Assembly (NCBI GenBank): GCA_016218825.1
Contig: JACRCV010000121.1
Span: 1 to 64,000 of the forward strand
Length of the DNA: 64,000 bases
Origin: Deltaproteobacteria bacterium
Lineage (GTDB): Bacteria; Myxococcota; XYA12-FULL-58-9
Direction of reading: 5' to 3'
The notes beneath the pieces are model-generated. The model made no database searches and was not told where the DNA came from. It was given only the letters and a program-made list of their open reading frames with translations. The position numbers and the translations under genes were made by a program. The stretch's first letter is position 1. Every line of letters begins with the position of its first letter. Positions 1 to 64,000 of this stretch are shown here, piece by piece.

Positions 1-1446
1 GCCCGCGACGACGGCGGCGTTGTTTCGCACCTGGAGGTACGTCAGGTAGAAGTCGCCGGCGGGCAGCGTGAGGATCTCGTTGCTCCCGACATCGAGCCCA
101 CCGTCGACGAAGGACGATGCGACCCCAGGGTCGGCGAGCAGAAGCGAGTTGTCGTTCGACACCGCCATGGTCGCCATGACGCCGGGCAGATCATAGCCGC
201 AATCGCACGGCGTCGCCGCGTCCTTGAGGGCCACGACGGTCCCGTTGACGGACGAGTTGCCGCTCGTGCTCGTGGCCAGCGCCACGTAGGCGTTTCCAGC
301 GACCCTGGAGTTGCTCACGAGCGACAGGTTACCGCCCGCGACGACCGCGCCGCCGAGCCAGACGTCGTTGCTCAGCAGGACGTTGCCGGCGGCACCCACG
401 TGCCCGCCTCGCGCCACGGCGCCGCCGTACTGCTCGACGCTCGCGACCGTCGCGTTGTCTTGCAGGGTGACGTTGGCGTTGGCGCAGATGGCGAGGCTCG
501 AAGGCGGGGTCGCGAGGAGGTCGCCGGCCATCAGGGCGCTGAGCTGCAGTAGGGCCTCGAGGAAGGCCGCGGGCAGCGCGCCGCTGCCCTCGTTGGCTTT
601 CACGGTGAGATAGAGAGATCGATAGGCGCCCCTCGCCGCGGCGAGGTTTCCGGCGGTGACGAGCGTGCACGCCTGGGACACGTCGTCGTTGATCGTTGCG
701 GCGAGCGTGGCGTCCGTCACCGCGCCGAGGTTCTGGTCCACGAGCTCGCGCAAGATAGTGCAGGCGAGCTCCTGGCAGGGCTTGTAGCCGGCGTACTCGC
801 CGCACTGCTCCAGCTGATCGGGGATGCCGTCGTTGTCGTCGTCGGGGTCGCAGGCGTCGCCGAGCATGTCGCTGTCGGTGTTCGACTGGGTCGGGTTCGG
901 GTCGTAGGGGCAGTTGTCGACGAGGTCGGGCGCGCCGTCGGTGTCGGTGTCGCACGCGCGTGCAATGCAATCCTCGAGCCCCCGTCTCGCGAGTGTGCGC
1001 AGAGTCTGGAAGCCTGCCGCGACCGATGGCCGTGACTGTTGCTCCTGCCAACGCGCTTGGACCTGCGCGACGTAGGTCGGCGCGAGGAACTTGAACCAAC
1101 TCTGGACCAGGTCGGTTAGCGCCGCCCGATCGGCGTCAGTCACCCGGTTGTCGCCGTCGATGTCGAGAGTCCGATCTGTGCTGCCGGAGGCGGCGGCGCG
1201 AGAGACGCGGGCAAGATCGAAGCTCAGCCGCTCCGAAAGGGGCGTGCGGGCGAATTCGAGCAGCGCCTCTTCCTTGGCGATCTGTGACAGGCGCGGGTCC
1301 GCAAGCGCTCGCATGACCTCGGGGTCACGATCGAAGGGTGTATCGAAATAGCGCTCGTACTGGCCGCGAAGCGACACCGCGGCGGCGCGCGCCGTTGTCG
1401 CCGAGGAGGCGGCGACCAACAAACCGATGCAGATGCAGGTCTTCAT
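1..1446 (-). CDS. Secreted protein with EF-hand and thrombospondin type 3 repeats (3' end outside window)
   Basis: The frame stays open from an ATG at 1446 to the window edge, giving 482 codons with the C-terminus missing. Residues 1-22 form a signal peptide rich in Ala and Ile. A calcium-loop sequence DIDGDNRVTDAD lies near residues 95-106, as in dockerin/EF-hand loops. Residues 165-215 are Asp-rich with paired Cys (DTDTDGAPD, DNCP, DPDDDNDGIPD), typical of thrombospondin type 3 calcium-binding repeats. The remainder from about residue 300 is an Asn/Val/Gly-rich run of short beta-strand-like repeats, suggesting a solenoid. Its ATG overlaps the stop of the upstream lipoprotein gene by four bases, so translation is probably coupled. 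A calcium-stabilised extracellular or surface role is inferred; no enzymatic motif is visible. Confidence 0.8.
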   Translation of the reverse strand, partial: MKTCICIGLLVAASSATTARAAAVSLRGQYERYFDTPFDRDPEVMRALADPRLSQIAKEEALLEFARTPLSERLSFDLARVSRAAASGSTDRTLDIDGDNRVTDADRAALTDLVQSWFKFLAPTYVAQVQARWQEQQSRPSVAAGFQTLRTLARRGLEDCIARACDTDTDGAPDLVDNCPYDPNPTQSNTDSDMLGDACDPDDDNDGIPDQLEQCGEYAGYKPCQELACTILRELVDQNLGAVTDATLAATINDDVSQACTLVTAGNLAAARGAYRSLYLTVKANEGSGALPAAFLEALLQLSALMAGDLLATPPSSLAICANANVTLQDNATVASVEQYGGAVARGGHVGAAGNVLLSNDVWLGGAVVAGGNLSLVSNSRVAGNAYVALATSTSGNSSVNGTVVALKDAATPCDCGYDLPGVMATMAVSNDNSLLLADPGVASSFVDGGLDVGSNEILTLPAGDFYLTYLQVRNNAAVVAG

Positions 1447-2336
1447 GGCGTCCCTCCCACGGCGGCGTCGTGCGCCTTGACGGCGTTGTAGCCCGAGCAC
1501 TCGAGCCAGGTAGTGCAGTCCGACATGACACAACCAACCCAACCATACGGTTGACCCAGCACAGACGTACGTTCGACCTGCCACACGAATTCCGGGGTCA
1601 CCTCGACACCCAAGCATTGAGCATCGAAGTCGACTGCTGCGTTGTCGACCACCAACGAAGTCTCACCGATTCCGCTCGCATACCGACACCAAGCGATTGA
1701 GGCGCAGGTGGGTGGGGGCGGGTTGTCGGCGGCACACGCTTTGAGGGCGTCGGCCTGGGCAGCTGCTTCAGCGACCAGCGAGGCATCAGGGCACCGCCTG
1801 CACTCTGCCACACATGTCTTCGCGACGTTCTCTGGGAGGTAGGAGTCGGGTATCTCGCCTCGGATATCGCGGTACGCCTCAGCGCGGCAATTGTAATAGG
1901 CTTCGCACTCGGCTCGACAGTCCGACATGTACGGGAAGTCGTACGGGGCCACGTCGGGCGGCATGCAAGCCGAGTACCCGAGCTGAGTGTCCTTGCACTC
2001 GTAGCGCCGCCGGCAGTCGTCACCACTACTGCATCGAGCCAGCGCTCGAATCACGACGCCGGCTGGAGTCACCACGGCCATCATGGTGGACATCGTGTAA
2101 CTGCTCCGCCCTTCGCATGTACCCGAGACGACACAGTAGCCGCCCGGCCAATCCTGGATGCAGATGTCGCTGGCGTGGCCGTAGTCCTTCGACCAGCAGT
2201 CTTCGTCTTCCGAGCACGTGTCGCCCACGGCTGGAGTCGTGCTCCCCTGACAGGAGAGCACGCTGTCACAGCTCGCGATTCCCACGAGAAGTGGCAACAG
2301 GCCGGCGCGCACCTGCACCGAGCTGGGGCGCCTCAT
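1443..2336 (-). CDS. Cys-rich putative lipoprotein
   Basis: This 297-residue protein starts with a basic and hydrophobic leader ending in a lipobox-like GIASC (Cys near residue 23), so export and lipid attachment are likely. The mature part holds about 20 cysteines in short clusters such as CSEDEDC, CRRRYEC, CRAECEAYYNC and CVAECRRC, suggesting many disulfides. I do not recognise a named family. It is the middle gene of a three-gene leftward operon: its ATG overlaps the stop of the giant phosphoesterase gene and its stop overlaps the next ATG, both as four-base ATGA overlaps. A cell-surface role with its neighbours is inferred from this coupling only. Confidence 0.8.
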   Translation of the reverse strand: MRRPSSVQVRAGLLPLLVGIASCDSVLSCQGSTTPAVGDTCSEDEDCWSKDYGHASDICIQDWPGGYCVVSGTCEGRSSYTMSTMMAVVTPAGVVIRALARCSSGDDCRRRYECKDTQLGYSACMPPDVAPYDFPYMSDCRAECEAYYNCRAEAYRDIRGEIPDSYLPENVAKTCVAECRRCPDASLVAEAAAQADALKACAADNPPPPTCASIAWCRYASGIGETSLVVDNAAVDFDAQCLGVEVTPEFVWQVERTSVLGQPYGWVGCVMSDCTTWLECSGYNAVKAHDAAVGGTP

Positions 2337-5300
2337 GGCAGGACCTCACAGAGAGCGTCCAGCTCCGGTATGAACGTCTCCACGGCCCATGGGTCCGTCG
2401 TGCCGGGTGCTGTCCGGTTGCGCACGACGTAGCGCTTGACGCGATTGCACACGTCGCCCACGCAGGAGCATTCGGTGCAGCTCGTTTCGAGTGGGAAGTC
2501 GTGAAGCGGGTCGTCCAGGTCACCCGCGAAGCGCTCCATCGGGAAGGTATCCCCGATTGTGCCACACGGTGTAAGGAACGCTCGGCCAGGCTGTGACGGA
2601 AATCGGGTCCGGTCATCCAGGCCCGGCAACAGCCCTTCGAGCCCGACTGCGTAGGAATTCAGCGCAAACGGTTCGAGTGTCTTGTCACCGAGTGCCTCTT
2701 GGAATCGCCTCGGGTCAAGCAGGTCCGGCCAACAATCCCGCGCCGGATCGAAGACGGCCGCCGGGTCGCCGTTCCACCCCTGCGCGGGGAAGACCTCCTT
2801 CTCGACGACCCAACACCCGGTCACGTAGCCCCTGGGCATGTAGTTGACGTTTGGGTCACCGGACTCGCTCTCGTCGACCCCGGTCCCGATGTCCACGCGT
2901 CGGGCCACCACGCGCTCGGGCGTGACCGTGTAGTGCATGAAACCGTCGTCCATCACGCAGGCGCCGTTGGCGAACCCGTAGTCACCCTTGCAGGTGCCGG
3001 AGAACTGACTCCACTCCGGCGCGTAGGACCGCCCGCTCGCGGGGATGCTGCCCCCGTCGGCGGCGCGCACCTTGTTGTTCGCGTGCTCTCCGGAGTGCCC
3101 GGAAACGAGGATGTCGATGCCGCCGGATGGATCGCGGGACCCGGGATAGATCTCAGCACCGAGTCCCAACAGTCCGCAGAACTCCGGCCGGCTGTAACAG
3201 TCGTTCTGGAACTGGTTGTGCATCATGCCGAAAACCCAGGGACTTCGCGCCGCGAGCGAAGGCAGCGTGTCTCGGATCCAGCGCCACTGACCCGGGGCCT
3301 CGTAGGTGGGCTCGAGGCAGGTCTTCTGAAGCCAGCTGAAGCCCAGCTCTCGAACATCCGTCCGGTCCTCGGGGTAGTCGAACGCCGCAACCGAGACCTG
3401 GCCGTGGCTGAAGCCATAGAACTGGCTGCTGTACGACGGATTGCAGAGATAGGCGTGATACCTCGGGTCGTGGGTTGGCATCGTGAAGACGTTGAAGAAC
3501 TTCTCTGAATTCATGTCGTAGCCGGGCTTGTCGAGCCCGATGTCGTGGTTTCCGTGGATCGGAAAGAACGGCACCCCGGCCATTACCGGCGCGAAGAACG
3601 GAAACACGCGGCCATAGTACGTCCACACATCGTTGTAGCTGTCGCTGATGTCTCCGGCGCCGAGAACGAAGTCGACGGCGCCGCGGTAGAAGTAGTGCTG
3701 CAGCGTGTTCGCGACCCGCCACTGGTTGAGCTTGTGCTTGTGCGCGCTCGTCGGGATGTCGCTGTCGCACTTGAACCCGATCCAATCCCCGTCATGTTGG
3801 TGCTGGCTGCACCACGCGACGTCGCTGACGACCGCGAACTGGGTCGCACTCTGCCGGCGGGTCTGCGGCCGATCCGGCGTTCGGAAGTATGCGTCCGCGC
3901 TCGCCACCGTCTCCCAGTCCGACCAGTCGCCCGACGTCCCCTCGGTGCAGTACACCTGGTACGCATGGATCTGACCGGGCTCGAGGGGCCCCGGGAGGTC
4001 GGCAACGAACGCCGCATGAGTGTTGAGGTTCCACTCGTAGCGGCGCGCGGTCCCGGCAGTCAGGCCTTCGATGTCGAGAGACGAGGTCGGATCCGGGAAG
4101 TACGCGTCGCGGCTGGTCGGCATCGTTGCGTAGCCGGCGGCTACGGTGTGCGCCATGGCGTAACATTGCGGTCGCGCATGCGACCACCAGAGGATCCGCG
4201 TCTGCAGCTCACCACCATCGTCCCACCAGCTGTAGACGCTCGCTCCGAGGTTGTGATGGCGGGTGTTGTCCAGCACGTCGGTGAGGTGCGCGCCTTCTAT
4301 CTGCGCGTCCTCATCGTCACCAAACGGCGGCATGCACCTGTCGCAACGTTCGCCGTGCTCGCCTAGATAGATCACGTCGCGAGGGACTCGTGACACCGCG
4401 AAAGGATTCGCCGGCGGCGCATCCGGCGCCAGCGGCTCAGAGTCCGTGCTCAGCTCGATCGTAATGTTGGCCGTCGCCAAGATCTGATCCATGGGACCGC
4501 CCCACGGCGTGGGCGTGAACGAGGCTGTTGCCCATCCCGGGATCTCGACGACCAGCTCGGACGGCACGGTTCTGGAGACGACCGTGGCACCCGCCACAAT
4601 GCCTCCTCGGATCACCCGCGCTCGCGTGTCCGTGAAGAGGTTGTCTCCCACGACCGTGACGTACTGTGGCCCGATAGCCGCCGTGTTTGGCCGCGCTCGT
4701 AGGGCGTTCGGCGTGACTGTTGTAACGCCTGGGCTCGGATACTGGGGCCACACCGGCAGCGCATGACTCCAGGCGCGCGACCCCCCGTACGCTGCCCGCA
4801 CCACGACCATGCCGTCGAACAGGTCGAGCAGCCGGACGCCCCCGTGGCGGGTGCACTCCGCCTGCTCGTTCGCGACCCCGTAGATCCGAATCATCTCGAA
4901 CACCTGAGAGTCTCCGGTGTGGAAGCTCTTCACCAGCAATTGCATCCCTGACTCGGGGTCCGTGACGTTCACGAGGAGCTTCACGGGATCGTTCGTCGTG
5001 TCGGCGTCGAACTGCCACTCCTCGGAAAGCAGTCGGATGTCGCGGACCATCTCGATCGCCGGCACCCGAGGCGCAGCCTCGAAGATCAGCTGGTGCCGCG
5101 CCCACGTCTCGTGGTTGTTTGACGCAAAGTTGTCGGCCAGGAAGTACAGCACCGACCCCGCGCCGTAGGAGTCGTCGAACAGCAGCTCCGGCACCGCGAC
5201 CGTCAGGTGCTCCTCGTCGGCGTCAATCGAGAAATTGGTCATCTCGAAGACCTCGGGCACACCGCCCGCCGCGTGCGCGGCCTCGAACGCGACCCGCGTC

Positions 5301-7879
5301 ACGCCTGGATAGAAGTACCCGCCGGTCACGGTCATCGTCAGCGCCTTGTTCGCGCTCGGTAGCCCCGCAGGGTCCGTCTGCACTATCGCCGGCTGCGCTC
5401 GCCTCACAGGAACCACCCGGCTCGTGGACGCCGTCGCACCGGTCGACAGATCTGTGTTGGTCAACGTGAGCGTCACCGACCCCACGTCCGGCAGCACACC
5501 GCCGTCCACCCGGATACCGATGCGCGTCAGGCCACCCGCGGTGTCGTCGCGCCAGGCGACCGCGAGCGGGATCCCCCCGAGGTCCACACCCGTCCCTTCC
5601 GCCAGGCCGCTACCGGTCACGACCAGATCTACCGGCGACTGATACTGTGAGTGACGTGGCAGGCTCGAGGGAGCCACGGTCTGGATGACCGGAGGCGACA
5701 GAGCCACCGTCACCGGTTGCGCGGTCGCGCGCGCGAAGGAGCTGTAGGTCAGATCTTCCACCTCCACCACCGGGGCGTAGGTGCCCGCCGACCGATACCT
5801 GACGCCGGCCAGTCCCGCGGTGGAGCCGAACGCAGTGTCCCAGACGCCATCACCGTCGGTATCGAACCGAAAGCGCAGCTCCTGAGCGACGGCACGCGAC
5901 CGAGACTGAGACGCGTCGAGCTTGAACGACGTGTCGACCGTCCCGCTGCCCGGATCGACCACCAGCGCCGGCACCGGCGCCGGGGGCACGTTCACGCACT
6001 CGGCAATCGGTACCTTGTTGCAGCTACAAGGGCCCGGCTCCGCGGAGGTGGCCCAGCCACTCTTCCGGCAATAGGGGTGGGAATCGACGGCGTCGCCCCG
6101 GTTCGTGTCCACTCCGGCTACAAACAGCGGCCCGGCGACGAAGTCACCCGCCGGAGTGAAGCCGCGCCCCCACCAGTTGCCCAGGCCGTATCGTGACAGC
6201 TCCAGCGGTCCGGACTCCGAGATCCACTCGTACGCCGAGAACACCAGGTCGTTGTCATAGAGGTCACTCCACCAAGCCGCCGGCCGTTCCTCGAGCGGCA
6301 GGCTGGTCCAATCGCCCTTCACCAGCACGCCGCCTCGCGAGAGCCCGGTGAGCTCGGTCTCCTGCACGGTGAGCCACCGACCCGGCGCGTCCCGATACGA
6401 CATCACGATGCCGTACGCGTCACCGGTTAGGTTACTGTCTTTGACCAGGCAGGCCTCCGATGAGTCGATCCAGATGTTCGCCGACGCGAACCTCGGGTCA
6501 CTCGGCGGGCTCACATTCAACGCCGACCCGCCAATCCCGATCTCGCGGCTCTGGACGATCAGCACCGCCACCCGGTTGGCCTTGTTGATCGGCGTGCCGG
6601 CGGCATCAAGATTGTCCAACCGCATCTGGTAGGCGCCGCGAAGCTCGATCGCGCCGTCGGTCGAGAGCGACGTCACCTGCCCGCCTGGCCGACCCGCGGC
6701 GGTGTCGGCGAGAGCCAGCCCGAACTCGAAGCCGCGGACGCTGCAGTGCTCCACGTTGGCCCGCGTAGGGCCGGTCCAGGTGATGCCTACGGCCGATTCG
6801 GGGGAGAACGGGCCGCGAACTTCGTAGCCCTGGCAGTTGAGCGTGATGCCGTCTGTGAGCTCGATCGCCTCGCCGACGTTGGCGTCGAGGTAGCAGGTGC
6901 TGCCGGCGAAGTGAGCCGGCGGCGTCTCCGTGGGGATCTGGCACCCGCCGTTCGTCAACTCTCCCCCCTTGCACGAGCATGCGTCCCGGATCACGCGGGT
7001 GGAGGGCCGCCGGTGAAGGTAGAAGTGGGTCGCACCCTCTGGAGAAAACGAAACCGTGCCCGAAGATCCAACCTCGACGACCTGCGCCTCTCGGTCGAAG
7101 TCGTCACGGTATAGGAACCAGCGCTCGCCTTGCGCCAATCCGTCGAGCCACACGTCTCCTCGTGGCGGCGCGCCGGCGGCCAGGTGCAGCCGCGAATCAG
7201 CAGTGCGGAACCAGAGGCCACTCGATCCGGCAGCAGTCGCTCGGATCCCTCCATGCTCAACCACGTCACCGTCCACCTCGGCGAACGGCGCCTCGACCTG
7301 CCCGACTCCGAACGGTGAGAGGTGCCGCGTCATCGCCCACGTGCCGGAGCTATCCTGCTGCGAGCCAGAGACGGGGCCGAACTGGCCGCCGACCCGGGTC
7401 ATGATGACGTCCTGTCCCCGCTTCGACCGGCTTCGATAAGCGACATGCACCCGCACCGGCCGCAAGAAGCGAAACCCCGTCGGCCCGATCTCGAACCACG
7501 GCCCCGAGAACCCCTCGACCTCCGGCGTCGGCATCCGACTCAACGTCAAGCCGACGACTTCACCCACCGCGCCCGGCGGCACGCTCAGCGTCAACTCGCC
7601 AAGCTGGAACTCGCCACCCTCGGGCCCCACCCGCACCGACGAAGTGTCGCCGAAACCCGGCACGCTCAGGGCTGCGTCCCGACACCCACTCCCCGCGAGA
7701 CCCACCAAGAGCGAGAGCAGAAGCGAGCTGAGCGCCCAGCGCCCGATACCGCGGCGCAAACACTCGGCGCGCCTGGCGAGGACCGCAGGCGGATGCGGCC
7801 GAGAAGCCGCGCACAGCGGCCAACGCGCGCCGGTTGAAATGTAGGCAGGTTCCGCGAGCACGGCGGCGCCGAGGACCAC
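2333..7879 (-). CDS. Giant mosaic lipoprotein with beta-helix, PKD, IPT/TIG and calcineurin-like phosphoesterase domains
   Basis: Up to 1,848 residues. A lipobox LAGSGC ends near residue 66 of the longest frame, which opens with GTG and has no clear ribosome site. A TTG around 7759 (residue 41) would give a normal-length lipoprotein leader, so the start is uncertain. Reading on: a ZU5-like segment (about 75-150), a right-handed beta-helix-like region (about 310-560), a PKD-like domain (about 640-730), IPT/TIG-like repeats (about 735-1150), then a metallophosphoesterase domain (about 1340-1680). Visible metal-site motifs are GDISD near 1406, GNHD near 1443, MMHN near 1552 and GHSGEH near 1595. 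The first motif reads SDVAW instead of the usual DxH. Probably a surface phosphatase or phosphodiesterase; the substrate is unknown. First gene of a coupled three-gene operon. Confidence 0.8.
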   Translation of the reverse strand: MVLGAAVLAEPAYISTGARWPLCAASRPHPPAVLARRAECLRRGIGRWALSSLLLSLLVGLAGSGCRDAALSVPGFGDTSSVRVGPEGGEFQLGELTLSVPPGAVGEVVGLTLSRMPTPEVEGFSGPWFEIGPTGFRFLRPVRVHVAYRSRSKRGQDVIMTRVGGQFGPVSGSQQDSSGTWAMTRHLSPFGVGQVEAPFAEVDGDVVEHGGIRATAAGSSGLWFRTADSRLHLAAGAPPRGDVWLDGLAQGERWFLYRDDFDREAQVVEVGSSGTVSFSPEGATHFYLHRRPSTRVIRDACSCKGGELTNGGCQIPTETPPAHFAGSTCYLDANVGEAIELTDGITLNCQGYEVRGPFSPESAVGITWTGPTRANVEHCSVRGFEFGLALADTAAGRPGGQVTSLSTDGAIELRGAYQMRLDNLDAAGTPINKANRVAVLIVQSREIGIGGSALNVSPPSDPRFASANIWIDSSEACLVKDSNLTGDAYGIVMSYRDAPGRWLTVQETELTGLSRGGVLVKGDWTSLPLEERPAAWWSDLYDNDLVFSAYEWISESGPLELSRYGLGNWWGRGFTPAGDFVAGPLFVAGVDTNRGDAVDSHPYCRKSGWATSAEPGPCSCNKVPIAECVNVPPAPVPALVVDPGSGTVDTSFKLDASQSRSRAVAQELRFRFDTDGDGVWDTAFGSTAGLAGVRYRSAGTYAPVVEVEDLTYSSFARATAQPVTVALSPPVIQTVAPSSLPRHSQYQSPVDLVVTGSGLAEGTGVDLGGIPLAVAWRDDTAGGLTRIGIRVDGGVLPDVGSVTLTLTNTDLSTGATASTSRVVPVRRAQPAIVQTDPAGLPSANKALTMTVTGGYFYPGVTRVAFEAAHAAGGVPEVFEMTNFSIDADEEHLTVAVPELLFDDSYGAGSVLYFLADNFASNNHETWARHQLIFEAAPRVPAIEMVRDIRLLSEEWQFDADTTNDPVKLLVNVTDPESGMQLLVKSFHTGDSQVFEMIRIYGVANEQAECTRHGGVRLLDLFDGMVVVRAAYGGSRAWSHALPVWPQYPSPGVTTVTPNALRARPNTAAIGPQYVTVVGDNLFTDTRARVIRGGIVAGATVVSRTVPSELVVEIPGWATASFTPTPWGGPMDQILATANITIELSTDSEPLAPDAPPANPFAVSRVPRDVIYLGEHGERCDRCMPPFGDDEDAQIEGAHLTDVLDNTRHHNLGASVYSWWDDGGELQTRILWWSHARPQCYAMAHTVAAGYATMPTSRDAYFPDPTSSLDIEGLTAGTARRYEWNLNTHAAFVADLPGPLEPGQIHAYQVYCTEGTSGDWSDWETVASADAYFRTPDRPQTRRQSATQFAVVSDVAWCSQHQHDGDWIGFKCDSDIPTSAHKHKLNQWRVANTLQHYFYRGAVDFVLGAGDISDSYNDVWTYYGRVFPFFAPVMAGVPFFPIHGNHDIGLDKPGYDMNSEKFFNVFTMPTHDPRYHAYLCNPSYSSQFYGFSHGQVSVAAFDYPEDRTDVRELGFSWLQKTCLEPTYEAPGQWRWIRDTLPSLAARSPWVFGMMHNQFQNDCYSRPEFCGLLGLGAEIYPGSRDPSGGIDILVSGHSGEHANNKVRAADGGSIPASGRSYAPEWSQFSGTCKGDYGFANGACVMDDGFMHYTVTPERVVARRVDIGTGVDESESGDPNVNYMPRGYVTGCWVVEKEVFPAQGWNGDPAAVFDPARDCWPDLLDPRRFQEALGDKTLEPFALNSYAVGLEGLLPGLDDRTRFPSQPGRAFLTPCGTIGDTFPMERFAGDLDDPLHDFPLETSCTECSCVGDVCNRVKRYVVRNRTAPGTTDPWAVETFIPELDALCEVLP

Positions 7880-7950
7880 AGACAGGCGACTCTGACGAGG
7901 TCATCGTGCACCCCCGGGGTCGCTTGACTGCCGCTCGGCGCTGAGGTTTG

Positions 7951-7990
7951 CCCGGTTGCCCGGTTGCCCGGTTGCCCGGTTGCCCGGTTG
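7951..7990. repeat. 8-bp tandem repeat, five perfect copies
   Basis: Five exact copies of CCCGGTTG lie head to tail, 72-111 bases upstream of the leftmost-reading GTG of the giant phosphoesterase gene. The unit is not a multiple of three. Such perfect short repeats are prone to slipped-strand copy-number change, so this tract could vary between strains and alter spacing in the upstream control region. That effect is inference. Confidence 0.9.
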
Positions 7991-8261
7991 CCAGAGCTGC
8001 CGCTATCGACCGACTGCAACATGCGTCCTCCCCGATGCTGCGAGTTGAGCTGCGAGTCCTGCCTGCCCGCTCTGAAACCTCCGAAGCCGCTCACGTCACG
8101 AAAGCGAACGCGCAAAGCAACAGTGATTGTGCCACACGACAATTGGTGATCGCCGCAGAAAATCACCCGCCGCACCAAAACTACCCGCGCCCGCGCGTGT
8201 CCTCAAACGGAGTACACCGAGCGATTCGGTTCTTGACTTCGACTCCGCCCGTTCGCCACCG

Positions 8262-8362
8262 CCCACCCGGGGCGGGGGCGCCCGGCCGGCGCTGAGACAC
8301 TTTGCGGGGGGTGGGGTGGGGAGCGACCGCGGCTGCGAAGCGGCCGCGGCGCGGGAATCAAA
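8262..8362 (+). repeat. Dispersed palindromic 3'-end element, copy A
   Basis: A GC-rich block contains an inverted repeat near 8264-8279, a G-rich stretch GGGTGGGGAGCG, then a hairpin with arms CCGCGGC (8327-8333) and GCCGCGG (8343-8349), and ends in GCGCGGGAATCA (8349-8360). The same order of parts, inverted, occurs at 53903-53980. It lies 38 bases beyond the stop codon of gltH. On the leftward transcript it reads TGATTCCCGCGC, hairpin, then a C-rich tail. A role as terminator or REP-like element is inferred. Confidence 0.65.
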
Positions 8363-8397
8363 AGCAGAGCGCGGTGACTGGACGAACGGCGTCGAGG

Positions 8398-9066
8398 CTA
8401 GAACGTGTACTTCACCTGCGGCGCCAGGCCGACGAACACCCGCAGCGGGCTCACCGGCGCGAAGACCGACAGCTCGACGCCCACCGAGAAGTGGCGCACG
8501 TGCACGTAGTACTCCACGCCGACGCCGCCCATCGCCGCGACGCCCTTGTCGGCCTTCTCGACTTCGTTCTTGGCGCTCGCGTAGGCCACCCCAGCCGACA
8601 CCAGCACCTTGAGGCGATCGCCCACGTCGATGGCGCCACGCGCGCCGAGGCCGCCGAACAACACCCCGAGGTCGCGGACCTTGTCGGTGCGCGTCCCCGA
8701 CACCAAGGTCGCGCCGCCCACCGCCTCGATCGCCAAGAACGGCGTCAGGTCGTAACCGGCCGCGAGGTGCACCAGGCTCCCCGGCCCGAGCCCCTCGCTG
8801 CCGCCCGCGAGCGGAAACGCCGGGTCCGGTTTGAAGGGGGCGTTCTTCACCATGTAGCCGCCGCCGACCCGACCCTCGACGTAGAGCCCGCGCACCACCG
8901 CCAGCATCGCCGCCGGCGGTTCCTCGGGTTTCGCCGGCGCCTCAACCGCAGGGGGCGCCGTCGTCGCGGCCGCGGCCGCAGCGGGCGACGCCTTGAGCTC
9001 CTCGGCGGCCCCGACCGCCGGCAGCGACACGACCAGCAGCAGAACACCCACATACCATCGTTTCAT
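8398..9066 (-). CDS. gltH: GltH/NfsH-like outer-membrane beta-barrel protein
   Basis: The start chosen is the ATG at 9066, giving 222 residues with a clear signal peptide ending near VGAAEE. The frame runs further upstream but would overlap gltG. An Ala/Pro-rich stretch (about 25-50) is followed by alternating hydrophobic and polar strands, many ending in aromatic residues, up to a C-terminal KYTF. This is the pattern of a small outer-membrane barrel. It is the last gene of the eight-gene cluster and sits 5 bases after gltG. In Myxococcus xanthus the gene after the FHA/TonB gene gltG in the gliding (Glt) and spore-coat (Nfs) loci is likewise a small outer-membrane protein. The H assignment rests on position plus protein type. 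Confidence 0.7.
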   Translation of the reverse strand: MKRWYVGVLLLVVSLPAVGAAEELKASPAAAAAATTAPPAVEAPAKPEEPPAAMLAVVRGLYVEGRVGGGYMVKNAPFKPDPAFPLAGGSEGLGPGSLVHLAAGYDLTPFLAIEAVGGATLVSGTRTDKVRDLGVLFGGLGARGAIDVGDRLKVLVSAGVAYASAKNEVEKADKGVAAMGGVGVEYYVHVRHFSVGVELSVFAPVSPLRVFVGLAPQVKYTF

Positions 9067-9071
9067 GGTCA

Positions 9072-11036
9072 TCAGCCTGACGCTCTGAAGACAAAGGGAT
9101 AGTTGACCTCGACGATGCCACCGCCCGCCGGCGCCGGGAACTTCCAACCCCGGATCTTGGCCATGATGCACTCTTCGACGTTCTTGTTCTTCAGCGTCGA
9201 CTCGGTGACCATCACCTTGGCGACCATCCCGGTCGCGGCGATGATCCACTTCACGCCGACCTTGCCCTCGAGGTCCTGCTTGCGCTGCAGCTCGACCTCG
9301 TAGCAGTAGCGGATCTGCTGCTTGTTCTCGTTGATGACCTTCTGGATGACCTCGCGCGGCAACGCCCCCATCACCACCGGGGTCGAGAAGCCGATCAGGT
9401 TGCGATCCTTGCGGCCGCCGATGCCGACCCCGGAGCCGTAGCCCATGCCGCCGCCACCCAAGCGCCCGGCGGTGCCGATACCGGCGATGCCGCGGCTCGT
9501 GCCCATGCCGCCGCCGGTCAGCGGGCCGCCGCCGCGAATGCCGAAGCCCGCGAGCCCCGCGGTCGCCGAGCCCGCGCCCGCGGTGCCGATGACGTTCGAC
9601 AACGTGCCCGACAAGCTGCCGCCGCCGCCACCGCCGAGGATGCTGCCCGCGGCGCCCGAAGCGCCGCCGACCCCGGCGAACATCTTGGTGAACTTCTGCT
9701 TCACCTCGGCCTGCTTCTGCGCCTCGGTCTTCTTCGGGCGCACCTGCTTGTCGGTCTGCGGCGGCAACACCACCTTGTTCTTGTCGGGCGGCGGCTCCTT
9801 CTCCGGCTTCATCTTCTCCTGGTTCTTCTCCACCGTCTCGCGGATCTTCTTCAGCATGTCCTGCGTCGACTTCTTCTCCTTGGTCGGCTCGAGGACCAGC
9901 TTCGCGAACCGGTCCGGCTGACTGAACAAGTCGTCGCGCAAGGACTCGGTGTCGTAGGGGTAGACCAAGAGCGTGATGATCAGCGACACGTGGAAGAAGA
10001 TCGACATCAACAACATGTTGAGGAACTGCAGATCGACGTTGCGGAACGGCTCCGACGGCAGCCGCCGCGCCGGCGCCACGAAGCGCAGCGCGAAGGTCGC
10101 GCCGCCCCAGTGCAACACCGCCCGCGCCTCGGGGGGCAGCGCCAGCGAGTAGCTGCCCTCGAGCTGGCTGTCCTTGCGCACCACCGACGACGCCCGGAGC
10201 GCCTGCAGCGGGGAGAGCTCTCCCCCGAGCTCGACCTCGCCGTCCATGGTGTTGGTGAACGTCATCACGTAGTCGCCGCTCGCGTAGCGGATGATCGGGT
10301 ACTCTTCGGTCGGCAGGCCCTCGCTGGAGATGAAGAAGTCGGTGCGCTTGGTCTCGCCGATGGTGATCGCCTTCGGCTCCTTGTAGTGGTAGACGCCGAG
10401 CAACACCTCGCCCCAGTAGACCCGCATCTCCAGCAACCGATTCTCGCGGGTCATCGGCTCTTCGGCCGCGAGCGCCGGGTGTGGCTTGCTCTCGACCGCC
10501 GCGGCGCGCAGCCGCTCTTTGGTGACCCGGCGAATCGGCGCCGCCGGTTGGTCCTGCTCGAAGCGCGGCTGCACCATCGACCCGGGCATCGACCCCAGCG
10601 GTCCCATCGGCGCCGGCATCGCTTGCGGCATCGCGCCCTGCGGCATCATCGCCGTTGGTCCCGCCATCGGCATCGCCGGCGCCGGCATGTTCGGCACCGT
10701 CTGGACCCCGGAGTACTGCGCCGCCGGTGCGCCGCCGATGTTGATCACCAGCTGGATGTCGCCGATCATCACCTGGTCGCCCGGGTTCAGCTTGACCTTG
10801 TGGATCTTGGCGCCGTTCACCACCGTGCCGATCGCCGAGCCCATGTCGATCAGCGACACCTCGGCGCCGGTGAACTCCAACACCGCGTGGATCCGCGCCA
10901 CCTTCGGGTCATCGATCTTGAGCTGCGCGGAGGGCAGGCGTCCGATCTTGATCGTGCGGTTCGAGTCGGAGTCGAATTGGTGTTGGCCGAGCAGCTGCCC
11001 GGCCTTCACCACCTGTACGTCGAGCACAACGCCCAT
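9072..11036 (-). CDS. gltG: GltG/NfsG-like inner-membrane protein with FHA and TonB-type C-terminal domain
   Basis: This protein has 654 residues. Residues 25-97 form an FHA domain, with GRLPSAQL and a later RIHAVLEF strand; such domains bind phosphothreonine. A Met/Pro-rich linker follows. A transmembrane segment (about 338-355, LLMSIFFHVSLIITLLVY) splits the protein into a cytoplasmic FHA half and a periplasmic half. The periplasmic half has a Lys/Glu/Pro-rich stretch, a long Gly-rich linker, then a TonB-like AgmX/PglI-type C-terminal domain (about 550-650). This layout matches GltG of the Myxococcus gliding motor complex, which links the inner-membrane motor to envelope partners. No motor genes (aglRQS-like) lie in the window, so a sporulation or export (Nfs-like) role is equally possible. 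Confidence 0.8.
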   Translation of the reverse strand: MGVVLDVQVVKAGQLLGQHQFDSDSNRTIKIGRLPSAQLKIDDPKVARIHAVLEFTGAEVSLIDMGSAIGTVVNGAKIHKVKLNPGDQVMIGDIQLVINIGGAPAAQYSGVQTVPNMPAPAMPMAGPTAMMPQGAMPQAMPAPMGPLGSMPGSMVQPRFEQDQPAAPIRRVTKERLRAAAVESKPHPALAAEEPMTRENRLLEMRVYWGEVLLGVYHYKEPKAITIGETKRTDFFISSEGLPTEEYPIIRYASGDYVMTFTNTMDGEVELGGELSPLQALRASSVVRKDSQLEGSYSLALPPEARAVLHWGGATFALRFVAPARRLPSEPFRNVDLQFLNMLLMSIFFHVSLIITLLVYPYDTESLRDDLFSQPDRFAKLVLEPTKEKKSTQDMLKKIRETVEKNQEKMKPEKEPPPDKNKVVLPPQTDKQVRPKKTEAQKQAEVKQKFTKMFAGVGGASGAAGSILGGGGGGSLSGTLSNVIGTAGAGSATAGLAGFGIRGGGPLTGGGMGTSRGIAGIGTAGRLGGGGMGYGSGVGIGGRKDRNLIGFSTPVVMGALPREVIQKVINENKQQIRYCYEVELQRKQDLEGKVGVKWIIAATGMVAKVMVTESTLKNKNVEECIMAKIRGWKFPAPAGGGIVEVNYPFVFRASG

Positions 11037-11075
11037 CTCAAAATCCTTTTTGCCGACAGGCCGGCGACACCGCCG

Positions 11076-11333
11076 CTACAAGCCTCGGACCGACATCAAG
11101 ATCTCGGTGCGAAACGACTCGCGGACCTTGATCAACCGCGCGTGCCGCTGGTTCTTGCGGCTCTCCAGGTAGGCGCCGTCGGGCTTCGACAGGCTGCCGT
11201 CGATGGTGTCGTCGCCGAAATCGACCACGGTGTGTTTCTTGAATACGACCTCGTCCTCCGCCATCGCCGGCGTCGCCAAGAGCACCAACGCCGAGAGCAC
11301 GAGGCCGGAGACCAACCACCTGCGCACCTGCAT
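11076..11333 (-). CDS. gltF: GltF/NfsF-like small periplasmic protein
   Basis: The ATG at 11333 is preferred because AGGAGG lies six bases upstream; an in-frame start at 11378 has no such site. The product is 85 residues with a typical signal peptide ending TPAMA|EDE. The mature part of about 60 residues reads like a short conserved domain (VVDFGDDTIDGSLSKPDG then LIKVRESFRTEIL). It lies between the TPR lipoprotein and the FHA/TonB gene, the position of gltF or nfsF. It is likely a soluble periplasmic adaptor of the complex. The identity rests mainly on gene order. Confidence 0.6.
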   Translation of the reverse strand: MQVRRWLVSGLVLSALVLLATPAMAEDEVVFKKHTVVDFGDDTIDGSLSKPDGAYLESRKNQRHARLIKVRESFRTEILMSVRGL

Positions 11334-11376
11334 CAGCCACCTCCTCGTCGCCACACCGCGTCTCGCGGACTGCACC

Positions 11377-11406
11377 ACTATAGTACACAGTCTGCCCCGA
11401 GCCCAA
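11377..11406 (-). promoter_or_regulatory. Possible internal promoter before gltF
   Basis: On the minus strand TTGGGC (11406-11401) and TATAGT (11382-11377) are 18 bases apart, within the 113-base gap between gltE and gltF. The -10 lies in a palindromic ACTATAGT. The -35 is a weak match. It could give gltFGH extra transcription. Confidence 0.3.
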
Positions 11407-11446
11407 CCCTAGATCGTGCCGGCGCGCCCAAACCGGACACCGCGCG

Positions 11447-13171
11447 CTAAGGCGTGCCCCCGGCAGCAGGGTCGCCTGCCGCGTCTGCCGGCGGCGTCGC
11501 GCCATCGCCGGCTGCCGCACCGCCCGCTTGCTGCGCGGTGATCAGAGCCTCCAAGTGTTGTTTGAAAATCTGGGGATCGGGGTTCTCGGGATCGCACTTG
11601 ATCGCCTCTTCGATGGTCGCGAGCGCCGACTTCAACGCCGGGATGCCGGTCAACATCCCGGCCTGGTCTTGGATCTGGATCCAGTTGACCCGCAGCTGGC
11701 CGCAAGCGACCGCGCCGGCGCCCGGGGTGTTCGGCACGATGCCGAGCGCACAACGAGCCGCGGCGTCGCCGCCGGGGACGTCGCCGCCCTGGATCTTGGT
11801 GACCGCGGTGACCAGCAACAGGTCCCAGGCCGCCTGGATGCGCTCCTGCTCGCCGCCGATGGCGTCGCCGTCCGGGGTCTTGCCGGCGGCCACCGCCTGA
11901 CACGCGGTTGCGATCCCTTCCTGCTTCTTGCGCTCGCGCTCCTCGCGCGCCTTGCGCGCCGCGTCGTCGGCCTTGAGCCGGTCGAGGTTCGCGATCCGCG
12001 TCTCGATGCTCTCGGCCTGCTTGTCGCCCGCCGGCGCGTGCTTCTTCGCCTGCTGATAGGCCTCCTTGGCCTCGTCGAAATGACTGAGATTGTAATGATA
12101 GAGCACCGCCAGGTTCCACCAGGCGTCGAAGTCGTTCTTGTCGGCGGCGAGGATCTCCTTGTAGAGCTTCTCGGCCTGGTCGTAGCGCCCCAGGCCCTTG
12201 TAGGCCACCGCCAAGCCGAGCCGGGTGGCGCGATCGCTCGGCACCTGCTTCAACATCGCCTCGAACTGCTGCGCGGCGCTGCCGTAGTCGCGATACTGCA
12301 GCGCGATGTCCGCGAGCCGGGCGCGCGGCTTCAGCCAGTCGGGCTTCAACAGGATGATCTGCTTCAGGGTCCGCAAGCCGCCCGGGAGGTCGCCTTCGTC
12401 GAGCTGAATCTCCGCGGTCAGGAAGTGCAGCTGCGGGTCGTCCTTGTTCACCTTCATGCCGCGACCGATGATCAGCTCGGCGAGCGGCACGTTGCCGAGC
12501 GCGGTGTAGCTCGCCGCCATGATCCGGAAGGCCTCGATCTCGTCGGCCTTGCGCTGCAACACCTGGCGGCAGAGCTCCACCGCCTCGTCGTGCTGTCCCT
12601 GCGACTGGACGATCCGCGCCAACGCCAGCCGCGAGGTCTGGTTCTTCGGATCCGCCTTGACGATCTTCTTGTAGACCGCGGTCGCCTGCGGCAGGTCGCC
12701 CTCGGTGACCCAGATCGCCGCGAGGTTCTCCGCCGCCGGGACGAACTTCGGATCGTCCCTCAAGATCGCCTCGTAGGCCGCCCGCGCGCCTTTCAAGTCG
12801 CCGCGCTTGGCCTGCAACACCGCGAGGTCGAAGCGCGCCGCGGAGTGCTTCGGATCGACCGCGACGATCGCCTTGAGTTGGCTCTCGAGCTGGTTGCCGT
12901 CTACCGGCTTGTCGGCGGCGCGCTCCTCCAGGTCCTTGACGACCGCGGCGAACTTGGTGCCCGCGTCATCCTTCACCGGGGTCGGCGCCGGCGCCGCTGC
13001 CGCCTCGGCCGGCTTCACCGCGACCGCCGCCGCCTTTGCCGGAGCCGCCTCGGTGCTGCCGCCGCCACAGCTCGCGATGCTCGCCAGGGCCGACAACCGC
13101 AGCAGCCGGGACAGCAGCGCCGGGCCACGCGCTCGCGAACCACACCAGACCGGCATCGTTTGGATCCGCAT
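11447..13171 (-). CDS. gltE: GltE/NfsE (AglT)-like TPR lipoprotein
   Basis: 574 residues. The leader ends in LASIASC (Cys 35), a good lipobox. After an Ala/Pro linker, residues about 70-400 are tandem tetratricopeptide repeats; clear units include AVYKKIVKADPKNQT and AEKLYKEILAADKND. The C-terminal part is Ala/Gly-rich. In Myxococcus the equivalent protein (AglT/GltE) is an envelope TPR lipoprotein next to the giant AgmU/GltD, exactly the order seen here. Its ATG overlaps the gltD stop by one base (TAATG), so the two are translationally coupled. It is probably a scaffold between the inner-membrane and outer-membrane parts. Confidence 0.8.
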   Translation of the reverse strand: MRIQTMPVWCGSRARGPALLSRLLRLSALASIASCGGGSTEAAPAKAAAVAVKPAEAAAAPAPTPVKDDAGTKFAAVVKDLEERAADKPVDGNQLESQLKAIVAVDPKHSAARFDLAVLQAKRGDLKGARAAYEAILRDDPKFVPAAENLAAIWVTEGDLPQATAVYKKIVKADPKNQTSRLALARIVQSQGQHDEAVELCRQVLQRKADEIEAFRIMAASYTALGNVPLAELIIGRGMKVNKDDPQLHFLTAEIQLDEGDLPGGLRTLKQIILLKPDWLKPRARLADIALQYRDYGSAAQQFEAMLKQVPSDRATRLGLAVAYKGLGRYDQAEKLYKEILAADKNDFDAWWNLAVLYHYNLSHFDEAKEAYQQAKKHAPAGDKQAESIETRIANLDRLKADDAARKAREERERKKQEGIATACQAVAAGKTPDGDAIGGEQERIQAAWDLLLVTAVTKIQGGDVPGGDAAARCALGIVPNTPGAGAVACGQLRVNWIQIQDQAGMLTGIPALKSALATIEEAIKCDPENPDPQIFKQHLEALITAQQAGGAAAGDGATPPADAAGDPAAGGTP

Positions 13172-16100
13172 TAGTTGTCACCCTTCCCGGCCTTGCCCTT
13201 CTTGCCCTTCTTGCCGCCCTTCTTGCCCTTGTCCTCGCCAGGGATCGGCGGCGCCGCCACCGGCTTCGACACCCCGGCCTTGGCCTTCTGCTCGGCGCTC
13301 ACTTCCTTGGCGCCGGCGAGCTCGATCGGCGCCGACACCGGCCGCCAGGAGTCGCCGTCCGGGATCACGACGCTGTTCGCCTGCACCGTCAGCGCGTCGA
13401 CGAACTGCGCCTGCGTGGTGCGCTCGTAGACCGGCGGGAACTCCTCGGGGCGGAGCTTCTGCAGCTCCTGGAGGGCCTTCATCGACCACTTGTTGTAGAC
13501 GCCGAGCTCGTTCGCCTTGTTGACGCAGATCCGATAGGCCTCGATCGCCGACTCGACGATCGGCTGGGTCTGCTTCTTCAGGTCGTCCTTGATCTGCTGC
13601 TTGATCTCGTCGGGGACCTTGACCCCCTGGATCTTGTCGGGGATCGGCGCGTTCAGCAGCTTGTCGACCGAGTCCATGTAGGCCTCGCCGATGTCGAACA
13701 ACGCCGCCAGCGCCCACTCGGCGACCCCGTACTCGACGACGCCCTTGTACTTCTCGATCAGCTGGTCGCGGGTCTTCACCTTGGAGTCGCGCGAGGCGTT
13801 GAAGGTCTTCATCTTCTTCTCGTCGGCCGGGTTGATCTCGGTGATCGTCATGTCCTTGTACTTCTTGAAGTCGTCGACCAGACCCCGGAAGTCGATCTCC
13901 GCCATCGCCGTGGCGCACTTCGGCACCTTCTCCAACCCCTCCGCCTTCCAGCGCGGCCAGGCCTTCACGAGCAGCTGGTGCTGGTCCCAATAGCCCTTGG
14001 CGTAGTTGGTCTTGACCCGCATGATCTCGCCGCGCCGGAACTGCGCGTGGCAGACGAGATCGGCGTCCTTGTTGCCGTAGACCTTGTTGCCGACGTACTT
14101 CCCGAGACAGTCGTTGGCGTCCTCCCACTTCTTGAGGATCACCTTGCCGAGCTCGGCCTGCTTCTTTTCTTCTTGGGCGCGCTTCTCGAGCAGCCCGGCC
14201 TCGTCCTCGATGGATTGGCAGTTGGCGAACGCCACCTTGTGAGTGTCGGGATCGGCGGGGTAGAGCTTGATGAACTGATCCCGCAGGCGCCGGGCCTCGT
14301 CGAACTGCCTGAGCTGCGCCCGGTACAGGCCGGCGTTGTAGAGCGCGTCCTTGCTCTTGTCGTCCTTGGGGTACTTCTGGGCGTAGATCTCGAGGTACTT
14401 GGCCGCCTTGTCGAAGTCGACGACGCGCTCGTAGGACGCGGCGATGTTGTAGTTGGTCTCCTGCTTCAACGCCGCGTCCGCGGTCGGCATCTTGTTGACC
14501 AGGAACTCGCGCATCGAGATCGCGTCGTCGAGCCGGCCGGCCTGGTCGTAGCAGTACGCGGTGTTGTAGATCGCGTCGTCGGCGAACTCGCCGGTCGGGA
14601 AGCGGGTGTAGTAGTCGCGGTACTCCTTGGCCGCCGCCATCCACTTCTTCTTCTCCTCGAGCTCGACCTTGATGAACTTGAAGGCCGACTGCTCCTCGAT
14701 CTTGGCGAACTTGGCGCGATCGTCGTCGGCGCACGCCAGCTGCTTGTTGCCGACGTACGAGTGCGCCGCGTCGCGCAGCGAGGCGTAGCTCTTCAGGCCG
14801 TTGTAGATGTCGAGGGTCAGGTTCGCCGCCAGGCAGGCCTCGTCCGCCGCCGGGTGGTTGGCGACGATGTCGTTGAAGGACGGCGCCGCCTGGTCGAAGT
14901 GGTTGTAGACGTAGAAGATGCGCGCCTTCATGAAGCGGATCGGCACGATCTTCTCACCCTCGGCGCCGACGTAGCTGATGTAGCGATCGCAGGCGTGGAT
15001 GAACTTCATCTTGATCTCGGGGATCGCCTTCGGCTCGGTGCCCGACACCTCCGGCGGGCTCTTGCGATCCATGTCCTCGATGAGCTCCTTGTAGGAGCGC
15101 ACCGACTCCTCGGCCGCCGCCTGGACGATGTCCTTCTCCTTCGGGTTCGTCGGGTGCGGGTTCATGTCGACGACCATGTCGTAGTTGTCGGCGGCGTCCT
15201 TGAAGGTCTCGAGCTTGTAGAGCACCTCGGCGTAGTAGAAGCGCATGTAGAACACGTAGTTGACCTCGGCGCCCTCCTTCGGCTTCGGGAACACCGTCAG
15301 GTAGTGCTTGTAGAGGTCGTGCGCCAGCCGGAAGGTGCGGTCCGCCGCGGTGCCGCGCAGTTTCTTCGCCTCGGTGTGGAAGTCCATCGCCAGCTTGCGC
15401 AAGGTGTTCTCGGCGATCTCTTCGGCCTCGGCCAGGTCCTTGTTGACGGTCTTCTTCTCTTCTTCTTCCAGGTCGCCCTTCTGCACCCGCTCGCGCACCG
15501 TCTCGAAGTACTCGGTGAGCTTCTTCGACTCGGGGACGACGTTCTTCTTCTCGAGCTTGGCGACCGCGTCGACGATGCGCCCCTGCCACAGCGGCGTGCG
15601 CGTCGAGCGGCTGTAGTTCTTGATCAGCTCGCGGTAGGTGGCGATGGTGTCGGTGTGGGCGTCCTTGTTGATGTACCAGTTGCCCAGGCTCTCCATCATC
15701 CAGGCGACCGACTCCTTGCCGCCGATCTTCATGAAGGCCTTGAAGGCCTGCTTGGCGTCGCCGACGTTGGAGTAAGCGCGGACGTAGTCCTTGAGCGCCT
15801 CGCGCCGGAGGCTGACGCGGCCCTTCTGGTCGAGCTTCTGCCGCTGATCCTCGCTGACCGTGACCACGCGCTGGAAACGCTCCAGCGCCAGGTCCCAGTC
15901 GGTGGTGTTGATGTAACACCAGCCCTGCTTGTAGATCGCGTAGCCGTAGATCGTGGAGTCCTTGTACTCCTCGGCGCGCTTGTAGGCGCGCAGCGCCTTC
16001 GCGGCGTTCTCGTTGACGTTGCCGGTCGTGGTGTTGAAGAAGTACTCGCCGACCATGAACCAGGCGTTGCCGACCCACTCCGACTGCGGGAACTCTTTGA

Positions 16101-16800
16101 TGATGCGCTGGAAGTAGTTGGCGCCCTCTTGCGCCTTGTCGATCTCGGAGAGCGAGCTGCCCAAGAAGAACAACACCTTCGGGAAGTCGGGGAAGCCGGG
16201 ACAGTCGTCGGCGATCTTCTTGTAGTTTGCGATCGCCACGTTCTGCAGCTTCTTCATCTGCGCGCCCCACTTGGCGCGATCACCCTCCGCGACGTTGCCG
16301 TCCTCCGACTTGAAGAACGCCCGCTTCGACTTCTCCCAATAGAGGTCGGCGAGGCGGAAGCGCACCGGCGCCCCTTCGGCGCAATCGGGCTGCAGCTCGA
16401 CCAACTGGTTCGCGAGGCCGATCTGCTCGTCGAGCTTGGCGTCCAAGAACGCCTCGGCCTCGAAGCGCTTCAGCTCCGCGGGGCTCAGGCCCGGGCGCTT
16501 GCTGTCCTCGATCGCCGGCTTCAAGTCCTTGGTCTTGAGGATGGTCTCGTCGAGGGTGTAGTCCTTCTTGGGCTGCAGGTTGCCCTCTTGGCCCGACAGG
16601 TCACGCTTCTCGATGTCGATCTTGTCGTCCTTGTCCTTGTCCCGGTCCTTGCCCTTCTTCGCCTTGCCCTTGGCCTTCTTGGGCCGCGCCGCTGCCACTT
16701 GGACACCAACGACCGGCGGCAACAACACCGCCATGCCGGTACAGACCAGCGCCCACGCGAGGCTGGTCGTGCGTAACGACGACAAGATCGAAGCGGTCAC
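13171..16800 (-). CDS. gltD: GltD/NfsD (AgmU)-like giant TPR protein
   Basis: A GTG at 16800 is preferred: AAGGAG lies ten bases upstream, whereas an ATG at 16851 would overlap gltC and lacks such a site. The product has about 1,209 residues, close to the roughly 1,200 of Myxococcus AgmU. A signal-like hydrophobic segment is followed by a Lys/Asp-rich stretch (KGKAKKGKDRDKDKDD). Almost all the rest is helical TPR or TPR-like repeats, with many YxxA/YxxG units. The C-terminus is very Lys/Gly-rich. In Myxococcus this protein spans the periplasm and decorates moving gliding complexes. It may serve as the scaffold here too, but whether for motility or surface polysaccharide handling cannot be told. 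Confidence 0.82.
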   Translation of the reverse strand: MTASILSSLRTTSLAWALVCTGMAVLLPPVVGVQVAAARPKKAKGKAKKGKDRDKDKDDKIDIEKRDLSGQEGNLQPKKDYTLDETILKTKDLKPAIEDSKRPGLSPAELKRFEAEAFLDAKLDEQIGLANQLVELQPDCAEGAPVRFRLADLYWEKSKRAFFKSEDGNVAEGDRAKWGAQMKKLQNVAIANYKKIADDCPGFPDFPKVLFFLGSSLSEIDKAQEGANYFQRIIKEFPQSEWVGNAWFMVGEYFFNTTTGNVNENAAKALRAYKRAEEYKDSTIYGYAIYKQGWCYINTTDWDLALERFQRVVTVSEDQRQKLDQKGRVSLRREALKDYVRAYSNVGDAKQAFKAFMKIGGKESVAWMMESLGNWYINKDAHTDTIATYRELIKNYSRSTRTPLWQGRIVDAVAKLEKKNVVPESKKLTEYFETVRERVQKGDLEEEEKKTVNKDLAEAEEIAENTLRKLAMDFHTEAKKLRGTAADRTFRLAHDLYKHYLTVFPKPKEGAEVNYVFYMRFYYAEVLYKLETFKDAADNYDMVVDMNPHPTNPKEKDIVQAAAEESVRSYKELIEDMDRKSPPEVSGTEPKAIPEIKMKFIHACDRYISYVGAEGEKIVPIRFMKARIFYVYNHFDQAAPSFNDIVANHPAADEACLAANLTLDIYNGLKSYASLRDAAHSYVGNKQLACADDDRAKFAKIEEQSAFKFIKVELEEKKKWMAAAKEYRDYYTRFPTGEFADDAIYNTAYCYDQAGRLDDAISMREFLVNKMPTADAALKQETNYNIAASYERVVDFDKAAKYLEIYAQKYPKDDKSKDALYNAGLYRAQLRQFDEARRLRDQFIKLYPADPDTHKVAFANCQSIEDEAGLLEKRAQEEKKQAELGKVILKKWEDANDCLGKYVGNKVYGNKDADLVCHAQFRRGEIMRVKTNYAKGYWDQHQLLVKAWPRWKAEGLEKVPKCATAMAEIDFRGLVDDFKKYKDMTITEINPADEKKMKTFNASRDSKVKTRDQLIEKYKGVVEYGVAEWALAALFDIGEAYMDSVDKLLNAPIPDKIQGVKVPDEIKQQIKDDLKKQTQPIVESAIEAYRICVNKANELGVYNKWSMKALQELQKLRPEEFPPVYERTTQAQFVDALTVQANSVVIPDGDSWRPVSAPIELAGAKEVSAEQKAKAGVSKPVAAPPIPGEDKGKKGGKKGKKGKAGKGDN

Positions 16801-16810
16801 TTGAGTTCTG

Positions 16811-16816
16811 CTCCTT
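16811..16816 (-). promoter_or_regulatory. Ribosome binding site deciding the gltD start
   Basis: AAGGAG on the minus strand lies ten bases before the GTG at 16800. It supports that start over the upstream ATG at 16851, which would overlap gltC. Confidence 0.65.
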
Positions 16817-16826
16817 GCTTGGCAGG

Positions 16827-19241
16827 TCAGCGCGCGGCCAGAGGACGGCACATGCTGAAGTCGAGCTCGTAGGTGCCGAGCTCGTCGCGCCAGTACTCGC
16901 CCTCGTACGGCCAGTAGAGCTGCTCGTCGCCGACCACGGTGCGCGGCACCGCCGGCACGATCTCGTCCGAGGACTTCTCGTTGTTCAGCTTGCGCTGGAT
17001 GATGTCCTGCTCGGCTTTGGCGACCTCGAGCTTGATGCGCAGCGCCTGCGCCAACAGCCCCTTGAGGTCGTAGAGCTCGCGCTCGAACTTGGCGCGCGCC
17101 ACCTCGCCGGCGGCGCGGGTCACGTCCATCGCGTGCTGCTTGAGCTCGTCGTAGAGGTCACGGCCGATGCGGCTCTGGCGGAACGCGTCCGACATCTCGT
17201 TCCACAACGCCACCTGGTCACTCGCCTGTTGCACCACGTCCTTCGCGGTGCGGATCACCGGGTCGGCGAGCGCCAGGCTCACGACCCGAGTGGTGATGTC
17301 GTCGCCTTGACCCTCGGCGAGCTTCTGCATCTGCAGGATCCGATCGTAGAGCAGCTCGGGCGCCTCTTTGGACGACGCGATCTTCTCGATCTCCTTCATC
17401 ACCTTCGTGAAGCGCCGCAAGAAGTCGTCGACGAACGCCCGGCTCTCGTCGTAGCGACAGGCCTCGAAGTAGATGATCGCCTTGACCATCTGCGACTCCG
17501 GGAAGTACTCCTTCTCGAAGAACGGCGAGTGCAGGGTCAAGAGGTTGCCGAGCGCCTTCTCGTAGTCGCCGCGGCGATAGTAGGCCCAGGCGGCCTCGAA
17601 CAACGCCGTCAGCCAGTTCTCCGAGTCGCGGTCGATCAGGTCGTAGTAATACGCGGCGCGATCGAACTGCTGGTAACCGTAGTGAACGCGGGCGAGCGAC
17701 AAGAACGCCTGCTCGCGCAGCTTCGGATCCAGGCGCTTGCCCTCGCGCGGGTTCAAGACCCGCACCACCTCTTGGAACGCCTTCACCGCGTCCTGGTCGG
17801 CGCCCTTCAGGTAGTTGAGCAGCCCCTCGAGGTACTTGGCGCGCGGGTAGTACTTGCTCTCGGCGTCCACCTGGGTGACCAGATCCAGCCCCTGGCGAAT
17901 CGCCTCCGCCGCGGTCTGCGGCGCGTTGTCGCGCACCGGCCCGGTCTCCTCCGTGCCCCCGGCCGTCGGCTTGCCGAGCGCCCCTTCGCCCCCGGCCGGC
18001 GGCGCCCCGAAATCGATCGCCCCACCGCCACCGAAGTCCAAGGCCCCCCCACCACCACCGCCGCCACCACCACCCCCGAAGTCGATCGCGCCGCCACCGC
18101 CGCCGCCAAAGTCCATCGCGCCGCCACCCCCGCCGCCGCCACCCCCGAAGTCGAAGCCGCCGTCGGAGACCGCGGAGAAGTCGAACGCGCCGCCGGAGTC
18201 CAGCGCCTCGGACGCGGCGCCGAAGTCGATGGTCGCCGCCTTGGACTTCTTCTGCCGCGCCATCTCCTCGGCCTCGAGGCGCTCGACCTCGAAGCGCTCG
18301 GCCTGCTGGAACAGGTACTTGGACAACAGGTAGCGATACTCGTTGCGGTAGGCCTTCGGGAACGTGACGTTGCGGAAGCGCGCCAGCTCCGCCAACACCG
18401 GGGTCTCGTCGGCCATCTTGCGGCTCAAGAAGAACAGCCACTCGACCGACTTGCGGTAGCGGCGATGCGTCGGCCCCTTGTCGAGGATCGCCTGGAAGCG
18501 GGTCAACGACGCGCTGATGAAACCGAGCTTGTAGAGCGCCTTCGCCAGCTGATACTCCGACTCCGGCAGGAACTCGGTGAACTTCGGGTCCTCGATGAAG
18601 TAGCGGAACTCGAGGATCGCCGCGGCGTACTCCTCGTCCGACATCATCCTCAGGGCCTTCTCGAAGCGCTCGCGCTCGGCGCTGTCGACCTCGATGTTGA
18701 CGTCGAAGGTGCCGAGGTCGGAGCCGAAGTCGAAGGTCGCGTCGCCGCCGCCCAGATCGACGCCGCCGCCGAAGTCGAACTCGCCCTTCTTGCCCTTCTT
18801 CTTCTTCCCCTTGCCCTTGCCCTTGGCGTCCTCTGCCGGGGCGCCCTTCAGCATCTCCTGGCGCGCCGCCTCGGTGTCAGCGCTCGTGCCGCTCAGATCG
18901 AGCACCGGGGCGCCGCCGCCGCCGCCTGCAGACAGATCGAGGGTCGGCGCCGGCGCGGGGGCGGGCTTCGCGGCCGGGGGGGGCGTCGGGGCCGCCGCTG
19001 GGGGTGGCGTCGGGGCCGGGGCGTCGAAGAGCGCATCGGCGGCGCTGCCGGCGGCGGTCTTGGCCTTCGCCGCCTTGCCCTTGCCCTTCTTGGTCTTCTT
19101 GCCCTTCTTCGCCTGGGCGACCTTCAGCTCGCTGACCGCATCACCCGAGCGCTCTACGTGCCAGGTGCCCACACTCGCGAGCCCCACCCCCGCCACCAGG
19201 AGGAGCGCCGGAACCGCTACGATGATGATGAGCCTTCTCAC
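16827..19241 (-). CDS. gltC: GltC/NfsC-like TPR protein with Gly-rich low-complexity region
   Basis: About 804 residues. GTG codons at 19250 and 19241 are both possible; the second has GAGG eight bases upstream and is chosen. A single N-terminal hydrophobic segment (LIIIVAVPALLLVAGVGLA) is a signal or anchor. Lys-rich and Pro/Ala-rich stretches follow. Residues about 190-330 and 430-700 look like TPR helices. Between them (DNA about 17990-18170) sits a run of poly-Gly blocks alternating with short units such as IDFG, ALDFG and MDFG. It follows the two barrel genes directly, the position of gltC or nfsC. It is probably the periplasmic partner of the barrels. Confidence 0.75.
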   Translation of the reverse strand: MRRLIIIVAVPALLLVAGVGLASVGTWHVERSGDAVSELKVAQAKKGKKTKKGKGKAAKAKTAAGSAADALFDAPAPTPPPAAAPTPPPAAKPAPAPAPTLDLSAGGGGGAPVLDLSGTSADTEAARQEMLKGAPAEDAKGKGKGKKKKGKKGEFDFGGGVDLGGGDATFDFGSDLGTFDVNIEVDSAERERFEKALRMMSDEEYAAAILEFRYFIEDPKFTEFLPESEYQLAKALYKLGFISASLTRFQAILDKGPTHRRYRKSVEWLFFLSRKMADETPVLAELARFRNVTFPKAYRNEYRYLLSKYLFQQAERFEVERLEAEEMARQKKSKAATIDFGAASEALDSGGAFDFSAVSDGGFDFGGGGGGGGGAMDFGGGGGGAIDFGGGGGGGGGGGALDFGGGGAIDFGAPPAGGEGALGKPTAGGTEETGPVRDNAPQTAAEAIRQGLDLVTQVDAESKYYPRAKYLEGLLNYLKGADQDAVKAFQEVVRVLNPREGKRLDPKLREQAFLSLARVHYGYQQFDRAAYYYDLIDRDSENWLTALFEAAWAYYRRGDYEKALGNLLTLHSPFFEKEYFPESQMVKAIIYFEACRYDESRAFVDDFLRRFTKVMKEIEKIASSKEAPELLYDRILQMQKLAEGQGDDITTRVVSLALADPVIRTAKDVVQQASDQVALWNEMSDAFRQSRIGRDLYDELKQHAMDVTRAAGEVARAKFERELYDLKGLLAQALRIKLEVAKAEQDIIQRKLNNEKSSDEIVPAVPRTVVGDEQLYWPYEGEYWRDELGTYELDFSMCRPLAAR
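17990..18170 (-). repeat. Low-complexity poly-Gly coding repeat inside gltC
   Basis: The coding strand carries several runs of GGN codons (5-11 consecutive glycines), each separated by a short Asp-Phe-Gly unit. The tract is likely disordered and prone to length change. Confidence 0.8.
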
Positions 19242-19269
19242 CGTGACCACCTCGCGCCCGTACGGCGCG

Positions 19270-19992
19270 TCAGAGTTTCTCGTGCTCGAACGTCGACGGC
19301 ACGAAGAACGACAAGCCGAGAGAGAACGACAGCACGTTCTGCAGCTTCTGATCCGTCGACACCGACGGCGCCCGCGCCATCATGAACGCCAGGTCCCGGA
19401 CCTCGAGACGCAGCGCCAGCCATTCACTCACGAAATAGCGTTGGCCGACGGCGGCGCTGCCGGCCAGAGACATCGAGCCCTCGGCGGGCCCGACGGCGCC
19501 GGCGCCCACGGTGACGTAGGTGTCGAAGTGGATCACCTTCTCGGCCATCAGGCTGAGCTTGCCGTAGAGCGGCGCGAAGCCGACCGCGAGGTCGACGTCG
19601 TACACCGGGCGGTTGTAGCCGACCTTCGCCACCGCCCCGGCGCCGACCACCGGCACCGCGGTCTGCATCGAGCCGTAGAAATCGCCGCCGGCCTCGACCC
19701 AGAGCCACTCGGCGACGTGGTAGGCGGCGCGACCCGACAACAGGATGTGGCGGAAGAAGGGGTCGTTCGCCGACAGCCCGACCGCCGGCGTCAGCTCCAT
19801 CCGGCCGCGCTTCGCGAACACCCGCGCGGTGACGCTGGGGATGCGCTCCGCCAGGGTCTTCGGCTCGACCGCCGCCGACGGCGCCTTGGCCTGGGTCTCT
19901 TCTTCCTCGACGGCCTCCTCGTCCTCGGCCCGTACCCGCGGCGCCGCAAAGAGGACCAGCAACAGCGAAGCGATGGTGGCAATGCTCTTCAT
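19270..19992 (-). CDS. gltB: GltB/NfsB-like outer-membrane beta-barrel protein
   Basis: 240 residues from the ATG at 19992. A signal peptide (ending APRVRAED) and a Glu-rich linker precede about 180 residues of alternating strands, with many aromatic ends and a C-terminal stretch SFFVPSTFEHEKL. It resembles the adjacent upstream barrel in layout and phrases (YFVSEWLALRLEVRDLAF here, FYLGDWLALRFEVRDHFF there), so the two are paralogues. The ATG overlaps the gltA stop as ATGA. In Myxococcus the paired barrels GltA/GltB (NfsA/NfsB) sit beside GltC. Which of the two is A and which is B is assigned by order only. Confidence 0.72.
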   Translation of the reverse strand: MKSIATIASLLLVLFAAPRVRAEDEEAVEEEETQAKAPSAAVEPKTLAERIPSVTARVFAKRGRMELTPAVGLSANDPFFRHILLSGRAAYHVAEWLWVEAGGDFYGSMQTAVPVVGAGAVAKVGYNRPVYDVDLAVGFAPLYGKLSLMAEKVIHFDTYVTVGAGAVGPAEGSMSLAGSAAVGQRYFVSEWLALRLEVRDLAFMMARAPSVSTDQKLQNVLSFSLGLSFFVPSTFEHEKL

Positions 19993-20843
19993 CGGTAGGT
20001 GTACTCGAAGGTGGGAGGAATGAAGAAGCTGACCCCGGCCATGAACAGCAGGTAGCTCTGCAGGTCGGAGCGCGTCGGATCGGGCATCCCCGACACCTCG
20101 AAGGTGTCGACGAAGAAGTGGTCGCGGACCTCGAAGCGCAGCGCCAACCAGTCGCCGAGGTAGAAGCGCTGCCCGACGCCGGCGTTCACCTCGACCGGCC
20201 GCCGCTTCCCGAACGCGGTCACGAGCCCGGCGCCGGCGCTGCCGTAGAAGTCGAAGTGGATGATGCCGCTCTCGAACAGGCTGACCTTGCCGTAGACCGG
20301 GATCCAATAGAGATCGAGGTGCGCGAACAGGCGCGGCAGCTCGAAGATCGCCGGCACCGAGGTCAGGCTCTGGCGGACGACGTCGACGTTGCTGGTCTTG
20401 GGGCGGGCGTAGAGGTAATCGGCGCCGAAGCCGATACCGAACGCGTCGTGCGGGTAGAACACCAACGCGGCGTCGAACGCCAGGTGCTGGTAGAAGGCGT
20501 CGTTCGTGCTGAAGCTCGCGGCGCCGAACACCTCGAAGCGCCCGTTCTTCAACACCGGCTTGCGCGGCACCGCCTTGATCCGGTCGGCCTCGAGCGCCAC
20601 CGGCGGCACCACGGCCGCCGCGTCCTTCCTCTCGACGCTCTTCGGCGCCACCTCCGGCGCCGCCTTGACCTCCTCGGGCGGCGCCGTGGTCTCGTCGGGC
20701 GCCGGCGCGGTCTCCCCCCCCACCGGAGCCAGCAGATCGTCGTCCGCGGGTTGCTGCGCCGCGGCACGCAAGGGCGACAGGCACAGGCCCACACTCACAA
20801 GAAAACAGAAAGGAATTCTCGCCACGGTAGCTCCCGCGTTCAT
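19989..20843 (-). CDS. gltA: GltA/NfsA-like outer-membrane beta-barrel protein, first gene of cluster
   Basis: 284 residues, with a signal peptide (ending LRAAAQ) and an Asp/Glu/Pro-rich linker up to about residue 95. A barrel-like domain follows, with strands such as FEVFGAASFSTNDAFYQHL and a C-terminal FFIPPTFEYTYR. It is paralogous to the downstream barrel. This is the first gene of the leftward eight-gene run, with a good sigma-70-type promoter upstream at 20864-20892. The proposed role is an outer-membrane anchor or pore of the Glt/Nfs-type complex, from family and gene order. Confidence 0.72.
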   Translation of the reverse strand: MNAGATVARIPFCFLVSVGLCLSPLRAAAQQPADDDLLAPVGGETAPAPDETTAPPEEVKAAPEVAPKSVERKDAAAVVPPVALEADRIKAVPRKPVLKNGRFEVFGAASFSTNDAFYQHLAFDAALVFYPHDAFGIGFGADYLYARPKTSNVDVVRQSLTSVPAIFELPRLFAHLDLYWIPVYGKVSLFESGIIHFDFYGSAGAGLVTAFGKRRPVEVNAGVGQRFYLGDWLALRFEVRDHFFVDTFEVSGMPDPTRSDLQSYLLFMAGVSFFIPPTFEYTYR

Positions 20844-20859
20844 GGCAGATCCGGCAACT

Positions 20860-20892
20860 CGCGAGGCTACAAAGCCTCCTCGCGGCTGTCAA
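20860..20892 (-). promoter_or_regulatory. Promoter with inverted repeat before gltA
   Basis: On the minus strand TTGACA (20892-20887), a 17-base spacer and TAGCCT (20869-20864) form a near-consensus promoter 21 bases before the gltA ATG. An inverted repeat, CGCGAGG (20860-20866) with CCTCGCG (20878-20884) plus inner GGCT/AGCC, overlaps the -10. It could be an operator or a 5'-leader hairpin. Confidence 0.55.
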
Positions 20893-20950
20893 TGAACTCC
20901 ATCGGCGACCCGGCTTGCCCTGGTTCTTTGGAGCGTGTTACTCGAACAGC

Positions 20951-21403
20951 GTGGCGCGTCTTCGTCTCCAACTGCTGGCGGTGGCCGTCGGCGTCTGCAT
21001 CGCCGCCGGCTGCGACGCCAATGACATCGGCAAGGATTGCCCGGACTTGCTCGGCGACCAGAGCCCGGGCGGCGCCGCCGGGACCCGGGTCGAGACCGAG
21101 GAGGTGGTCGAGCAGGACGTCACCTTCCCGTGCGACGAGCTGATCTGCATCGCCACCGACGGCCGCTCCGGCTACTGCTCCAAGCGTTGCCGCGAGAACG
21201 CCGGCTGCCCCGCCGGCTTCGAGTGCCGGGTGATCCAGAAGATCGGCCCGTTCGCCGGCGAGATGTTCTGCGCCTGGAAGCGGTGCGCCACGAGCGCGGA
21301 TTGTGGCTCGAAGAAGGAGTTCTGCTGCGTGGCGGCGCCCAGTCCCGTCGCGGGTGAGGAGCTGAAGCTGTGCGATTTCAAAGGCAACGACACATGTCCA
21401 TGA
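20951..21403 (+). CDS. Small Cys-rich lipoprotein
   Basis: The GTG at 20951 is preferred because it places a normal leader (ARLRLQLLAVAVGVCIAAGC) with lipobox IAAGC right after it; an ATG at 20915 would add an unlikely N-terminal extension. The product is 150 residues. The mature part has paired cysteines (CDELIC, CSKRC, CPAGFEC, CAWKRC, CCVAAP). It has the style of Myxococcota surface lipoproteins of unknown function. It is divergent from gltA and coupled to the next lipoprotein gene by overlap. Confidence 0.72.
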   Translation: MARLRLQLLAVAVGVCIAAGCDANDIGKDCPDLLGDQSPGGAAGTRVETEEVVEQDVTFPCDELICIATDGRSGYCSKRCRENAGCPAGFECRVIQKIGPFAGEMFCAWKRCATSADCGSKKEFCCVAAPSPVAGEELKLCDFKGNDTCP

Positions 21404-22320
21404 CCGTGAGAACGGCGCTCGCGGTCCTCTTGGTCACGAGCGCCTGCGAAAAGAACGACCTCGGCAAGCCCTGCGGCACCGCAGGAACGCCGGTCCCCGA
21501 CCCGGTGGGCGGCGAGGTCCCGGTCGTCGAGGTGGTCCGCCTCGAGCGCGACAGCACCTGCGAGTCGTTCCAGTGCCTCACCCACCGCGGGCTGCCGCCC
21601 TACTGCACCCAGAGCTGCACCCTCGACCCGGCGCCCAAGGCGAAGACCTGCGCCGCCGCCACCGCCGCCAGCGACTGCGCCGCCGATCCGTTCGCGGGCG
21701 GAACCAACCCGGCCGAGTGCATCGACGGCACCTGCCGCTGCACCGCCGACCTGCAGTGCAAAGATCCGCTGCACTGCGAGGACGGCGCCTGCGTCGACGA
21801 CGATTGTCCGGCCGGCTACTGGTGCAAGCGGCCGCAAGAGGTCGGGCCGCTCGCCAACCAACGCTACTGCGTCTTCAAGACCGGCTGCCGGGACAACCTC
21901 CAGTGCGAGGAGCTCGGCAAGATGGAGTGTGACCACCTCGGCTGCTTCGACGGCTGCCTCCGGGACTATTACACCTGCGTCAAGCCCGAGAGCACCAAGT
22001 GCGACGACCTCGAGTGCTACAGCGGCTGCGTCCGCACCGGCGGCACCGAGTACCTCTGCCGCGTGCTCCCCGAGGCCTGCGTCGCCGCCCTGTGCTTCCC
22101 GAGCTGCACCCCGCCGCCGGGCGCCGCGTGTGCGTTTCACCGCCTGGTCTGCGAGCCCTTCGACGGCCTCGGTTGTCCGGCGGCCGGGTCCTCCGAGGCC
22201 TGCAACGATGATCCGCAGACCTGCCCCGACAAGGACCTCCGCTGCCGCCCGGACGCCAGCGCCCCGACCTGGCCGCCAGGCGCGCTGAAGAAGCTGAACG
22301 TCTGCACCCCGAGCGGCTGA
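21394..22320 (+). CDS. Cys-rich lipoprotein
   Basis: Two in-frame ATGs, at 21394 and 21400, both overlap the end of the previous gene; the second makes an ATGA overlap. The product is about 308 residues, with leader TVRTALAVLLVTSAC (lipobox VTSAC). The mature protein has about 40 cysteines. N-terminal parts resemble the upstream lipoprotein (GxPCG near the start, then a LTHRGLPPYCTQSC segment and a YWCKRPQEVGPLANQRYC segment). The pair therefore look like related proteins made together. No catalytic motif is visible. Confidence 0.75.
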   Translation: MSMTVRTALAVLLVTSACEKNDLGKPCGTAGTPVPDPVGGEVPVVEVVRLERDSTCESFQCLTHRGLPPYCTQSCTLDPAPKAKTCAAATAASDCAADPFAGGTNPAECIDGTCRCTADLQCKDPLHCEDGACVDDDCPAGYWCKRPQEVGPLANQRYCVFKTGCRDNLQCEELGKMECDHLGCFDGCLRDYYTCVKPESTKCDDLECYSGCVRTGGTEYLCRVLPEACVAALCFPSCTPPPGAACAFHRLVCEPFDGLGCPAAGSSEACNDDPQTCPDKDLRCRPDASAPTWPPGALKKLNVCTPSG

Positions 22321-22324
22321 CCGC

Positions 22325-22810
22325 GTGTCGCGCGCCGTCGCCATCGCCGTCGCCGTCGTCCTCTGCTGCTGCAACAGCGGTGCCGAAAGCCCCCCGGCGG
22401 ATCCGGGGTCAGCGCCGCCGCCCGCGCCGCGCGTGGTCTTTCACACCGCGCTCGGTGACGTCGCGGTCACGGTCGAGGTCGCCGACGATGCGGCGACGCG
22501 CGCCCGCGGCCTGATGTACCGCACCGCCCTCGACCCCAACGCCGGCATGATCTTCATCTTCCCGAACGAGAGCGAGCACAGCTTCTGGATGAAGAACACC
22601 TACATCGCGCTCGACATGATCTTCGCCGACGCCAACAAGAACGTGGTCGGCGTGGTCAGGAACGCCGAGCCGCTCACCGAAACTGCGCGTTCGATCGGAG
22701 TGCCGTCGCTCTACGTGATCGAGGTGAACGCCGGCTTCGCGGACCGCCACGCGATCGACACCGGCGTCGGCTTCAGCCTGGAGAACGTCGCCGCCACCAC
22801 GCTCCGCTGA
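22325..22810 (+). CDS. DUF192 family protein, probable lipoprotein
   Basis: 161 residues from a GTG. The leader AVAIAVAVVLCCCNSG contains clustered Cys suited to lipidation. Residues 45-160 carry the DUF192 hallmarks: RGLMYR, GMIFIFPNESEHSFWMKNT, LDMIF and a C-terminal YVIEVNAGFAD. The family is widespread in bacteria and its biochemical role is unsettled. It starts four bases after the second Cys-rich lipoprotein, so the three rightward genes from 20951 probably form one transcript. Confidence 0.85.
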   Translation: MSRAVAIAVAVVLCCCNSGAESPPADPGSAPPPAPRVVFHTALGDVAVTVEVADDAATRARGLMYRTALDPNAGMIFIFPNESEHSFWMKNTYIALDMIFADANKNVVGVVRNAEPLTETARSIGVPSLYVIEVNAGFADRHAIDTGVGFSLENVAATTLR

Positions 22811-22814
22811 GCGC

Positions 22815-23219
<405 letters not shown>

Positions 23220-23312
23220 CTCCCAAAGATAGGCGGCTTCCGGCGTGCGGGTCAAATGATCGTACGCCCGCCCGCATTTGGCCGTCCCCCGGCGCTTCGC
23301 TAGAGTGTGCGG

Positions 23313-25556
23313 ATGCGACCCGGACGCTGGTTCTGGATCCCGACCGCGCTGCAGGCGCTGTTCGCCGCGAGCCTGGCGTTCGTGCCGCTCTTCAACCTGC
23401 TGGGCTACGAGTTCGCGCTCGCCGTCGGGCTCGCCGCGGTGCCGACCGGGCTGTGCATCGGCGCCGGGGTCGCCCGGTCCGGCAAGACCGGCCTCGCGGC
23501 GTTCGGGAGCGCGGTCGGCCTCGGCGCCGCCCATCTGCTGCCGGGCCTCGCGATCATCAGCGCCAACGCCTGGCGGATCCGCAACTGCGACTACGGCGAA
23601 GGCCTGGCGTTCTTCGCGCTGTTGCCGCTCTCGACGAGCCTGTACGCCGCGGCCCTCGGGGTGCTCGTCGGCCGGCTGTGCGCCGATCGCAAGCTCGGCC
23701 TGCTCGGCCTCGGGCTCGGCCTCACGGCGCTGGCGCCGCTCGCCGTGGCGCTCGCCGAGCTGTACCTGGAGCCGCCGATCTTCGCCTACGACCACCTGTG
23801 GGGCTACTTCGCCGGCAGCCTCTACGACGAGGCGATGCGCATTGGCACCCCCCTCGTGATGCTGCGCCTCGGCACCACGCTGCGCCTCGTCGCCGTCGCC
23901 GTCTTCCTCGTGGTGTGGGAGCGCCGCGCCGCCACCGAACGGGCCCGCGTCGCCGGCCTCACCCTGGCGCTCGTCAGCCTGTGCGTCCTCTACGAGCGCG
24001 GCCTCGGCCCGATCGCCGGCTTCCGCGTCAGCCGCGCCGACGTCGAGCGCGCCTTGCCGCTGACGCTCTACCGCCCGGGCCTGGTGATCCACGTGCCGGC
24101 CGCGCTCGCCGCCAAGGACCGCGACGCGCTCGCCGACGAGCACAGCTTCGCGCTCGAGCGCGTCAGCGCCCGGCTCGGCGTCACGCGGTCGCGGCCGATC
24201 CACAGCTACGTCTACGCCAACGCCAACGACAAGGCCCGCCTGATGGGCGGGCGGGCGACGATGATCGCCAAGCCCTGGCTGCACGAGATCCACATCCACG
24301 ACGTCGTGGTGCCGCACCCGGTGTTGGCGCACGAGCTCGCGCACGCCGTCGCCGCCGAGCTCGCGCCGGGGCCGCTCCACGTCAGCGCCCGCTTCGGGCT
24401 CCTCGTCAACATCGGCCTCATCGAAGGCCTCGCCGAGGCGGTGACCACCGAGCGCCGCCCCCTCGACCTCGACACCTACGCCCGCGCGATGCGCGATCTG
24501 AAGATCCTGCCCGACGTCCGCGAGATCGTCGGCCCGGCCGGGTTCTGGACCGAGGCCGGCCCCCGGGCCTACGCCGCGGTGGGCTCGTTCGTGCGCTTCC
24601 TGAACCGGCGCTACGGCGCCGCCGCCCTGGCGCGGCTGTATCCGCACGCCGACTTCGAGGCGGCCTACGGCAAGCCGCTCGCCGCGCTCGTCGACCTGTG
24701 GCAGCGCACGCTCGACGAGGTCAGCGTGGCGCCCCGCGAGACTCGCATCGTCGAGCAGCAGCTCCAGGAACGCAGCATGTTCGCCCGCACCTGCGCCCGC
24801 GAGGTGGCGCAGCTGCGCGAGGCCGCGGCGCACGCCAGCCCGCAGAAGGCGGTGGCGATCTTCCAGCAGATCAGCACCCACCTGAGCCACGCGCCGAGCG
24901 CCGAGCTCGAGGTCGCGAACGCCCTCGAGCGGGCCGCGGACGAGACCGGCTTCCTCGACAAGGCCGCGGCGCTGCTCGACGCGCCGGGGCTCAACGCCGG
25001 ACAACGCGGCGGTCTCTTCGAGCGCCGCGCCGACCTCCTGTGGCGTCGAGGCGATGTGGAGGGCGCGCGGACCGGCTACACCGCGGCCCTCGAGCTCGCC
25101 GCCGGCTTCGACGGCGAACGCATGAATTGGGTCAAGCGCTGGGCCCTCGATCAGGAGCCGGAGCTCCGCGCGACCTTGCGCGACTTCTTGATGGGCAAGC
25201 TGCCGCCCCTCGCGGCAACGTTGACGCTCGACGCGGCCGCGGCGCACTCCGACGACCGCACCCTCCCCTACCTCATCGCCCGCCAGCTGGTGCGCGTCGA
25301 CGCCTGGGAGCGGGCGCTCCCGTACCTGCAGCGCGCCGCACCGCACCCGTTCGCGCCCATCGACAGCGAGCGCCGCCGCCTGGTGGCCGAGTGCCTGTTT
25401 CGCCTCGGCAGGCTCGAAGAAGCGAGCCGCGCCTACGAAGCGTTCGCCGCCGGGGCGCTGGTCTCCGGGGAGCGCGCCCAAGGGGAAGAGTGGGTGGCGC
25501 GCTTGCGCTTCCTCGAGGCCCGCCAAGAGCGACCGCCGCTGACGCCCGGACGCTAG
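23313..25556 (+). CDS. Membrane metallopeptidase with HExxH motif and TPR-like C-terminus
   Basis: 747 residues from the ATG at 23313. The first about 230 residues hold six or so hydrophobic segments, so the protein is an inner-membrane one. A soluble region follows with HELAHAV at 340-346, a zinc HExxH site; the run GLIEGLAEAVTTE about 30 residues later could give the third ligand Glu. This arrangement resembles the peptidase MA-like group. The last about 280 residues are helical repeats, probably TPR (AALLDAPGLNAGQRG, LGRLEEASRAYEAF). The substrate is unknown; envelope protein turnover is an inference. A small zinc-ribbon gene follows on the same strand. Confidence 0.75.
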   Translation: MRPGRWFWIPTALQALFAASLAFVPLFNLLGYEFALAVGLAAVPTGLCIGAGVARSGKTGLAAFGSAVGLGAAHLLPGLAIISANAWRIRNCDYGEGLAFFALLPLSTSLYAAALGVLVGRLCADRKLGLLGLGLGLTALAPLAVALAELYLEPPIFAYDHLWGYFAGSLYDEAMRIGTPLVMLRLGTTLRLVAVAVFLVVWERRAATERARVAGLTLALVSLCVLYERGLGPIAGFRVSRADVERALPLTLYRPGLVIHVPAALAAKDRDALADEHSFALERVSARLGVTRSRPIHSYVYANANDKARLMGGRATMIAKPWLHEIHIHDVVVPHPVLAHELAHAVAAELAPGPLHVSARFGLLVNIGLIEGLAEAVTTERRPLDLDTYARAMRDLKILPDVREIVGPAGFWTEAGPRAYAAVGSFVRFLNRRYGAAALARLYPHADFEAAYGKPLAALVDLWQRTLDEVSVAPRETRIVEQQLQERSMFARTCAREVAQLREAAAHASPQKAVAIFQQISTHLSHAPSAELEVANALERAADETGFLDKAAALLDAPGLNAGQRGGLFERRADLLWRRGDVEGARTGYTAALELAAGFDGERMNWVKRWALDQEPELRATLRDFLMGKLPPLAATLTLDAAAAHSDDRTLPYLIARQLVRVDAWERALPYLQRAAPHPFAPIDSERRRLVAECLFRLGRLEEASRAYEAFAAGALVSGERAQGEEWVARLRFLEARQERPPLTPGR

Positions 25557-25573
25557 TGGTGTAGGGTCAGCGC

Positions 25574-25798
25574 ATGGCGGCCACCGAGTTCCCGTTCGGC
25601 ATCGTCATCGCGGTGGTCGTGGCCCTGGCGGTCGCCGCGTGGCTGCTGAAGGTCGGGGTGGTGAAGAAGGGCCCGGAGTTCGAGTGCTCGGTGTGCGGCC
25701 GCAAGCAGAGCGGCATGCACGCCTCACAGTGGCGCTTCTGCCCCTACTGCGGCACGCCCCGACCGCGGCCGCCGCGGATCCCGGGTCTGAACCTGTAG
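25574..25798 (+). CDS. Small membrane zinc-ribbon protein
   Basis: 74 residues: one transmembrane segment (9-25, IVIAVVVALAVAAWLL) followed by a CxxC...CxxC zinc ribbon (CSVCGRK and CPYCGTP) facing one side. It starts 17 bases after the membrane metallopeptidase and may be co-transcribed with it. No named family is recognised. Confidence 0.75.
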   Translation: MAATEFPFGIVIAVVVALAVAAWLLKVGVVKKGPEFECSVCGRKQSGMHASQWRFCPYCGTPRPRPPRIPGLNL

Positions 25799-25814
25799 CG
25801 CTGCGGCGCTGCGC

Positions 25815-27152
25815 TCAACGACAGGTCACCGCCAGCATCGCCTGGCTGCCGGCGCAAAAGGCGCCGGGGGTGGCGCAGGTGCCGCCGGAGCACTGGGCAA
25901 CGCTCGCCCGAGCGCCGCAGGCCGAAAGCGGCGCGCTCCTCGCCCCGGGCGCGCAGCTCCCGTCGGTGCAGACGCACGCGGTCTCGGCGAGCGGCTCGCG
26001 CTCCTCCGCGCCGCTGCAGTCATAATCGAAGCTGGCGTCGCCGCGCGCGCTGCTGAAGTAGGCGAGCTGGCCGGGCTTGGCGGCGGCGTTGCCGTCGTAG
26101 CAGTCGTGGTTGTAGTAGACGACGATCCGGACCTGGTCGACGCTGAGCTGGCAACCCGCGTCGGCGCCGGTCACGCCGGCTGCGATCGCGAAGCCGAAGC
26201 CCGTGGCGTTGATCTGGGCGGCGCTCCACGTCCGCCCCCAGAGCTCGGTCCCGGAGCCATAGGTGACGGGGGGCAGCGGCCCCACCACGTCCGTCGGCCA
26301 CGCCGTGCCGGTGCCGACCGCCGCCGCCTGCGGCTCGATCACGCCGCCTCGAACCAGCCGCACGGCCGCGTCAGTCGCGCCGCCGCAGGTCGTCGCCCGG
26401 TAGGCGGTCACCTCGATCCCGAAGATGATCGAGCCCGCGGGCAGGTTGAACCGGAAGTCGCTCGCCACCAGGTAGTCGGTGACCAGGGGGAAGGCTCCCG
26501 CGCTGGCGCTGGCCGTGACCATGGAACCGTCGAGCGCCGCGAGGTCGCCCTGCTTGATTGCCCAGGCGAGCGGGGCGGCGCCGTTCGTCCGGCTGGTGAC
26601 CGCGCCCGGAACCTGCGCCGCGGTCGGCCCGCTGTCGACCGGCTGCTCCAGCCAACCGACCGGCAACGGTCCGGCGCTGCACACCGACTGCCTCTGGCCG
26701 ACGACGTACCCATCGAGGTCGGCGTCGCGGTAGGCGAATCGGCAGATCGTGGGATCAGCCGCGGCGCGATCACCGTCCGGCCCCGGATCGGCGGGCAGGG
26801 ACGAATCGGCCGGCGGCCCCAGATCCGCGAAGGCCCCGCTGTCGCTACCGCCGTCTGCAGACGACGGCGGCTCGCCGGGTGCACCGCCGTCGGCGTCTGA
26901 CTCATCTCCACCACCCGGCACCAGGCAGACCCCGGCGTCGCAGCGCTCGAAGCCGAAGCAGTCGCGGTCGCGGTTGCAGCTGCTGTGACAGGTTCCCGCG
27001 TAGCACACCGCGCGGTCCGGGCAATCGGCGGTGACCGTACACGGAGCGCCGGCGGCCGGCGACGACCGGCAAGCGCCGAGCCCCGAGAGCAGCCCCAAGA
27101 TCGCAGCGACGCGCCATCGCCGCGCCGCGCTGGGTGCGAATCGTGCGCCCAT
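25815..27152 (-). CDS. Cys-rich lipoprotein with Asp-rich linker
   Basis: 445 residues with leader and lipobox LSGLGAC (Cys 28). The first 80 residues are a Cys-rich module (CPDRAVCYAGTCHSSC) like those in the other lipoproteins of this window. An Asp/Gly/Ser-rich disordered linker follows (about 80-135), then a region about 140-360 with few cysteines and beta-rich character, then a final Cys-rich tail. The function is unknown; surface display is likely. Confidence 0.75.
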   Translation of the reverse strand: MGARFAPSAARRWRVAAILGLLSGLGACRSSPAAGAPCTVTADCPDRAVCYAGTCHSSCNRDRDCFGFERCDAGVCLVPGGGDESDADGGAPGEPPSSADGGSDSGAFADLGPPADSSLPADPGPDGDRAAADPTICRFAYRDADLDGYVVGQRQSVCSAGPLPVGWLEQPVDSGPTAAQVPGAVTSRTNGAAPLAWAIKQGDLAALDGSMVTASASAGAFPLVTDYLVASDFRFNLPAGSIIFGIEVTAYRATTCGGATDAAVRLVRGGVIEPQAAAVGTGTAWPTDVVGPLPPVTYGSGTELWGRTWSAAQINATGFGFAIAAGVTGADAGCQLSVDQVRIVVYYNHDCYDGNAAAKPGQLAYFSSARGDASFDYDCSGAEEREPLAETACVCTDGSCAPGARSAPLSACGARASVAQCSGGTCATPGAFCAGSQAMLAVTCR

Positions 27153-27229
27153 CGAAGGAGCATACCGGGTTGCTCGACGCTTCGCGACCGGTAGGTGTCG
27201 TCACCCAGGGCGCCGCTGCCGACGCCGAG

Positions 27230-28579
27230 CTACTCGTCGGCCTTCTGCTGCCGGCCGCGGACCAGGAGTCCGTGACGCTTGAGGATGCGCTTGAAGTAGG
27301 CGCGATCGACACCGGCGGCGCGCGCCGCGTGCGCGATGTTGTGGTTGGCGCGCTTCAGCTGATCGAGCAGGTAGTCGCGCTCGAAGGCGTCGACGACGCG
27401 CCTCTTTGCGACCAAGAACGGCTGGTCGGCGCCGGCGGCCACGGTCGCGGGCTTGTCCCGCGCCGCGGCGAGCCCCGCCGGCGTGGTCCCGAGACAGACG
27501 GCCTGGATCACCGCGTGCGCCAGCTCGCGGACGTTCCCGGGCCAGTCGTAACCGCAGGTCAGGAGCTCCATGGTGTCGGGGGCGATGTCGACGTCGGCGT
27601 GGCCGCGGCTCTCGAGCACGTGGCGCACCAGCATCGGGATGTCCTCGCGCCGCTCGCGCAAGGGCGGCACGTCGACGCGAATGACGTTCAAGCGGAAGTA
27701 GAGATCCTCGCGGAACGCCTTGGCCTTGACCCGCGCCGCCAGGTCCCGGTTGGTCGCGGCGACCACCCGGACGTCGACCTTCGTCATCCCGCTGCCGCCG
27801 ACGCGGCGGATCTCGCCGGCCTCGAGCGCTCGCAGCAGCTTCGGCTGCAGCTCGAGCGGCAGCTCGCCGACCTCGTCCAAGAACAGGGTGCTCTGGTCGG
27901 CGCGCTCCAGGATCCCGGCGTGCGCCGCCTCGGCGCCGGTAAACGCGCCGCGCACGTGGCCGAAGAGCTCGTTCTCGATGAGGGTCGCCGGTACCGCGCC
28001 GCAGTCGAACACCTGCAGCTCGTGATCGCGGCGCTTCGAGTGGGCGTGGATCTCGTTGGCGACCAGATCCTTACCGACACCGGTCTCGCCTTGAATCAGC
28101 ACCGGGTAGTCGAGCGACTCGATCTTCTCGAGCAGCGCATAGAGCCGCTGCATCCCCGGCGTCGCCCCGCGGATGGCGCCGTAATGTGTCGCGTTCTTGT
28201 AGTCGGCGCCCGGCTGCGGTCGCCGCGACAGCAACCCGAGGCGACTGCGACCGACGGTCAAGACCGCGCCGTGGGTCAGCGTCGCCGCCTCGATGCGAGT
28301 CGCGAGGTAATAGGTGCCGTTTCGACTCTTCAGGTCGCTGACCGCGATGCCGAGCGGCACGACCCGAATGTCCAGGTGCCGGGACGACACCGTCGGATCG
28401 GAGAGCTGGAAGTCACAGGCGTCGCTGCTGCCGACGGTGACCGTGCCGTCGACCAGATCGAGCTCCTTGCCCTCGTCCGGCCCGGCGACCACCCGCAACC
28501 GGCAGCCGGCGAGCGCCGCGGGCGGCGCCGCGATGGCCTCGGTGTCCGGCGTCAGACCGCTGTCACGTGGATTCGCCAT
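27230..28579 (-). CDS. Sigma-54-dependent activator with N-terminal FHA domain
   Basis: 449 residues. FHA domain 25-115 (TVGSSDACDFQL, SSRH, SRNGTY). AAA+ domain with Walker A GETGVGKD (164-171), the sigma-54 contact loop GAFTGA (211-216) intact, and Walker B LFLDEV (232-237). The C-terminus (about 405-440) is a Fis-type helix-turn-helix (ARAAGVDRAYFKRILKRHG). It should bind upstream of -24/-12 promoters and open RNA polymerase-sigma-54 complexes when its FHA domain recognises a phosphothreonine partner. It lies 22 bases after the Ser/Thr kinase gene on the same strand, so the kinase is the likely signal source. This pairing is typical of myxobacteria. Confidence 0.92.
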   Translation of the reverse strand: MANPRDSGLTPDTEAIAAPPAALAGCRLRVVAGPDEGKELDLVDGTVTVGSSDACDFQLSDPTVSSRHLDIRVVPLGIAVSDLKSRNGTYYLATRIEAATLTHGAVLTVGRSRLGLLSRRPQPGADYKNATHYGAIRGATPGMQRLYALLEKIESLDYPVLIQGETGVGKDLVANEIHAHSKRRDHELQVFDCGAVPATLIENELFGHVRGAFTGAEAAHAGILERADQSTLFLDEVGELPLELQPKLLRALEAGEIRRVGGSGMTKVDVRVVAATNRDLAARVKAKAFREDLYFRLNVIRVDVPPLRERREDIPMLVRHVLESRGHADVDIAPDTMELLTCGYDWPGNVRELAHAVIQAVCLGTTPAGLAAARDKPATVAAGADQPFLVAKRRVVDAFERDYLLDQLKRANHNIAHAARAAGVDRAYFKRILKRHGLLVRGRQQKADE

Positions 28580-28601
28580 GCTGCAGCCCGGGCCCGCGGC
28601 T

Positions 28602-30428
28602 CTACCGCGACAGCTCGACGCGCTCCTTCACCACCCCGCCGGGGGGCACAACGATGACCTTGTCGACGCTCAGGCCGGCGTCCGGGTTCACCAGACGCAC
28701 CTCGAGGTCGCCTGCCGGCACAGGATAGTTGATGAGTGGGGTCGGGCCAACCAGGCGCCCGCGAATATAGACGTTCGCCCACGGCACCGCCTGCAGCGTC
28801 AGCTTGCCCTGGACCGGCGCCGCGTCCACCGCCGGCGCGTCCACCGCCGCCGCACCCCCCTTGACCCGGCCGCGAGCCCCGGCCGCGCCGCGCGGCCGGA
28901 AACCGACCTCGCGTTTGCCCTTGGAGCTCTCGCGTGGTCGTTCGCCCACCTCGGTCTCCGGGGGCGCCTCGACCGTCACTGCCGGCTGCGGCTCCCGATC
29001 GCCCTCCGCCCCCAGACTCGGCAGCGCCGGCTCGGCAACACCGAGCGCGACCCCGCCGCCGACGGCCGCCGCTGGCGCCCGCGGGGGCGCCCCGACCGCG
29101 GTCGGCGGACGGCGCCCGCCGACGACGAGGGCGCCCAACGCCACCGCCGCGAGGAACACCGCGGCCGCGAGCAGCTGCCAACCGCGGCGTGACCGGGCGT
29201 CGACCGCCGTCCAGAGGGCACGCGCGTGGCCCCAGGAGCGCGGCGCCGACACCGGGCCGGCGCCGCCGGCCGCTTCCAGCTCCTCGGTGCCGCGCCACGG
29301 CCGCGAAGACCGCGACGCCGGCACCGACACCGGGGCGCCGCGGCCGTCGTCCAGGGTCGGCGCCGCCCACGCGCTCGCCTCGACCGCGGTCGGGTCGGCG
29401 CTCACCGCCGCGCCGCGCGCTTGCTCATCCGCCAGGTCGGCGACGACCGAGTCGAGCGCCTCTACGGTGCGGGCGTCGGCGTCGAGCCGTTTGACGAGCG
29501 ACGTCCGCTCCCCGAGGCGCTCGAGGCAGGCCGCGACCTCGCGCGCGTCTCCCCACGCCCCGACCGCGCGCGCCGCGCGCTCCAAAGCGTCCGCCATCGC
29601 CCCGGCCGACGGATCGCGCAACGCCCGGTCCTGCTCGAGGGCACGCATCGTCGCGACGATCAGGGCCATCGGCAGCGCCTCGCCGTCGGCGCGCGCCGGC
29701 GGCAGGATCGGCGCTCGGATGATGGCGTCGGCGATCGCCATCGGCGTCGGCTGGGTGAACAACCGCCGCCCGGCCAACAGCTCGTGCAACACCACCCCGA
29801 GAGAAAAGACATCGGAGCGGGCGTCGAGCGGCTCGCCCCGACACTGCTCCGGTGACATGTAGCACCACTTGCCCTTGATCTGGCCGGCGCGGGTGTGGCG
29901 CCGCTGCAACGCGCTCTTCGCGATCCCGAAGTCGAGCAGCTTCAAGACGCCGCCCTTGGTGACGAAGAGGTTCTGCGGGCTGACGTCGCGGTGGATGAGC
30001 CGGAGCGGCGCGCCGTCGTGCGTCCACGCGGTGTGCGCGGCGTGCAGCGCCCGCGCCGCGTCCACCACCAAGGGCAGCACCGCGGTCGCCGGCAGCACGC
30101 TGGCGGTTGCCGCCGTGTCGCCGGCCACTTGCGCCAGCGTCCACCCCGACAGCCACTCCATCGCCAGGAAGTGACGGCCGTCCTCGGTGCCGAGGTCGTA
30201 GATGTCGACGATGTTCGGGTGCTTCAGCGACGCGATCGCCCGGGCTTCGTCCAAGAACATCGCCACCGCGTCGGGGTCGGCCGCCAAGTGCGGCAACAGG
30301 CGCTTGATCGCGACCTTGCGGTCCAAGAGCACGTCCCTGGCGAGGAAGACCTCCGCCATGCCCCCTTCGCCCAGGCGTCTGACGATCTGGTAGCGGCCGA
30401 ACGGCTGACCGGCATCGCGCGAAACCAC
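28602..30428 (-). CDS. Membrane Ser/Thr protein kinase with extracytoplasmic PEGA domain
   Basis: 608 residues from a GTG. Kinase domain 12-290: GEGGMAEVF glycine loop, catalytic Lys 42 (VAIKR), HRDVSPQN (146-153), DFG (166-168), and APE replaced by SPE in YMSPEQC. One transmembrane segment lies about 422-443. The outer part is Pro/Ala-rich and ends in a PEGA-type domain (about 535-608, KLTLQAVPWANVYIRGRLVG). It is a Hanks-type receptor-like kinase that could sense the envelope and phosphorylate the FHA activator encoded next. A promoter lies at 30437-30465, placing the predicted transcript start about two bases from the GTG. Confidence 0.92.
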   Translation of the reverse strand: MVSRDAGQPFGRYQIVRRLGEGGMAEVFLARDVLLDRKVAIKRLLPHLAADPDAVAMFLDEARAIASLKHPNIVDIYDLGTEDGRHFLAMEWLSGWTLAQVAGDTAATASVLPATAVLPLVVDAARALHAAHTAWTHDGAPLRLIHRDVSPQNLFVTKGGVLKLLDFGIAKSALQRRHTRAGQIKGKWCYMSPEQCRGEPLDARSDVFSLGVVLHELLAGRRLFTQPTPMAIADAIIRAPILPPARADGEALPMALIVATMRALEQDRALRDPSAGAMADALERAARAVGAWGDAREVAACLERLGERTSLVKRLDADARTVEALDSVVADLADEQARGAAVSADPTAVEASAWAAPTLDDGRGAPVSVPASRSSRPWRGTEELEAAGGAGPVSAPRSWGHARALWTAVDARSRRGWQLLAAAVFLAAVALGALVVGGRRPPTAVGAPPRAPAAAVGGGVALGVAEPALPSLGAEGDREPQPAVTVEAPPETEVGERPRESSKGKREVGFRPRGAAGARGRVKGGAAAVDAPAVDAAPVQGKLTLQAVPWANVYIRGRLVGPTPLINYPVPAGDLEVRLVNPDAGLSVDKVIVVPPGGVVKERVELSR

Positions 30429-30436
30429 GACGATCG

Positions 30437-30465
30437 ATTATAATAGTGGCCCATGAGCATGTCAC
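30437..30465 (-). promoter_or_regulatory. Strong sigma-70-type promoter of the kinase gene
   Basis: On the minus strand GTGACA (30465-30460), a 17-base spacer and a perfect TATAAT (30442-30437) form a near-consensus promoter. The transcript should start near 30430, only about two bases before the GTG at 30428, so the mRNA would be nearly leaderless. Confidence 0.65.
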
Positions 30466-30517
30466 GGCAGGGGCTGCAGCCGACGACCAAGGCCCGAGAG
30501 CGCGCGAGCCCCCATTG

Positions 30518-31096
30518 ATGCCGCCGCTTGCGATCCTGTTTCTGAGCCTGGCGGCGGCGACGCCTGCCAACGACGAGGTCGAGGCCGCGGTGCAGGCGTA
30601 CCTCGATCTCGACTTCGAGGCGGTGGCGCCGGCCTTGGAGCACGCCCTCCGGCACGCGAGCTTGTCGCGCGCCGACAGCGTGATCGCCTGGGCGTACCTC
30701 GGCCGTGCGCACGCCGTCTTTCACCGCAACACCGAGGCGGTCCGCGCGTTCGCCAAGGCGCTCGAGCTCGATCCCGACGTGACGGTCGGCGACGACGAGT
30801 CGCCGCTGGTGCGCAGTGCGTTTCTGCAGGCGAAGCGGAGCGCGGGACCGCCGAGCGCCGCGAACACCGCGCCCGCGGGGTCGTTGCCGCCCACCCCCGC
30901 CGCGAGCACCGCACCCACCGGAGCGGCAGCGACGAGCGCGACCGCTCCCCAGCCGGCACCGGACCGCATCGACTGGTTTACGGTGAGCATCGTCCTGGAA
31001 GCGACGGCGGCGGTAGCCGGCGGCGTCGCGCTGACCTACTACCTGACCCGCGACCGAACTCCGAAGACCACGCTCGGCGAGTGGAGGCTGCCGTGA
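30518..31096 (+). CDS. TPR-like protein with C-terminal membrane segment
   Basis: The ATG at 30518 is preferred because it begins a short signal-like hydrophobic run (PPLAILFLSLAAATPA); an open frame extends further upstream. The product is 192 residues. Residues 20-100 contain a TPR-like pair (AWAYLGRAHAVFHRNTEAV, FAKALELDPDV). An Ala/Pro/Thr linker follows, then one hydrophobic segment near 155-178. Such small TPR proteins often accompany kinase genes in myxobacteria; this one is divergent from the kinase. Its stop overlaps the next start as GTGA. Confidence 0.6.
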   Translation: MPPLAILFLSLAAATPANDEVEAAVQAYLDLDFEAVAPALEHALRHASLSRADSVIAWAYLGRAHAVFHRNTEAVRAFAKALELDPDVTVGDDESPLVRSAFLQAKRSAGPPSAANTAPAGSLPPTPAASTAPTGAAATSATAPQPAPDRIDWFTVSIVLEATAAVAGGVALTYYLTRDRTPKTTLGEWRLP

Positions 31097-31446
31097 AAGC
31101 CGTGGTCCTGGTGCTCCTGGTCGGCGTCGCCGCCTGCGGCCACGAGCCGATGGTGGTGGTGACCATCGACCTCGGCGGCCTGACCGTTCCGGCGACGCTC
31201 GACGCGCTGTTGTTCCGCGTCGTGCACCAGAGCCAGACCTACGGTGAGAAGACCTACCCGCTCGCCGCCGGCGACCGTGAGGCGTCGCTGCTCTTCACCA
31301 AGGGCGCCGACACCCCGGACACCCTCACCGTCGTAGCGATCGGCACCAAGGCCGGGGCCCCGGTCGCCCAGAGCTTCGCGAAGGAGCTCGCCTTCGTCGA
31401 CGGCGACGTCCGCCACGTGGATCTGCTACTCAAAGCCCTGCCGTGA
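31093..31446 (+). CDS. Small putative lipoprotein
   Basis: The GTG at 31093 overlaps the upstream stop (GTGA) and gives 117 residues with leader KAVVLVLLVGVAAC; the lipobox VAAC supports this start over the frame's earlier GTG at 31081. The mature part is beta-rich with no Cys beyond the lipid-anchored one. The family is not recognised. It is probably translationally coupled to the TPR-like gene. Confidence 0.7.
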   Translation: MKAVVLVLLVGVAACGHEPMVVVTIDLGGLTVPATLDALLFRVVHQSQTYGEKTYPLAAGDREASLLFTKGADTPDTLTVVAIGTKAGAPVAQSFAKELAFVDGDVRHVDLLLKALP

Positions 31447-31473
31447 ACGACTCCCCGGCCCGCGGGCGCAGCC

Positions 31474-31489
31474 GGCGGCGCGGGAATCA
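31474..31489 (+). repeat. Dispersed 3'-end element, degenerate copy C
   Basis: GGCGGCGCGGGAATCA matches the end of the longer elements at 8262-8362 and 53903-53980. It sits in the 61-base gap between two convergent genes, 19 bases from the stop of the leftward acyltransferase gene. A GC-rich inverted region lies beside it at 31458-31480. On the leftward transcript the order is stop codon, TGATTCCCGCGC, then GC-rich DNA, as in the other copies. Confidence 0.5.
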
Positions 31490-31507
31490 GATGAACGCGA
31501 AAACGGT

Positions 31508-32440
31508 CTAGCGCGGCGCGACCACGGGCGCCTCTTCGAGCGCCGCCGGAAACGCGCCGGTGCGGTAGTAGTAGTCGAGCAGCCGGTCCTTGTCTTCGAA
31601 GCGCTGCAGCAGCCAACGCGCCAGCGCCGTGTCCTCGCTCGGCAGCTCCGACACCAGCGACCGCCGCACGTGCAGGTGCGCGACCTGGGCGTGACCTCTG
31701 ATGTACTGCCAGAGGGTCGGCACGCCGTGCCCGTAGCCGATGGTGACGTCGTAGACCGCGGCGGCATGGTCCGCGAGGCCCCGCACCGCGGCGACGAAGC
31801 CTTTGGTGCGCGGCACCATCAGATGCGCGAGCTCCGGCATTCCTTTGCGATTCGCGTCCGCCTGGCTCTTCGAGAGCTTGTTCGGGGTCAGGCGGGTGCC
31901 TTCGGGGAAACTCAACAACCACATCGGCACCCGGTGTTTCTTCAGCTTCGCGAAGGTGCGCTCGATCGCGGCCTTGTCGGCGGCCCAGTTGCGCTTGACG
32001 AACACGCAATCGAGGAAGGCCATACCCCAGCCGGCGCCCGGCACCCACTTGACGATGTCCTTGACCATCCATTTCATGTCGCCGAGGCGCTTCTTCTGCC
32101 GCGCCCAGATCATCAGGAAGGTGACGTCGGTCATCTGCTGATGGTTGGCGACCACGATGGTGTTCTCGCGCTCCGGGACCGGGTCGCCGGTGACCACGAT
32201 CTTGATGTTCTGCAGCTTCTCCGACCCGATCACGCACCACCCCCACCAGGTGTCGGCCGCCCAGCGGTTCACGGCACGAAAGGCGCGAGACGAGAACGGG
32301 CGCAGCATCAGGCTGAGGGTCTGAGCGACGTTGAAGAGGATCAGGGTCCCGAACAAAAAGACGGCGATCGGAATGCCGGAGACCAGCCCGCGCAGGCGGC
32401 GCACCCAGGACTTCGGGTCATCGAGCGGCAACATCGGCAT
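31508..32440 (-). CDS. PlsC-type 1-acylglycerol-3-phosphate acyltransferase
   Basis: 310 residues from the ATG at 32440. One or two hydrophobic segments lie at 20-45. The acyltransferase motif NHQQMTD (NHx4D) is near residue 97, and block III FPEGTR is near 175. These identify the PlsC/AGPAT family, which acylates lysophosphatidate to phosphatidate with acyl-ACP or acyl-CoA at the inner membrane. Length and layout are closer to the longer AGPAT group (with WMVKDIVKWVPGAGW between blocks I and II) than to minimal PlsC. It is convergent with the small lipoprotein gene and downstream of an aldo/keto reductase on the same strand, 55 bases apart. Confidence 0.85.
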   Translation of the reverse strand: MPMLPLDDPKSWVRRLRGLVSGIPIAVFLFGTLILFNVAQTLSLMLRPFSSRAFRAVNRWAADTWWGWCVIGSEKLQNIKIVVTGDPVPERENTIVVANHQQMTDVTFLMIWARQKKRLGDMKWMVKDIVKWVPGAGWGMAFLDCVFVKRNWAADKAAIERTFAKLKKHRVPMWLLSFPEGTRLTPNKLSKSQADANRKGMPELAHLMVPRTKGFVAAVRGLADHAAAVYDVTIGYGHGVPTLWQYIRGHAQVAHLHVRRSLVSELPSEDTALARWLLQRFEDKDRLLDYYYRTGAFPAALEEAPVVAPR

Positions 32441-32495
32441 GCGGGGCTTAGATAATCCCTGGAGAGACGTTCGCCAATCAAATAGCGCCGGCCGG

Positions 32496-33377
32496 TCAGC
32501 TCGCGTCCTTGCCGAACATCCAGCGAAAACCACCCTTCGCCGCCCTGTGCACCGCGTCGCCGAAGCGCACCGCGTAGTCGCGTCGCTCGCCCGTGAGCGG
32601 TCCATTGCCGACCCCGACGACGTCGGCGTCGAGCTCTGCCGCGGTCCGCGCCGCGCACCAAACCACGTCGACCATCGGGTGCCCGAGCACGAAGCGGTAG
32701 CACTCGGCACCCGACAACGCCTCGGCGAACCCCTTCTTCGGCAGCGGCTTCAGCAACAGGCCCCAGCGGGTCGCGGTGTAGGCGATGATCCCGGGCCGCT
32801 TCGACCCGAGGGCGGCAAGGGGCGCGAACACCTCGCGCTCGGCGCCGCGGTGGGCGGCGTTGTAGCGGATCATCAGGACGTCGGCGTCGAGCTCCACCGC
32901 CAACTTCGCCGCCAGCGGCCGATCGTGCGACGAGAAGCCGATCGCCTTCACGCGTCCGTCGGCTCTAAAGCGCCGCAACGTCCCCCAGACGGCGTCGCGC
33001 ACGAACCAGCGGTTCCGGACCCAGCCGACCAGGAAGACGTCGAGATAGTCGGTGCCCAGGATTGCGAGGTTCTTCTCGAAGTCGCGCCGCACCGCGCCGG
33101 CGAACGGCAGCCCGGTCTCGGACACCAGCACCAGCTCCGAGCGATGGCCCTTGGCGATCAAGTTCTTGACGCCGACGCAGAGCTCCTTCATCAGCGGATG
33201 CGCCAGGAACGTGTTGACACCGTGCTCGTGAAAGGCACGCTCGACGTCGGCGGCCCTGAGCGCCGAGCCCCCGGGCCGCCATGCCGGTACCGCCAACGCC
33301 GCGAGGCCGAGAGGTGTGACCTGGAGGCCGGTCCGCCCGAGCGGCCGGCGAGCGAAAGACGGAGTCGCGGTAACCAT
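32496..33377 (-). CDS. Aldo/keto reductase family protein
   Basis: 293 residues starting with LGRTGLQVTPLGLAALAV, the typical first strand of the family. LGTDYLDVFLVGW is near 106-118, and GRVKAIGFSSH is the usual strand-7-like segment. The family reduces carbonyls with NAD(P)H in a TIM barrel. The catalytic Tyr/Lys pair of the classic enzymes (DxxxxYG...K...H) is not obvious: the position after the first strands reads ERAFHEHGVNTFLAHPLMK. The protein may be a divergent or inactive member. No pathway neighbours are visible. Confidence 0.75.
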   Translation of the reverse strand: MVTATPSFARRPLGRTGLQVTPLGLAALAVPAWRPGGSALRAADVERAFHEHGVNTFLAHPLMKELCVGVKNLIAKGHRSELVLVSETGLPFAGAVRRDFEKNLAILGTDYLDVFLVGWVRNRWFVRDAVWGTLRRFRADGRVKAIGFSSHDRPLAAKLAVELDADVLMIRYNAAHRGAEREVFAPLAALGSKRPGIIAYTATRWGLLLKPLPKKGFAEALSGAECYRFVLGHPMVDVVWCAARTAAELDADVVGVGNGPLTGERRDYAVRFGDAVHRAAKGGFRWMFGKDAS

Positions 33378-33550
33378 CCGCCGTACCTACCCCGAGATCC
33401 GAACGACGTTCAAGCCGGCGCCGGCGCCCTCGAGGCCGGCGCGACTGCGACGGCTTCTGCCGGATCTCCCGGCCCGCCGGGCTCGTGACCCGGCTCCAGC
33501 ACCACCACCGGCGACCGGCCGCGGTCGGTTCAGAGCTCGGCGGTCGGCGG

Positions 33551-34760
33551 CTACTCGAAGCGCGCGCCGATGATATCGTTGGCCGCACCGTTCCCCTGTT
33601 GCCAGATCGCCGTGGCGTTGCCGCCGCCGTCAGCGGTGATCGCCGGGTCCATCGCGTCGTTGGCGGCGCTCTCGATGCGCTTCGCCGCCCCCCACGCGCC
33701 GGCCGCGGCGTCGAAGCGATTGGCCCAGATGTTGAACTGAATGCCGTCGGACTGCGGCCAAACCGCGACCGCGCTGCCGTCACCCGCGATCGTCACCTGG
33801 GGCCCACCGGCGGTACCGACCGCGCCCACGGCGCCGTTGTTGGTCTCGATCAGCACCGGCGGACTCCAGCTGGCGCTCACAGCGGTGAAGCGGCTCGCGA
33901 CCACGTTGTCACGGCTACCGTCGTTCTGCCGCCACACCGCCACCGCGTTGCCGTTGGCGTCGAGGGCCAGGTGCGGATCGCGCCCGTCGTGGGTATCGCT
34001 GGCAATCCGCGCCGCGGTGCCCCACGCCGTCGTGTAGCGGTTGTACCAGATGTTGTAACGGGCGCCGTCGGTCTGCGCCCACACCGCGATGACCGTGCCG
34101 TTCTGGCTCACGCCGACCTGAGGGGCGTCGGCGTCGCCGGTGCCGCTCTCGAGGGCCGCGGCCGCACCCCAAGCGCCGTCGTAGCGATTGGCGAAGATGC
34201 TGTCGCGGGTGCCGTCGTCCTGCATCCAAACCGCGGTGGCGACCCCGGCGGCGTGCATTGCGATCCGCGGCATCGCCGAATCACCGTTGGCGGCGTCGAG
34301 CCCGACCGGAGCCCCCCAGCCCACCCCCGCCGCGTAGCGCGCCGAGAACACCCGCACCCGGACACCGTTGCTCTGGTACCACACCGCGGCGGCGTTTCCG
34401 GCGGCGTCGGCGGCGACCCGCGACGCGTTGGCGCCGTTGTCATTGGTATCGAGCAGCGCCGCCGCGCCCCACGTGGCCAACGCGCCCCGGTAGCGCGCCG
34501 CCCAGATGTTGCGGCGTGTGCCGTCGCTCTGGGACCAGACCGCAAAGCCGTTGCCGACGCCGTCGGTGCACACCTCGATCGCGACGACGTTGTTGACGTC
34601 GGTCTCCAGCGCCTGGTCGGTGCCCCAACCAACGCCGACGGCGTAACGATCGGCCTTGGCATTGAACACCGAAACGCCCTGGCGCCACACCGCGAGAACG
34701 TTGCCGCTCGGATCCGTCGCGACTCGAGGGTCGGTCGCGGCGCTCGCCGCGACCTCCACC
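33551..34760 (-). repeat. Eight coding repeats, AVWxQxDG type
   Basis: The 3' part of the giant lipoprotein gene encodes eight diverged units of about 50-55 residues, each with an Ala-Val-Trp-x-Gln core and a GN or GD turn before it. The copies are too diverged at DNA level for recent duplication. Confidence 0.7.
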
Positions 34761-37366
34761 GCCGCCGGCGTTCTCCAGTACCGACACCGCGCGCCGCCCG
34801 CACCGCTGCCGGCGGTACATTCGCCGTTGGCCATCGCCGCGCAATCGGCGTCCTGGGTGGCATCGTAGACGCAGCTGAAGGACGTGCCGCTGCCGCTGCA
34901 CGTGGTGCACACCGTGCTGCCGCTCGCCGGGCACAGTCCCTGATCCGCGGCGCAGTCGAACGTGGTGCCGGCGCCGCTACAAACGTCACAGCCACCGGTG
35001 CACAGACCGGCGCGCGGCTGACAGTCGTAGGCGGTGCCGGACCCGACGCAGGCGTCGCAGTTGCCGGTGCACAACGCCGGGCTCGCAACACAGGCGCCGC
35101 CGTCATCACAGACGTCGCAGTTGCCGGTGCACAGCGCCTGGCTCGGCGTGCACCGGCCGAGGGACCCGGGCAGCGCGCAGCTGTCGCAATCACCGCCGCA
35201 GGCGCGGTCGCAACAGACGCCGTCGACACACCGCCCGCTGGCGCACTCGCTGTCGCCGTTGGGGCAGGCGACGCCGAGATCTCTCTTGCATAGGCCGGCG
35301 CCGTCGCAGGCGAGACTGGCGCCGCTGCAGGTGTTGAGGTCGATGGCGTCGTCGGCACCGCGGGCATAGAAGCCGACGCAGCTCGCCAGCTGACCGCCGT
35401 CGACGCAGGTCACGCACGGCTCGCACTCGCCGTCGTCGACACTCGCACACCCGGTGCCGTACGCGTCCCCCGAACAAGTCCCGGTGTAGACCACGTCCCG
35501 AGCACAGTAGTCACAGCGCTGGCCGAGCTTGGAGCACTGCGGCGCCGCACCGCTGCAGGTCCAGGTCCCGGCGCAGTCGCCAGTGCCGCACCCCGAACCG
35601 TATTCACTCGACGCGCCGGGCGGGTTCGCGCAGGTTCCGGCGCAGCAGAAGGTGCCGGCGGCGTTGCAGCCCTTGCCGCCGGCCCCGGTGACCGGCGCAC
35701 AGTTGCCGGCGGCGTTGCACGCCTGACACGTCGGGCATTCAGCGGCGTCACCGACCGCCAGCGCCACACACGCACCGCTGACACAGGCGCTGCAATCGTC
35801 CACGCAGCCTTTGCCGTCGGTCGCGGTGATCGCGACGCAGTCGCCGCCGGCCACGTTGCAGCGCCGACAGCTACCGCACTCGGTCATGTCCCCGGCCGAA
35901 CGCGGGCTGCAGACACCGACGCTGCCGCCGAGGTTGCACGCCAGGCAATCGTCATCGCAGGCGAGGTCACAGCACACGCCATCGCTGCAGTGGTTGCTCT
36001 CGCAATGGCCGTCGGCGTCACAGGGCGCACCGTCGGCGAGGTTGCAACCACCAGCGCCGTCGCAAGTCTGGGCGCCGCAGCCGCCGTTGCCGTCGTCGAC
36101 GCCATCCGCGAGCGGGCCGGCGCAGCGGCTGCCGTCGGCCGACACGAGCTCGCAGACACACCGCAGCGCGGCGCAGATCTTGGCGTCACAATCGGGGTCG
36201 GCGCACTGGCAGATGCCGCTGGAACATTCACCGCTGGCGAGGCAGGGCACCCCCGTGGTCCGCGGCGGCTCGCAGGTGCCGTTCGCTTGACAGCGCAGGC
36301 TGCCGGCACAGTCGGCGTTCGCGGCGCAGCTGGTCCGGCACTGGTCGCCGGCCGGCGCGCACGCGAAGCCGTCGCACGAATCGGCCACCCCGGTGGGACA
36401 AAGGCCAAGGTCACCGCAGACCGCGGCGTCGTAGCGCACGCCGTCGGCGCACAGCGCGCCGCGGCACTGCACCGCCGGCTGCACGGTGTACACGCACCGG
36501 TTCGCGGCGCACGCCGCCGCGAAACAGACCGAGTAGTCGGTGGGCGGCGAGCGGCACTGACCGGCATCGTCGCACTCGACACACGCGCCATCCAAGCAGA
36601 CCCCGCCTCGCGACTCGGCAGCGGCAGCCGGCAAGTCGCAGGGCGCGCCGTCCGGCGCCGCGTCGTACTCGCAGGCGGGCGGAGCGCTCAGCGGGTCGCA
36701 GCGTCCGTGGGTGGTGCAGCCGCCGTGCAGGTCGTCGCAGGCGATCCCCTGACAAGGAGCCAAGCACTGCGCCTGGCAGCTCGGACACGGCAGCTCGAGG
36801 TGCTCGTAGACGCAGTCGCCGCTCTGGGCGGCGCACGTCCCCGGCCGCAGGTAGACGATGTACTGGGTGTCGTCGGCGCTGCACTGGCCCGCGGGCGCGG
36901 ACAGGCAATCCTTGGCGAACCCGGCGCAACCGCCGAAGCCGTCGCAGGCGTCGTTCTCGGTGCACGGATCCTGGTCGTCGCAGGGCGTGTCGCGGGCCCG
37001 ATTGACGTAGCGGCAGGAACCCCCGAGGCACGCCGCGCCCCCGTCGAGTTGGCAGGCGTTGGGCGTGCGGCAGTCGCCGTCAGCGGTGCAGGTCGGGTTC
37101 TGCACCTCCTCGCACACGCCCTCCTGACATGCCTGGGTCGTGGTCGGACAATCGCCGTCGACGTTGCAGATCTTGGCGCAGGCCGATCGGCTACAGATGT
37201 AGCCGTCGGCGCAGTCGGCGTTGGCGGCGCAAACGCCCGTGTCCTGACCGACCTCCACCGCGCTCGACGCACACCCCGTGAGCCCCCCGGCGCCGATGAG
37301 GACCGCTGCGACCACGACCCGAGGCAACCACCGCCGCGGCAGCGCACGATCCCCTAACGGCCCCAT
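33551..37366 (-). CDS. Giant Cys-rich lipoprotein with eight C-terminal propeller-like repeats
   Basis: 1,271 residues with leader VVVAAVLIGAGGLTGC (lipobox LTGC). Residues about 40-860 are dense in Cys, with recurring modules such as CVDGVCCDRACGGDCDSC and repeated CTGNCD units. These resemble the Cys-rich 'dickkopf-like' stalks of myxobacterial surface proteins. From about residue 870 on, Cys disappears and eight repeats of about 50-55 residues follow. Each contains AVWxQxDG (or AIWQQ) then a stretch like RxNIWxxRY and GWGAA. Eight such units could close into a beta-propeller. The likely role is a surface adhesin or ligand-binding protein; this is inference. Confidence 0.78.
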   Translation of the reverse strand: MGPLGDRALPRRWLPRVVVAAVLIGAGGLTGCASSAVEVGQDTGVCAANADCADGYICSRSACAKICNVDGDCPTTTQACQEGVCEEVQNPTCTADGDCRTPNACQLDGGAACLGGSCRYVNRARDTPCDDQDPCTENDACDGFGGCAGFAKDCLSAPAGQCSADDTQYIVYLRPGTCAAQSGDCVYEHLELPCPSCQAQCLAPCQGIACDDLHGGCTTHGRCDPLSAPPACEYDAAPDGAPCDLPAAAAESRGGVCLDGACVECDDAGQCRSPPTDYSVCFAAACAANRCVYTVQPAVQCRGALCADGVRYDAAVCGDLGLCPTGVADSCDGFACAPAGDQCRTSCAANADCAGSLRCQANGTCEPPRTTGVPCLASGECSSGICQCADPDCDAKICAALRCVCELVSADGSRCAGPLADGVDDGNGGCGAQTCDGAGGCNLADGAPCDADGHCESNHCSDGVCCDLACDDDCLACNLGGSVGVCSPRSAGDMTECGSCRRCNVAGGDCVAITATDGKGCVDDCSACVSGACVALAVGDAAECPTCQACNAAGNCAPVTGAGGKGCNAAGTFCCAGTCANPPGASSEYGSGCGTGDCAGTWTCSGAAPQCSKLGQRCDYCARDVVYTGTCSGDAYGTGCASVDDGECEPCVTCVDGGQLASCVGFYARGADDAIDLNTCSGASLACDGAGLCKRDLGVACPNGDSECASGRCVDGVCCDRACGGDCDSCALPGSLGRCTPSQALCTGNCDVCDDGGACVASPALCTGNCDACVGSGTAYDCQPRAGLCTGGCDVCSGAGTTFDCAADQGLCPASGSTVCTTCSGSGTSFSCVYDATQDADCAAMANGECTAGSGAGGARCRYWRTPAAVEVAASAATDPRVATDPSGNVLAVWRQGVSVFNAKADRYAVGVGWGTDQALETDVNNVVAIEVCTDGVGNGFAVWSQSDGTRRNIWAARYRGALATWGAAALLDTNDNGANASRVAADAAGNAAAVWYQSNGVRVRVFSARYAAGVGWGAPVGLDAANGDSAMPRIAMHAAGVATAVWMQDDGTRDSIFANRYDGAWGAAAALESGTGDADAPQVGVSQNGTVIAVWAQTDGARYNIWYNRYTTAWGTAARIASDTHDGRDPHLALDANGNAVAVWRQNDGSRDNVVASRFTAVSASWSPPVLIETNNGAVGAVGTAGGPQVTIAGDGSAVAVWPQSDGIQFNIWANRFDAAAGAWGAAKRIESAANDAMDPAITADGGGNATAIWQQGNGAANDIIGARFE

Positions 37367-37456
37367 CCACCGATACTACCAGCGTCGAGGCCGTTCGCCC
37401 ACACCGCCAACGCAACCGTGCCAGCCGGACGGTCGTTCTCGCGACGTCTCGTGGCG

Positions 37457-37615
37457 CTACTGCACGCGGATCGGGTTGGTGATGATCCACAAGTACTCGT
37501 GACCCGCGAGCCCACTGACCGAGCCGAGCTGCGACGCCAAGTGCCGCGGCACGATCCGCAACTCGACGTGGTAAGCGCCCGGGGTGCTGACGACCAGATC
37601 GATTTGGACCCGGTT
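37457..37615 (-). pseudogene. Remnant: C-terminal end of a PHP-type metallohydrolase-like gene
   Basis: Directly after the TAG that ends the GNAT-like gene, the same frame stays open for 53 codons to a second TAG. It reads like a genuine protein end: DLVVSTPGAYHVELRIVPRH, then LGSVSGLAGHEYLWIITNPI. It resembles the beta-rich C-terminus of CehA/McbA-type PHP-domain hydrolases, which often close with a Trp-x-x-Ser/Thr-Asn-x-I/L segment. No start or catalytic part is present. It is probably a leftover of a gene displaced by rearrangement. The family match is from memory of the C-terminal pattern and is moderate at best. Confidence 0.45.
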
Positions 37616-39337
37616 CTAGAGAGCGCCCCGCCCGCGCGCCCCGGGATCTGGACCGCGAGCCGCGAGCGTCACGAGCGCCCGCCGCAGCTTGGCGTGGGCG
37701 TCGAAGCGCCGGGCGTACTCCAGCTCCGAGCGGCCGCCCTTGGCGCGCACCACCTCGAAGAACGCGCCGCGCTCCTTGGCGCTCCAGCGCTCGATCCCCG
37801 GCAGCAAACAGACGAGCGGCGCAAACCGGGCGAACGCCAAGCGCTCGTCCCGGCCGAGCGGCGCCAGCGAGCGCACCGCCAACAGGCGCGCGGCGTGGCG
37901 GACGAGCTCGGCCACACCCTGCCGGCGTTCCGCCCCGTAACGCTCCGCCAGGAACCGGGTCAGCTGCAGGCCGACGTTGCCGATCGGCACCAGGCCGAGG
38001 ACGTCGTCGCGGCGGCGTCCGAGGTGGAAGTACACCGATTCGGTCGCGAGCTCTTTGAGCGTGGCAGGCGCCGAGCGATGCCCGGGATCGCGCCGCATCG
38101 CCCGCAGCTCGCGCCGCATCAGGCGGAGCAGAGCCGCGCTTTGCGGCCGGAAGCCGAGCTTCTGGTAGAACCACCAGGCGCCCGACTTCACGGCCTCCGG
38201 GTTGTCGTCGCCGATCTGGTACGGCGTCAGGCTGAAGCTGTCGGCGCCGAACAGCGCCCGCGCGCAGGCGCACAGGCGCCCGAAGACGTGCGCGGTCTCG
38301 CCGCCGCGGAAGGTCGCCGCCATGTTGAAGGCCAGCTCGGCGGTCCCGAACAGGCTGGCGACCGTGCCGTAGCCCAGCGCGACGCCGTTCTGCAGCGCCA
38401 CGTAGCCGTACAGGGCCTCGAGCATCAACCGACGCTCGGGCACGAAGCCGATGAAGGCGAAGCACAGCCCCGCACCGCAGTCCGCGAAGCAGACGTCGGC
38501 GTCGCTCGCGTACGAGAACACGTCCAGGTCGCGCTCCATGCAGACCATCATGCTGCGCGCGAGCTTGATGACGCGGCGGGCCTCGACGCGACTCGCCCTC
38601 TGCACCCGGTGCGGTGGCTTGCGGATCTCGACGGCGAGGTCGGGCCGCTCGCGCCGCAGCGGCCGGGTCTGCCAGCGCACCGGGAGGAAGTCGAGCTTCA
38701 GCCGACCGCGGGCGGGAGTGTCCGGGCCCGGGCTCAAGACGCAGGGGAGGTCGAGGTCGTCGTAGAGCGCCTCCAAGAGCCGCGGCTCGGCGTCGATGTG
38801 GTGAAACGCCCGGGCCACGAAGCCGGCGTCGGTCTCTTGTGGCCCTCGCATCGCGTCGATCCACTCCGTCACCGAGAGCGGCAGCTCGTCCAAGCCCATC
38901 GTCTCGGCGAACAGCGCCAACCGCTCGAGATAGGGCGCGAGGCCGTCGGCGCCTCGCAGCCGGCGCCGGTCGAAACGGAGCGCGTCCGGCCAGGTCGTCG
39001 TGAGCCAAACCGCGGCCGGCGAGAAGAACGGGAAGTGGATCGACGTGCCCGCGATCCCCGAGTTGGCGAGAGCGCGGCGATGACGGCGAAGATCACGGCG
39101 ATCCGCAAACTGGTGCAGCAAGCGCTCCACCGTTCTCAGGATCCGAGCGTCGTCAGGATAGGCCCGCATGAAGCACAGCGCCTCGTGCAGCCGATGCACC
39201 TGACGCGCGGTCGGCAGCCGTGCATCCGCCAGGGCCGCGAGGAGCGCGAGCTTCCGATCGCTCCGACCAGCCGTGAAGTCGGTCTTCAGGCGCTCGAGCT
39301 CGGAGAGCCAGGCCGAAGCACTGCCGCGCAGGACCAC
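37616..39337 (-). CDS. Hypothetical protein with GNAT-like segment
   Basis: The frame is open from an ATG at 39436, but a GTG at 39337 with a G-rich site eight bases upstream gives a more natural start (573 residues); the upstream part reads like non-coding sequence. The C-terminal half contains GYVALQNGVALGYGTVASLFGTAE and, about 45 residues later, AVKSGAWWFYQKLGFRP. Those match the acetyl-CoA-binding and C-terminal strands of GNAT acetyltransferases. The N-terminal half is helical and unrecognised. The TAG stop is followed in frame by a foreign-looking protein end (37457-37615), so the locus has been rearranged. Confidence 0.65.
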   Translation of the reverse strand: MVLRGSASAWLSELERLKTDFTAGRSDRKLALLAALADARLPTARQVHRLHEALCFMRAYPDDARILRTVERLLHQFADRRDLRRHRRALANSGIAGTSIHFPFFSPAAVWLTTTWPDALRFDRRRLRGADGLAPYLERLALFAETMGLDELPLSVTEWIDAMRGPQETDAGFVARAFHHIDAEPRLLEALYDDLDLPCVLSPGPDTPARGRLKLDFLPVRWQTRPLRRERPDLAVEIRKPPHRVQRASRVEARRVIKLARSMMVCMERDLDVFSYASDADVCFADCGAGLCFAFIGFVPERRLMLEALYGYVALQNGVALGYGTVASLFGTAELAFNMAATFRGGETAHVFGRLCACARALFGADSFSLTPYQIGDDNPEAVKSGAWWFYQKLGFRPQSAALLRLMRRELRAMRRDPGHRSAPATLKELATESVYFHLGRRRDDVLGLVPIGNVGLQLTRFLAERYGAERRQGVAELVRHAARLLAVRSLAPLGRDERLAFARFAPLVCLLPGIERWSAKERGAFFEVVRAKGGRSELEYARRFDAHAKLRRALVTLAARGPDPGARGRGAL

Positions 39338-39598
39338 GAGACACCCCCAGAACGAGACGACGATGCGACAAGATGGTGGAATCCACTTGCGCTGTAAAGA
39401 CCGGTGACGAAGCAAGAACACCCCGAAAACACCCATGCCGATCCGTTCGGGCGGTCACGGCCACGCCCCACCCCAACGGAGCCGCCGCCGTAGGTGTCGC
39501 GGTGCACAACCCGCCTGCGGCAGCCAAAGTCCCGGCGCGCGAAGGTCGGCCGAGACTGCCCGAACAAGTAAGTCATGGAGGGCGACCCTTGGGTTGAC
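39338..39598. other. Region without a recognisable gene
   Basis: This sequence lies upstream of the GNAT-like gene. Short open frames exist on both strands but none has protein-like composition. Toward 39575-39616 the base composition becomes AT-rich, where the vapC remnant begins. Its left part should hold the promoter of the leftward GNAT-like gene, but only a weak candidate is visible. Confidence 0.5.
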
Positions 39599-39616
39599 GT
39601 ATGCATAGAAATCTAT

Positions 39617-39678
39617 ATCATTCCGCTCCTCTTCAAAGGCAACGACTTCGCCCAGACCGACGTCTTGAGCGCCCTCTG
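39617..39678 (+). pseudogene. vapC: Remnant: C-terminal end of a VapC (PIN) toxin
   Basis: The plus strand reads IIPLLFKGNDFAQTDVLSAL and then TGA. The PLLFKGxDFxxTD ending is the well-known C-terminus of VapC-type PIN ribonucleases. Everything before it is missing: the frame is open back to an ATG at 39575, but that part has no PIN character. The final codons (AGC GCC CTC TGA) are the first bases of a 69-bp repeat that recurs beside the intact PIN gene at 42164. The remnant shows that a vapC gene once stood here. Confidence 0.72.
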
Positions 39679-39736
39679 ACCGCTACGGACAAACGATCGG
39701 CACGAAGCACGCCGGTGGTTGCGCCTGGCCGGCGCA
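39668..39736 (+). repeat. 69-bp direct repeat, copy A
   Basis: Matches 42164-42232 at 66 of 69 positions. It begins inside the last codons of the vapC remnant and runs into the 3' end of the leftward lipoprotein gene, encoding that protein's last 18 residues. One of the three differences (T for C at 39684) creates the TAG stop of that gene. Confidence 0.92.
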
Positions 39737-41356
39737 CGCCGGACACGAGAGGGCGGGACGCTCGCGCAGGAAGCGGATCGGGGTGACGTGTCGCCGCGGA
39801 AAGCTGCGGCCGCCCGCCGCGATCGTCTCCTCGACCTCGGCGTACCAGGCGATCTCGTTGCCCGCGGGCGGCACCGCCGCCGCCTGCCCCACCCAGGTCC
39901 GCGAGCCCGCGGTCTCGGGCGCGAGCTCCAACGCCGTCCAGGTGGCCTGGTCGCTGTCGTTGAGCTCGCGGTCGGGGGAGTAGGTGCCGTAGATCCGCAC
40001 GTGGGTGACGTCGGGGTCGCTCTTCACCCGCACGCTGAAGCTGATCGCGGCGCCGGTGTCCGTCGCCGTCGCCGCCTCGATGGTCGGCCACGCCGCGAGC
40101 GCCACCGCCGGGCTGCCGGTAGAGAGCAGGTGGCCGAGCTTGCCGAGCTCGGCCGCCTGACCCGGCTCGGGGCTGCCCTGGGTGGTCTCGAAGTAGCGCT
40201 CGTGCCTGAAAGGCTTCGCGGCGAACGAATCCAAGAAGTGGGTGTCGTCGCCGGCGGTGAAGAAGATGCCGTCGTGCTGCCACCACATGCCGAGATCGGA
40301 GTTGATCACGAGGGCCTCGGGCTTCAAGTCGACGGCAAAGTCGGCGACCACCATCAGCCGCGCCGCGGTGCGGCCGGCGGCGCTGTTCGCGAACCAATCG
40401 AGCGCGGTGAGCGTCGCCGGCACGTCGACGGTGGCGCTGGCGCCGTTCGGGCCGCAGCCGGAGTTCTTGGCGAGCATCGCCAGCCCCTCGAGGTCCTGGC
40501 GGTGAAAGCGACCCGGGGCGGCGACGATGAGGCGGTCGTCGACCGCGGCGCAGATCCAGGTCGCGAAGCCCTCCTTCGAGGCCCCATACAACGCCGCGCC
40601 GCCGGCGCTGTTGCCGACCGACTCCAGGACCCGGGCGCCGAGGCTCAGCGCCAGCATGTTGGTCTTGGCGAGCGCGTACCCGTAGTTGCCGGTCAAGAGG
40701 TCCGTGAGCGCGCAGGCGTTGTGGTAGACGAGCCACGCCAGGCCGTCGTTGGTGAGATGCCCGCGACCGTCGGCGGTCGGGGCGTAGCCCAACGTCACCC
40801 AGTCGTCGCTGAGCTCGCCGTGGACCACGACCGCGATGCCGAGCCCGGTGACGAGCTCGCGGTGCGCCACCTCCAACGTCGGCACCAGGGTGTCGAGGTG
40901 CGCGGCGTGCACCAAGATCGGCAGCGCCCCGGTCGCGGCCGCGGGGAAGAACACCCGAGCTCGGCTCTTCATCACGATGGTCTCGACGTGGCTGCCGTCG
41001 GCGACCGGGCCGACGTAGGTCCCGGGAGAGAACGTACCGTCGAGCATCCGCACCCCGTCCACCGTCGTGTCGCTCGTCGTCACGAACCCCAGCGTCTCGA
41101 GGCTCGCCGCCTTGATCGCGCCGAGATCGAAGGCCGCCGCCGGGAGCGCGGGCACGCCGCCGGCGAAGAAGCTCGGCGGGCCCCCCGCCCCGTCGTCCAT
41201 CACCGGATCGCCGCCCCGCGTATCGCCGCCGCCGTTGTCCCCACCCCCACCGCCGGTGCACGCACCGCTGCCCGCGAGCATCAGAACGCAGAACAGGAGC
41301 CAGGACCGTGGCGGTCGAAGACCTCGCGTCGCGACGCCGATGCGTGGATGTCTCAT
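39683..41356 (-). CDS. Lipoprotein with alpha/beta-hydrolase-like domain (PhoPQ-activated pathogenicity-related type)
   Basis: 557 residues with leader LLFCVLMLAGSGAC (lipobox GSGAC). A Gly/Asp-rich linker follows. The middle region has SVGNSAGGAALYGASKEGF, a GxSxGG nucleophile elbow followed by AAVDDRLIVAAPG, reminiscent of the PqaA-type alpha/beta hydrolases. A later D (VINSDLGMWW) and H (FTAGDDTHF) could complete a triad. A beta-rich C-terminal domain follows. The last 18 residues, including two Cys, come from the 69-bp repeat shared with 42164-42232, so the tail may be an acquired extension. The substrate is unknown. Confidence 0.68.
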   Translation of the reverse strand: MRHPRIGVATRGLRPPRSWLLFCVLMLAGSGACTGGGGGDNGGGDTRGGDPVMDDGAGGPPSFFAGGVPALPAAAFDLGAIKAASLETLGFVTTSDTTVDGVRMLDGTFSPGTYVGPVADGSHVETIVMKSRARVFFPAAATGALPILVHAAHLDTLVPTLEVAHRELVTGLGIAVVVHGELSDDWVTLGYAPTADGRGHLTNDGLAWLVYHNACALTDLLTGNYGYALAKTNMLALSLGARVLESVGNSAGGAALYGASKEGFATWICAAVDDRLIVAAPGRFHRQDLEGLAMLAKNSGCGPNGASATVDVPATLTALDWFANSAAGRTAARLMVVADFAVDLKPEALVINSDLGMWWQHDGIFFTAGDDTHFLDSFAAKPFRHERYFETTQGSPEPGQAAELGKLGHLLSTGSPAVALAAWPTIEAATATDTGAAISFSVRVKSDPDVTHVRIYGTYSPDRELNDSDQATWTALELAPETAGSRTWVGQAAAVPPAGNEIAWYAEVEETIAAGGRSFPRRHVTPIRFLRERPALSCPACAGQAQPPACFVPIVCP

Positions 41357-41417
41357 GCCGGCAGTATCGTCGACGATCGAGCGCTCATCAAGAAGGTCCT
41401 TTGCTGTTGGACGCCGT

Positions 41418-41452
41418 TTGACACTGTATGTGGCATATATTACTATGACAGT
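41418..41452 (+). promoter_or_regulatory. Promoter and operator of the Phd-PIN module (leaderless)
   Basis: TTGACA (41418-41423), a 17-base spacer and TACTAT (41441-41446) form a near-consensus sigma-70 promoter. The antitoxin ATG follows six bases after the -10, so it lies at the expected transcript start. Arms ACTGTAT (41423-41429) and ATGACAGT (41445-41452) form an imperfect inverted repeat around the -10, a likely autoregulation operator. Confidence 0.72.
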
Positions 41453-41761
41453 ATGCGTAGCGTTAACGCACTGAAAGTACGGACGAAGTTCGGCGAGGTG
41501 ATGGACGAGCTGAACGAGACCGGCGAGCCGATCTTGCTGAGGCGGGGGTCGAAGGTAGAGGCGGCGCTGGTCCCGATCGCGTTGTTTCGCGAGCGCTTCG
41601 TCGATGCTCTGAGCCAGGACGAGCTGCGGGCGGTTCGGGAGCGCGTACGAACGCGGCGGGTCCGACCGAAGGGCGACCTGTCGACGCTCGCGACGTTGCG
41701 CCGCCTGCGCGGGTACGACGATCAGGATGGCCCGGCGCCGGGCGCGAAGCGCGAGCGATGA
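41453..41761 (+). CDS. Phd/YefM-family antitoxin
   Basis: 102 residues from the ATG at 41453. The start MRSVNALKVRTKFGEVMDELNE with GEPILLRRGSKVEAALVPI is the Phd/YefM fold (beta-hairpin DNA-binding half). The C-terminal half is charged and probably wraps the toxin. The gene overlaps the PIN toxin start as ATGA. The promoter and inverted repeat immediately upstream point to autorepression, as is usual for the family. There is no room for a ribosome site if transcription starts at the predicted position, so translation would be leaderless. Confidence 0.85.
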   Translation: MRSVNALKVRTKFGEVMDELNETGEPILLRRGSKVEAALVPIALFRERFVDALSQDELRAVRERVRTRRVRPKGDLSTLATLRRLRGYDDQDGPAPGAKRER

Positions 41762-42165
41762 AACCGGCGGTCCTCGACGCGTCGGTCGCCGTCAAGTGGT
41801 TCCTCGAGGAGCCGGGCGCGGACGTCGCCGACCGCGTGCTGGACGATATCTACAGCGGCGCGCGCGAGCACCTGGTGCCGGAGCTGTTCTTCTTCGAGGT
41901 CCTCGCGGTTTGCCTGCGCCGCCACCCGAAGCCCCGAGACTTCGCCGCGACCGACATGCCGTACTTGCTCGCGCTGCCGATCACTCGGGCCCAGATGACC
42001 GCCGCGCTCACTCGCGGTGCCGCCGAGCTCGTCGAAGCCGGCCTCTCCGGCTGCGACGCCGCCTACGCCGCCCTCGCCCGCGAGGTCGACGGCGAGTGGC
42101 TGACCTTCGATGAGAAAGCCGCCGGCCTCCTCCAGAATCCGGCCTGGGTCCGCGTCCTCGCGTAG
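41758..42165 (+). CDS. PIN-domain ribonuclease toxin
   Basis: 135 residues. PIN acidic residues are in place: Asp in AVLDASVAVKWF (residue 7), Glu in FFFEVLAVCL (about 46), Asp in GCDAAYAALA (about 101) and Asp in TFDEKAAG (about 119). PIN toxins cleave RNA with Mg2+ and are held inactive by the partner antitoxin. Here the partner is a Phd-type protein rather than the more usual VapB. The coding end runs straight into copy B of the 69-bp repeat, whose first two bases are part of the TAG stop. Confidence 0.88.
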   Translation: MKPAVLDASVAVKWFLEEPGADVADRVLDDIYSGAREHLVPELFFFEVLAVCLRRHPKPRDFAATDMPYLLALPITRAQMTAALTRGAAELVEAGLSGCDAAYAALAREVDGEWLTFDEKAAGLLQNPAWVRVLA

Positions 42166-42232
42166 CGCCCTCTGACCGCCACGGACAAACGATCGGCACG
42201 AAGCACGCCCGTGGTTGGGCCTGGCCGGCGCA
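42164..42232 (+). repeat. 69-bp direct repeat, copy B
   Basis: 66 of 69 bases match 39668-39736 in the same orientation. It fills the gap between the stop of the first PIN toxin and the promoter of the second module, which begins four bases further on. It still carries the VapC end codons AGC GCC CTC TGA. Confidence 0.92.
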
Positions 42233-42235
42233 GTG

Positions 42236-42272
42236 TTGATATGATAGCATATTAGCAATATGATACTATCAT
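42236..42272 (+). promoter_or_regulatory. Promoter and palindromic operator of the second toxin-antitoxin module (leaderless)
   Basis: TTGATA (42236-42241), 17 bases, TATGAT (42259-42264), then six bases to the ATG at 42271: the same geometry as the first module. A double inverted repeat covers it: ATGATAG (42241-42247) with CTATCAT (42266-42272), and CATATT (42248-42253) with AATATG (42257-42262). The outer arm includes the first two bases of the start codon. Confidence 0.78.
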
Positions 42273-42519
42273 GCTAAGAACGCAGATCCAGGTCTCCGAG
42301 GGCTTGTACGAGCGCCTGCGTCGTCTCGCGAAGGAACAGGACCGCTCGATCGCCGAGTGCATCCGCGACGGGATCGAGTGGGCGGTGAGGAGCGCCAGCA
42401 TGCCAGGCGGCCGCATCGAAGACATCGCCGGCAAGTTCCGGCCGCAACCGCACGATGACCTGAAGCCACACGACCAGGGCTTCATCGACACCGCGGCGAA
42501 AGCAGGGCGACGACCGTGA
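42271..42519 (+). CDS. Ribbon-helix-helix (VapB-like) antitoxin
   Basis: 82 residues. The N-terminus TQIQVSEGLYERLRRLAKEQ then SIAECIRDGIEWAV is a ribbon-helix-helix DNA-binding fold. A charged C-terminal tail probably blocks the toxin. The GTG of the toxin overlaps its stop (GTGA). The palindrome over its own promoter indicates autorepression. If transcription begins at the predicted base the message is leaderless. Confidence 0.85.
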   Translation: MLRTQIQVSEGLYERLRRLAKEQDRSIAECIRDGIEWAVRSASMPGGRIEDIAGKFRPQPHDDLKPHDQGFIDTAAKAGRRP

Positions 42520-42914
42520 CGGTGGTGTTCGTCGACACCTCCGGCGCGTACGCGCTGTTGGATGGCACCGATGCGATCCACCCGGCGGTCAAGAACGCCT
42601 TCCTGCGCGCCGAGCACGAGCATCACTCGCTGCTCACCACCAGCTATGTTCTGCACGAGTCCTGGGCGCTCATCCAGGCCCGGCTCGGTTGGGAGGCCCT
42701 GAATGCCTGGCACGACAAGCTGGTGCCGAAGCTCGACGTGATCTGGGTCGACGAACGACTGCACGCGCTCGGCGCGGCCCGCTGCCGCCAGGCTCGCGAG
42801 CGCCGACTCAGCCTCACCGACTGTATCTCCCTCGAGGTGATGCACGCACGAGGCATCGAGACCTTCATCGGTGCCGACGAGCATTTCGAGCGCGACGGCT
42901 TCCGGCCGTACTAG
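42516..42914 (+). CDS. PIN-domain (VapC-like) ribonuclease toxin
   Basis: 132 residues from a GTG. Acidic PIN residues are present: Asp in VFVDTSGAYALLD (residue 7), Glu in VLHESWALIQ (about 48), Asp in SLTDCISLEVM (about 100) and Asp in GADEHFERDGF (about 118). The sequence resembles the VapC subgroup with the LTDCxSxxxM motif. Coupled to its ribbon-helix-helix antitoxin. It differs strongly from the first module's PIN protein, so the two modules are not tandem duplicates. Confidence 0.9.
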   Translation: MTVVFVDTSGAYALLDGTDAIHPAVKNAFLRAEHEHHSLLTTSYVLHESWALIQARLGWEALNAWHDKLVPKLDVIWVDERLHALGAARCRQARERRLSLTDCISLEVMHARGIETFIGADEHFERDGFRPY

Positions 42915-42966
42915 TACTAGTTAGGTCGTGTCGTTGACCGAAGTATCCTGGAACCGACGGTCCGTG

Positions 42967-43018
42967 AGCCGCGTCCCTGAGGAGGGCTCCGCGGGAGCCC
43001 GTCTCGAAGGGCGCGGCT
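42967..43018 (+). ncRNA. Long structured hairpin between toxin gene and trxA
   Basis: An outer stem AGCCGCG (42967-42973) with CGCGGCT (43012-43018) continues as CCCT/AGGG past one bulged T. Inside lies a second perfect stem GGGCTCC/GGAGCCC (42984-42990, 42994-43000) with a three-base loop GCG. There is no T-run after it, so it is not a classic rho-independent terminator. It could be a leader element of trxA, a processing site, or a small RNA; only the structure is certain. Confidence 0.45.
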
Positions 43019-43115
43019 GCTGTAGATCCCCTGTCAGGCGGCTTGCGACGCCGGCCGCATCGTTTCCCGCCGCTGCCGGCTCTTACCGAGCGACGGCATT
43101 CACCAGGAGGCGACG

Positions 43116-43508
43116 ATGACCAAGACCGTGAAGCTCACCGAGGCAAACTTCGAGACCCAGGGGCTCGGCCAGAACGGCAAGCCGATCCTCATCGACTTCT
43201 GGGCGTCTTGGTGCGGACCGTGTCGGGCGATGGAGCCGGTGTTGGAGTCGCTCGCGACCGAGCTCGAAGGCCAGGCGGTCATCGCCAAGGTGAACGTCGA
43301 CGAAGAGCCGGCGCTCGCGAACGGCGCCCGGATCCAGTCGATCCCGACGATGCTGTTGCTGAAGGACGGCCAGGTCAAAGAGGTGTTCGTCGGCGTCACC
43401 AGCAAGAGCGCGCTGCGCGCCGCCCTCGTCAAGCACATGCAGGCGGGGTCCGGGACCACCGCGGTCCAAGCCGCGAGCCTTGCATCTGCCGGCGCCGTGC
43501 CGCATTGA
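43116..43508 (+). CDS. trxA: Thioredoxin
   Basis: 130 residues from an ATG with AGGAGG five bases upstream. The active site WCGPC is near residues 31-35 (DFWASWCGPC), with the cis-Pro segment SIPTMLLLKDG near 74. It reduces protein disulfides using thioredoxin reductase. The length is slightly over the usual 105-110 because of an Ala/Ser/Gly-rich tail from about residue 108. No leader peptide, so cytoplasmic. A small FmdB-type zinc-ribbon gene follows 21 bases on. Confidence 0.95.
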   Translation: MTKTVKLTEANFETQGLGQNGKPILIDFWASWCGPCRAMEPVLESLATELEGQAVIAKVNVDEEPALANGARIQSIPTMLLLKDGQVKEVFVGVTSKSALRAALVKHMQAGSGTTAVQAASLASAGAVPH

Positions 43509-43529
43509 TGATCACCGAGGAGAGCCCCG

Positions 43530-43748
43530 ATGCCGGTCTACGAATACGTCTGTGAGAGCTGCGGCACGCGCTTCGATCTGCAACGCAAGGTCGCCGAACG
43601 CAACGACAAGGCCGGCTGCCCGTCGTGTGGCAAGGCAGGCAAACGTGAGCTGTCGGGGTTCGCGGTCTCCGGCGGTGGTAGCGGTGGCGGCCGGGCCTTC
43701 GCACCGCTAAGGTCGGCGCCGTCCTCCTGCGCCTCCGGTGGCGGCTGA
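43530..43748 (+). CDS. FmdB-family zinc-ribbon protein
   Basis: 72 residues. The sequence MPVYEYVCESCGTRFDL with a second CPSCGK gives the CxxC...CxxC zinc ribbon of the FmdB/putative regulatory family. A Gly/Ser-rich tail with a final Cys follows. The family's role is uncertain; the original FmdB was proposed as a regulator. It is probably co-transcribed with trxA. Confidence 0.9.
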   Translation: MPVYEYVCESCGTRFDLQRKVAERNDKAGCPSCGKAGKRELSGFAVSGGGSGGGRAFAPLRSAPSSCASGGG

Positions 43749-43783
43749 GGGATCTCGCACTGACCGCCCGGGCGGCGGTCCAA

Positions 43784-45571
43784 TCACTGACTCTCCAGAA
43801 CCCGCTTGATCGCGGTCAGCCGTTCTTGGAGCTTCTCGCGGCCGCCGCAGTCCTCCATCTTCTTCACGGCGAGCGGCGTCAAGAACTCGCGGTCGGTGCA
43901 CTCGATGATCGCCGCGAGCTCCTGCAGCTCGCGCTCCAGGCTCTGGGTCGACGGCATGAAGCCGGCCACCACCTCGGTGAGGATGTCGCGGCTGATGTGG
44001 TCCTTGCCGGCGAGCAGCGCCTGGCGCCAGGCGCGCCCCACCAGCCCCTCGATGTCGGCCCCGGACAGGTGCCCCTTGTGGGGGATCTCCGGCACGTCGT
44101 CGGCGGCGAGCTTGGCGTCGAGCTTCTTGGCGACGTTGACGAAGAAGGTGCGGATCTCGGCCGGGTCGTAGGGATAGAACAACGGGATGTGGACCTCGGC
44201 CCGCCCCTGACGCTTCAGATCGATCGGCAGCAGATCCGGGCGCGCCGTCATCAACACCCAGACGATGCGACCGCGATAGCGGCTGTCGCCCATCTGCGCC
44301 GCGATCATGCCGAACACCCGCGAGCCGACCCCGGAGTCGCCGCCGGTCTGCCGGTCGCCGAGCATCGCGTCGGCCTCGTCGACGATCACCATCACCGGCC
44401 CCATCGAGCGCAGCACCCCCAGCACCCGCTCGAGGTTGGCCTCGGTCTCGCCGACGTACTTGGAACGGAAGTTCTTCAGCATCACGCAGGGCATGCCGAT
44501 GGAGCCGGCGGCGCACTGGGCGAGGAATGACTTGCCGGTGCCGACCGGGCCGCAGAACAGATAGCCCATCGGCGCGCAGTCGAGGGCACCGCGCTGGATG
44601 AGGAGGGCGTCGTCCTTGAGCCGCTTCTTCGCCGCCTCGTGGCCGACGACCATGTCGAGGGTCCACTTGGGCTCGATGAACTCCAGCAGGTCCTGCGCCT
44701 GGCGCTCGATCAAGCGCTTCTTCAGCTCGCGAAAGCGCACGCTGTCGAGCCGGCGCTTGGCCTCGATGCTCGACTTCACCAAGGTATCGAGGTCGGTGAG
44801 CGAAATGCCGGCGGTGAGCTTGGCGATCTCGGGGACACCGTAGTCCGAGAAGCTCGCCACCTCGCGGTCGCCGACCATCGTCTCGAGGAAGGCCCGGCGC
44901 TCCTCGTCGTCGGGGAGCGGGACGTCGAGGGTGGCGACGTGGAGGTTCGCGGTCAGGCGCTCCGCGACCTCGGAGAGCCTTGGATCGATGAGCAGGAACG
45001 CCAGGTTGTGGCGCTTGACGTAGGGGCTCGCGGCCCAGTTGATGAGCGTCACCAGGTGGGTCGAGGTCGCCGGCGTCAGGCGGTCGCCGCGCGGCACGAC
45101 GTACGACGCTTGATCGACGACCAGCGCCACGCTCAGGCGGTCCTTGTCGTCCGCCATCACGTTCCTGGTCACGAAGCGGTCGAGCACCGCGAGGGTCGCG
45201 GTCGGATCCTTGGGGATGGCGCTGAGGTCGCCGACCTTGCGATTCGCGAGGGCCACCATGGTCTTCAGGCGCTCGTCGCTGCGCCCCGCGAGACAGCGCA
45301 GGCCGCGCGCCAGGTCATAGTGCAGCACCAGATCCCAACGGCCGAAGAGCTGCTCGGCGACGAACTCCGCCAAGGTCCCGTAGCGTCGCTGCGGCAGGTC
45401 GGCGAGCATCACGTAGTCGAAGGTGTTGCCGCCGACGACGAACATCGACGTCGTGCCCGAGAAGTACAGCTCGGCGAGCTTCTTCGCCCAGCTCGGGAAC
45501 CACGCCGGCAGCTCGGCGGCGCCGGTCCCGGCCGCGCCTCGGGGATCGGTGGCGATGCTCTTGTCGGTCAT
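43784..45571 (-). CDS. AAA+ ATPase with degenerate N-terminal and active C-terminal module
   Basis: 595 residues from the ATG at 45571, with GGAG seven bases upstream. The C-terminal half has Walker A GPVGTGKS (341-348), Walker B VIVDEAD (395-401) and an Arg-rich sensor region (LKRQGRAEVHIPLFYP). The N-terminal half (about 45-300) looks like a P-loop-like fold that has lost its Walker A (VVGGNTFDYV) but keeps a Walker-B-like LVVDQAS. No membrane segment, so cytoplasmic. It ends a six-gene operon that starts with pspA. A remodelling ATPase acting on the PspA/ABC assembly, comparable to PspF or Vps4-like partners of PspA/ESCRT-III proteins, is an inference. Confidence 0.85.
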   Translation of the reverse strand: MTDKSIATDPRGAAGTGAAELPAWFPSWAKKLAELYFSGTTSMFVVGGNTFDYVMLADLPQRRYGTLAEFVAEQLFGRWDLVLHYDLARGLRCLAGRSDERLKTMVALANRKVGDLSAIPKDPTATLAVLDRFVTRNVMADDKDRLSVALVVDQASYVVPRGDRLTPATSTHLVTLINWAASPYVKRHNLAFLLIDPRLSEVAERLTANLHVATLDVPLPDDEERRAFLETMVGDREVASFSDYGVPEIAKLTAGISLTDLDTLVKSSIEAKRRLDSVRFRELKKRLIERQAQDLLEFIEPKWTLDMVVGHEAAKKRLKDDALLIQRGALDCAPMGYLFCGPVGTGKSFLAQCAAGSIGMPCVMLKNFRSKYVGETEANLERVLGVLRSMGPVMVIVDEADAMLGDRQTGGDSGVGSRVFGMIAAQMGDSRYRGRIVWVLMTARPDLLPIDLKRQGRAEVHIPLFYPYDPAEIRTFFVNVAKKLDAKLAADDVPEIPHKGHLSGADIEGLVGRAWRQALLAGKDHISRDILTEVVAGFMPSTQSLERELQELAAIIECTDREFLTPLAVKKMEDCGGREKLQERLTAIKRVLESQ

Positions 45572-45612
45572 GCTCGGTCTCCGTTCGTGCGCCGCGCAGA
45601 GCGACGCGGCCG

Positions 45613-46500
45613 TCAACCCACCCGCTCGAGATCGGCGTTCAGGATGCTCGGCGCCTCGGCGAGCTGGTCGTTCAAGCCGGTGATCTGATTGAGCTCGCGG
45701 ATCGCGTCCTCGGTGTGGGTCATGCTCGCGGCCACCGAGTCGACCTGCGACGAGATGTAGCCCGAGTCCTGGTGACTCACCGCCATCTCCGAGAGCGCCT
45801 GGATCTTGCCCTCGATGCGGTCGAGCTCCACCGCGACGAACTCGGCGTTCGACACCGCCTTGTCGTGGTTCTCGAGCCGGAGCTCGGAGGTGACGATCGA
45901 GTCCGAGAGCGACTTGACGATGCGCTCGTCGCTTTGCGCGCGCGCCTTGGCCTGCCGCGCCTTGAGCTCCTCGAGCCGCCGCCGCATGTCGCCGACGTCG
46001 GTCGAGGCGAGAAAGCGTTGCAGCGCCTGCTGCGAGTAGAGCAGGCGCAAGAACGACCACAGCAGGCGGTCGAGGGCCGGGGTCCGGATCTCGTCGGTCT
46101 TCGCGACGTCGGTGGTCTGGCCGCGCACCCCGGTGGCGATGCGCTGCATCTCGACGCAGCGGGCCCGGAGCGCCTCGAAGCGCTGCCGGCCTTTGGCGTC
46201 CAGGCCCTTCAGGAGCTGGCTGAGCGAGGCGGCCGGGGCGGTGGCGCTCGATCGGCCGGCCTTTTGCGCGGCGTACACCTTGGCGTCGATCGCGGCCCTG
46301 AAGCGCGGGATGCTCGTGAGCCCGGCGACGTACAACAGCTCGGCGGCCCCGAGCATCGGCAACAGCACGTCGGGGTACGGGCTCAACACCGCGGCGGCGG
46401 CGCCGCCCAAGAACAACAGCAGGTTCCAACGAAAGAGGACGGCCTCTTTGACGTAGTGCCACACCCCGGCCCCTTCTGCTGCGAGCCGCGGCTCAGTCAT
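45613..46500 (-). CDS. Membrane protein with coiled-coil domain
   Basis: 295 residues. Two hydrophobic segments lie at about 20-42 and 44-65 (LFRWNLLLFLGGAAAAVL, VLLPMLGAAELLYVAGL). The rest is strongly helical and charged with heptad-like patterns (about 100-290), e.g. RRLEELKARQAKARAQSDE and IVKSLSDSIVTSELRLENHD. It overlaps the ABC ATPase gene by eight bases (46493-46500), so translation is coupled. No named family is recognised. Its membrane anchor and cytoplasmic coiled coil suggest a docking partner for PspA or for the AAA+ ATPase encoded next. Confidence 0.78.
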   Translation of the reverse strand: MTEPRLAAEGAGVWHYVKEAVLFRWNLLLFLGGAAAAVLSPYPDVLLPMLGAAELLYVAGLTSIPRFRAAIDAKVYAAQKAGRSSATAPAASLSQLLKGLDAKGRQRFEALRARCVEMQRIATGVRGQTTDVAKTDEIRTPALDRLLWSFLRLLYSQQALQRFLASTDVGDMRRRLEELKARQAKARAQSDERIVKSLSDSIVTSELRLENHDKAVSNAEFVAVELDRIEGKIQALSEMAVSHQDSGYISSQVDSVAASMTHTEDAIRELNQITGLNDQLAEAPSILNADLERVG

Positions 46501-47356
46501 CGCCGGCCCGCTGGCTCGCCTCGAGGTTGGCGATCAGGTCGCGGATCTCGAAGACGGTGTCGAGGAACTTCTGCTCGCGCTGCATCTCTTTGGCCGGCCG
46601 GTCCGAGACCGGCACCCTCATCTCCTTCAACAGCGTGCCCGGTGAGGACGAGAAGATGTAGACCCGATCGCCCAGGTACACCGCCTCCTCGATGGAGTGG
46701 GTCACGAAGAAGACCGTGGCCTCCTGCTCGCGCCACAGCCTGACGATCAGATCCTGCATGTGCAGCCGCGTCGTCGGATCGAGGGCGCCGAAGGGCTCGT
46801 CCATCAAGATGATGCGCGGCTTCAAGATCAAGGTGCGGGCAATCGCCACCCGCTGCCGCATGCCGCCGGAGAGCTCGTGCGGGTACTTCTTGGCGTCGTG
46901 GCTGACCGACAGGCCGACCTTCTCGATCCACTCGCGCGAAAGCTTCAGGCGCTCGGCGGCGCCGACGCCGCGACACTCGAGGCCGAAGGCGATGTTGTCC
47001 TCGACGGTGCGGTGGTCGAAGGAGGTGTAGTCCTGAAACACCATGCCGCGGTCGGCGCCCGGGCCGCTGACCGGCTTGCCGAACACCAGCACCTCGCCGG
47101 CGGTCGCCGGAAACTGCGGCTTCAGACCCGCGATCAACCGCAGCACCGTCGACTTGCCGCAGCCGGAGGGCCCGAGCAGCGGGATGAACTCGCCCTTGCC
47201 GTGCAGATCTTCGACGGTGAAGGTCACGTCCTTGATCGCGGTGAAGCTCTTCCTTCCGACCCCGAAGCTCTTGGTCACCTTGGTGAACTGCACCACGTGC
47301 GGCCGCGCCGCGGCGTCGCCTTGGACCGGCACCGGGTTCCGCTGCGGCTCGCTCAT
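46493..47356 (-). CDS. ABC transporter ATP-binding protein (SsuB/TauB-like)
   Basis: 287 residues from the ATG at 47356, which overlaps the permease stop as ATGA. Walker A GPSGCGKS (62-69), Q-loop FQDYTSF (108-114), signature LSGGMRQR (162-169), Walker B IILMDE (182-187), D-loop GALD and H-loop His 220 are all intact, so it should hydrolyse ATP. The sequence is close in style to nitrate/sulfonate/taurine importer ATPases. It is embedded in the PspA/SBP-OmpA operon. Confidence 0.92.
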   Translation of the reverse strand: MSEPQRNPVPVQGDAAARPHVVQFTKVTKSFGVGRKSFTAIKDVTFTVEDLHGKGEFIPLLGPSGCGKSTVLRLIAGLKPQFPATAGEVLVFGKPVSGPGADRGMVFQDYTSFDHRTVEDNIAFGLECRGVGAAERLKLSREWIEKVGLSVSHDAKKYPHELSGGMRQRVAIARTLILKPRIILMDEPFGALDPTTRLHMQDLIVRLWREQEATVFFVTHSIEEAVYLGDRVYIFSSSPGTLLKEMRVPVSDRPAKEMQREQKFLDTVFEIRDLIANLEASQRAGDD

Positions 47357-48171
47357 ATGTCTTTCCGATACGGAAACAGGCCGCGCTGGAAGAACAACAG
47401 CGCGCGGTCGATGCCGTAGGCCAGGATTCCGATCATCAACAGCACCAGGAAGATGTGGTCGGTGTGACCGCGGCGCTGGCTCATCGACAGCAGGTAGCCG
47501 AGGCCGTACTTGGCGTTGATGAGCTCGGCCAGCATGATGTAGCCGAAGGCGATGCCGAACAGCGACCTCAAGCTCGTGAAGATCCCGGGGAGGGCGAGGG
47601 GCACCAGCACCTTGTAGACCACCTGCCAGGCCGAGGCCCCGAGCGTCTGCGCGGTCTCGACGTAGCGATCGTGGATCGACACCACCGCCGCCGCCGCGTC
47701 CGAGAACACGAAGGGCACGGTGGCGATGAAGATGAACATCACCTTCTGCGACTCGTCGATCCCGAACCACAAGATGGTGAGCGGGATCAACGCCGCGATC
47801 GGGATGTTGCGCGCCACGAGCACCAGCGGCGACAAGAACGCCGCCAGCGCCTTCCAGCTGCCGGCGGCCATCCCGAACGGCACCCCGATCACCACCGCGA
47901 GCAAGAAGCCGGAGAGCACCCGCCGCAAGGTGGCGAAGATCGCCGGCAACAGCGCCCCGTCGGCCATCAGGCTCTCGATGCTCGACAGCACCTCGAGCGG
48001 GCTCGGCAACAGCGTCGGTGACACCACCCGCTCTTCGGCCGCGCCCGCGGTCATCAGGAACCAGGCGCCGAACACCAGCAAGATCGCAGAGAGCCCCAGC
48101 GCCTTGCCGAGCACCGCCGGCAACGGCTGGCGCAGCGCGACCAGCTCGCCAAGCTGCGCGCCGAGCGTCAC
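47353..48171 (-). CDS. ABC transporter permease (SsuC/TauC-like)
   Basis: 272 residues with about six transmembrane segments. The EAA loop, GASAWQVVYKVLVPLALPGI, is where the ATPase docks. The family moves sulfonates, nitrate, taurine or related small anions inward. Start and stop overlap both neighbours by four bases. One permease gene implies a homodimer. The dedicated substrate-binding partner is the unusual OmpA fusion just upstream. Confidence 0.9.
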   Translation of the reverse strand: MTLGAQLGELVALRQPLPAVLGKALGLSAILLVFGAWFLMTAGAAEERVVSPTLLPSPLEVLSSIESLMADGALLPAIFATLRRVLSGFLLAVVIGVPFGMAAGSWKALAAFLSPLVLVARNIPIAALIPLTILWFGIDESQKVMFIFIATVPFVFSDAAAAVVSIHDRYVETAQTLGASAWQVVYKVLVPLALPGIFTSLRSLFGIAFGYIMLAELINAKYGLGYLLSMSQRRGHTDHIFLVLLMIGILAYGIDRALLFFQRGLFPYRKDI

Positions 48172-49913
48172 TGGGCCGACGCCGCCTCGAGCGGATAGAC
48201 CTTCACCTCCACCCGACGGTTCTTGGCGTGGTTCATGGGGTCGTTCGGATCGGCCGGCCGATCCCAGCCGATGCCCGCGGTCGCGAACTGGTTGGGCTGC
48301 AGCTTCTTGAACTTCTTCACCAGGCTCTCTTTGACCGCGCTGGCGCGGTTCATCGCCAGCTCCTTGACCAAGGTCGGCGGGATCTGGCCCTGCATCGAGC
48401 CGTCGGTGTGCCCCTCGATGACGATGCGCGCCGCGCCGTACTGGCCGGCGAGCTTGCCGACCTCTTCGACGACGAAGTCGACGTTCGGGTCGTAGAGCTC
48501 TTCTTTGTCTTTGCCGTCGACGTTGGTGGTGACCTTCTTGTAGAGGTCCCAGGAGTTCGGGAAGAAGTGGATGACGATGGTCTTGGTGAGGATCTCGTTC
48601 GACTCCGCCTGGATGCTGCCGGCCGACAGCGGCGTGAACCGGACCTCGTACTCGTCCTTCTGCTGGGCGTACTTCGGGATCTTGGCGAGCTTCTGGAGCA
48701 CGCCGAAGTCCACCACCTGGTCGAAGCTCACCTTGTTGCTGACCGCCGCCACCTTCTTATAAAGGAAGTAGCCGGTGTCGTAGGTGCGCTCGAAGTTCGT
48801 CGGGTTGTTGCGGTTCAAGAAGAACTCTTTGTTCTCGGCGAAGTTGGTCCAGTGGGCGTCGCCGAGCATCCCCAGCGCTTCCTGCTCGGCGATCGAGTAG
48901 CCCTTCGCCATCCACTTGGAGACCTTGGCTTTGCTCTCCTGGTCCTTGAGCTCGACCATCGCGTCGAAGATGCCGCGCACGATGCCCTCGACGATGTCCG
49001 CGTGGTCTTTGGCGAAGTCGGCGCGGACGAACCAGACGTCGGCGATCAGCTTGTTGGCGGTGGCGGTGGTGACGAGCAGCTTGTTGCCCTTGACCTTCTC
49101 GAGGTTGTAGATGTCCGGCGCCCAGCTGACGCAGCCGGCGATGCTCTTGTCGGCGTTGAACGCCGCCGCCGCCTGGAACGCGTCGCCGACGAACTTGAAA
49201 TTCACCTCGGCGGGCTGCACGCCGGCGTTGATGAGCGCGTTCAAGATGAAGAAGTGCGACGGCGAGTTCTGCGCCAAGACGATGGTCTTGCCGCGCAGGT
49301 CGCTCATCGTCGTGATGGTGTCACGCACCACGATGCCGTCGCCGCCGTTCGACCAGTCGATCTGCTGGTAGACGCGCGGCATCACCCGCGAGTCCTTCTG
49401 CAGGCCTTCGAGGAGCAGCGGCAGCATGTCGACCGTCGCCCAACCGACGTGGACGTTGCCGGCCGCGAACGAGTCGCGCATCCCGACCGGATCGTCGATC
49501 AGCACCAGCTCGACCTTGAAGGGCTTGCCGTTCGCGTCCTTCCACTGGTGCTGGGCGGCGAAGCCCTGGTTGGCGTAGATGATCGGCGCCCAGCCGGCCC
49601 AGACGTTGATCGCGAAGCGGACGGTGCGATCCTTCATCGGCTTGTAATTCGAGACCCCCTTCACCTCGGGCAGCTTCTGCGCCGGCAAGAAGTCGTACTC
49701 CTTCTTCGTGGTGATGCCGCCGGCGTCCGGGGCCTCGGCCTTCTGGCCGGTGACCTCCTGGAGCTCCTTGAGCGAGATCGGCTGGCTCTGGTCGCCCGTC
49801 ATCCCCGGCACGTTGTCGGGGCCGATGGCGCCGAAGCGCCACAGCGCAAAGCCGACGAGTCCGATCACGATCAAGAACATCACGACGTAGAATGCTGGCT
49901 TCGGGCCACCCAT
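48168..49913 (-). CDS. Membrane-anchored substrate-binding protein fused to OmpA peptidoglycan-binding domain
   Basis: 581 residues; ATG at 49913 with AGGAG seven bases upstream. A single transmembrane segment (7-27, FYVVMFLIVIGLVGFALW) replaces a cleavable signal. Residues about 85-400 form an NMT1/TauA-type periplasmic substrate-binding domain (INVWAGWAPIIYANQGF, FAAGNVHVGWATVDMLP, LAQNSPSHFF). Residues about 440-575 form an OmpA-like domain with IEGHTDG, NRASAVKESL and NRRVEV, the peptidoglycan-binding signature. The protein would tie an ABC importer in the inner membrane to the cell wall. A mechanical or envelope-sensing role is more likely than simple scavenging; this is inference. Confidence 0.88.
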   Translation of the reverse strand: MGGPKPAFYVVMFLIVIGLVGFALWRFGAIGPDNVPGMTGDQSQPISLKELQEVTGQKAEAPDAGGITTKKEYDFLPAQKLPEVKGVSNYKPMKDRTVRFAINVWAGWAPIIYANQGFAAQHQWKDANGKPFKVELVLIDDPVGMRDSFAAGNVHVGWATVDMLPLLLEGLQKDSRVMPRVYQQIDWSNGGDGIVVRDTITTMSDLRGKTIVLAQNSPSHFFILNALINAGVQPAEVNFKFVGDAFQAAAAFNADKSIAGCVSWAPDIYNLEKVKGNKLLVTTATANKLIADVWFVRADFAKDHADIVEGIVRGIFDAMVELKDQESKAKVSKWMAKGYSIAEQEALGMLGDAHWTNFAENKEFFLNRNNPTNFERTYDTGYFLYKKVAAVSNKVSFDQVVDFGVLQKLAKIPKYAQQKDEYEVRFTPLSAGSIQAESNEILTKTIVIHFFPNSWDLYKKVTTNVDGKDKEELYDPNVDFVVEEVGKLAGQYGAARIVIEGHTDGSMQGQIPPTLVKELAMNRASAVKESLVKKFKKLQPNQFATAGIGWDRPADPNDPMNHAKNRRVEVKVYPLEAASAQ

Positions 49914-49945
49914 GACGCGCTCCTGGTTGTTCGGGTATGGTCTCG

Positions 49946-50692
49946 CTAGTTGGACTGCTTCTCGGTCGCCGGGCCGAGGTTCTTGGCCGATTCGGTCGTG
50001 ACGGCGGTCTCGGGCGACTTCATGCCGAGCTCGACCTCGAGCTCCTTGAGCGCATCGTCCGCCATCACCTTCTCCATGCGCTCCTCGGCCTTGATGTCGG
50101 CGATCCCCTTGTGCGACAGGTCCGCGGCCACCCGCACCTTGCCGCGGTTGGTGTCGATCTTCGACTGGATCATGGTCTCGAGCTGGCCGAAGTCGGTGGT
50201 GACGTTCATCTCGAAGCCCTCGGCGAGCTTGGCGATTTCGGCCTCGGCCTCGCTCATCCGGAGCTCGGCGTCGTACTTCTGGATCTTCTCGCGCACGTCG
50301 ATGAGCTTCTTGTTGGCGTGCTGGATCTTCGTCAGGTTGTTCTGGTAGGCCTGCTCGTGCATCGAGAGCTGACCGCGGTTCTCTTCGAGCTCCCGCTTCG
50401 CCTTCTGCAGCTCGAGCGCGAACTTCGCGGCGGTGTCGCGATCGCCGGCCTTCAGGTAGGCCTTGGCCTGGGCCTCGAGCTTCTTGACGTGGGACTCGTT
50501 GTCGGTGACCTGACGGGTCACGCGCTCGACCAGGCCGCGGTACATCTCCAAGCCCTTGCGCCCCTCTTTGAGCTGCTCCACCGCCTTGTCGTACTCGTAG
50601 CGCATCTGGGCGATGGGATCGGCCTCCCAGAACATGTTGGCGACCTTGTTGAGCTGCGCCCTGAACGTCGACCACAACTTCTCGATGATCAT
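49946..50692 (-). CDS. pspA: PspA/IM30 family membrane-maintenance protein
   Basis: 248 residues from the ATG at 50692, with AAGGAG six bases upstream. A longer frame begins at 50719 but lacks such a site. The start IIEKLWSTFRAQLNKVANMFWEADP and the long helical body (RYEYDKAVEQLKEGRKGLEMYRG, AELRMSEAEAEIAKLAEGFE) match the PspA/IM30/ESCRT-III superfamily. The family polymerises on stressed inner membranes. It is the first gene of the six-gene operon, with a promoter candidate at 50760-50788. Confidence 0.88.
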   Translation of the reverse strand: MIIEKLWSTFRAQLNKVANMFWEADPIAQMRYEYDKAVEQLKEGRKGLEMYRGLVERVTRQVTDNESHVKKLEAQAKAYLKAGDRDTAAKFALELQKAKRELEENRGQLSMHEQAYQNNLTKIQHANKKLIDVREKIQKYDAELRMSEAEAEIAKLAEGFEMNVTTDFGQLETMIQSKIDTNRGKVRVAADLSHKGIADIKAEERMEKVMADDALKELEVELGMKSPETAVTTESAKNLGPATEKQSN

Positions 50693-50759
50693 CGTGCGCT
50701 CCTTCGCGGCTGCGGACACCGACGCCGTCGTATGCCATCCACCCCTTCGAGACCGCGCG

Positions 50760-50788
50760 ACACTACCCGGTCACAAGGGTCGCGACAA
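50760..50788 (-). promoter_or_regulatory. Promoter candidate for the pspA operon
   Basis: On the minus strand TTGTCG (50788-50783), 17 bases, TAGTGT (50765-50760), about 67 bases before the pspA ATG. Matches are 4 of 6 for each box. Confidence 0.4.
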
Positions 50789-50852
50789 GACGAAGGCATT
50801 GCGCCGCATGGGGCCGGCGGATACCTTTCCTGGACCTGGGAGGTGTGATCGC

Positions 50853-53189
50853 ATGACGATACGACCGGTCGCGTGGCTCGTGGTGGTGTGGGTGTCGGGG
50901 TGCACGGTGCAGGTCCCCGACCCGGACCTCGCCAGGTTCGCCTGCAACGACAACCGCGACTGCGCCGGCGGCTACGCGTGCGTGGGTCAGGTCTGCGTGA
51001 AGGAGGGCGCCGGCACCAACCCCGGCGGCGACAACGGCCCAGGGTCCTGCTCCAACTGCTACTTCCCGAACGAGTGCAACGGCAGCGCCTGCGTGCCCGA
51101 CCCCGACGCCTGCACCGACGCCAACCGCACCGGCAGCTGCCGCGAGCCCGGCCTGGTCTGCAAGGACGGCTCGTGTTTCTACGCGGCCTCCGGCTGCGAC
51201 CCCACGGGGGCGAACGTCTGCGGCGATGGGTACTGCAAGGGCACGGCGCAGTGCCCCGACGGCAGCCCCTGCGCCCTCGGCACCAGCGACTGCCCGGCCA
51301 AGGCCGTCTGCCGCATCGTCGCCAGCTGCGCCCAGTGCTCGCCGAGCTGCGCGGTGTGGCAGTCGTGCACGTCGAACGGCTGCACTACCTTGTCGCCGCT
51401 CCCCGCCGCCGAGAGCTGCGCGCCGCCCGCCACCTGCCCCAACGCCAGACCGCAGTGCAACGCCTCTCGCGTCTGCGAACAGACCGGCTGCGGCGACTGT
51501 CCCTTCGGGCAGACCTGCCACAACGGCGGCTGCGTCTACGACCCGCGCGCTTGCTCCACGATCAACGACCACGGCTACTGCCCGGCCGGCACGACCTGCG
51601 TGACGTCGGGCATCGTCACCAATTGCCAGGCGGCGTGCATCCCGCGCACCTTCGTGGCCGCTGACGGCGCCGCCTACTCCGACTGCTACTACCCCTGCAG
51701 CGACGACTCCCAGTGCACCGGCGCTGCCTGCGTCTTCGACCCCGGGATCTCGACGATCCAGAAGGTCTGCCGGATGCACTGCAGCGCCGACACCGACTGC
51801 GCGGCTGCCGGCCTCAACGGCATGGTGTGTCGCTACGTCAGCACCGCCGACAGCGCGAGCGGCTGGCGCCCCGGCGGCACCACGATCCGCGCCTGCGTCG
51901 AGAGCAACGAGCGCGACTGCTCGATGGACGGCGCCCGCCCGGCGTGGTTCGCGGCGCAGGAGGCCGCCGATACCTGCACCCTGCCGTGCAGCGTCGCCGA
52001 CCTGGGCAAAGAGACCCTGCTCAAGACCCTGTCCCCGGGGAGCATCAAGGACCTCAGCCTGAAGAACGGCGTCGCCGCGTTCACGAACGTCAACGGCACG
52101 TCGTCGTCGGTTGACCTGCAGCCGCTCGTCCATTCGGGCGGGCCGTGCACCAACCTCGCGCTCGCATCGGGCAACCTGTCGCGGGCGAAGCTGGTCTACG
52201 ACACGACCAGCAACGCCTACCTCGCCTACCTGTGCAACGCGCCCGCCGCCGGCAGCTTCTGTCGGACGAGCGCCGCCGCCGGCAACTGGTACGTCCTCAC
52301 CGACCGGCTCACTACGGAGGCGAGCGGCTGCTTCTCCGTCGCCAGCAGCTCCTCGGTGAGCGCCGTTGCCCTCCCTCCGGCGGGGGTGATCGACTTCGCG
52401 GCGAGCGACGCCGGTGCCGTCGTCAGCGTGCACCGCGGCAACTCACCGTTCAGCTACTTCCTGACCACCCTGGTGCCGGCGCCCAACCCGACCGCCAACG
52501 ACCTGGCGCTCAGCTCGATGGGCTACACCCAGCTCGCCGAAGGCAAGCTCGGCGTTTCGCGGGACCTCGTGTTCTACACCAGGTTGAACACCGGACTCAG
52601 CTTCCCGAACAACCGGCTCTTTCGCACCACGGTCAATCGGTCGACGCCGGCGGTCGTCATGGATCCCAGTCCCGCTCCCGCCACGATCTGCAACATCGCC
52701 GCCACCCGTGACCGGGTGGTGTGGACCCAGCTCGCACCGGGAGGCACCTGCATCGCCGTGGGCGACCAACACGACGTCTACGTGGCAGAAGCGCCGGACT
52801 TCAGCGACGTCCAACTGATCGGCACGACCCCGAGCGGCTCCACCGAGCCGGTCATCATGGCGGCCTCGGGCTCGGTCGTCCTTTGGGCGGTGCGCGACGC
52901 TTCGGGCTCGTTCGAGCTCCGCGCCCTCGACCGCACCAACTGCGACATGCAGATGAATCCAACGATCCGAAGCTACGTGACGATCGCCTCTCGCCAGGCC
53001 ACCCCGAGCGGCTACTGCCCCAACAACGCCACCGCGCCGAACACCTACTGGGTGCTGAAGGACTTCGCGATCCAGTCCGACGAGCGCGGCGGGCTCACCC
53101 TCGCGTACGCCGCCGAGTGCCACTCCGGCGGCAGCGCGACCGGCCCGATCCAGGGCACCTACGTCTTCGGCCGCCGGCTGTTCCCGTGA
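50853..53189 (+). CDS. Cys-rich lipoprotein with beta-rich C-terminal half
   Basis: 778 residues from the ATG at 50853, with GGGAGG eleven bases upstream. Leader IRPVAWLVVVWVSGC (lipobox VSGC). Residues about 25-390 are Cys-rich modules (CNDNRDCAGGYAC, CSADTDCAAAG). The remainder has few Cys and looks like a beta-propeller-type or sugar-binding fold of repeated strands. It is divergent from the pspA operon, so they share a control region of about 160 bases. The function is unknown. Confidence 0.78.
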   Translation: MTIRPVAWLVVVWVSGCTVQVPDPDLARFACNDNRDCAGGYACVGQVCVKEGAGTNPGGDNGPGSCSNCYFPNECNGSACVPDPDACTDANRTGSCREPGLVCKDGSCFYAASGCDPTGANVCGDGYCKGTAQCPDGSPCALGTSDCPAKAVCRIVASCAQCSPSCAVWQSCTSNGCTTLSPLPAAESCAPPATCPNARPQCNASRVCEQTGCGDCPFGQTCHNGGCVYDPRACSTINDHGYCPAGTTCVTSGIVTNCQAACIPRTFVAADGAAYSDCYYPCSDDSQCTGAACVFDPGISTIQKVCRMHCSADTDCAAAGLNGMVCRYVSTADSASGWRPGGTTIRACVESNERDCSMDGARPAWFAAQEAADTCTLPCSVADLGKETLLKTLSPGSIKDLSLKNGVAAFTNVNGTSSSVDLQPLVHSGGPCTNLALASGNLSRAKLVYDTTSNAYLAYLCNAPAAGSFCRTSAAAGNWYVLTDRLTTEASGCFSVASSSSVSAVALPPAGVIDFAASDAGAVVSVHRGNSPFSYFLTTLVPAPNPTANDLALSSMGYTQLAEGKLGVSRDLVFYTRLNTGLSFPNNRLFRTTVNRSTPAVVMDPSPAPATICNIAATRDRVVWTQLAPGGTCIAVGDQHDVYVAEAPDFSDVQLIGTTPSGSTEPVIMAASGSVVLWAVRDASGSFELRALDRTNCDMQMNPTIRSYVTIASRQATPSGYCPNNATAPNTYWVLKDFAIQSDERGGLTLAYAAECHSGGSATGPIQGTYVFGRRLFP

Positions 53190-53244
53190 GACAACGCCGG
53201 GAAGTGGCTTGCCAAAGGCTTTGCGGCTACCGTTTGGGGTAGCC

Positions 53245-53883
53245 ATGACACGGCTCTTCGTCCTTCTCGTCCTCGGCGGCGCGGCGTGCGTCACCGCGTC
53301 GAGGCCGACGATGTACTGGCCGGCGTCGCCCCCGACGGCGGCGCTCGAGCCCCCTGCCGACAAGGCGGTGGGCGGCGGGCTGGAGACCGAGCCGATGCGC
53401 CCGGGGGTGCACCGCGTCGTGAGCCACGACAGTGACGCCGTCGCCCCGCCGGGCGCGCCCAGAGACGGCAAGAGCTACCTGGTGCTGCAGTGGCCGCTGC
53501 CGGCGACCGGGGTCAACAGCCTCTATGGCACCCGCGTCGATCCGATGGACTCCAGAGAGCGGCAGCACAACGGCGTCGACCTCGAGGCGGCGTACGGCGC
53601 GGTGGTCGCCGCCGCCGCGGACGGGATCGTGGTCTGGGCCGGCTGGAACGCCGGTCACGGCCGCCAGGTGTTGGTCGAGCACGCCGGCGGCTTCCGCACC
53701 GGCTACTCGCACCTGTCGCAGGTGCTGACCTATCCCGGCCTTGCGATCCGGAGCGGCGATCCGGTGGGCCTGGTCGGCAACAGCGGCCGCAGCACCGGGC
53801 CGCACTTGCACTTCGAGGTCATCCGCGACGAGATCTACGTCGATCCGCTCGACGTCCTCGGCCTGCCTCAAAGGCTCGATTAG
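53245..53883 (+). CDS. M23-family peptidase (LytM-type) lipoprotein
   Basis: The ATG at 53245 gives 212 residues with leader TRLFVLLVLGGAAC (lipobox GGAAC). Residues about 85-205 form a LytM/M23 domain. HNGVD (His and Asp zinc ligands, about 109-113) and GPHLHFEV (HxH, about 185-190) are both intact, so it may be active. M23 enzymes cut peptidoglycan cross-links. It is probably outer-membrane-anchored and acts on the wall, either in growth or as an adaptor. It lies 55 bases after the Cys-rich lipoprotein gene. Confidence 0.85.
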   Translation: MTRLFVLLVLGGAACVTASRPTMYWPASPPTAALEPPADKAVGGGLETEPMRPGVHRVVSHDSDAVAPPGAPRDGKSYLVLQWPLPATGVNSLYGTRVDPMDSRERQHNGVDLEAAYGAVVAAAADGIVVWAGWNAGHGRQVLVEHAGGFRTGYSHLSQVLTYPGLAIRSGDPVGLVGNSGRSTGPHLHFEVIRDEIYVDPLDVLGLPQRLD

Positions 53884-53902
53884 GAACGCGTTCGTCTTGA
53901 CT

Positions 53903-53980
53903 TGATTCCCGCGCGGACGAAGCGTCCGCGCTCCCCACCCCCACCCCTGAATCCCCGCCCCCGGGTGGGGCGGGGACGAA
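53903..53980 (-). repeat. Dispersed palindromic 3'-end element, copy B
   Basis: In inverted orientation to copy A, the plus strand reads TGATTCCCGCGC, a perfect 8-bp hairpin (53912-53919 with 53923-53930), a C-rich stretch CTCCCCACCCC, then a second hairpin. The first core lies 20 bases after the M23 gene stop. Confidence 0.7.
53953..53975. terminator. Perfect 9-bp GC hairpin between convergent genes
   Basis: CCCCGCCCC (53953-53961) pairs with GGGGCGGGG (53967-53975) around a five-base loop. It lies between the convergent M23 and helical-repeat genes, so it is likely to help end both transcripts. No T-run follows. Confidence 0.5.
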
Positions 53981-54003
53981 GATCGCTTCATCGCGAAACC
54001 GGT

Positions 54004-55119
54004 CTAGCCGCCGCCTTTGGCGTTCACCAGGCGCTTCGCGTGAGTGGCGACCGCGTTGTTGACGTTGCGCGACTTGGCCACCGCCTTGAGGTCGTTGCCG
54101 CGCAACAGCGTCAGCAGGTGCATCGCGGTCTGCACCGGGGTCTTCGGGTTGTTGACCAGCGCCAGCTTCACGCCGTAGGGGCGGATCATCTCCTTGGTAT
54201 TGGCGATCACCCGGATGACCTCGTCGCAGACGCTGCGGCTCTGGGCCGCCGAGATCACCTCCTGCTCGGTGAGCCGCGGGCTGCGGATCGCGGCCGCGGC
54301 GACGACGCGGTTCGGGTCACGCACCAGGATGGTTCGCGCCTCGCGGTTGCCCCGCAGCGCCAGCGCGATGCGCTGCGCCGGATTCAGCCCGGCGATGAGC
54401 TGCAACACCGGCACCCGCTGGGCCTGCTCCTCGAGGCTCGGCGCCGCTGTGTCAACGTCCGCGGCGGGCGCGGCCCCCGGCTTGGCGTCGTCGGTCTCGA
54501 TCAGCGCCTTGACCACCTCTTCCGGCAGCGCGACCTTGTCGGCCGCCTGCTGCATCTCGGCCGGCGACAGCCGCGCGATGGCCTCGCCGAACGCCGGCAT
54601 GTCGGCGTAGACGACCCCGGCGCGCACCAGGAAGTCGAAGACCCGGTCGAGGCTGCTCTTCAAGATGTTGGGGTTCACGGCGACGGCGCGCACCAGCGCC
54701 TCAGAGCGCAGCAAGCGCTCCTGGTTGTTCGACAGGATCTCGCCGATGTTCTGCGACACGAGCGGCGCCACCGCGGCCAGCACCTCGTCGGGGGTGCGGC
54801 GGTTCAGGACGATCTTCTCCATCACCGCGTCGCGACCGGCCATGAGCGGCGCGATGACGCCGAGCGCCGCGGTCGGCAGCTCGGCGTCGAGGGCCGGACC
54901 GAGGACCTTGTCGGGGAGCTTGGTCAGCGTGCCCTTCGCTGCGACCCCGAGCTTGTCGTCCGGGTCGAAGGTCAGGGCGCACAACAGCACGACCATCTCG
55001 GTGGGCGGAAGCGGCGCGAGGCCCTTCGCCGCCATCATTCGCATCGGCATCGGCGTGGCAGGGTCGAGGTGGCGGTGCGCCTGCTCGGGCAGCGCCCGCT
55101 TCAGCTCGTCGAGGCTCAT
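54004..55119 (-). CDS. Conserved helical-repeat (HEAT-like) hypothetical protein
   Basis: 371 residues from the ATG at 55119; this overlaps the coaX stop as ATGA, fixing the start. The whole sequence is alpha-helical with repeats of about 30-35 residues (e.g. LVRDPNRVVAAAAIRSPRL, IARLSPAEMQQAADKVALP). These read like HEAT-type or DUF2336-like helices. No catalytic motif. Coupling to coaX suggests conserved co-expression rather than a shared reaction. Function unknown. Confidence 0.72.
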   Translation of the reverse strand: MSLDELKRALPEQAHRHLDPATPMPMRMMAAKGLAPLPPTEMVVLLCALTFDPDDKLGVAAKGTLTKLPDKVLGPALDAELPTAALGVIAPLMAGRDAVMEKIVLNRRTPDEVLAAVAPLVSQNIGEILSNNQERLLRSEALVRAVAVNPNILKSSLDRVFDFLVRAGVVYADMPAFGEAIARLSPAEMQQAADKVALPEEVVKALIETDDAKPGAAPAADVDTAAPSLEEQAQRVPVLQLIAGLNPAQRIALALRGNREARTILVRDPNRVVAAAAIRSPRLTEQEVISAAQSRSVCDEVIRVIANTKEMIRPYGVKLALVNNPKTPVQTAMHLLTLLRGNDLKAVAKSRNVNNAVATHAKRLVNAKGGG

Positions 55120-55913
55120 GCCCGTTCTCCGCGCTCGTTGCGCTCGTGAATGATCCGCAGCCCCTCGAGGGTCAAGAACTCGTCGACGCTCTCGATGCTC
55201 TGGGCGCAGCTCTTGACGAGCGGCGCCAAACCCCCGGTCGCGATCACCTTGGGCGCGAAGTCGAGCTCGCCCTTCATCCGCGCCACCATGCCGTCGACCA
55301 GGCCGGCGTAGCCGAACAGGATGCCGGAGCGCATGCTGGTCACGGTGCTCTTGCCGATCGCGGTGGCCGGCATCACGAGCTCGATGCGCGGCAGCTTGGC
55401 GGCGTTCTCGTAGAGCGCCTCGGCGGCGATCATCACCCCCGGCGAGATCGCGCCCCCCAGGTACTCGCCCTTCGGCGACACCACGTCGAAGGTGGTCGCG
55501 GTGCCGAAGTCGACGATCACCAGGCCGAACGGACCCCCGGGCGCGTGCCGAAAGCGCTCGTAGGCGGCGACGCCGTTGACGACCCGGTCGGCGCCGACCT
55601 CGCGCGGGTTGTCGGTCAAGATCGGCATGCCGGTCTTGATCCCGGGCCCGACGACCAGGGGCTCGCGCTTCAGGCGCTCGTGACACATCGCTCGCAGGAC
55701 GTCCGACAACGGCGGCACGACGCTCGCCATCACCACGCCGGCGATGTCCTTGGGGTTGAGCCCGGCGTCGACCAGCATCGCGCGCAGCAGCACGCCGTAC
55801 TCGTCCGGGGTGCGGCGGTGGTCGGTGGCCAAGCGAAAGTGAGCGCTGAGCTTGGCGCCGTCGAACGAGCCGAAGACGATGTTGGTGTTGCCGACGTCGA
55901 TCGCGAGCAGCAT
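55116..55913 (-). CDS. coaX: Type III pantothenate kinase
   Basis: 265 residues. MLLAIDVGNTNIVFGSFDG (phosphate-1 loop), GADRVVNGVAAYERF, VDFGTATTFDVV and LGGAISPGV are the CoaX signatures of the ASKHA fold. It phosphorylates pantothenate, the first step of coenzyme A synthesis, and type III enzymes need a monovalent cation and are not feedback-inhibited by CoA. The length is normal (about 255-265). It is followed by a coupled helical-repeat gene. Confidence 0.95.
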   Translation of the reverse strand: MLLAIDVGNTNIVFGSFDGAKLSAHFRLATDHRRTPDEYGVLLRAMLVDAGLNPKDIAGVVMASVVPPLSDVLRAMCHERLKREPLVVGPGIKTGMPILTDNPREVGADRVVNGVAAYERFRHAPGGPFGLVIVDFGTATTFDVVSPKGEYLGGAISPGVMIAAEALYENAAKLPRIELVMPATAIGKSTVTSMRSGILFGYAGLVDGMVARMKGELDFAPKVIATGGLAPLVKSCAQSIESVDEFLTLEGLRIIHERNERGERA

Positions 55914-56016
55914 GCCGTGTCCTACCGTGAGCGCTCCCCTGTCGGCAAGTCGATCACGCCGCCGGCGGGACGCTGCTTGTCCAGGCGCGGATCTCCTGGC
56001 ATTTACTCTCGGCTAG

Positions 56017-56820
56017 ATGGTCGACACCCAGAAGTCTCCGATCGTCACGTTCACCGACATCAGGACGGTGGCGGTGATCCGCAGAGCGCCGGGCAGCGCC
56101 CGCGCCCGCCTGCTGTTCTGGGTGCGGACCCTCGGCGCCGGCTTCTGGCGGCGGCTGCGGTTCTCGAGGCCCGACCGGGCGCGCACTCAGACGACGATGG
56201 AGCTGCTCGCCAACGCCGCCCGCGCCTGGCGCCGTGGGGTCGCGGCCTTCCGCGTCGGCCAGGTTCGCAGCACCTTCCGCTTCCTGGACGGCCTGCGTGC
56301 CGTCTGCGACGACACCGCGGTGCTGTGGAACCCCGAGCTCGAGCCGTTGTCGCGGGTCCTGTTGCACGAGGCTTGGGGCGTGACGCGGCGCGAGGTGCGA
56401 GCCCGCCTGTCGCGCATCGACCTCTGTCTGGTCGACGCCGATCCGGAGCGCTCCCCGGAGGCGTTCTATTGGACGCTCGAGGCCGACGCCGAGCCGATGG
56501 TGGTCAAAGACCCGGAGACCGCGGGCTACGTGGCCGACGAGCTCAAGGTGGCCGACGAGCTGTTGCACCAGACCAAAGGGGCGCTGAAGTTCCTGGCGCT
56601 GCACCTCGACAACCTCCACTGGCTCGCGAGGCGCTCGCGCCTGCTCGGCTCGTGGTTCTCGTCGGTGCCCAGCCGCTGGCAGCTCGAGCGCCGCCTGAAT
56701 CGGGTCGCGGCGTTGCGCGAGCGGCTGGCGGTGCGCGCCCGTGCCTTCAACCTCCGACCGCCGCAGCACCGACAATCGCGCCGCATCAGCAAGCGCGTCA
56801 ACAAAGCCCCGCCGCCGTAG
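56017..56820 (+). CDS. Hypothetical protein, basic and helical
   Basis: 267 residues, with many Arg. Mostly helical, with stretches such as SRVLLHEAWGVTRREVRARLSRI and ADELKVADELLHQTKGALKFLAL. No signal peptide, membrane segment or recognised motif. The C-terminus is Arg/Pro/Gln-rich. It starts 103 bases from the coaX start in the opposite direction. Reading-frame quality supports a real gene, but no function can be suggested. Confidence 0.55.
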   Translation: MVDTQKSPIVTFTDIRTVAVIRRAPGSARARLLFWVRTLGAGFWRRLRFSRPDRARTQTTMELLANAARAWRRGVAAFRVGQVRSTFRFLDGLRAVCDDTAVLWNPELEPLSRVLLHEAWGVTRREVRARLSRIDLCLVDADPERSPEAFYWTLEADAEPMVVKDPETAGYVADELKVADELLHQTKGALKFLALHLDNLHWLARRSRLLGSWFSSVPSRWQLERRLNRVAALRERLAVRARAFNLRPPQHRQSRRISKRVNKAPPP

Positions 56821-56941
56821 CCCCGAGGCGACCGGCCGCCAGTCGCGGACGGCTCCGGTCGTCGAAGCCGTGGCGCCGAGTCGATCGTGGCGACCTGCCG
56901 AGCCTTGCCCATATGCGTGCAGCGGTCTAATGCTTGCGGGC

Positions 56942-57661
56942 ATGCGTGCTGCGGCCCTCGCGTTCATGCTCCTGTTGGCGCCGCCGTGGACGGTGGACGC
57001 CCAGAGCATCGCCGCCGAGGCCCGCGCCGCGTTTCAACGCGGGGTCAGCGCCCTCGCCAACAGCCGCATCGACGTCGCCCGCGAGGCCTTCGCGCGCGCC
57101 GCGGCGCTGGCGCCGGAGTGGGGCCTGGCGTTTCTGGAGTGGGGCGCGGTCGAAGCGAGCATCGACCCGAAGAGCGCGTTGGCCCTCGAGTGCCTGCACC
57201 AGGCGGCCGAGCTCGCCCCCGGGAATCCCAGGGTGCACTACCAGCTCGGGCTGTTGTACGAACAGCAGGAGAAGTACGCCGACGCGGTCCGCGAGCTCAA
57301 GGCGGCCATCGCGCTGCGACCGACGATGGTGGACGCTCGATTCCATCTCGCCCGGCTGCTGATCTTGACCGGCGCCAGGGACGAGGCCGCAACCGCCTTG
57401 GAGGCGGTCATCGCCGCGGACGCCGGGCACACCGGAGCGCTCGCCGCCCTCGCCGAGCTCTACGAGGGCGCCGGCAAGATCGACGCGGCCGAGACCGCGC
57501 TGTTGTCGATCGCCAAGATCCAGCCGCAGATCGCCTTCAACCACGTTCGCTTGGGGCAGTTCTACGAGCGCCAGGGCGATCAGCGCAAAGCCCAGGCCGC
57601 GTTCGCGAAGGCCGAGGCGCTCGACCCGCGGCCGAAGCGAAACATGCGCAAGCTGCGTTGA
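56942..57661 (+). CDS. Secreted TPR protein
   Basis: The ATG at 56942 gives 239 residues with a clean signal peptide (RAAALAFMLLLAPPWTVDAQ). An earlier in-frame ATG at 56930 is possible. Residues 25-235 are about six tetratricopeptide repeats (e.g. PRVHYQLGLLYEQQEKYADAV, FNHVRLGQFYERQGDQRKAQ). It is a periplasmic or membrane-attached scaffold protein. The specific partner is unknown. Confidence 0.75.
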   Translation: MRAAALAFMLLLAPPWTVDAQSIAAEARAAFQRGVSALANSRIDVAREAFARAAALAPEWGLAFLEWGAVEASIDPKSALALECLHQAAELAPGNPRVHYQLGLLYEQQEKYADAVRELKAAIALRPTMVDARFHLARLLILTGARDEAATALEAVIAADAGHTGALAALAELYEGAGKIDAAETALLSIAKIQPQIAFNHVRLGQFYERQGDQRKAQAAFAKAEALDPRPKRNMRKLR

Positions 57662-57676
57662 GCAGGACGGCAGCGG

Positions 57677-57709
57677 CCGTCGCTCCGCCGTCGCTCCGCC
57701 GTTGCCTCG
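57677..57709. repeat. 11-bp tandem repeat, two exact and one degenerate copy
   Basis: CCGTCGCTCCG occurs twice back to back, followed by CCGTTGCCTCG, just downstream of the TPR gene stop. Short and probably of no function. Confidence 0.75.
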
Positions 57710-57774
57710 CCGGAGTGGGGGCGCTAAGAAGTCACTCGCCAATCGTTGCATTCAACCGATTGGGGAAGGTGTCC

Positions 57775-58863
57775 ATGAGAGAGCATTTCCATTGTCTCCT
57801 GGCGGCGTTCGCTCTCTTCGGCAACGTGACGAACGCCGTCGCCGATGGTCTGCCCCGTATCGCCGTGATGCCGCTCAAACCGCAACGCGTCAACGCCGAC
57901 ATCGTCAAGATCATGGACACGCTGGTGGTGACACACGTGGGCGCGACCAAGCGCTACGAAGTGATCGGCGCCGACGAGATCTCGGCGATGCTGGAAATGG
58001 AGGGCATGAAAGACAAGCTGGGCTGCTCGGACGTCGCCTGTGCCTCGGAGATCGGCGGCGCGCTGAACGCGCGCTACACGATCGCCGGCTCGGTCGGCAA
58101 GCTCGGCGACAACATCCTCATCAACCTGACTCTCTTCGACAATCGGGCGATGACCGCCGTGGAGCGCGCCAGCATCACGGTGCCCAACGATGAGAACCTC
58201 TTCGAGGGCGGCGTCCGCGTGGTGGTCGGCCGGCTCTTCGGAGTCGAGGCACCACCCGCGGTGGCCGGCAGTCCGGTGGCCAACGTCGCACCCACAAGTC
58301 CGCGCGCGGCGACGATCCCGATGAACCTGACGAGCGTGCCGCCCGGCGCCTCGGTGTTCATCAACGACAAGCTCGCGGGTACCACGCCGCTGGTCCGCGA
58401 CATCGAAAAGGGAAGCCACAAGGTGGTCGTCGAAAAGGCGGACTATGGCACGTACACCGAGACTTTCCAGGTGAACCCCGGCGATTCGATCAAGAAGAGC
58501 ATCCAGCTGATGAGCATCTCGGAGGCCAGGTCGGCGCGCAGCACCAGAATCACGCTGGGCACCATCCTGGCGCTCGGCGGCGCCGCAGCGATCGGCGGCG
58601 GCGCGCTCCTCACCAAGAGCGGCGTCAGCGATCTCGGGGGCGACAATGTCGGCGGCAGCATCGGAAAGATGTATGCCGGCATCTTCCTGATCGCGATGGG
58701 CCTGACCGGCTTGCCCGGCGGCATTGCCTATGCCGCCACCGCTCGTGACGTGCCGCCCGGCCCGACGCACCTCGACGCTGTCGACAAGGAGCGACCGGGT
58801 GTCGGGTCGGTTCGACCCGACGCGGGTCGCCGCTTGATCCTCGGATTCTCCGGCAGCCTCTGA
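57775..58863 (+). CDS. Secreted protein with CsgG/TolB-like N-terminal domain and PEGA domain
   Basis: 362 residues from the ATG at 57775, with GGGGAAGG upstream. A signal peptide ends near NAVADG. Residues 26-150 (RIAVMPLKPQRVNADIVKIM, YEVIGADEISAML, ARYTIAGSVGKLGDNILINL) resemble CsgG/TolB-N-type domains that assemble secreted or outer-membrane complexes. A PEGA domain lies at about 183-247 (VPPGASVFINDKLAGTTPL). Two hydrophobic segments follow (about 260-280 and 300-322). PEGA domains are often stalk-like. Protein partners are unknown. Confidence 0.75.
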   Translation: MREHFHCLLAAFALFGNVTNAVADGLPRIAVMPLKPQRVNADIVKIMDTLVVTHVGATKRYEVIGADEISAMLEMEGMKDKLGCSDVACASEIGGALNARYTIAGSVGKLGDNILINLTLFDNRAMTAVERASITVPNDENLFEGGVRVVVGRLFGVEAPPAVAGSPVANVAPTSPRAATIPMNLTSVPPGASVFINDKLAGTTPLVRDIEKGSHKVVVEKADYGTYTETFQVNPGDSIKKSIQLMSISEARSARSTRITLGTILALGGAAAIGGGALLTKSGVSDLGGDNVGGSIGKMYAGIFLIAMGLTGLPGGIAYAATARDVPPGPTHLDAVDKERPGVGSVRPDAGRRLILGFSGSL

Positions 58864-58962
58864 GCCGCGAGCACCTGACCCCGCACGCTCGGCGATGTCG
58901 GCGCACCGCGCGCCAGGCTCTCGAGAAACGCCTCGTCGGCGGCGCCTCCGAGTTGGCGGCTG

Positions 58963-60234
58963 CTACTCCCGTCGCTCGAGCACCGCGGCGAAGAAGCCGT
59001 CGGTGCCGTGACGGTGCGGGTAGAGACGCAGCTCGCCGACGGGGGTGACCGCGTCCGGGATCCGCAGGTGCCGGCGACGCAAGATCTCGTCCACCGCGAC
59101 CCGTTGAAACTGCGGCGCCGCGGCGAGGAACGCCGCCACCACCTCTTCGTTCTCCTGGCGCAGGAGGCTGCAGGTCGAGTAGACCAGCCGCCCGGAGGGC
59201 TTCACCAAACGCGCCGCGCTCGCGAGGATGTCCTTTTGGGTCTGCACCAGGACCGCGAGGTCGAGCGGCCGCCACTTGATGTCGGGGTTGCGGCGCAGCG
59301 TGCCGGTGCCGGAGCACGGCGCGTCGACGAGCACGCGGTCGATCTTGTCCATCAGACGGCGCACGTGCTGGTCACGACCGGCGACGATGACGATCGGCCG
59401 AATGTTGGAGAGCCCGGTCCGCTCGAGGCGCGGCCGCAGCTGCCCGAGGCGCTTCGCGGAGGTGTCGAAGGCGTAGAGGGTGCCGGTGTTCGACATCAAC
59501 GCGCCCAGGTGCAAGGTCTTGCCGCCGGCGCCGGCGCAGAAGTCGACGATACGCTCGCCGCGCCGCGGCTCGACCAGCAGGCCGACGAGCTGACTGGCCT
59601 CGTCCTGGACCTCGAAGAGGCCGTCTTTGAAGGCCTGCAGGCCGAAGAGCGGCGCGCGGTCGTGGCGACGTAGACCCACCGGCGAGTACGGCGTCTGCTC
59701 GGCCGCGAAGCCCTCCCGTCCCAGCCGCAGGGCGACGTCGTTGCGGCTCGCCTTCAGAGTGTTGACGCGCAGATCGACGGTCGCCGGCTCGTTCAACGCC
59801 GCGGTCAACGCCCAGAGCTCGTCTCGCGGCAGCTGCGGCTCGAGGAGTGCCTGCAGCGAATCGGGGAGGTTCGCGACCACCGCGGCCGGGAGCACGGTGC
59901 GGTCAAAGCGCTGCAGGCGCTCCTTCAGCCCCTGCGCGTCGCCCTCGAATCCCGCCTGGTGCAGCGCCTGCGCGGTCCAACCGCTCTCGAGCAGATAGGT
60001 CGCGACCAGGCGCTCCGGCGCCGGGGTCTCGCCGCCGACCAGCGCCGTCAGCAGGCGTCGCTGTCGCAACAGGCCGTAGACGGTCTCGGCCACGAAGCCG
60101 CGATCGTTGCGGCCCATGTCGCGGTGCTTGCGGAAGAAGTGCTCGATCTGGCGGTCCGCGGGCCTGCCGGTGTCGGCGAAGATCTGGGCCGCGAGCTCGA
60201 CCGTCCGTCGAAACAACGCCCGCGGTGGAGTCAT
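58963..60234 (-). CDS. RsmB/NOP-family rRNA (cytosine-5) methyltransferase
   Basis: 423 residues. N-terminal NusB-like helical region (about 1-140). SAM motif VDFCAGAGGKT near 230, DAPCSGTG near 304-311 (motif IV Cys) and STCSL near 350 (motif VI nucleophile Cys) are the RsmB/RsmF hallmarks. The enzyme methylates C5 of a cytosine in 16S rRNA using SAM. I call it RsmB-like because of the N-terminal domain; without comparison the exact target C967 is unproven. Confidence 0.88.
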   Translation of the reverse strand: MTPPRALFRRTVELAAQIFADTGRPADRQIEHFFRKHRDMGRNDRGFVAETVYGLLRQRRLLTALVGGETPAPERLVATYLLESGWTAQALHQAGFEGDAQGLKERLQRFDRTVLPAAVVANLPDSLQALLEPQLPRDELWALTAALNEPATVDLRVNTLKASRNDVALRLGREGFAAEQTPYSPVGLRRHDRAPLFGLQAFKDGLFEVQDEASQLVGLLVEPRRGERIVDFCAGAGGKTLHLGALMSNTGTLYAFDTSAKRLGQLRPRLERTGLSNIRPIVIVAGRDQHVRRLMDKIDRVLVDAPCSGTGTLRRNPDIKWRPLDLAVLVQTQKDILASAARLVKPSGRLVYSTCSLLRQENEEVVAAFLAAAPQFQRVAVDEILRRRHLRIPDAVTPVGELRLYPHRHGTDGFFAAVLERRE

Positions 60235-60543
60235 TCACAGCCCTCGAAGTGATGCGTCAGCGAGAATCCGGGAAGCATACCGAGGCCCGCGCCGCCGGGG
60301 AAGCCGGTTCTTTGGCCCCTTTTCCGCCGGCCGCCCACGGAGTTGAGCCGCTGTCAGCCGACCACCCACATCCGCATCCTGGATCCCACGATCGTACCCA
60401 TTGTCCTACTTATGGAACAAAATCCGCACGTTATGAGACAATAGTCCAACCGCTCCGGCAGCTGCTGTGGTAGATTCGGCATATTTGCGAGGCGGGGCAG
60501 AGACCCCAATATAGTGCTCTGAACCAATAGCTGGAGAAATAAA
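60235..60543. other. Intergenic region, 309 bases, upstream of sigma factor
   Basis: The divergent methyltransferase and sigma-factor genes share this region. The right half (60400-60540) is clearly more AT-rich than the surroundings and holds the likely sigma-factor promoter (see 60485-60515). No small gene is apparent. Confidence 0.55.
60485..60515 (+). promoter_or_regulatory. Promoter candidate of the sigma-factor gene
   Basis: TTGCGA (60485-60490) and TATAGT (60510-60515, 5 of 6 consensus) are 19 bases apart, rather long. An inverted GGGG/CCCC pair lies in the spacer. Start codon 60544 has GGAG seven bases upstream. Confidence 0.35.
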
Positions 60544-61842
60544 ATGAAGACTTCGAGCGACTTGGTGGGTCCGTACCTCTGCGCCATCGGCAACACGCCG
60601 CTGTTGACGGCCGAGCAGGAGGTCGCGCTGGCGACCGAGATCTTGGCCGGGCGCCGCGCCATCCTGGCCGAGAGCCTGCGGCTGAAGGTCGGGTTGGCCT
60701 ACGTCCTCGACCTCGGCGACAAGCTCAAGAGTGGCGAGCTCGAGCTCGACGGCGTCGTCGCCGTGACCCAGAGCACCGGCAGCCAGACCGCGCGCCAAGC
60801 CCGCGCCCGCATCGCCAAGGTCGGTCGGCTGGCCGAAGAAGGGCAGCGCCTCGAGCGCCGCAAGGCGACCGCGAAGGCCGAGGCGGTCTACGCCAAGATG
60901 GCCGACGCCGCGTTTCAGATCGGCCTGGCGCCGGCCCACGTCGAGTCGCTCTTGACCCTGATCGGCACCGCAAAGGCGAAGATCGAGCAGGCGCCTTGTC
61001 GCGAGCGCGCCGAGGCTATCGCCGCCGGCGATCTCGGGGTGTCGGTCGCCGACGTCCAGCACCTCTGGCGGCGCGTCGATCGCGAGCGCGCCCGCATCCG
61101 CAAGGCCAGCCACAAGATGATCGAGGCCAACCTCCGGCTCGTGGTGTCGGTGGCCAAGCGCTACATGGGTCGGGGCATCGACTTCCTCGACCTGGTGCAA
61201 GCCGGCAACATCGGCCTGATGCGCGCCGTCGAGCGCTTCGACCACCACCGCGGCTTCCGGTTCTCGACCTACGCCACCTGGTGGATCCGCCAGGCGGTGA
61301 CCCGGACCCTCGCCGATCACGGCCGCACCATTCGGGTGCCGGTGCACATGTACGAGGCCATCGGCAAGGTGCGTCGCGCCAGCCAGACGTTGCACCAGGA
61401 GCTGTCGCGCGAGGCGACGCCGAAGGAGATCGCGCGCAAGGCGAAGCTGACGATCGCGATGGTCGAGGCGATCAGCGACATCCCCGCCGAGCCGGTGTCG
61501 ATCGACCAACCGCAGGGCGAGGCCAACGAGACCAGCCTGGTGGAGTGCGTCGCCGCCGACCAACCGTCGCCGCTCGCGGCCGCCGAGGGCCGGGCGCTCG
61601 AGGGGCGGGTGGCGCATGCGCTGTCGCGGCTGTCGCCCCGCGAGCGGCACGTGCTGGCGCTGCGCTTCGGCATCGGCGGTGAGCCCCCGAAGACCCTGGA
61701 GGAGATCGGCGACGAGTTCACCGTCACCCGCGAGCGGGTGCGGCAGATCGAGACCCGGGCGTTGAACCGCCTGAAGAGGCGCAGCGACACCCGCGTCCTG
61801 GCGCAGTTCGCCGAAGGCATCGCCCGACCGGTCGCGGCGTAG
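60544..61842 (+). CDS. Group 2 RNA polymerase sigma-70-family factor
   Basis: 432 residues. Region 1.2 begins near residue 7 ([25 protein letters not shown]). Region 2 near 195-262 includes [30 protein letters not shown] and the -10 recognition helix [13 protein letters not shown]. Region 3 near 275-330, region 4 near 358-425 with [22 protein letters not shown] and [18 protein letters not shown] long poorly conserved insert lies between regions 1.2 and 2 (about 45-170). There is no region 1.1, so it is an alternative (RpoS/SigB-like group 2) factor, possibly for stress or development. It is convergent with the Spm fusion gene. Confidence 0.92.
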
Positions 61843-61855
61843 CTCCGGAGGCCCC

Positions 61856-63187
61856 CTACAACATCAGCCGGCAGGTCCAGACCGCGGCGATCATGCCGGC
61901 GGCGTCCGAGATCAAGCAGGCGGGGATGGTGTGCCGCGTCAAGCGGACGCCGACGACACCGTAGTACAACGCCAAGACGTAGAACGTGGTCTCGGTGCTG
62001 CCCTGCATCGTGCTGACGATCTGACCGACGAGCGAGTCGGTGCCGTGGGCGCGCATGATGTCGGCGGCCACCGCGTAGGCGCCGGTGCCGGAGAGCGGCC
62101 GGGTCAACACCATCGGCAAGGTCTCGGCCGGCATGCCGATCAGGTTCGTCAGCGGCGCCATCAGGGTGGCGAAGAGGTCGAGGGCGCCGGAGGCCCGCAG
62201 CATCGCCACCGCCACCAGCATCGCGACGAGGTACGGGATGATCCGCACCGCGACCTGGAAGCCCTCCTTGCCGCCGTCCACCACCGCGTCGTAGCTCTTG
62301 ACGCCGCGAATGATGCCGTAGAGCAGGATCAGGCCCATCAAGATGATGAGCGGCCACTCGGCGACCGCGCGCTTCAACGAGCCGTGCAGGCCGAGCTCGA
62401 CGCCGTCTTTGACCTGGGTCGACTGCGCTACGACACCCCAGACCAACGCCGCGAGCATCGCGGCCAAGAGGGCCCAACCGAGGAGCCGCGCAAACGCAGA
62501 GGGGATGGGCGGCATCGCGTACACCGTGGCCTCGGCCGCGGCGGTGTCCGGGACGAGGGCGGCGCCCGGCACCGCAGCCCCGGCGCCGAGCGCGAGCGGC
62601 ACGACCCGGAAGCGTCGCAGCCGTTGCAGCGCCTTGACCGCGATCACCGCGACCACGGTGGAGCAGGTGGTCGAGAGCAGGGTGGTGAAGAAGATCGACG
62701 CCGGGGCGGCGGCGTTGAGCGACGCCCTGAGCGAGATCACGCCGGTGGGCAACAGCGCCAGGTTCGAGGTGTTGATGGCGAGGAACAGCACCATCGAGTC
62801 GGAGGCGACGCCTTTGTTGTCGTTCAGGCGGTCGAGCTCGAGCATCGCCTTGAGGCCGAACGGGGTGGCGGCGTTCGCCAGGCCGAGCATGTTGGCGGTG
62901 AAGTTCAAGATCATCATGCCCATCGCCGGGTGATCACGCGGCACGTCGGGGAACAGGCGGCACATCACCGGGGTGAGGGCGCGGGCGACGCTCTTCAAGA
63001 GCCCGCCCTTCTGCAAGATCTGCATCAGGCCGATCCACAGCGCCATGATCCCGACGAGGCCGATGGCGAGCTCGACCGCCTTGCCCGCGGACAACGTCGA
63101 CTCGCGGGCGACCGCATCGAGCTTGCCGGTCACGGCGCCGCAGAAGAGCGCCGCGAAGATCATCGCCACCCAGAAGATGTTCAACAT
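61856..63187 (-). CDS. SpmA-SpmB fusion (nucleoside-recognition-type membrane protein)
   Basis: 443 residues with about ten membrane segments. The first half (about 1-200) matches SpmA (GIMALWIGLMQILQKGGL, NFTANMLGLANAATPFGLKA). The second (about 255-443) matches SpmB (GFQVAVRIIPYLVAMLVAVA, LTRPLSGTGAYA, STETTFYVLALYYG). In Bacillus two separate genes take part in spore core dehydration; in Gram-negatives fused homologues are common and their role is unknown. The fused form is intact here. Confidence 0.88.
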   Translation of the reverse strand: MLNIFWVAMIFAALFCGAVTGKLDAVARESTLSAGKAVELAIGLVGIMALWIGLMQILQKGGLLKSVARALTPVMCRLFPDVPRDHPAMGMMILNFTANMLGLANAATPFGLKAMLELDRLNDNKGVASDSMVLFLAINTSNLALLPTGVISLRASLNAAAPASIFFTTLLSTTCSTVVAVIAVKALQRLRRFRVVPLALGAGAAVPGAALVPDTAAAEATVYAMPPIPSAFARLLGWALLAAMLAALVWGVVAQSTQVKDGVELGLHGSLKRAVAEWPLIILMGLILLYGIIRGVKSYDAVVDGGKEGFQVAVRIIPYLVAMLVAVAMLRASGALDLFATLMAPLTNLIGMPAETLPMVLTRPLSGTGAYAVAADIMRAHGTDSLVGQIVSTMQGSTETTFYVLALYYGVVGVRLTRHTIPACLISDAAGMIAAVWTCRLML

Positions 63188-63356
63188 GGGCCGATTATCG
63201 CAAAGGTGGCGCGCCTTCCCGAAAAACCGGCGGGTCGGAGCCGGCGTCGAGACCCGAGCCGGACCGCGCCAGGGCCGGCTGCCGTTTGCATGCTCCCCCC
63301 GCTTGGGTCACGATATGGGACATGGGTCGGGGTACCGGGTCGTCGGGAACGCATCG

Positions 63357-64000
63357 ATGACAGAGGAAGCGAAGAAGCCGGAGAAGGGCGGCGCGCCGCG
63401 GCGCTATGCCGTGCTCATCGTCGACGACGAGCGCGACAACCTCGATCTCCTCGAGCGGGCGTTGCGCGCCGACTACGAGATCTTGCGGTTCACCAACGCC
63501 GAGGACGCGCTGCGCGCCGTGCACCAGGGGCAACAGGTCGATCTGGCGCTCGTCGATCACCGGATGCCGTCGATGACCGGCATCCAGTTCCTGGCCCGGC
63601 TGCGCGAGCAGGAGCCGCGGGTGATGCGCTTGGTGCTCACCGCCTACGCTGATCCGGCGGACATGATCGACGCCATCAACAAGGGTCAGGTCTACCGCTA
63701 CGTCATGAAGCCGTGGAATCCGGACGAGCTGAAGATCATCGTCCGCCAGGCGCTCGAGCACTACCAGCTGGAGCGCGACCGCGACATGCTCCTCGAGCAG
63801 CTCGCCCGCTCCAACCTCAACCTCCAGGAGGCCAACCGCCGCGCCGACGAGCGCGCCCATCTGCGCACCCAGGAGATCGAGCGGATGGTCGCGGCGATGC
63901 AGGCCGGGCCGGAGCAGTTCGCGTCCGCGGTTCGCGGCGCCAACGACGGCCTGTGGGACTGGGATTTGAATGCCAACGTGCTGAAGCTGTCGAGCCGCTG
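63357..64000 (+). CDS. Response regulator with C-terminal coiled coil and probable PAS domain (cut by window end)
   Basis: The ATG at 63357 opens a frame that runs off the window (214 residues seen). Receiver domain 16-135: VLIVDDERDN (acidic pocket), phosphoacceptor Asp in LALVDHRMP, Thr in LVLTAYADP and Lys in YVMKPWNP. A coiled coil (about 140-180, QLERDRDMLLEQLARSNLNLQEAN) follows. The final SAVRGANDGLWDWDLNANVL is the usual opening of a PAS domain. A GGDEF or HD-type output module may follow outside the window; not seen. Confidence 0.88.
   Translation, partial: MTEEAKKPEKGGAPRRYAVLIVDDERDNLDLLERALRADYEILRFTNAEDALRAVHQGQQVDLALVDHRMPSMTGIQFLARLREQEPRVMRLVLTAYADPADMIDAINKGQVYRYVMKPWNPDELKIIVRQALEHYQLERDRDMLLEQLARSNLNLQEANRRADERAHLRTQEIERMVAAMQAGPEQFASAVRGANDGLWDWDLNANVLKLSSR

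Follow-up and report, generated by a model that had tools for sequence, protein, structure and literature searches.

An operon joining PspA and a Cdc48/p97-like tandem AAA+ ATPase to an exchangeable envelope ABC module

Six open reading frames on the minus strand span positions 43784–50692 of the window, the whole 64,000-nucleotide stretch of DNA that was analysed, and run leftward from PspA to an AAA+ ATPase. We interpret this operon, with a probability of roughly 55%, as a unit for the assembly and recycling of PspA polymers that is coupled to an ABC module of the envelope. What was observed in support of this model is the order and domain content of the genes, their intact motifs, the conservation of their linkage and an exchangeable type of ABC transporter. 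Section 18 of Ravi et al. 2024 (PMC11237479) describes PspA/Snf7-AAA+-ABC-PBPB-OmpA operons, for example at OGG56892.1, composed of PspA, a Snf7 homologue with a transmembrane segment, an AAA+ protein with an inactive N-terminal copy, an ABC ATPase, a permease and a substrate-binding protein (SBP) fused to OmpA, and proposes that membranes are remodelled at the expense of ATP in connection with solute transport. The gene set, whose content matches ours, and a near-identical proposal are already published in these passages, which do not mention the replacement of an importer-type ABC transporter by a LolCD-type one, the lone planctomycete PspA–AAA+ pairs or the PspA tail motifs.

Table 1. Genes of the operon, with window coordinates and the evidence for each assignment
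Feature	Position	Strand	Length	Evidence
PspA/IM30 family protein	49946..50692	-	248 aa	PF04012 42.1 bits vs cut-off 33.9; tail across 25 orthologues
SBP-OmpA, TauA/SsuA/NMT1 kind	48168..49913	-	581 aa	PF12974, PF09084 and PF00691 above cut-offs; profiles, hydropathy, motifs
ABC importer permease, TauC/SsuC/NtrB kind	47353..48171	-	272 aa	PF00528 71 bits
ABC importer ATPase, TauB/SsuB/NtrCD kind	46493..47356	-	287 aa	PF00005 97 bits; motifs
Membrane coiled-coil protein	45613..46500	-	295 aa	AF2 model, 20-sequence alignment, tails
Tandem AAA+ ATPase, Cdc48/p97-like	43784..45571	-	595 aa	PF00004 75 bits; AF2, p97/Rix7 alignment, motifs

In leftward order, the junctions are a gap of 32 bases, overlaps of 4, 4 and 8 bases and a gap of 41 bases. 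Intact reading frames bear out the gene order, strand, overlaps and gaps given by a preceding sequence-only reading, and the ABC, AAA+ Walker and OmpA motifs that it had called intact could all be located in the operon proteins, which pass the curated Pfam cut-offs for PspA_IM30, Phosphonate-bd/NMT1, OmpA, BPD_transp_1, ABC_tran and AAA. Its further claim that the genes form one unit is supported by the gene-order comparison that it had suggested: 27 loci with an SBP-OmpA gene were found, and 16 of them have the complete set in the same order and on the same strand, which excludes chance as an explanation of the gene set. The identical six-gene order is found in Myxococcota, Acidobacteria and some planctomycete genomes.

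The PF04012 match covers residues 1–219 of PspA, the only PspA found in its own genome. Beyond a variable linker, the protein ends in a C-terminal tail whose K-x-LGP motif is conserved; two lineage-specific forms of the tail motif, K-x-LGP and KT(I/L)GKK, both follow such a linker. The operon shares PspA with the canonical pspFABC system but its genome, searched as a whole, holds no PspC match, and the neighbouring genes scanned include no Psp partners. A sigma-54-like site is absent 5′ of the operon, matches across the window being at chance level, and the promoter region examined contains no sigma-70-like promoter. Canonical Psp regulation was rejected on the missing PspC match, the missing upstream sigma-54-like site and the missing sigma-70-like promoter.

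The AAA+ protein contains two tandem AAA domains of the Cdc48/p97 type, an architecture that the sequence-only reading overlooked, as it did the earlier publication of the operon. The N-terminal AAA domain lacks a P-loop; the only Walker A found by the motif scan lies at residue 341, in the second domain, where the Walker motifs are intact (Walker A GPVGTGKS, Walker B VIVDEAD). The motif scan also finds RQGR. Invariant residues in the alignment place two arginine-finger positions and a K-Y-V-G pore loop in this second domain, and the aromatic-hydrophobic-glycine character of the loop resembles that of threading unfoldases. The AF2 model (pLDDT 83.5) aligns in Foldseek with the tandem AAA regions of p97 and Rix7 over ~570 columns with E values of ~1e-19 (2e-19 for p97). 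Both the active first AAA domain and the N-terminal substrate-recognition domain of Cdc48/p97 are absent; the first AAA domain starts near residue 27, so there is no room for a p97-type N-domain. The usual form of sensor 1 is TNRPD; unlike p97, the operon protein carries TARPD at this position. Identity with Vps4/CdvC was rejected, as no MIT domain was found, the AAA domains are in tandem and the CdvC model scores 42 bits against a cut-off of 650.

Across a sample of 146 Myxococcota genomes, in which relatedness was not corrected for, PspA is present in 92 of the 92 genomes that bear the AAA+ gene and in 23 of the 54 that do not. In the same uncorrected sample, PspA lies upstream and on the same strand within 16 kb at 74 of 93 AAA+ genes, and keeps that position and strand wherever the two are linked; it is not near the other 19, some of which are explained by contig ends. 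The set is frequently broken up in planctomycetes, but PspA and the AAA+ gene tend to stay adjacent even with the transporter genes elsewhere. Planctomycete SBP-OmpA genes such as that at L035 were considered as partner-less, a notion rejected once an ATPase with a coiled-coil gene, and PspA with the AAA+ gene, were located elsewhere in the genome; no permease was detected beside the split-off ATPase in these genomes.

The membrane coiled-coil protein has an N-terminal hydrophobic helical hairpin (about residues 24–63) followed by long helices, and its AF2 model is all helical (pLDDT 80.8). No Pfam or NCBIfam family could be assigned to it. The Snf7 kinship apparently reported for its counterpart in the Ravi et al. 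passages was not recovered here: no Pfam Snf7 match is listed for any of 20 members at E 1, and the fold search of the PDB returned only weak hits, all with E values of 0.001 or more, CdvB2 and BAR proteins among them. Profile comparison with PspA gives a probability of 0.1%, leaving a paralogous relationship with PspA unsupported. Like PspA, the protein carries a conserved C-terminal tail, P-x-(I/L)-L, and its gene adjoins the AAA+ gene both in the window and at the planctomycete loci L132 and L146. These features would fit an AAA+ ATPase that remodels the coiled-coil protein or the ABC complex, with PspA as a downstream responder, a reading that we hold to be very unlikely given the bare PspA–AAA+ pairs of planctomycetes (L134, L140, L143 and L145), near which no coiled-coil gene was detected.

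SBP-OmpA begins with a hydrophobic segment without a lipobox and matches the profiles of the TauA and Omp38 structures, the OmpA domain scoring 38 bits against a cut-off of 27.2. Its binding motifs GHTD and NRRVE are conserved across 22 sequences. The protein is predicted from these features to be anchored in the inner membrane, with the peptidoglycan-binding OmpA domain fused at its C terminus. The sequence-only reading had argued that an SBP anchored in this way is unsuited to substrate capture, which is a weak argument because tethered SBPs are common. Typical nutrient SBPs evolve fast; in the orthologue comparison, SBP-OmpA is conserved as much as the ATPase.

The importer genes resemble TauABC, SsuABC and NtrABCD in the types of their SBP, permease and ATPase, and differ in the membrane anchor and OmpA fusion of the SBP, in their other operon partners and in scores well below the equivalog cut-offs. 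All ABC importer motifs are intact, both in the ATPase (Walker A GPSGCGKS, signature LSGGMR, Walker B IILMDEP) and in the EAA-like loop of the permease (TLGAS...PLALP). None of the NCBIfam cut-offs for taurine, sulfonate or nitrate importers is reached (TauB 205 against 357 bits, TauC 128 against 342, TauA 51.6 against 490), and the two best models for the permease, SaoP and TauC, both stay below theirs.

In Myxococcaceae-type genomes (an inferred label for family f13), PspA, the SBP, the coiled-coil protein and the AAA+ ATPase are kept and the importer-type ABC is swapped for a LolCD/FtsX-type one. The position is filled there by an ABC of the LolCDE/MacB mechanotransmission type, absent from the window operon, with an FtsX/LolC-like permease and a LolD-like ATPase that scores 234 bits to TIGR02211, below its cut-off. 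Such a change of ABC type around an unchanging pair of PspA and AAA+ ATPase argues for a transporter that serves as an input from the envelope or as a client, rather than as a pump for nutrients. The relatives would also fit an ABC core, importer or LolCD type, that moves a lipid or lipoprotein of the envelope from the membrane to a carrier tethered to the wall, or in the reverse direction, while PspA and the AAA+ ATPase repair the perturbed membrane, PspA belonging to a lipid-remodelling family. We consider this decidedly doubtful: NCBIfam and profile searches gave no lipid-handling relatives for the importer-type permease or the TauA-type SBP, and the Lol equivalog cut-offs are unreached.

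One locus lends weight to a plainer account. In G043/G066 (locus L040), SBP-OmpA, both ABC genes and the coiled-coil gene occur without a dedicated PspA or AAA+ gene of the operon type, so that, in gene content, the transporter set exists apart from the PspA–AAA+ pair, half of what the sequence-only reading had named as telling against it, the other half being ordinary uptake. The operon might then encode an ordinary TauABC/SsuABC-like importer of small organic anions, with PspA, the coiled-coil protein and the AAA+ ATPase co-transcribed only as a result of uptake being induced alongside envelope stress, as the intact importer motifs and the TauA/SsuA/NMT1 kind of SBP would allow. It appears rather unlikely in view of the LolCD/FtsX-type version, the unreached equivalog cut-offs, the fusion of the SBP to a wall-binding domain and its conservation on a level with that of the ATPase. 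Gene content indicates a modular system, and no other partner of the AAA+ ATPase is as constant as PspA. Of the single composite machine proposed by the sequence-only reading, the PspA–AAA+ partnership is supported, on their co-occurrence, their adjacency in planctomycetes and their joint retention when the ABC is swapped, as is a role not obviously that of ordinary uptake; an obligate six-part machine is not supported, given the L040 lineage.

In the preferred reading of a PspA assembly-and-recycling unit, PspA, a member of the ESCRT-III superfamily, would form polymers where the cytoplasmic membrane is strained or damaged, on its inner face. The p97-like ATPase, its first ring dead and its second active, would engage PspA, probably through the conserved C-terminal tail, and thread it through the pore, resulting in polymer turnover; the tail motif could also serve another purpose than recognition by the AAA+ protein. 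On the outer side, SBP-OmpA, anchored in the membrane and gripping peptidoglycan, may sense a small ligand, the spacing between membrane and wall, or both, and the ABC core and coiled-coil protein would relay its state to the inner PspA–AAA+ pair. Alternatively, the pair may service the membrane surrounding the ABC complex. Points against the preferred reading are the departure from p97 at sensor 1, the 19 AAA+ genes that have no PspA near them and the L040 lineage.

Also against it, PspA polymers need no AAA+ protein to remodel membranes in vitro. PMC11746142 leaves their disassembly factor as an open question and speculates that chaperones, or PspF acting like Vps4, may be involved. ESCRT systems with vps4 are limited to archaea and eukaryotes (PMC10936438). 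The operon and ESCRT-III/Vps4 both pair a polymer protein of the ESCRT-III superfamily with an AAA+ ATPase bearing a threading-type pore loop; in contrast to Vps4/CdvC, no MIT domain was found in the operon ATPase, which has tandem AAA domains, the first of them dead, and is nearest to Cdc48/p97. A tentative extension, which we regard as possible rather than probable, is that the operon encodes a bacterial counterpart of ESCRT-III/Vps4 with a different motor, in which the p97-like ATPase with its dead first ring would read a short C-terminal tag on PspA and thread PspA off polymers under the control of an envelope-sensing ABC of importer or LolCD type. A literature search on PspA function in Myxococcus found nothing relevant. 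The conserved, linked AAA+ ATPase with its threading-type pore loop makes PspA disassembly directly testable, and the ABC exchange directs attention to the myxobacteria, for which genetic methods are available in the laboratory.

The coordinates bear out the six ORFs, order, strand and junctions that the sequence-only reading assigned to 43784-50692; from PspA to AAA+, the junctions are a gap of 32, overlaps of 4, 4 and 8, and a gap of 41 nucleotides. The ABC ATPase, OmpA and AAA motifs are intact, as that reading held, and the permease motif is intact too. Curated Pfam cut-offs are reached by five of the six products, the exception being the coiled-coil protein, for which a library search matched no family. 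The genome containing the window comprises 6.5 Mb in 121 contigs, and its closest database relatives are Myxococcota MAGs.

The order PspA–SBP-OmpA–ABC–AAA+ is conserved across other genomes. A scan of genome contigs finds 27 loci encoding SBP-OmpA (the substrate-binding protein fused to a peptidoglycan-binding domain), 16 of which carry all six genes in the same order and strand, under record titles of Myxococcota/Myxococcales/Deltaproteobacteria, Kofleriaceae, Acidobacteria, Bryobacteraceae, Terriglobia and Proteobacteria; the other 11 are mostly truncated at contig ends or special cases of splitting, loss or exchange. Three loci (L084, L085 and L131) have two coiled-coil genes rather than one, and in L039, a MAG locus, the ATPase match comes in two parts, apparently through an insertion or faulty assembly. 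Within an ordinary importer, conservation is usually lowest in the SBP, whereas in the window-type operon SBP-OmpA is conserved as much as the ATPase (about 61–84% and 64–82% identity to the window in conserved loci; permease, AAA+ and coiled coil are lower). Ordinary uptake, which the intact importer-type ABC motifs would fit, is an unlikely role for the operon.

PspA and AAA+ tend to occur together. Of 146 evenly sampled Myxococcota genomes, 92 have AAA+ (E ≤ 1e-60); among the matches listed and with kinship ignored, PspA occurs in all 92 of these versus 23 of the 54 others, and for 74 of 93 AAA+ genes it lies no more than 16 kb away, in every case upstream and on the same strand. The Fisher value for the association takes no account of kinship and is not a true probability. 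The 19 exceptions include contig ends, as in genome G036, whose operon is split between contigs C34 and C142. In this linkage count the PspA coordinate for genome G041 is a tblastn match, and that of the window comes from a separate search. Nearly all genomes of family f13, and that of the window, have a single PspA among the matches listed.

The AF2 model of the AAA+ protein (pLDDT 83.5) aligns over nearly its full length to the tandem AAA rings of p97 and Rix7. Its first domain lacks GxxxxGK[ST]. Both Walker motifs (A and B) are present in the second, which also has an invariant pore loop, K-Y-V-G, and two positions for arginine fingers; sensor 1 reads TARPD. Unlike p97, it has no p97-type N-domain, since the first AAA domain begins near residue 27. 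Identification as Vps4 was rejected because a search for a MIT domain found none.

The coiled-coil protein is modelled as all helices (pLDDT 80.8) with a hydrophobic hairpin at its N-terminus. Its fold search gave weak matches, including CdvB2 and BAR proteins, none significant, and sequence and fold searches did not establish kinship with Snf7/PspA. Its tail has a conserved P-x-(I/L)-L. In PspA, a C-terminal motif follows a variable linker in both types: K-x-LGP among 25 sequences of the window type, some of them from planctomycetes, and KT(I/L)GKK among 18 of the Myxococcaceae type, with one exception each. Because C-terminal tails recruit ESCRT-III proteins to Vps4, we propose that the PspA tail may be an AAA+ recognition element. 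PspA would form polymers on the membrane, and AAA+ would thread PspA and so turn the polymer over; the wall-tethered SBP, ABC and coiled-coil module would feed in envelope or ligand input, or serve as client. We put the probability of this reading at roughly 55%. The factor that disassembles PspA is an acknowledged gap (PMC11746142).

Planctomycetes with a lone SBP-OmpA locus (L035, L037 and others) encode the partner genes elsewhere in the same genomes: a second locus in the L035/L037 type has ATPase and coiled coil, with no matching permease detected adjoining that ATPase, and a third has PspA directly followed by AAA+. A further planctomycete AAA+ sample includes the full set (L135, L138), bare PspA–AAA+ pairs (L134, L140, L143, L145), PspA–coiled coil–AAA+ (L146) and coiled coil–AAA+ (L132); Pfam confirmed three PspA members of such pairs. 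That AAA+ acts upon the coiled coil or the ABC, as the last arrangement might suggest and the bare pairs do not, is very improbable. Locus L040 (genomes G043 and G066) retains SBP-OmpA, permease, ATPase and coiled coil; window-type PspA and AAA+ are both absent, and two generic PspA proteins are present. The system is therefore modular: PspA and AAA+ form one module, and the transporter, SBP and coiled coil the other. The single composite machine of the sequence-only reading is partly supported by the conserved six-gene unit, but its modules are separable.

The transporter is exchanged in family f13, whose genomes mostly measure 5–13 Mb and probably belong to Myxococcaceae and related groups. 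The order there opens with PspA, an SBP in which no OmpA domain was detected, and the coiled coil. Next come a lipoprotein-like protein of 551 aa, an ATPase of the LolD type, which scores 234 bits against TIGR02211 and stays under its cut-off, and an FtsX/LolC-like permease (PF02687). A protein of 259 aa, a Ser/Thr kinase carrying PEGA repeats and, last, AAA+ complete the order; a few members lack SBP or coiled coil (L114, L118, L119). Kinase-like genes also adjoin some AAA+ genes without nearby PspA (L126, L127). Genome G129 has both versions: one contig encodes PspA–SBP–coiled coil–LolD–FtsX, a second encodes SBP-OmpA–permease–ATPase–coiled coil, and a third has one AAA+, next to a kinase. 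Lipid or lipoprotein traffic, which the LolD-type version brings to mind and the importer-type version does not, is quite unlikely as the operon's function.

The sequence-only interpretation is partly supported, and its outline already appears in Ravi et al. (PMC11237479), where the gene set was published earlier and, in the passages searched, a deltaproteobacterial PspA–Snf7 neighbourhood (AKJ06548.1) is cited that may be an f13-type operon; those passages do not contain the importer-to-LolD/FtsX exchange. The sequence-only reading came to that outline independently. What is added here is the modular organisation, the swap between ABC types and the hypothesis, open to direct test, that AAA+ acts on PspA.

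Around the operon, roughly 160 bases separate the divergent 778-aa gene from the start of PspA, and this gene has its upstream region in common with the operon. Close to the operon 3' end, on the opposite strand, lie a thioredoxin and the two PIN-domain ORFs, which are possible toxin-antitoxin toxins.

Coordinates of the operon, its neighbours and features of related loci
Feature	Locus	Coordinates	Strand	Remarks
PspA	window	49946–50692	-	Pfam above curated cut-off
SBP-OmpA	window	48168–49913	-	Pfam above curated cut-off
Permease	window	47353–48171	-	Pfam above curated cut-off
ATPase	window	46493–47356	-	Pfam above curated cut-off
Coiled-coil protein	window	45613–46500	-	without family
AAA+	window	43784–45571	-	Pfam above curated cut-off
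Two PIN-domain ORFs, one thioredoxin	window	41758-42165, 42516-42914, 43116-43508	+	
Small ORF	window	43530-43745 (end approximate)	+	convergent with operon; start MPVYEYVCESCGTRFDLQRKVAERNDKAGCPSCG; putative FmdB-like zinc ribbon, by eye
778-aa protein	window	50853-53189	+	cysteine-rich, lipoprotein-like; no Pfam family
ATPase, two pieces	L039	4891-5988		
Lipoprotein-like protein, 551 aa	L092	11744-13396		adjoins LolD-type ATPase; no Pfam family; conserved in Myxococcaceae-type relatives
Ser/Thr kinase with PEGA repeats	L092	6337-8886		directly upstream of AAA+ in most Myxococcaceae-type operons
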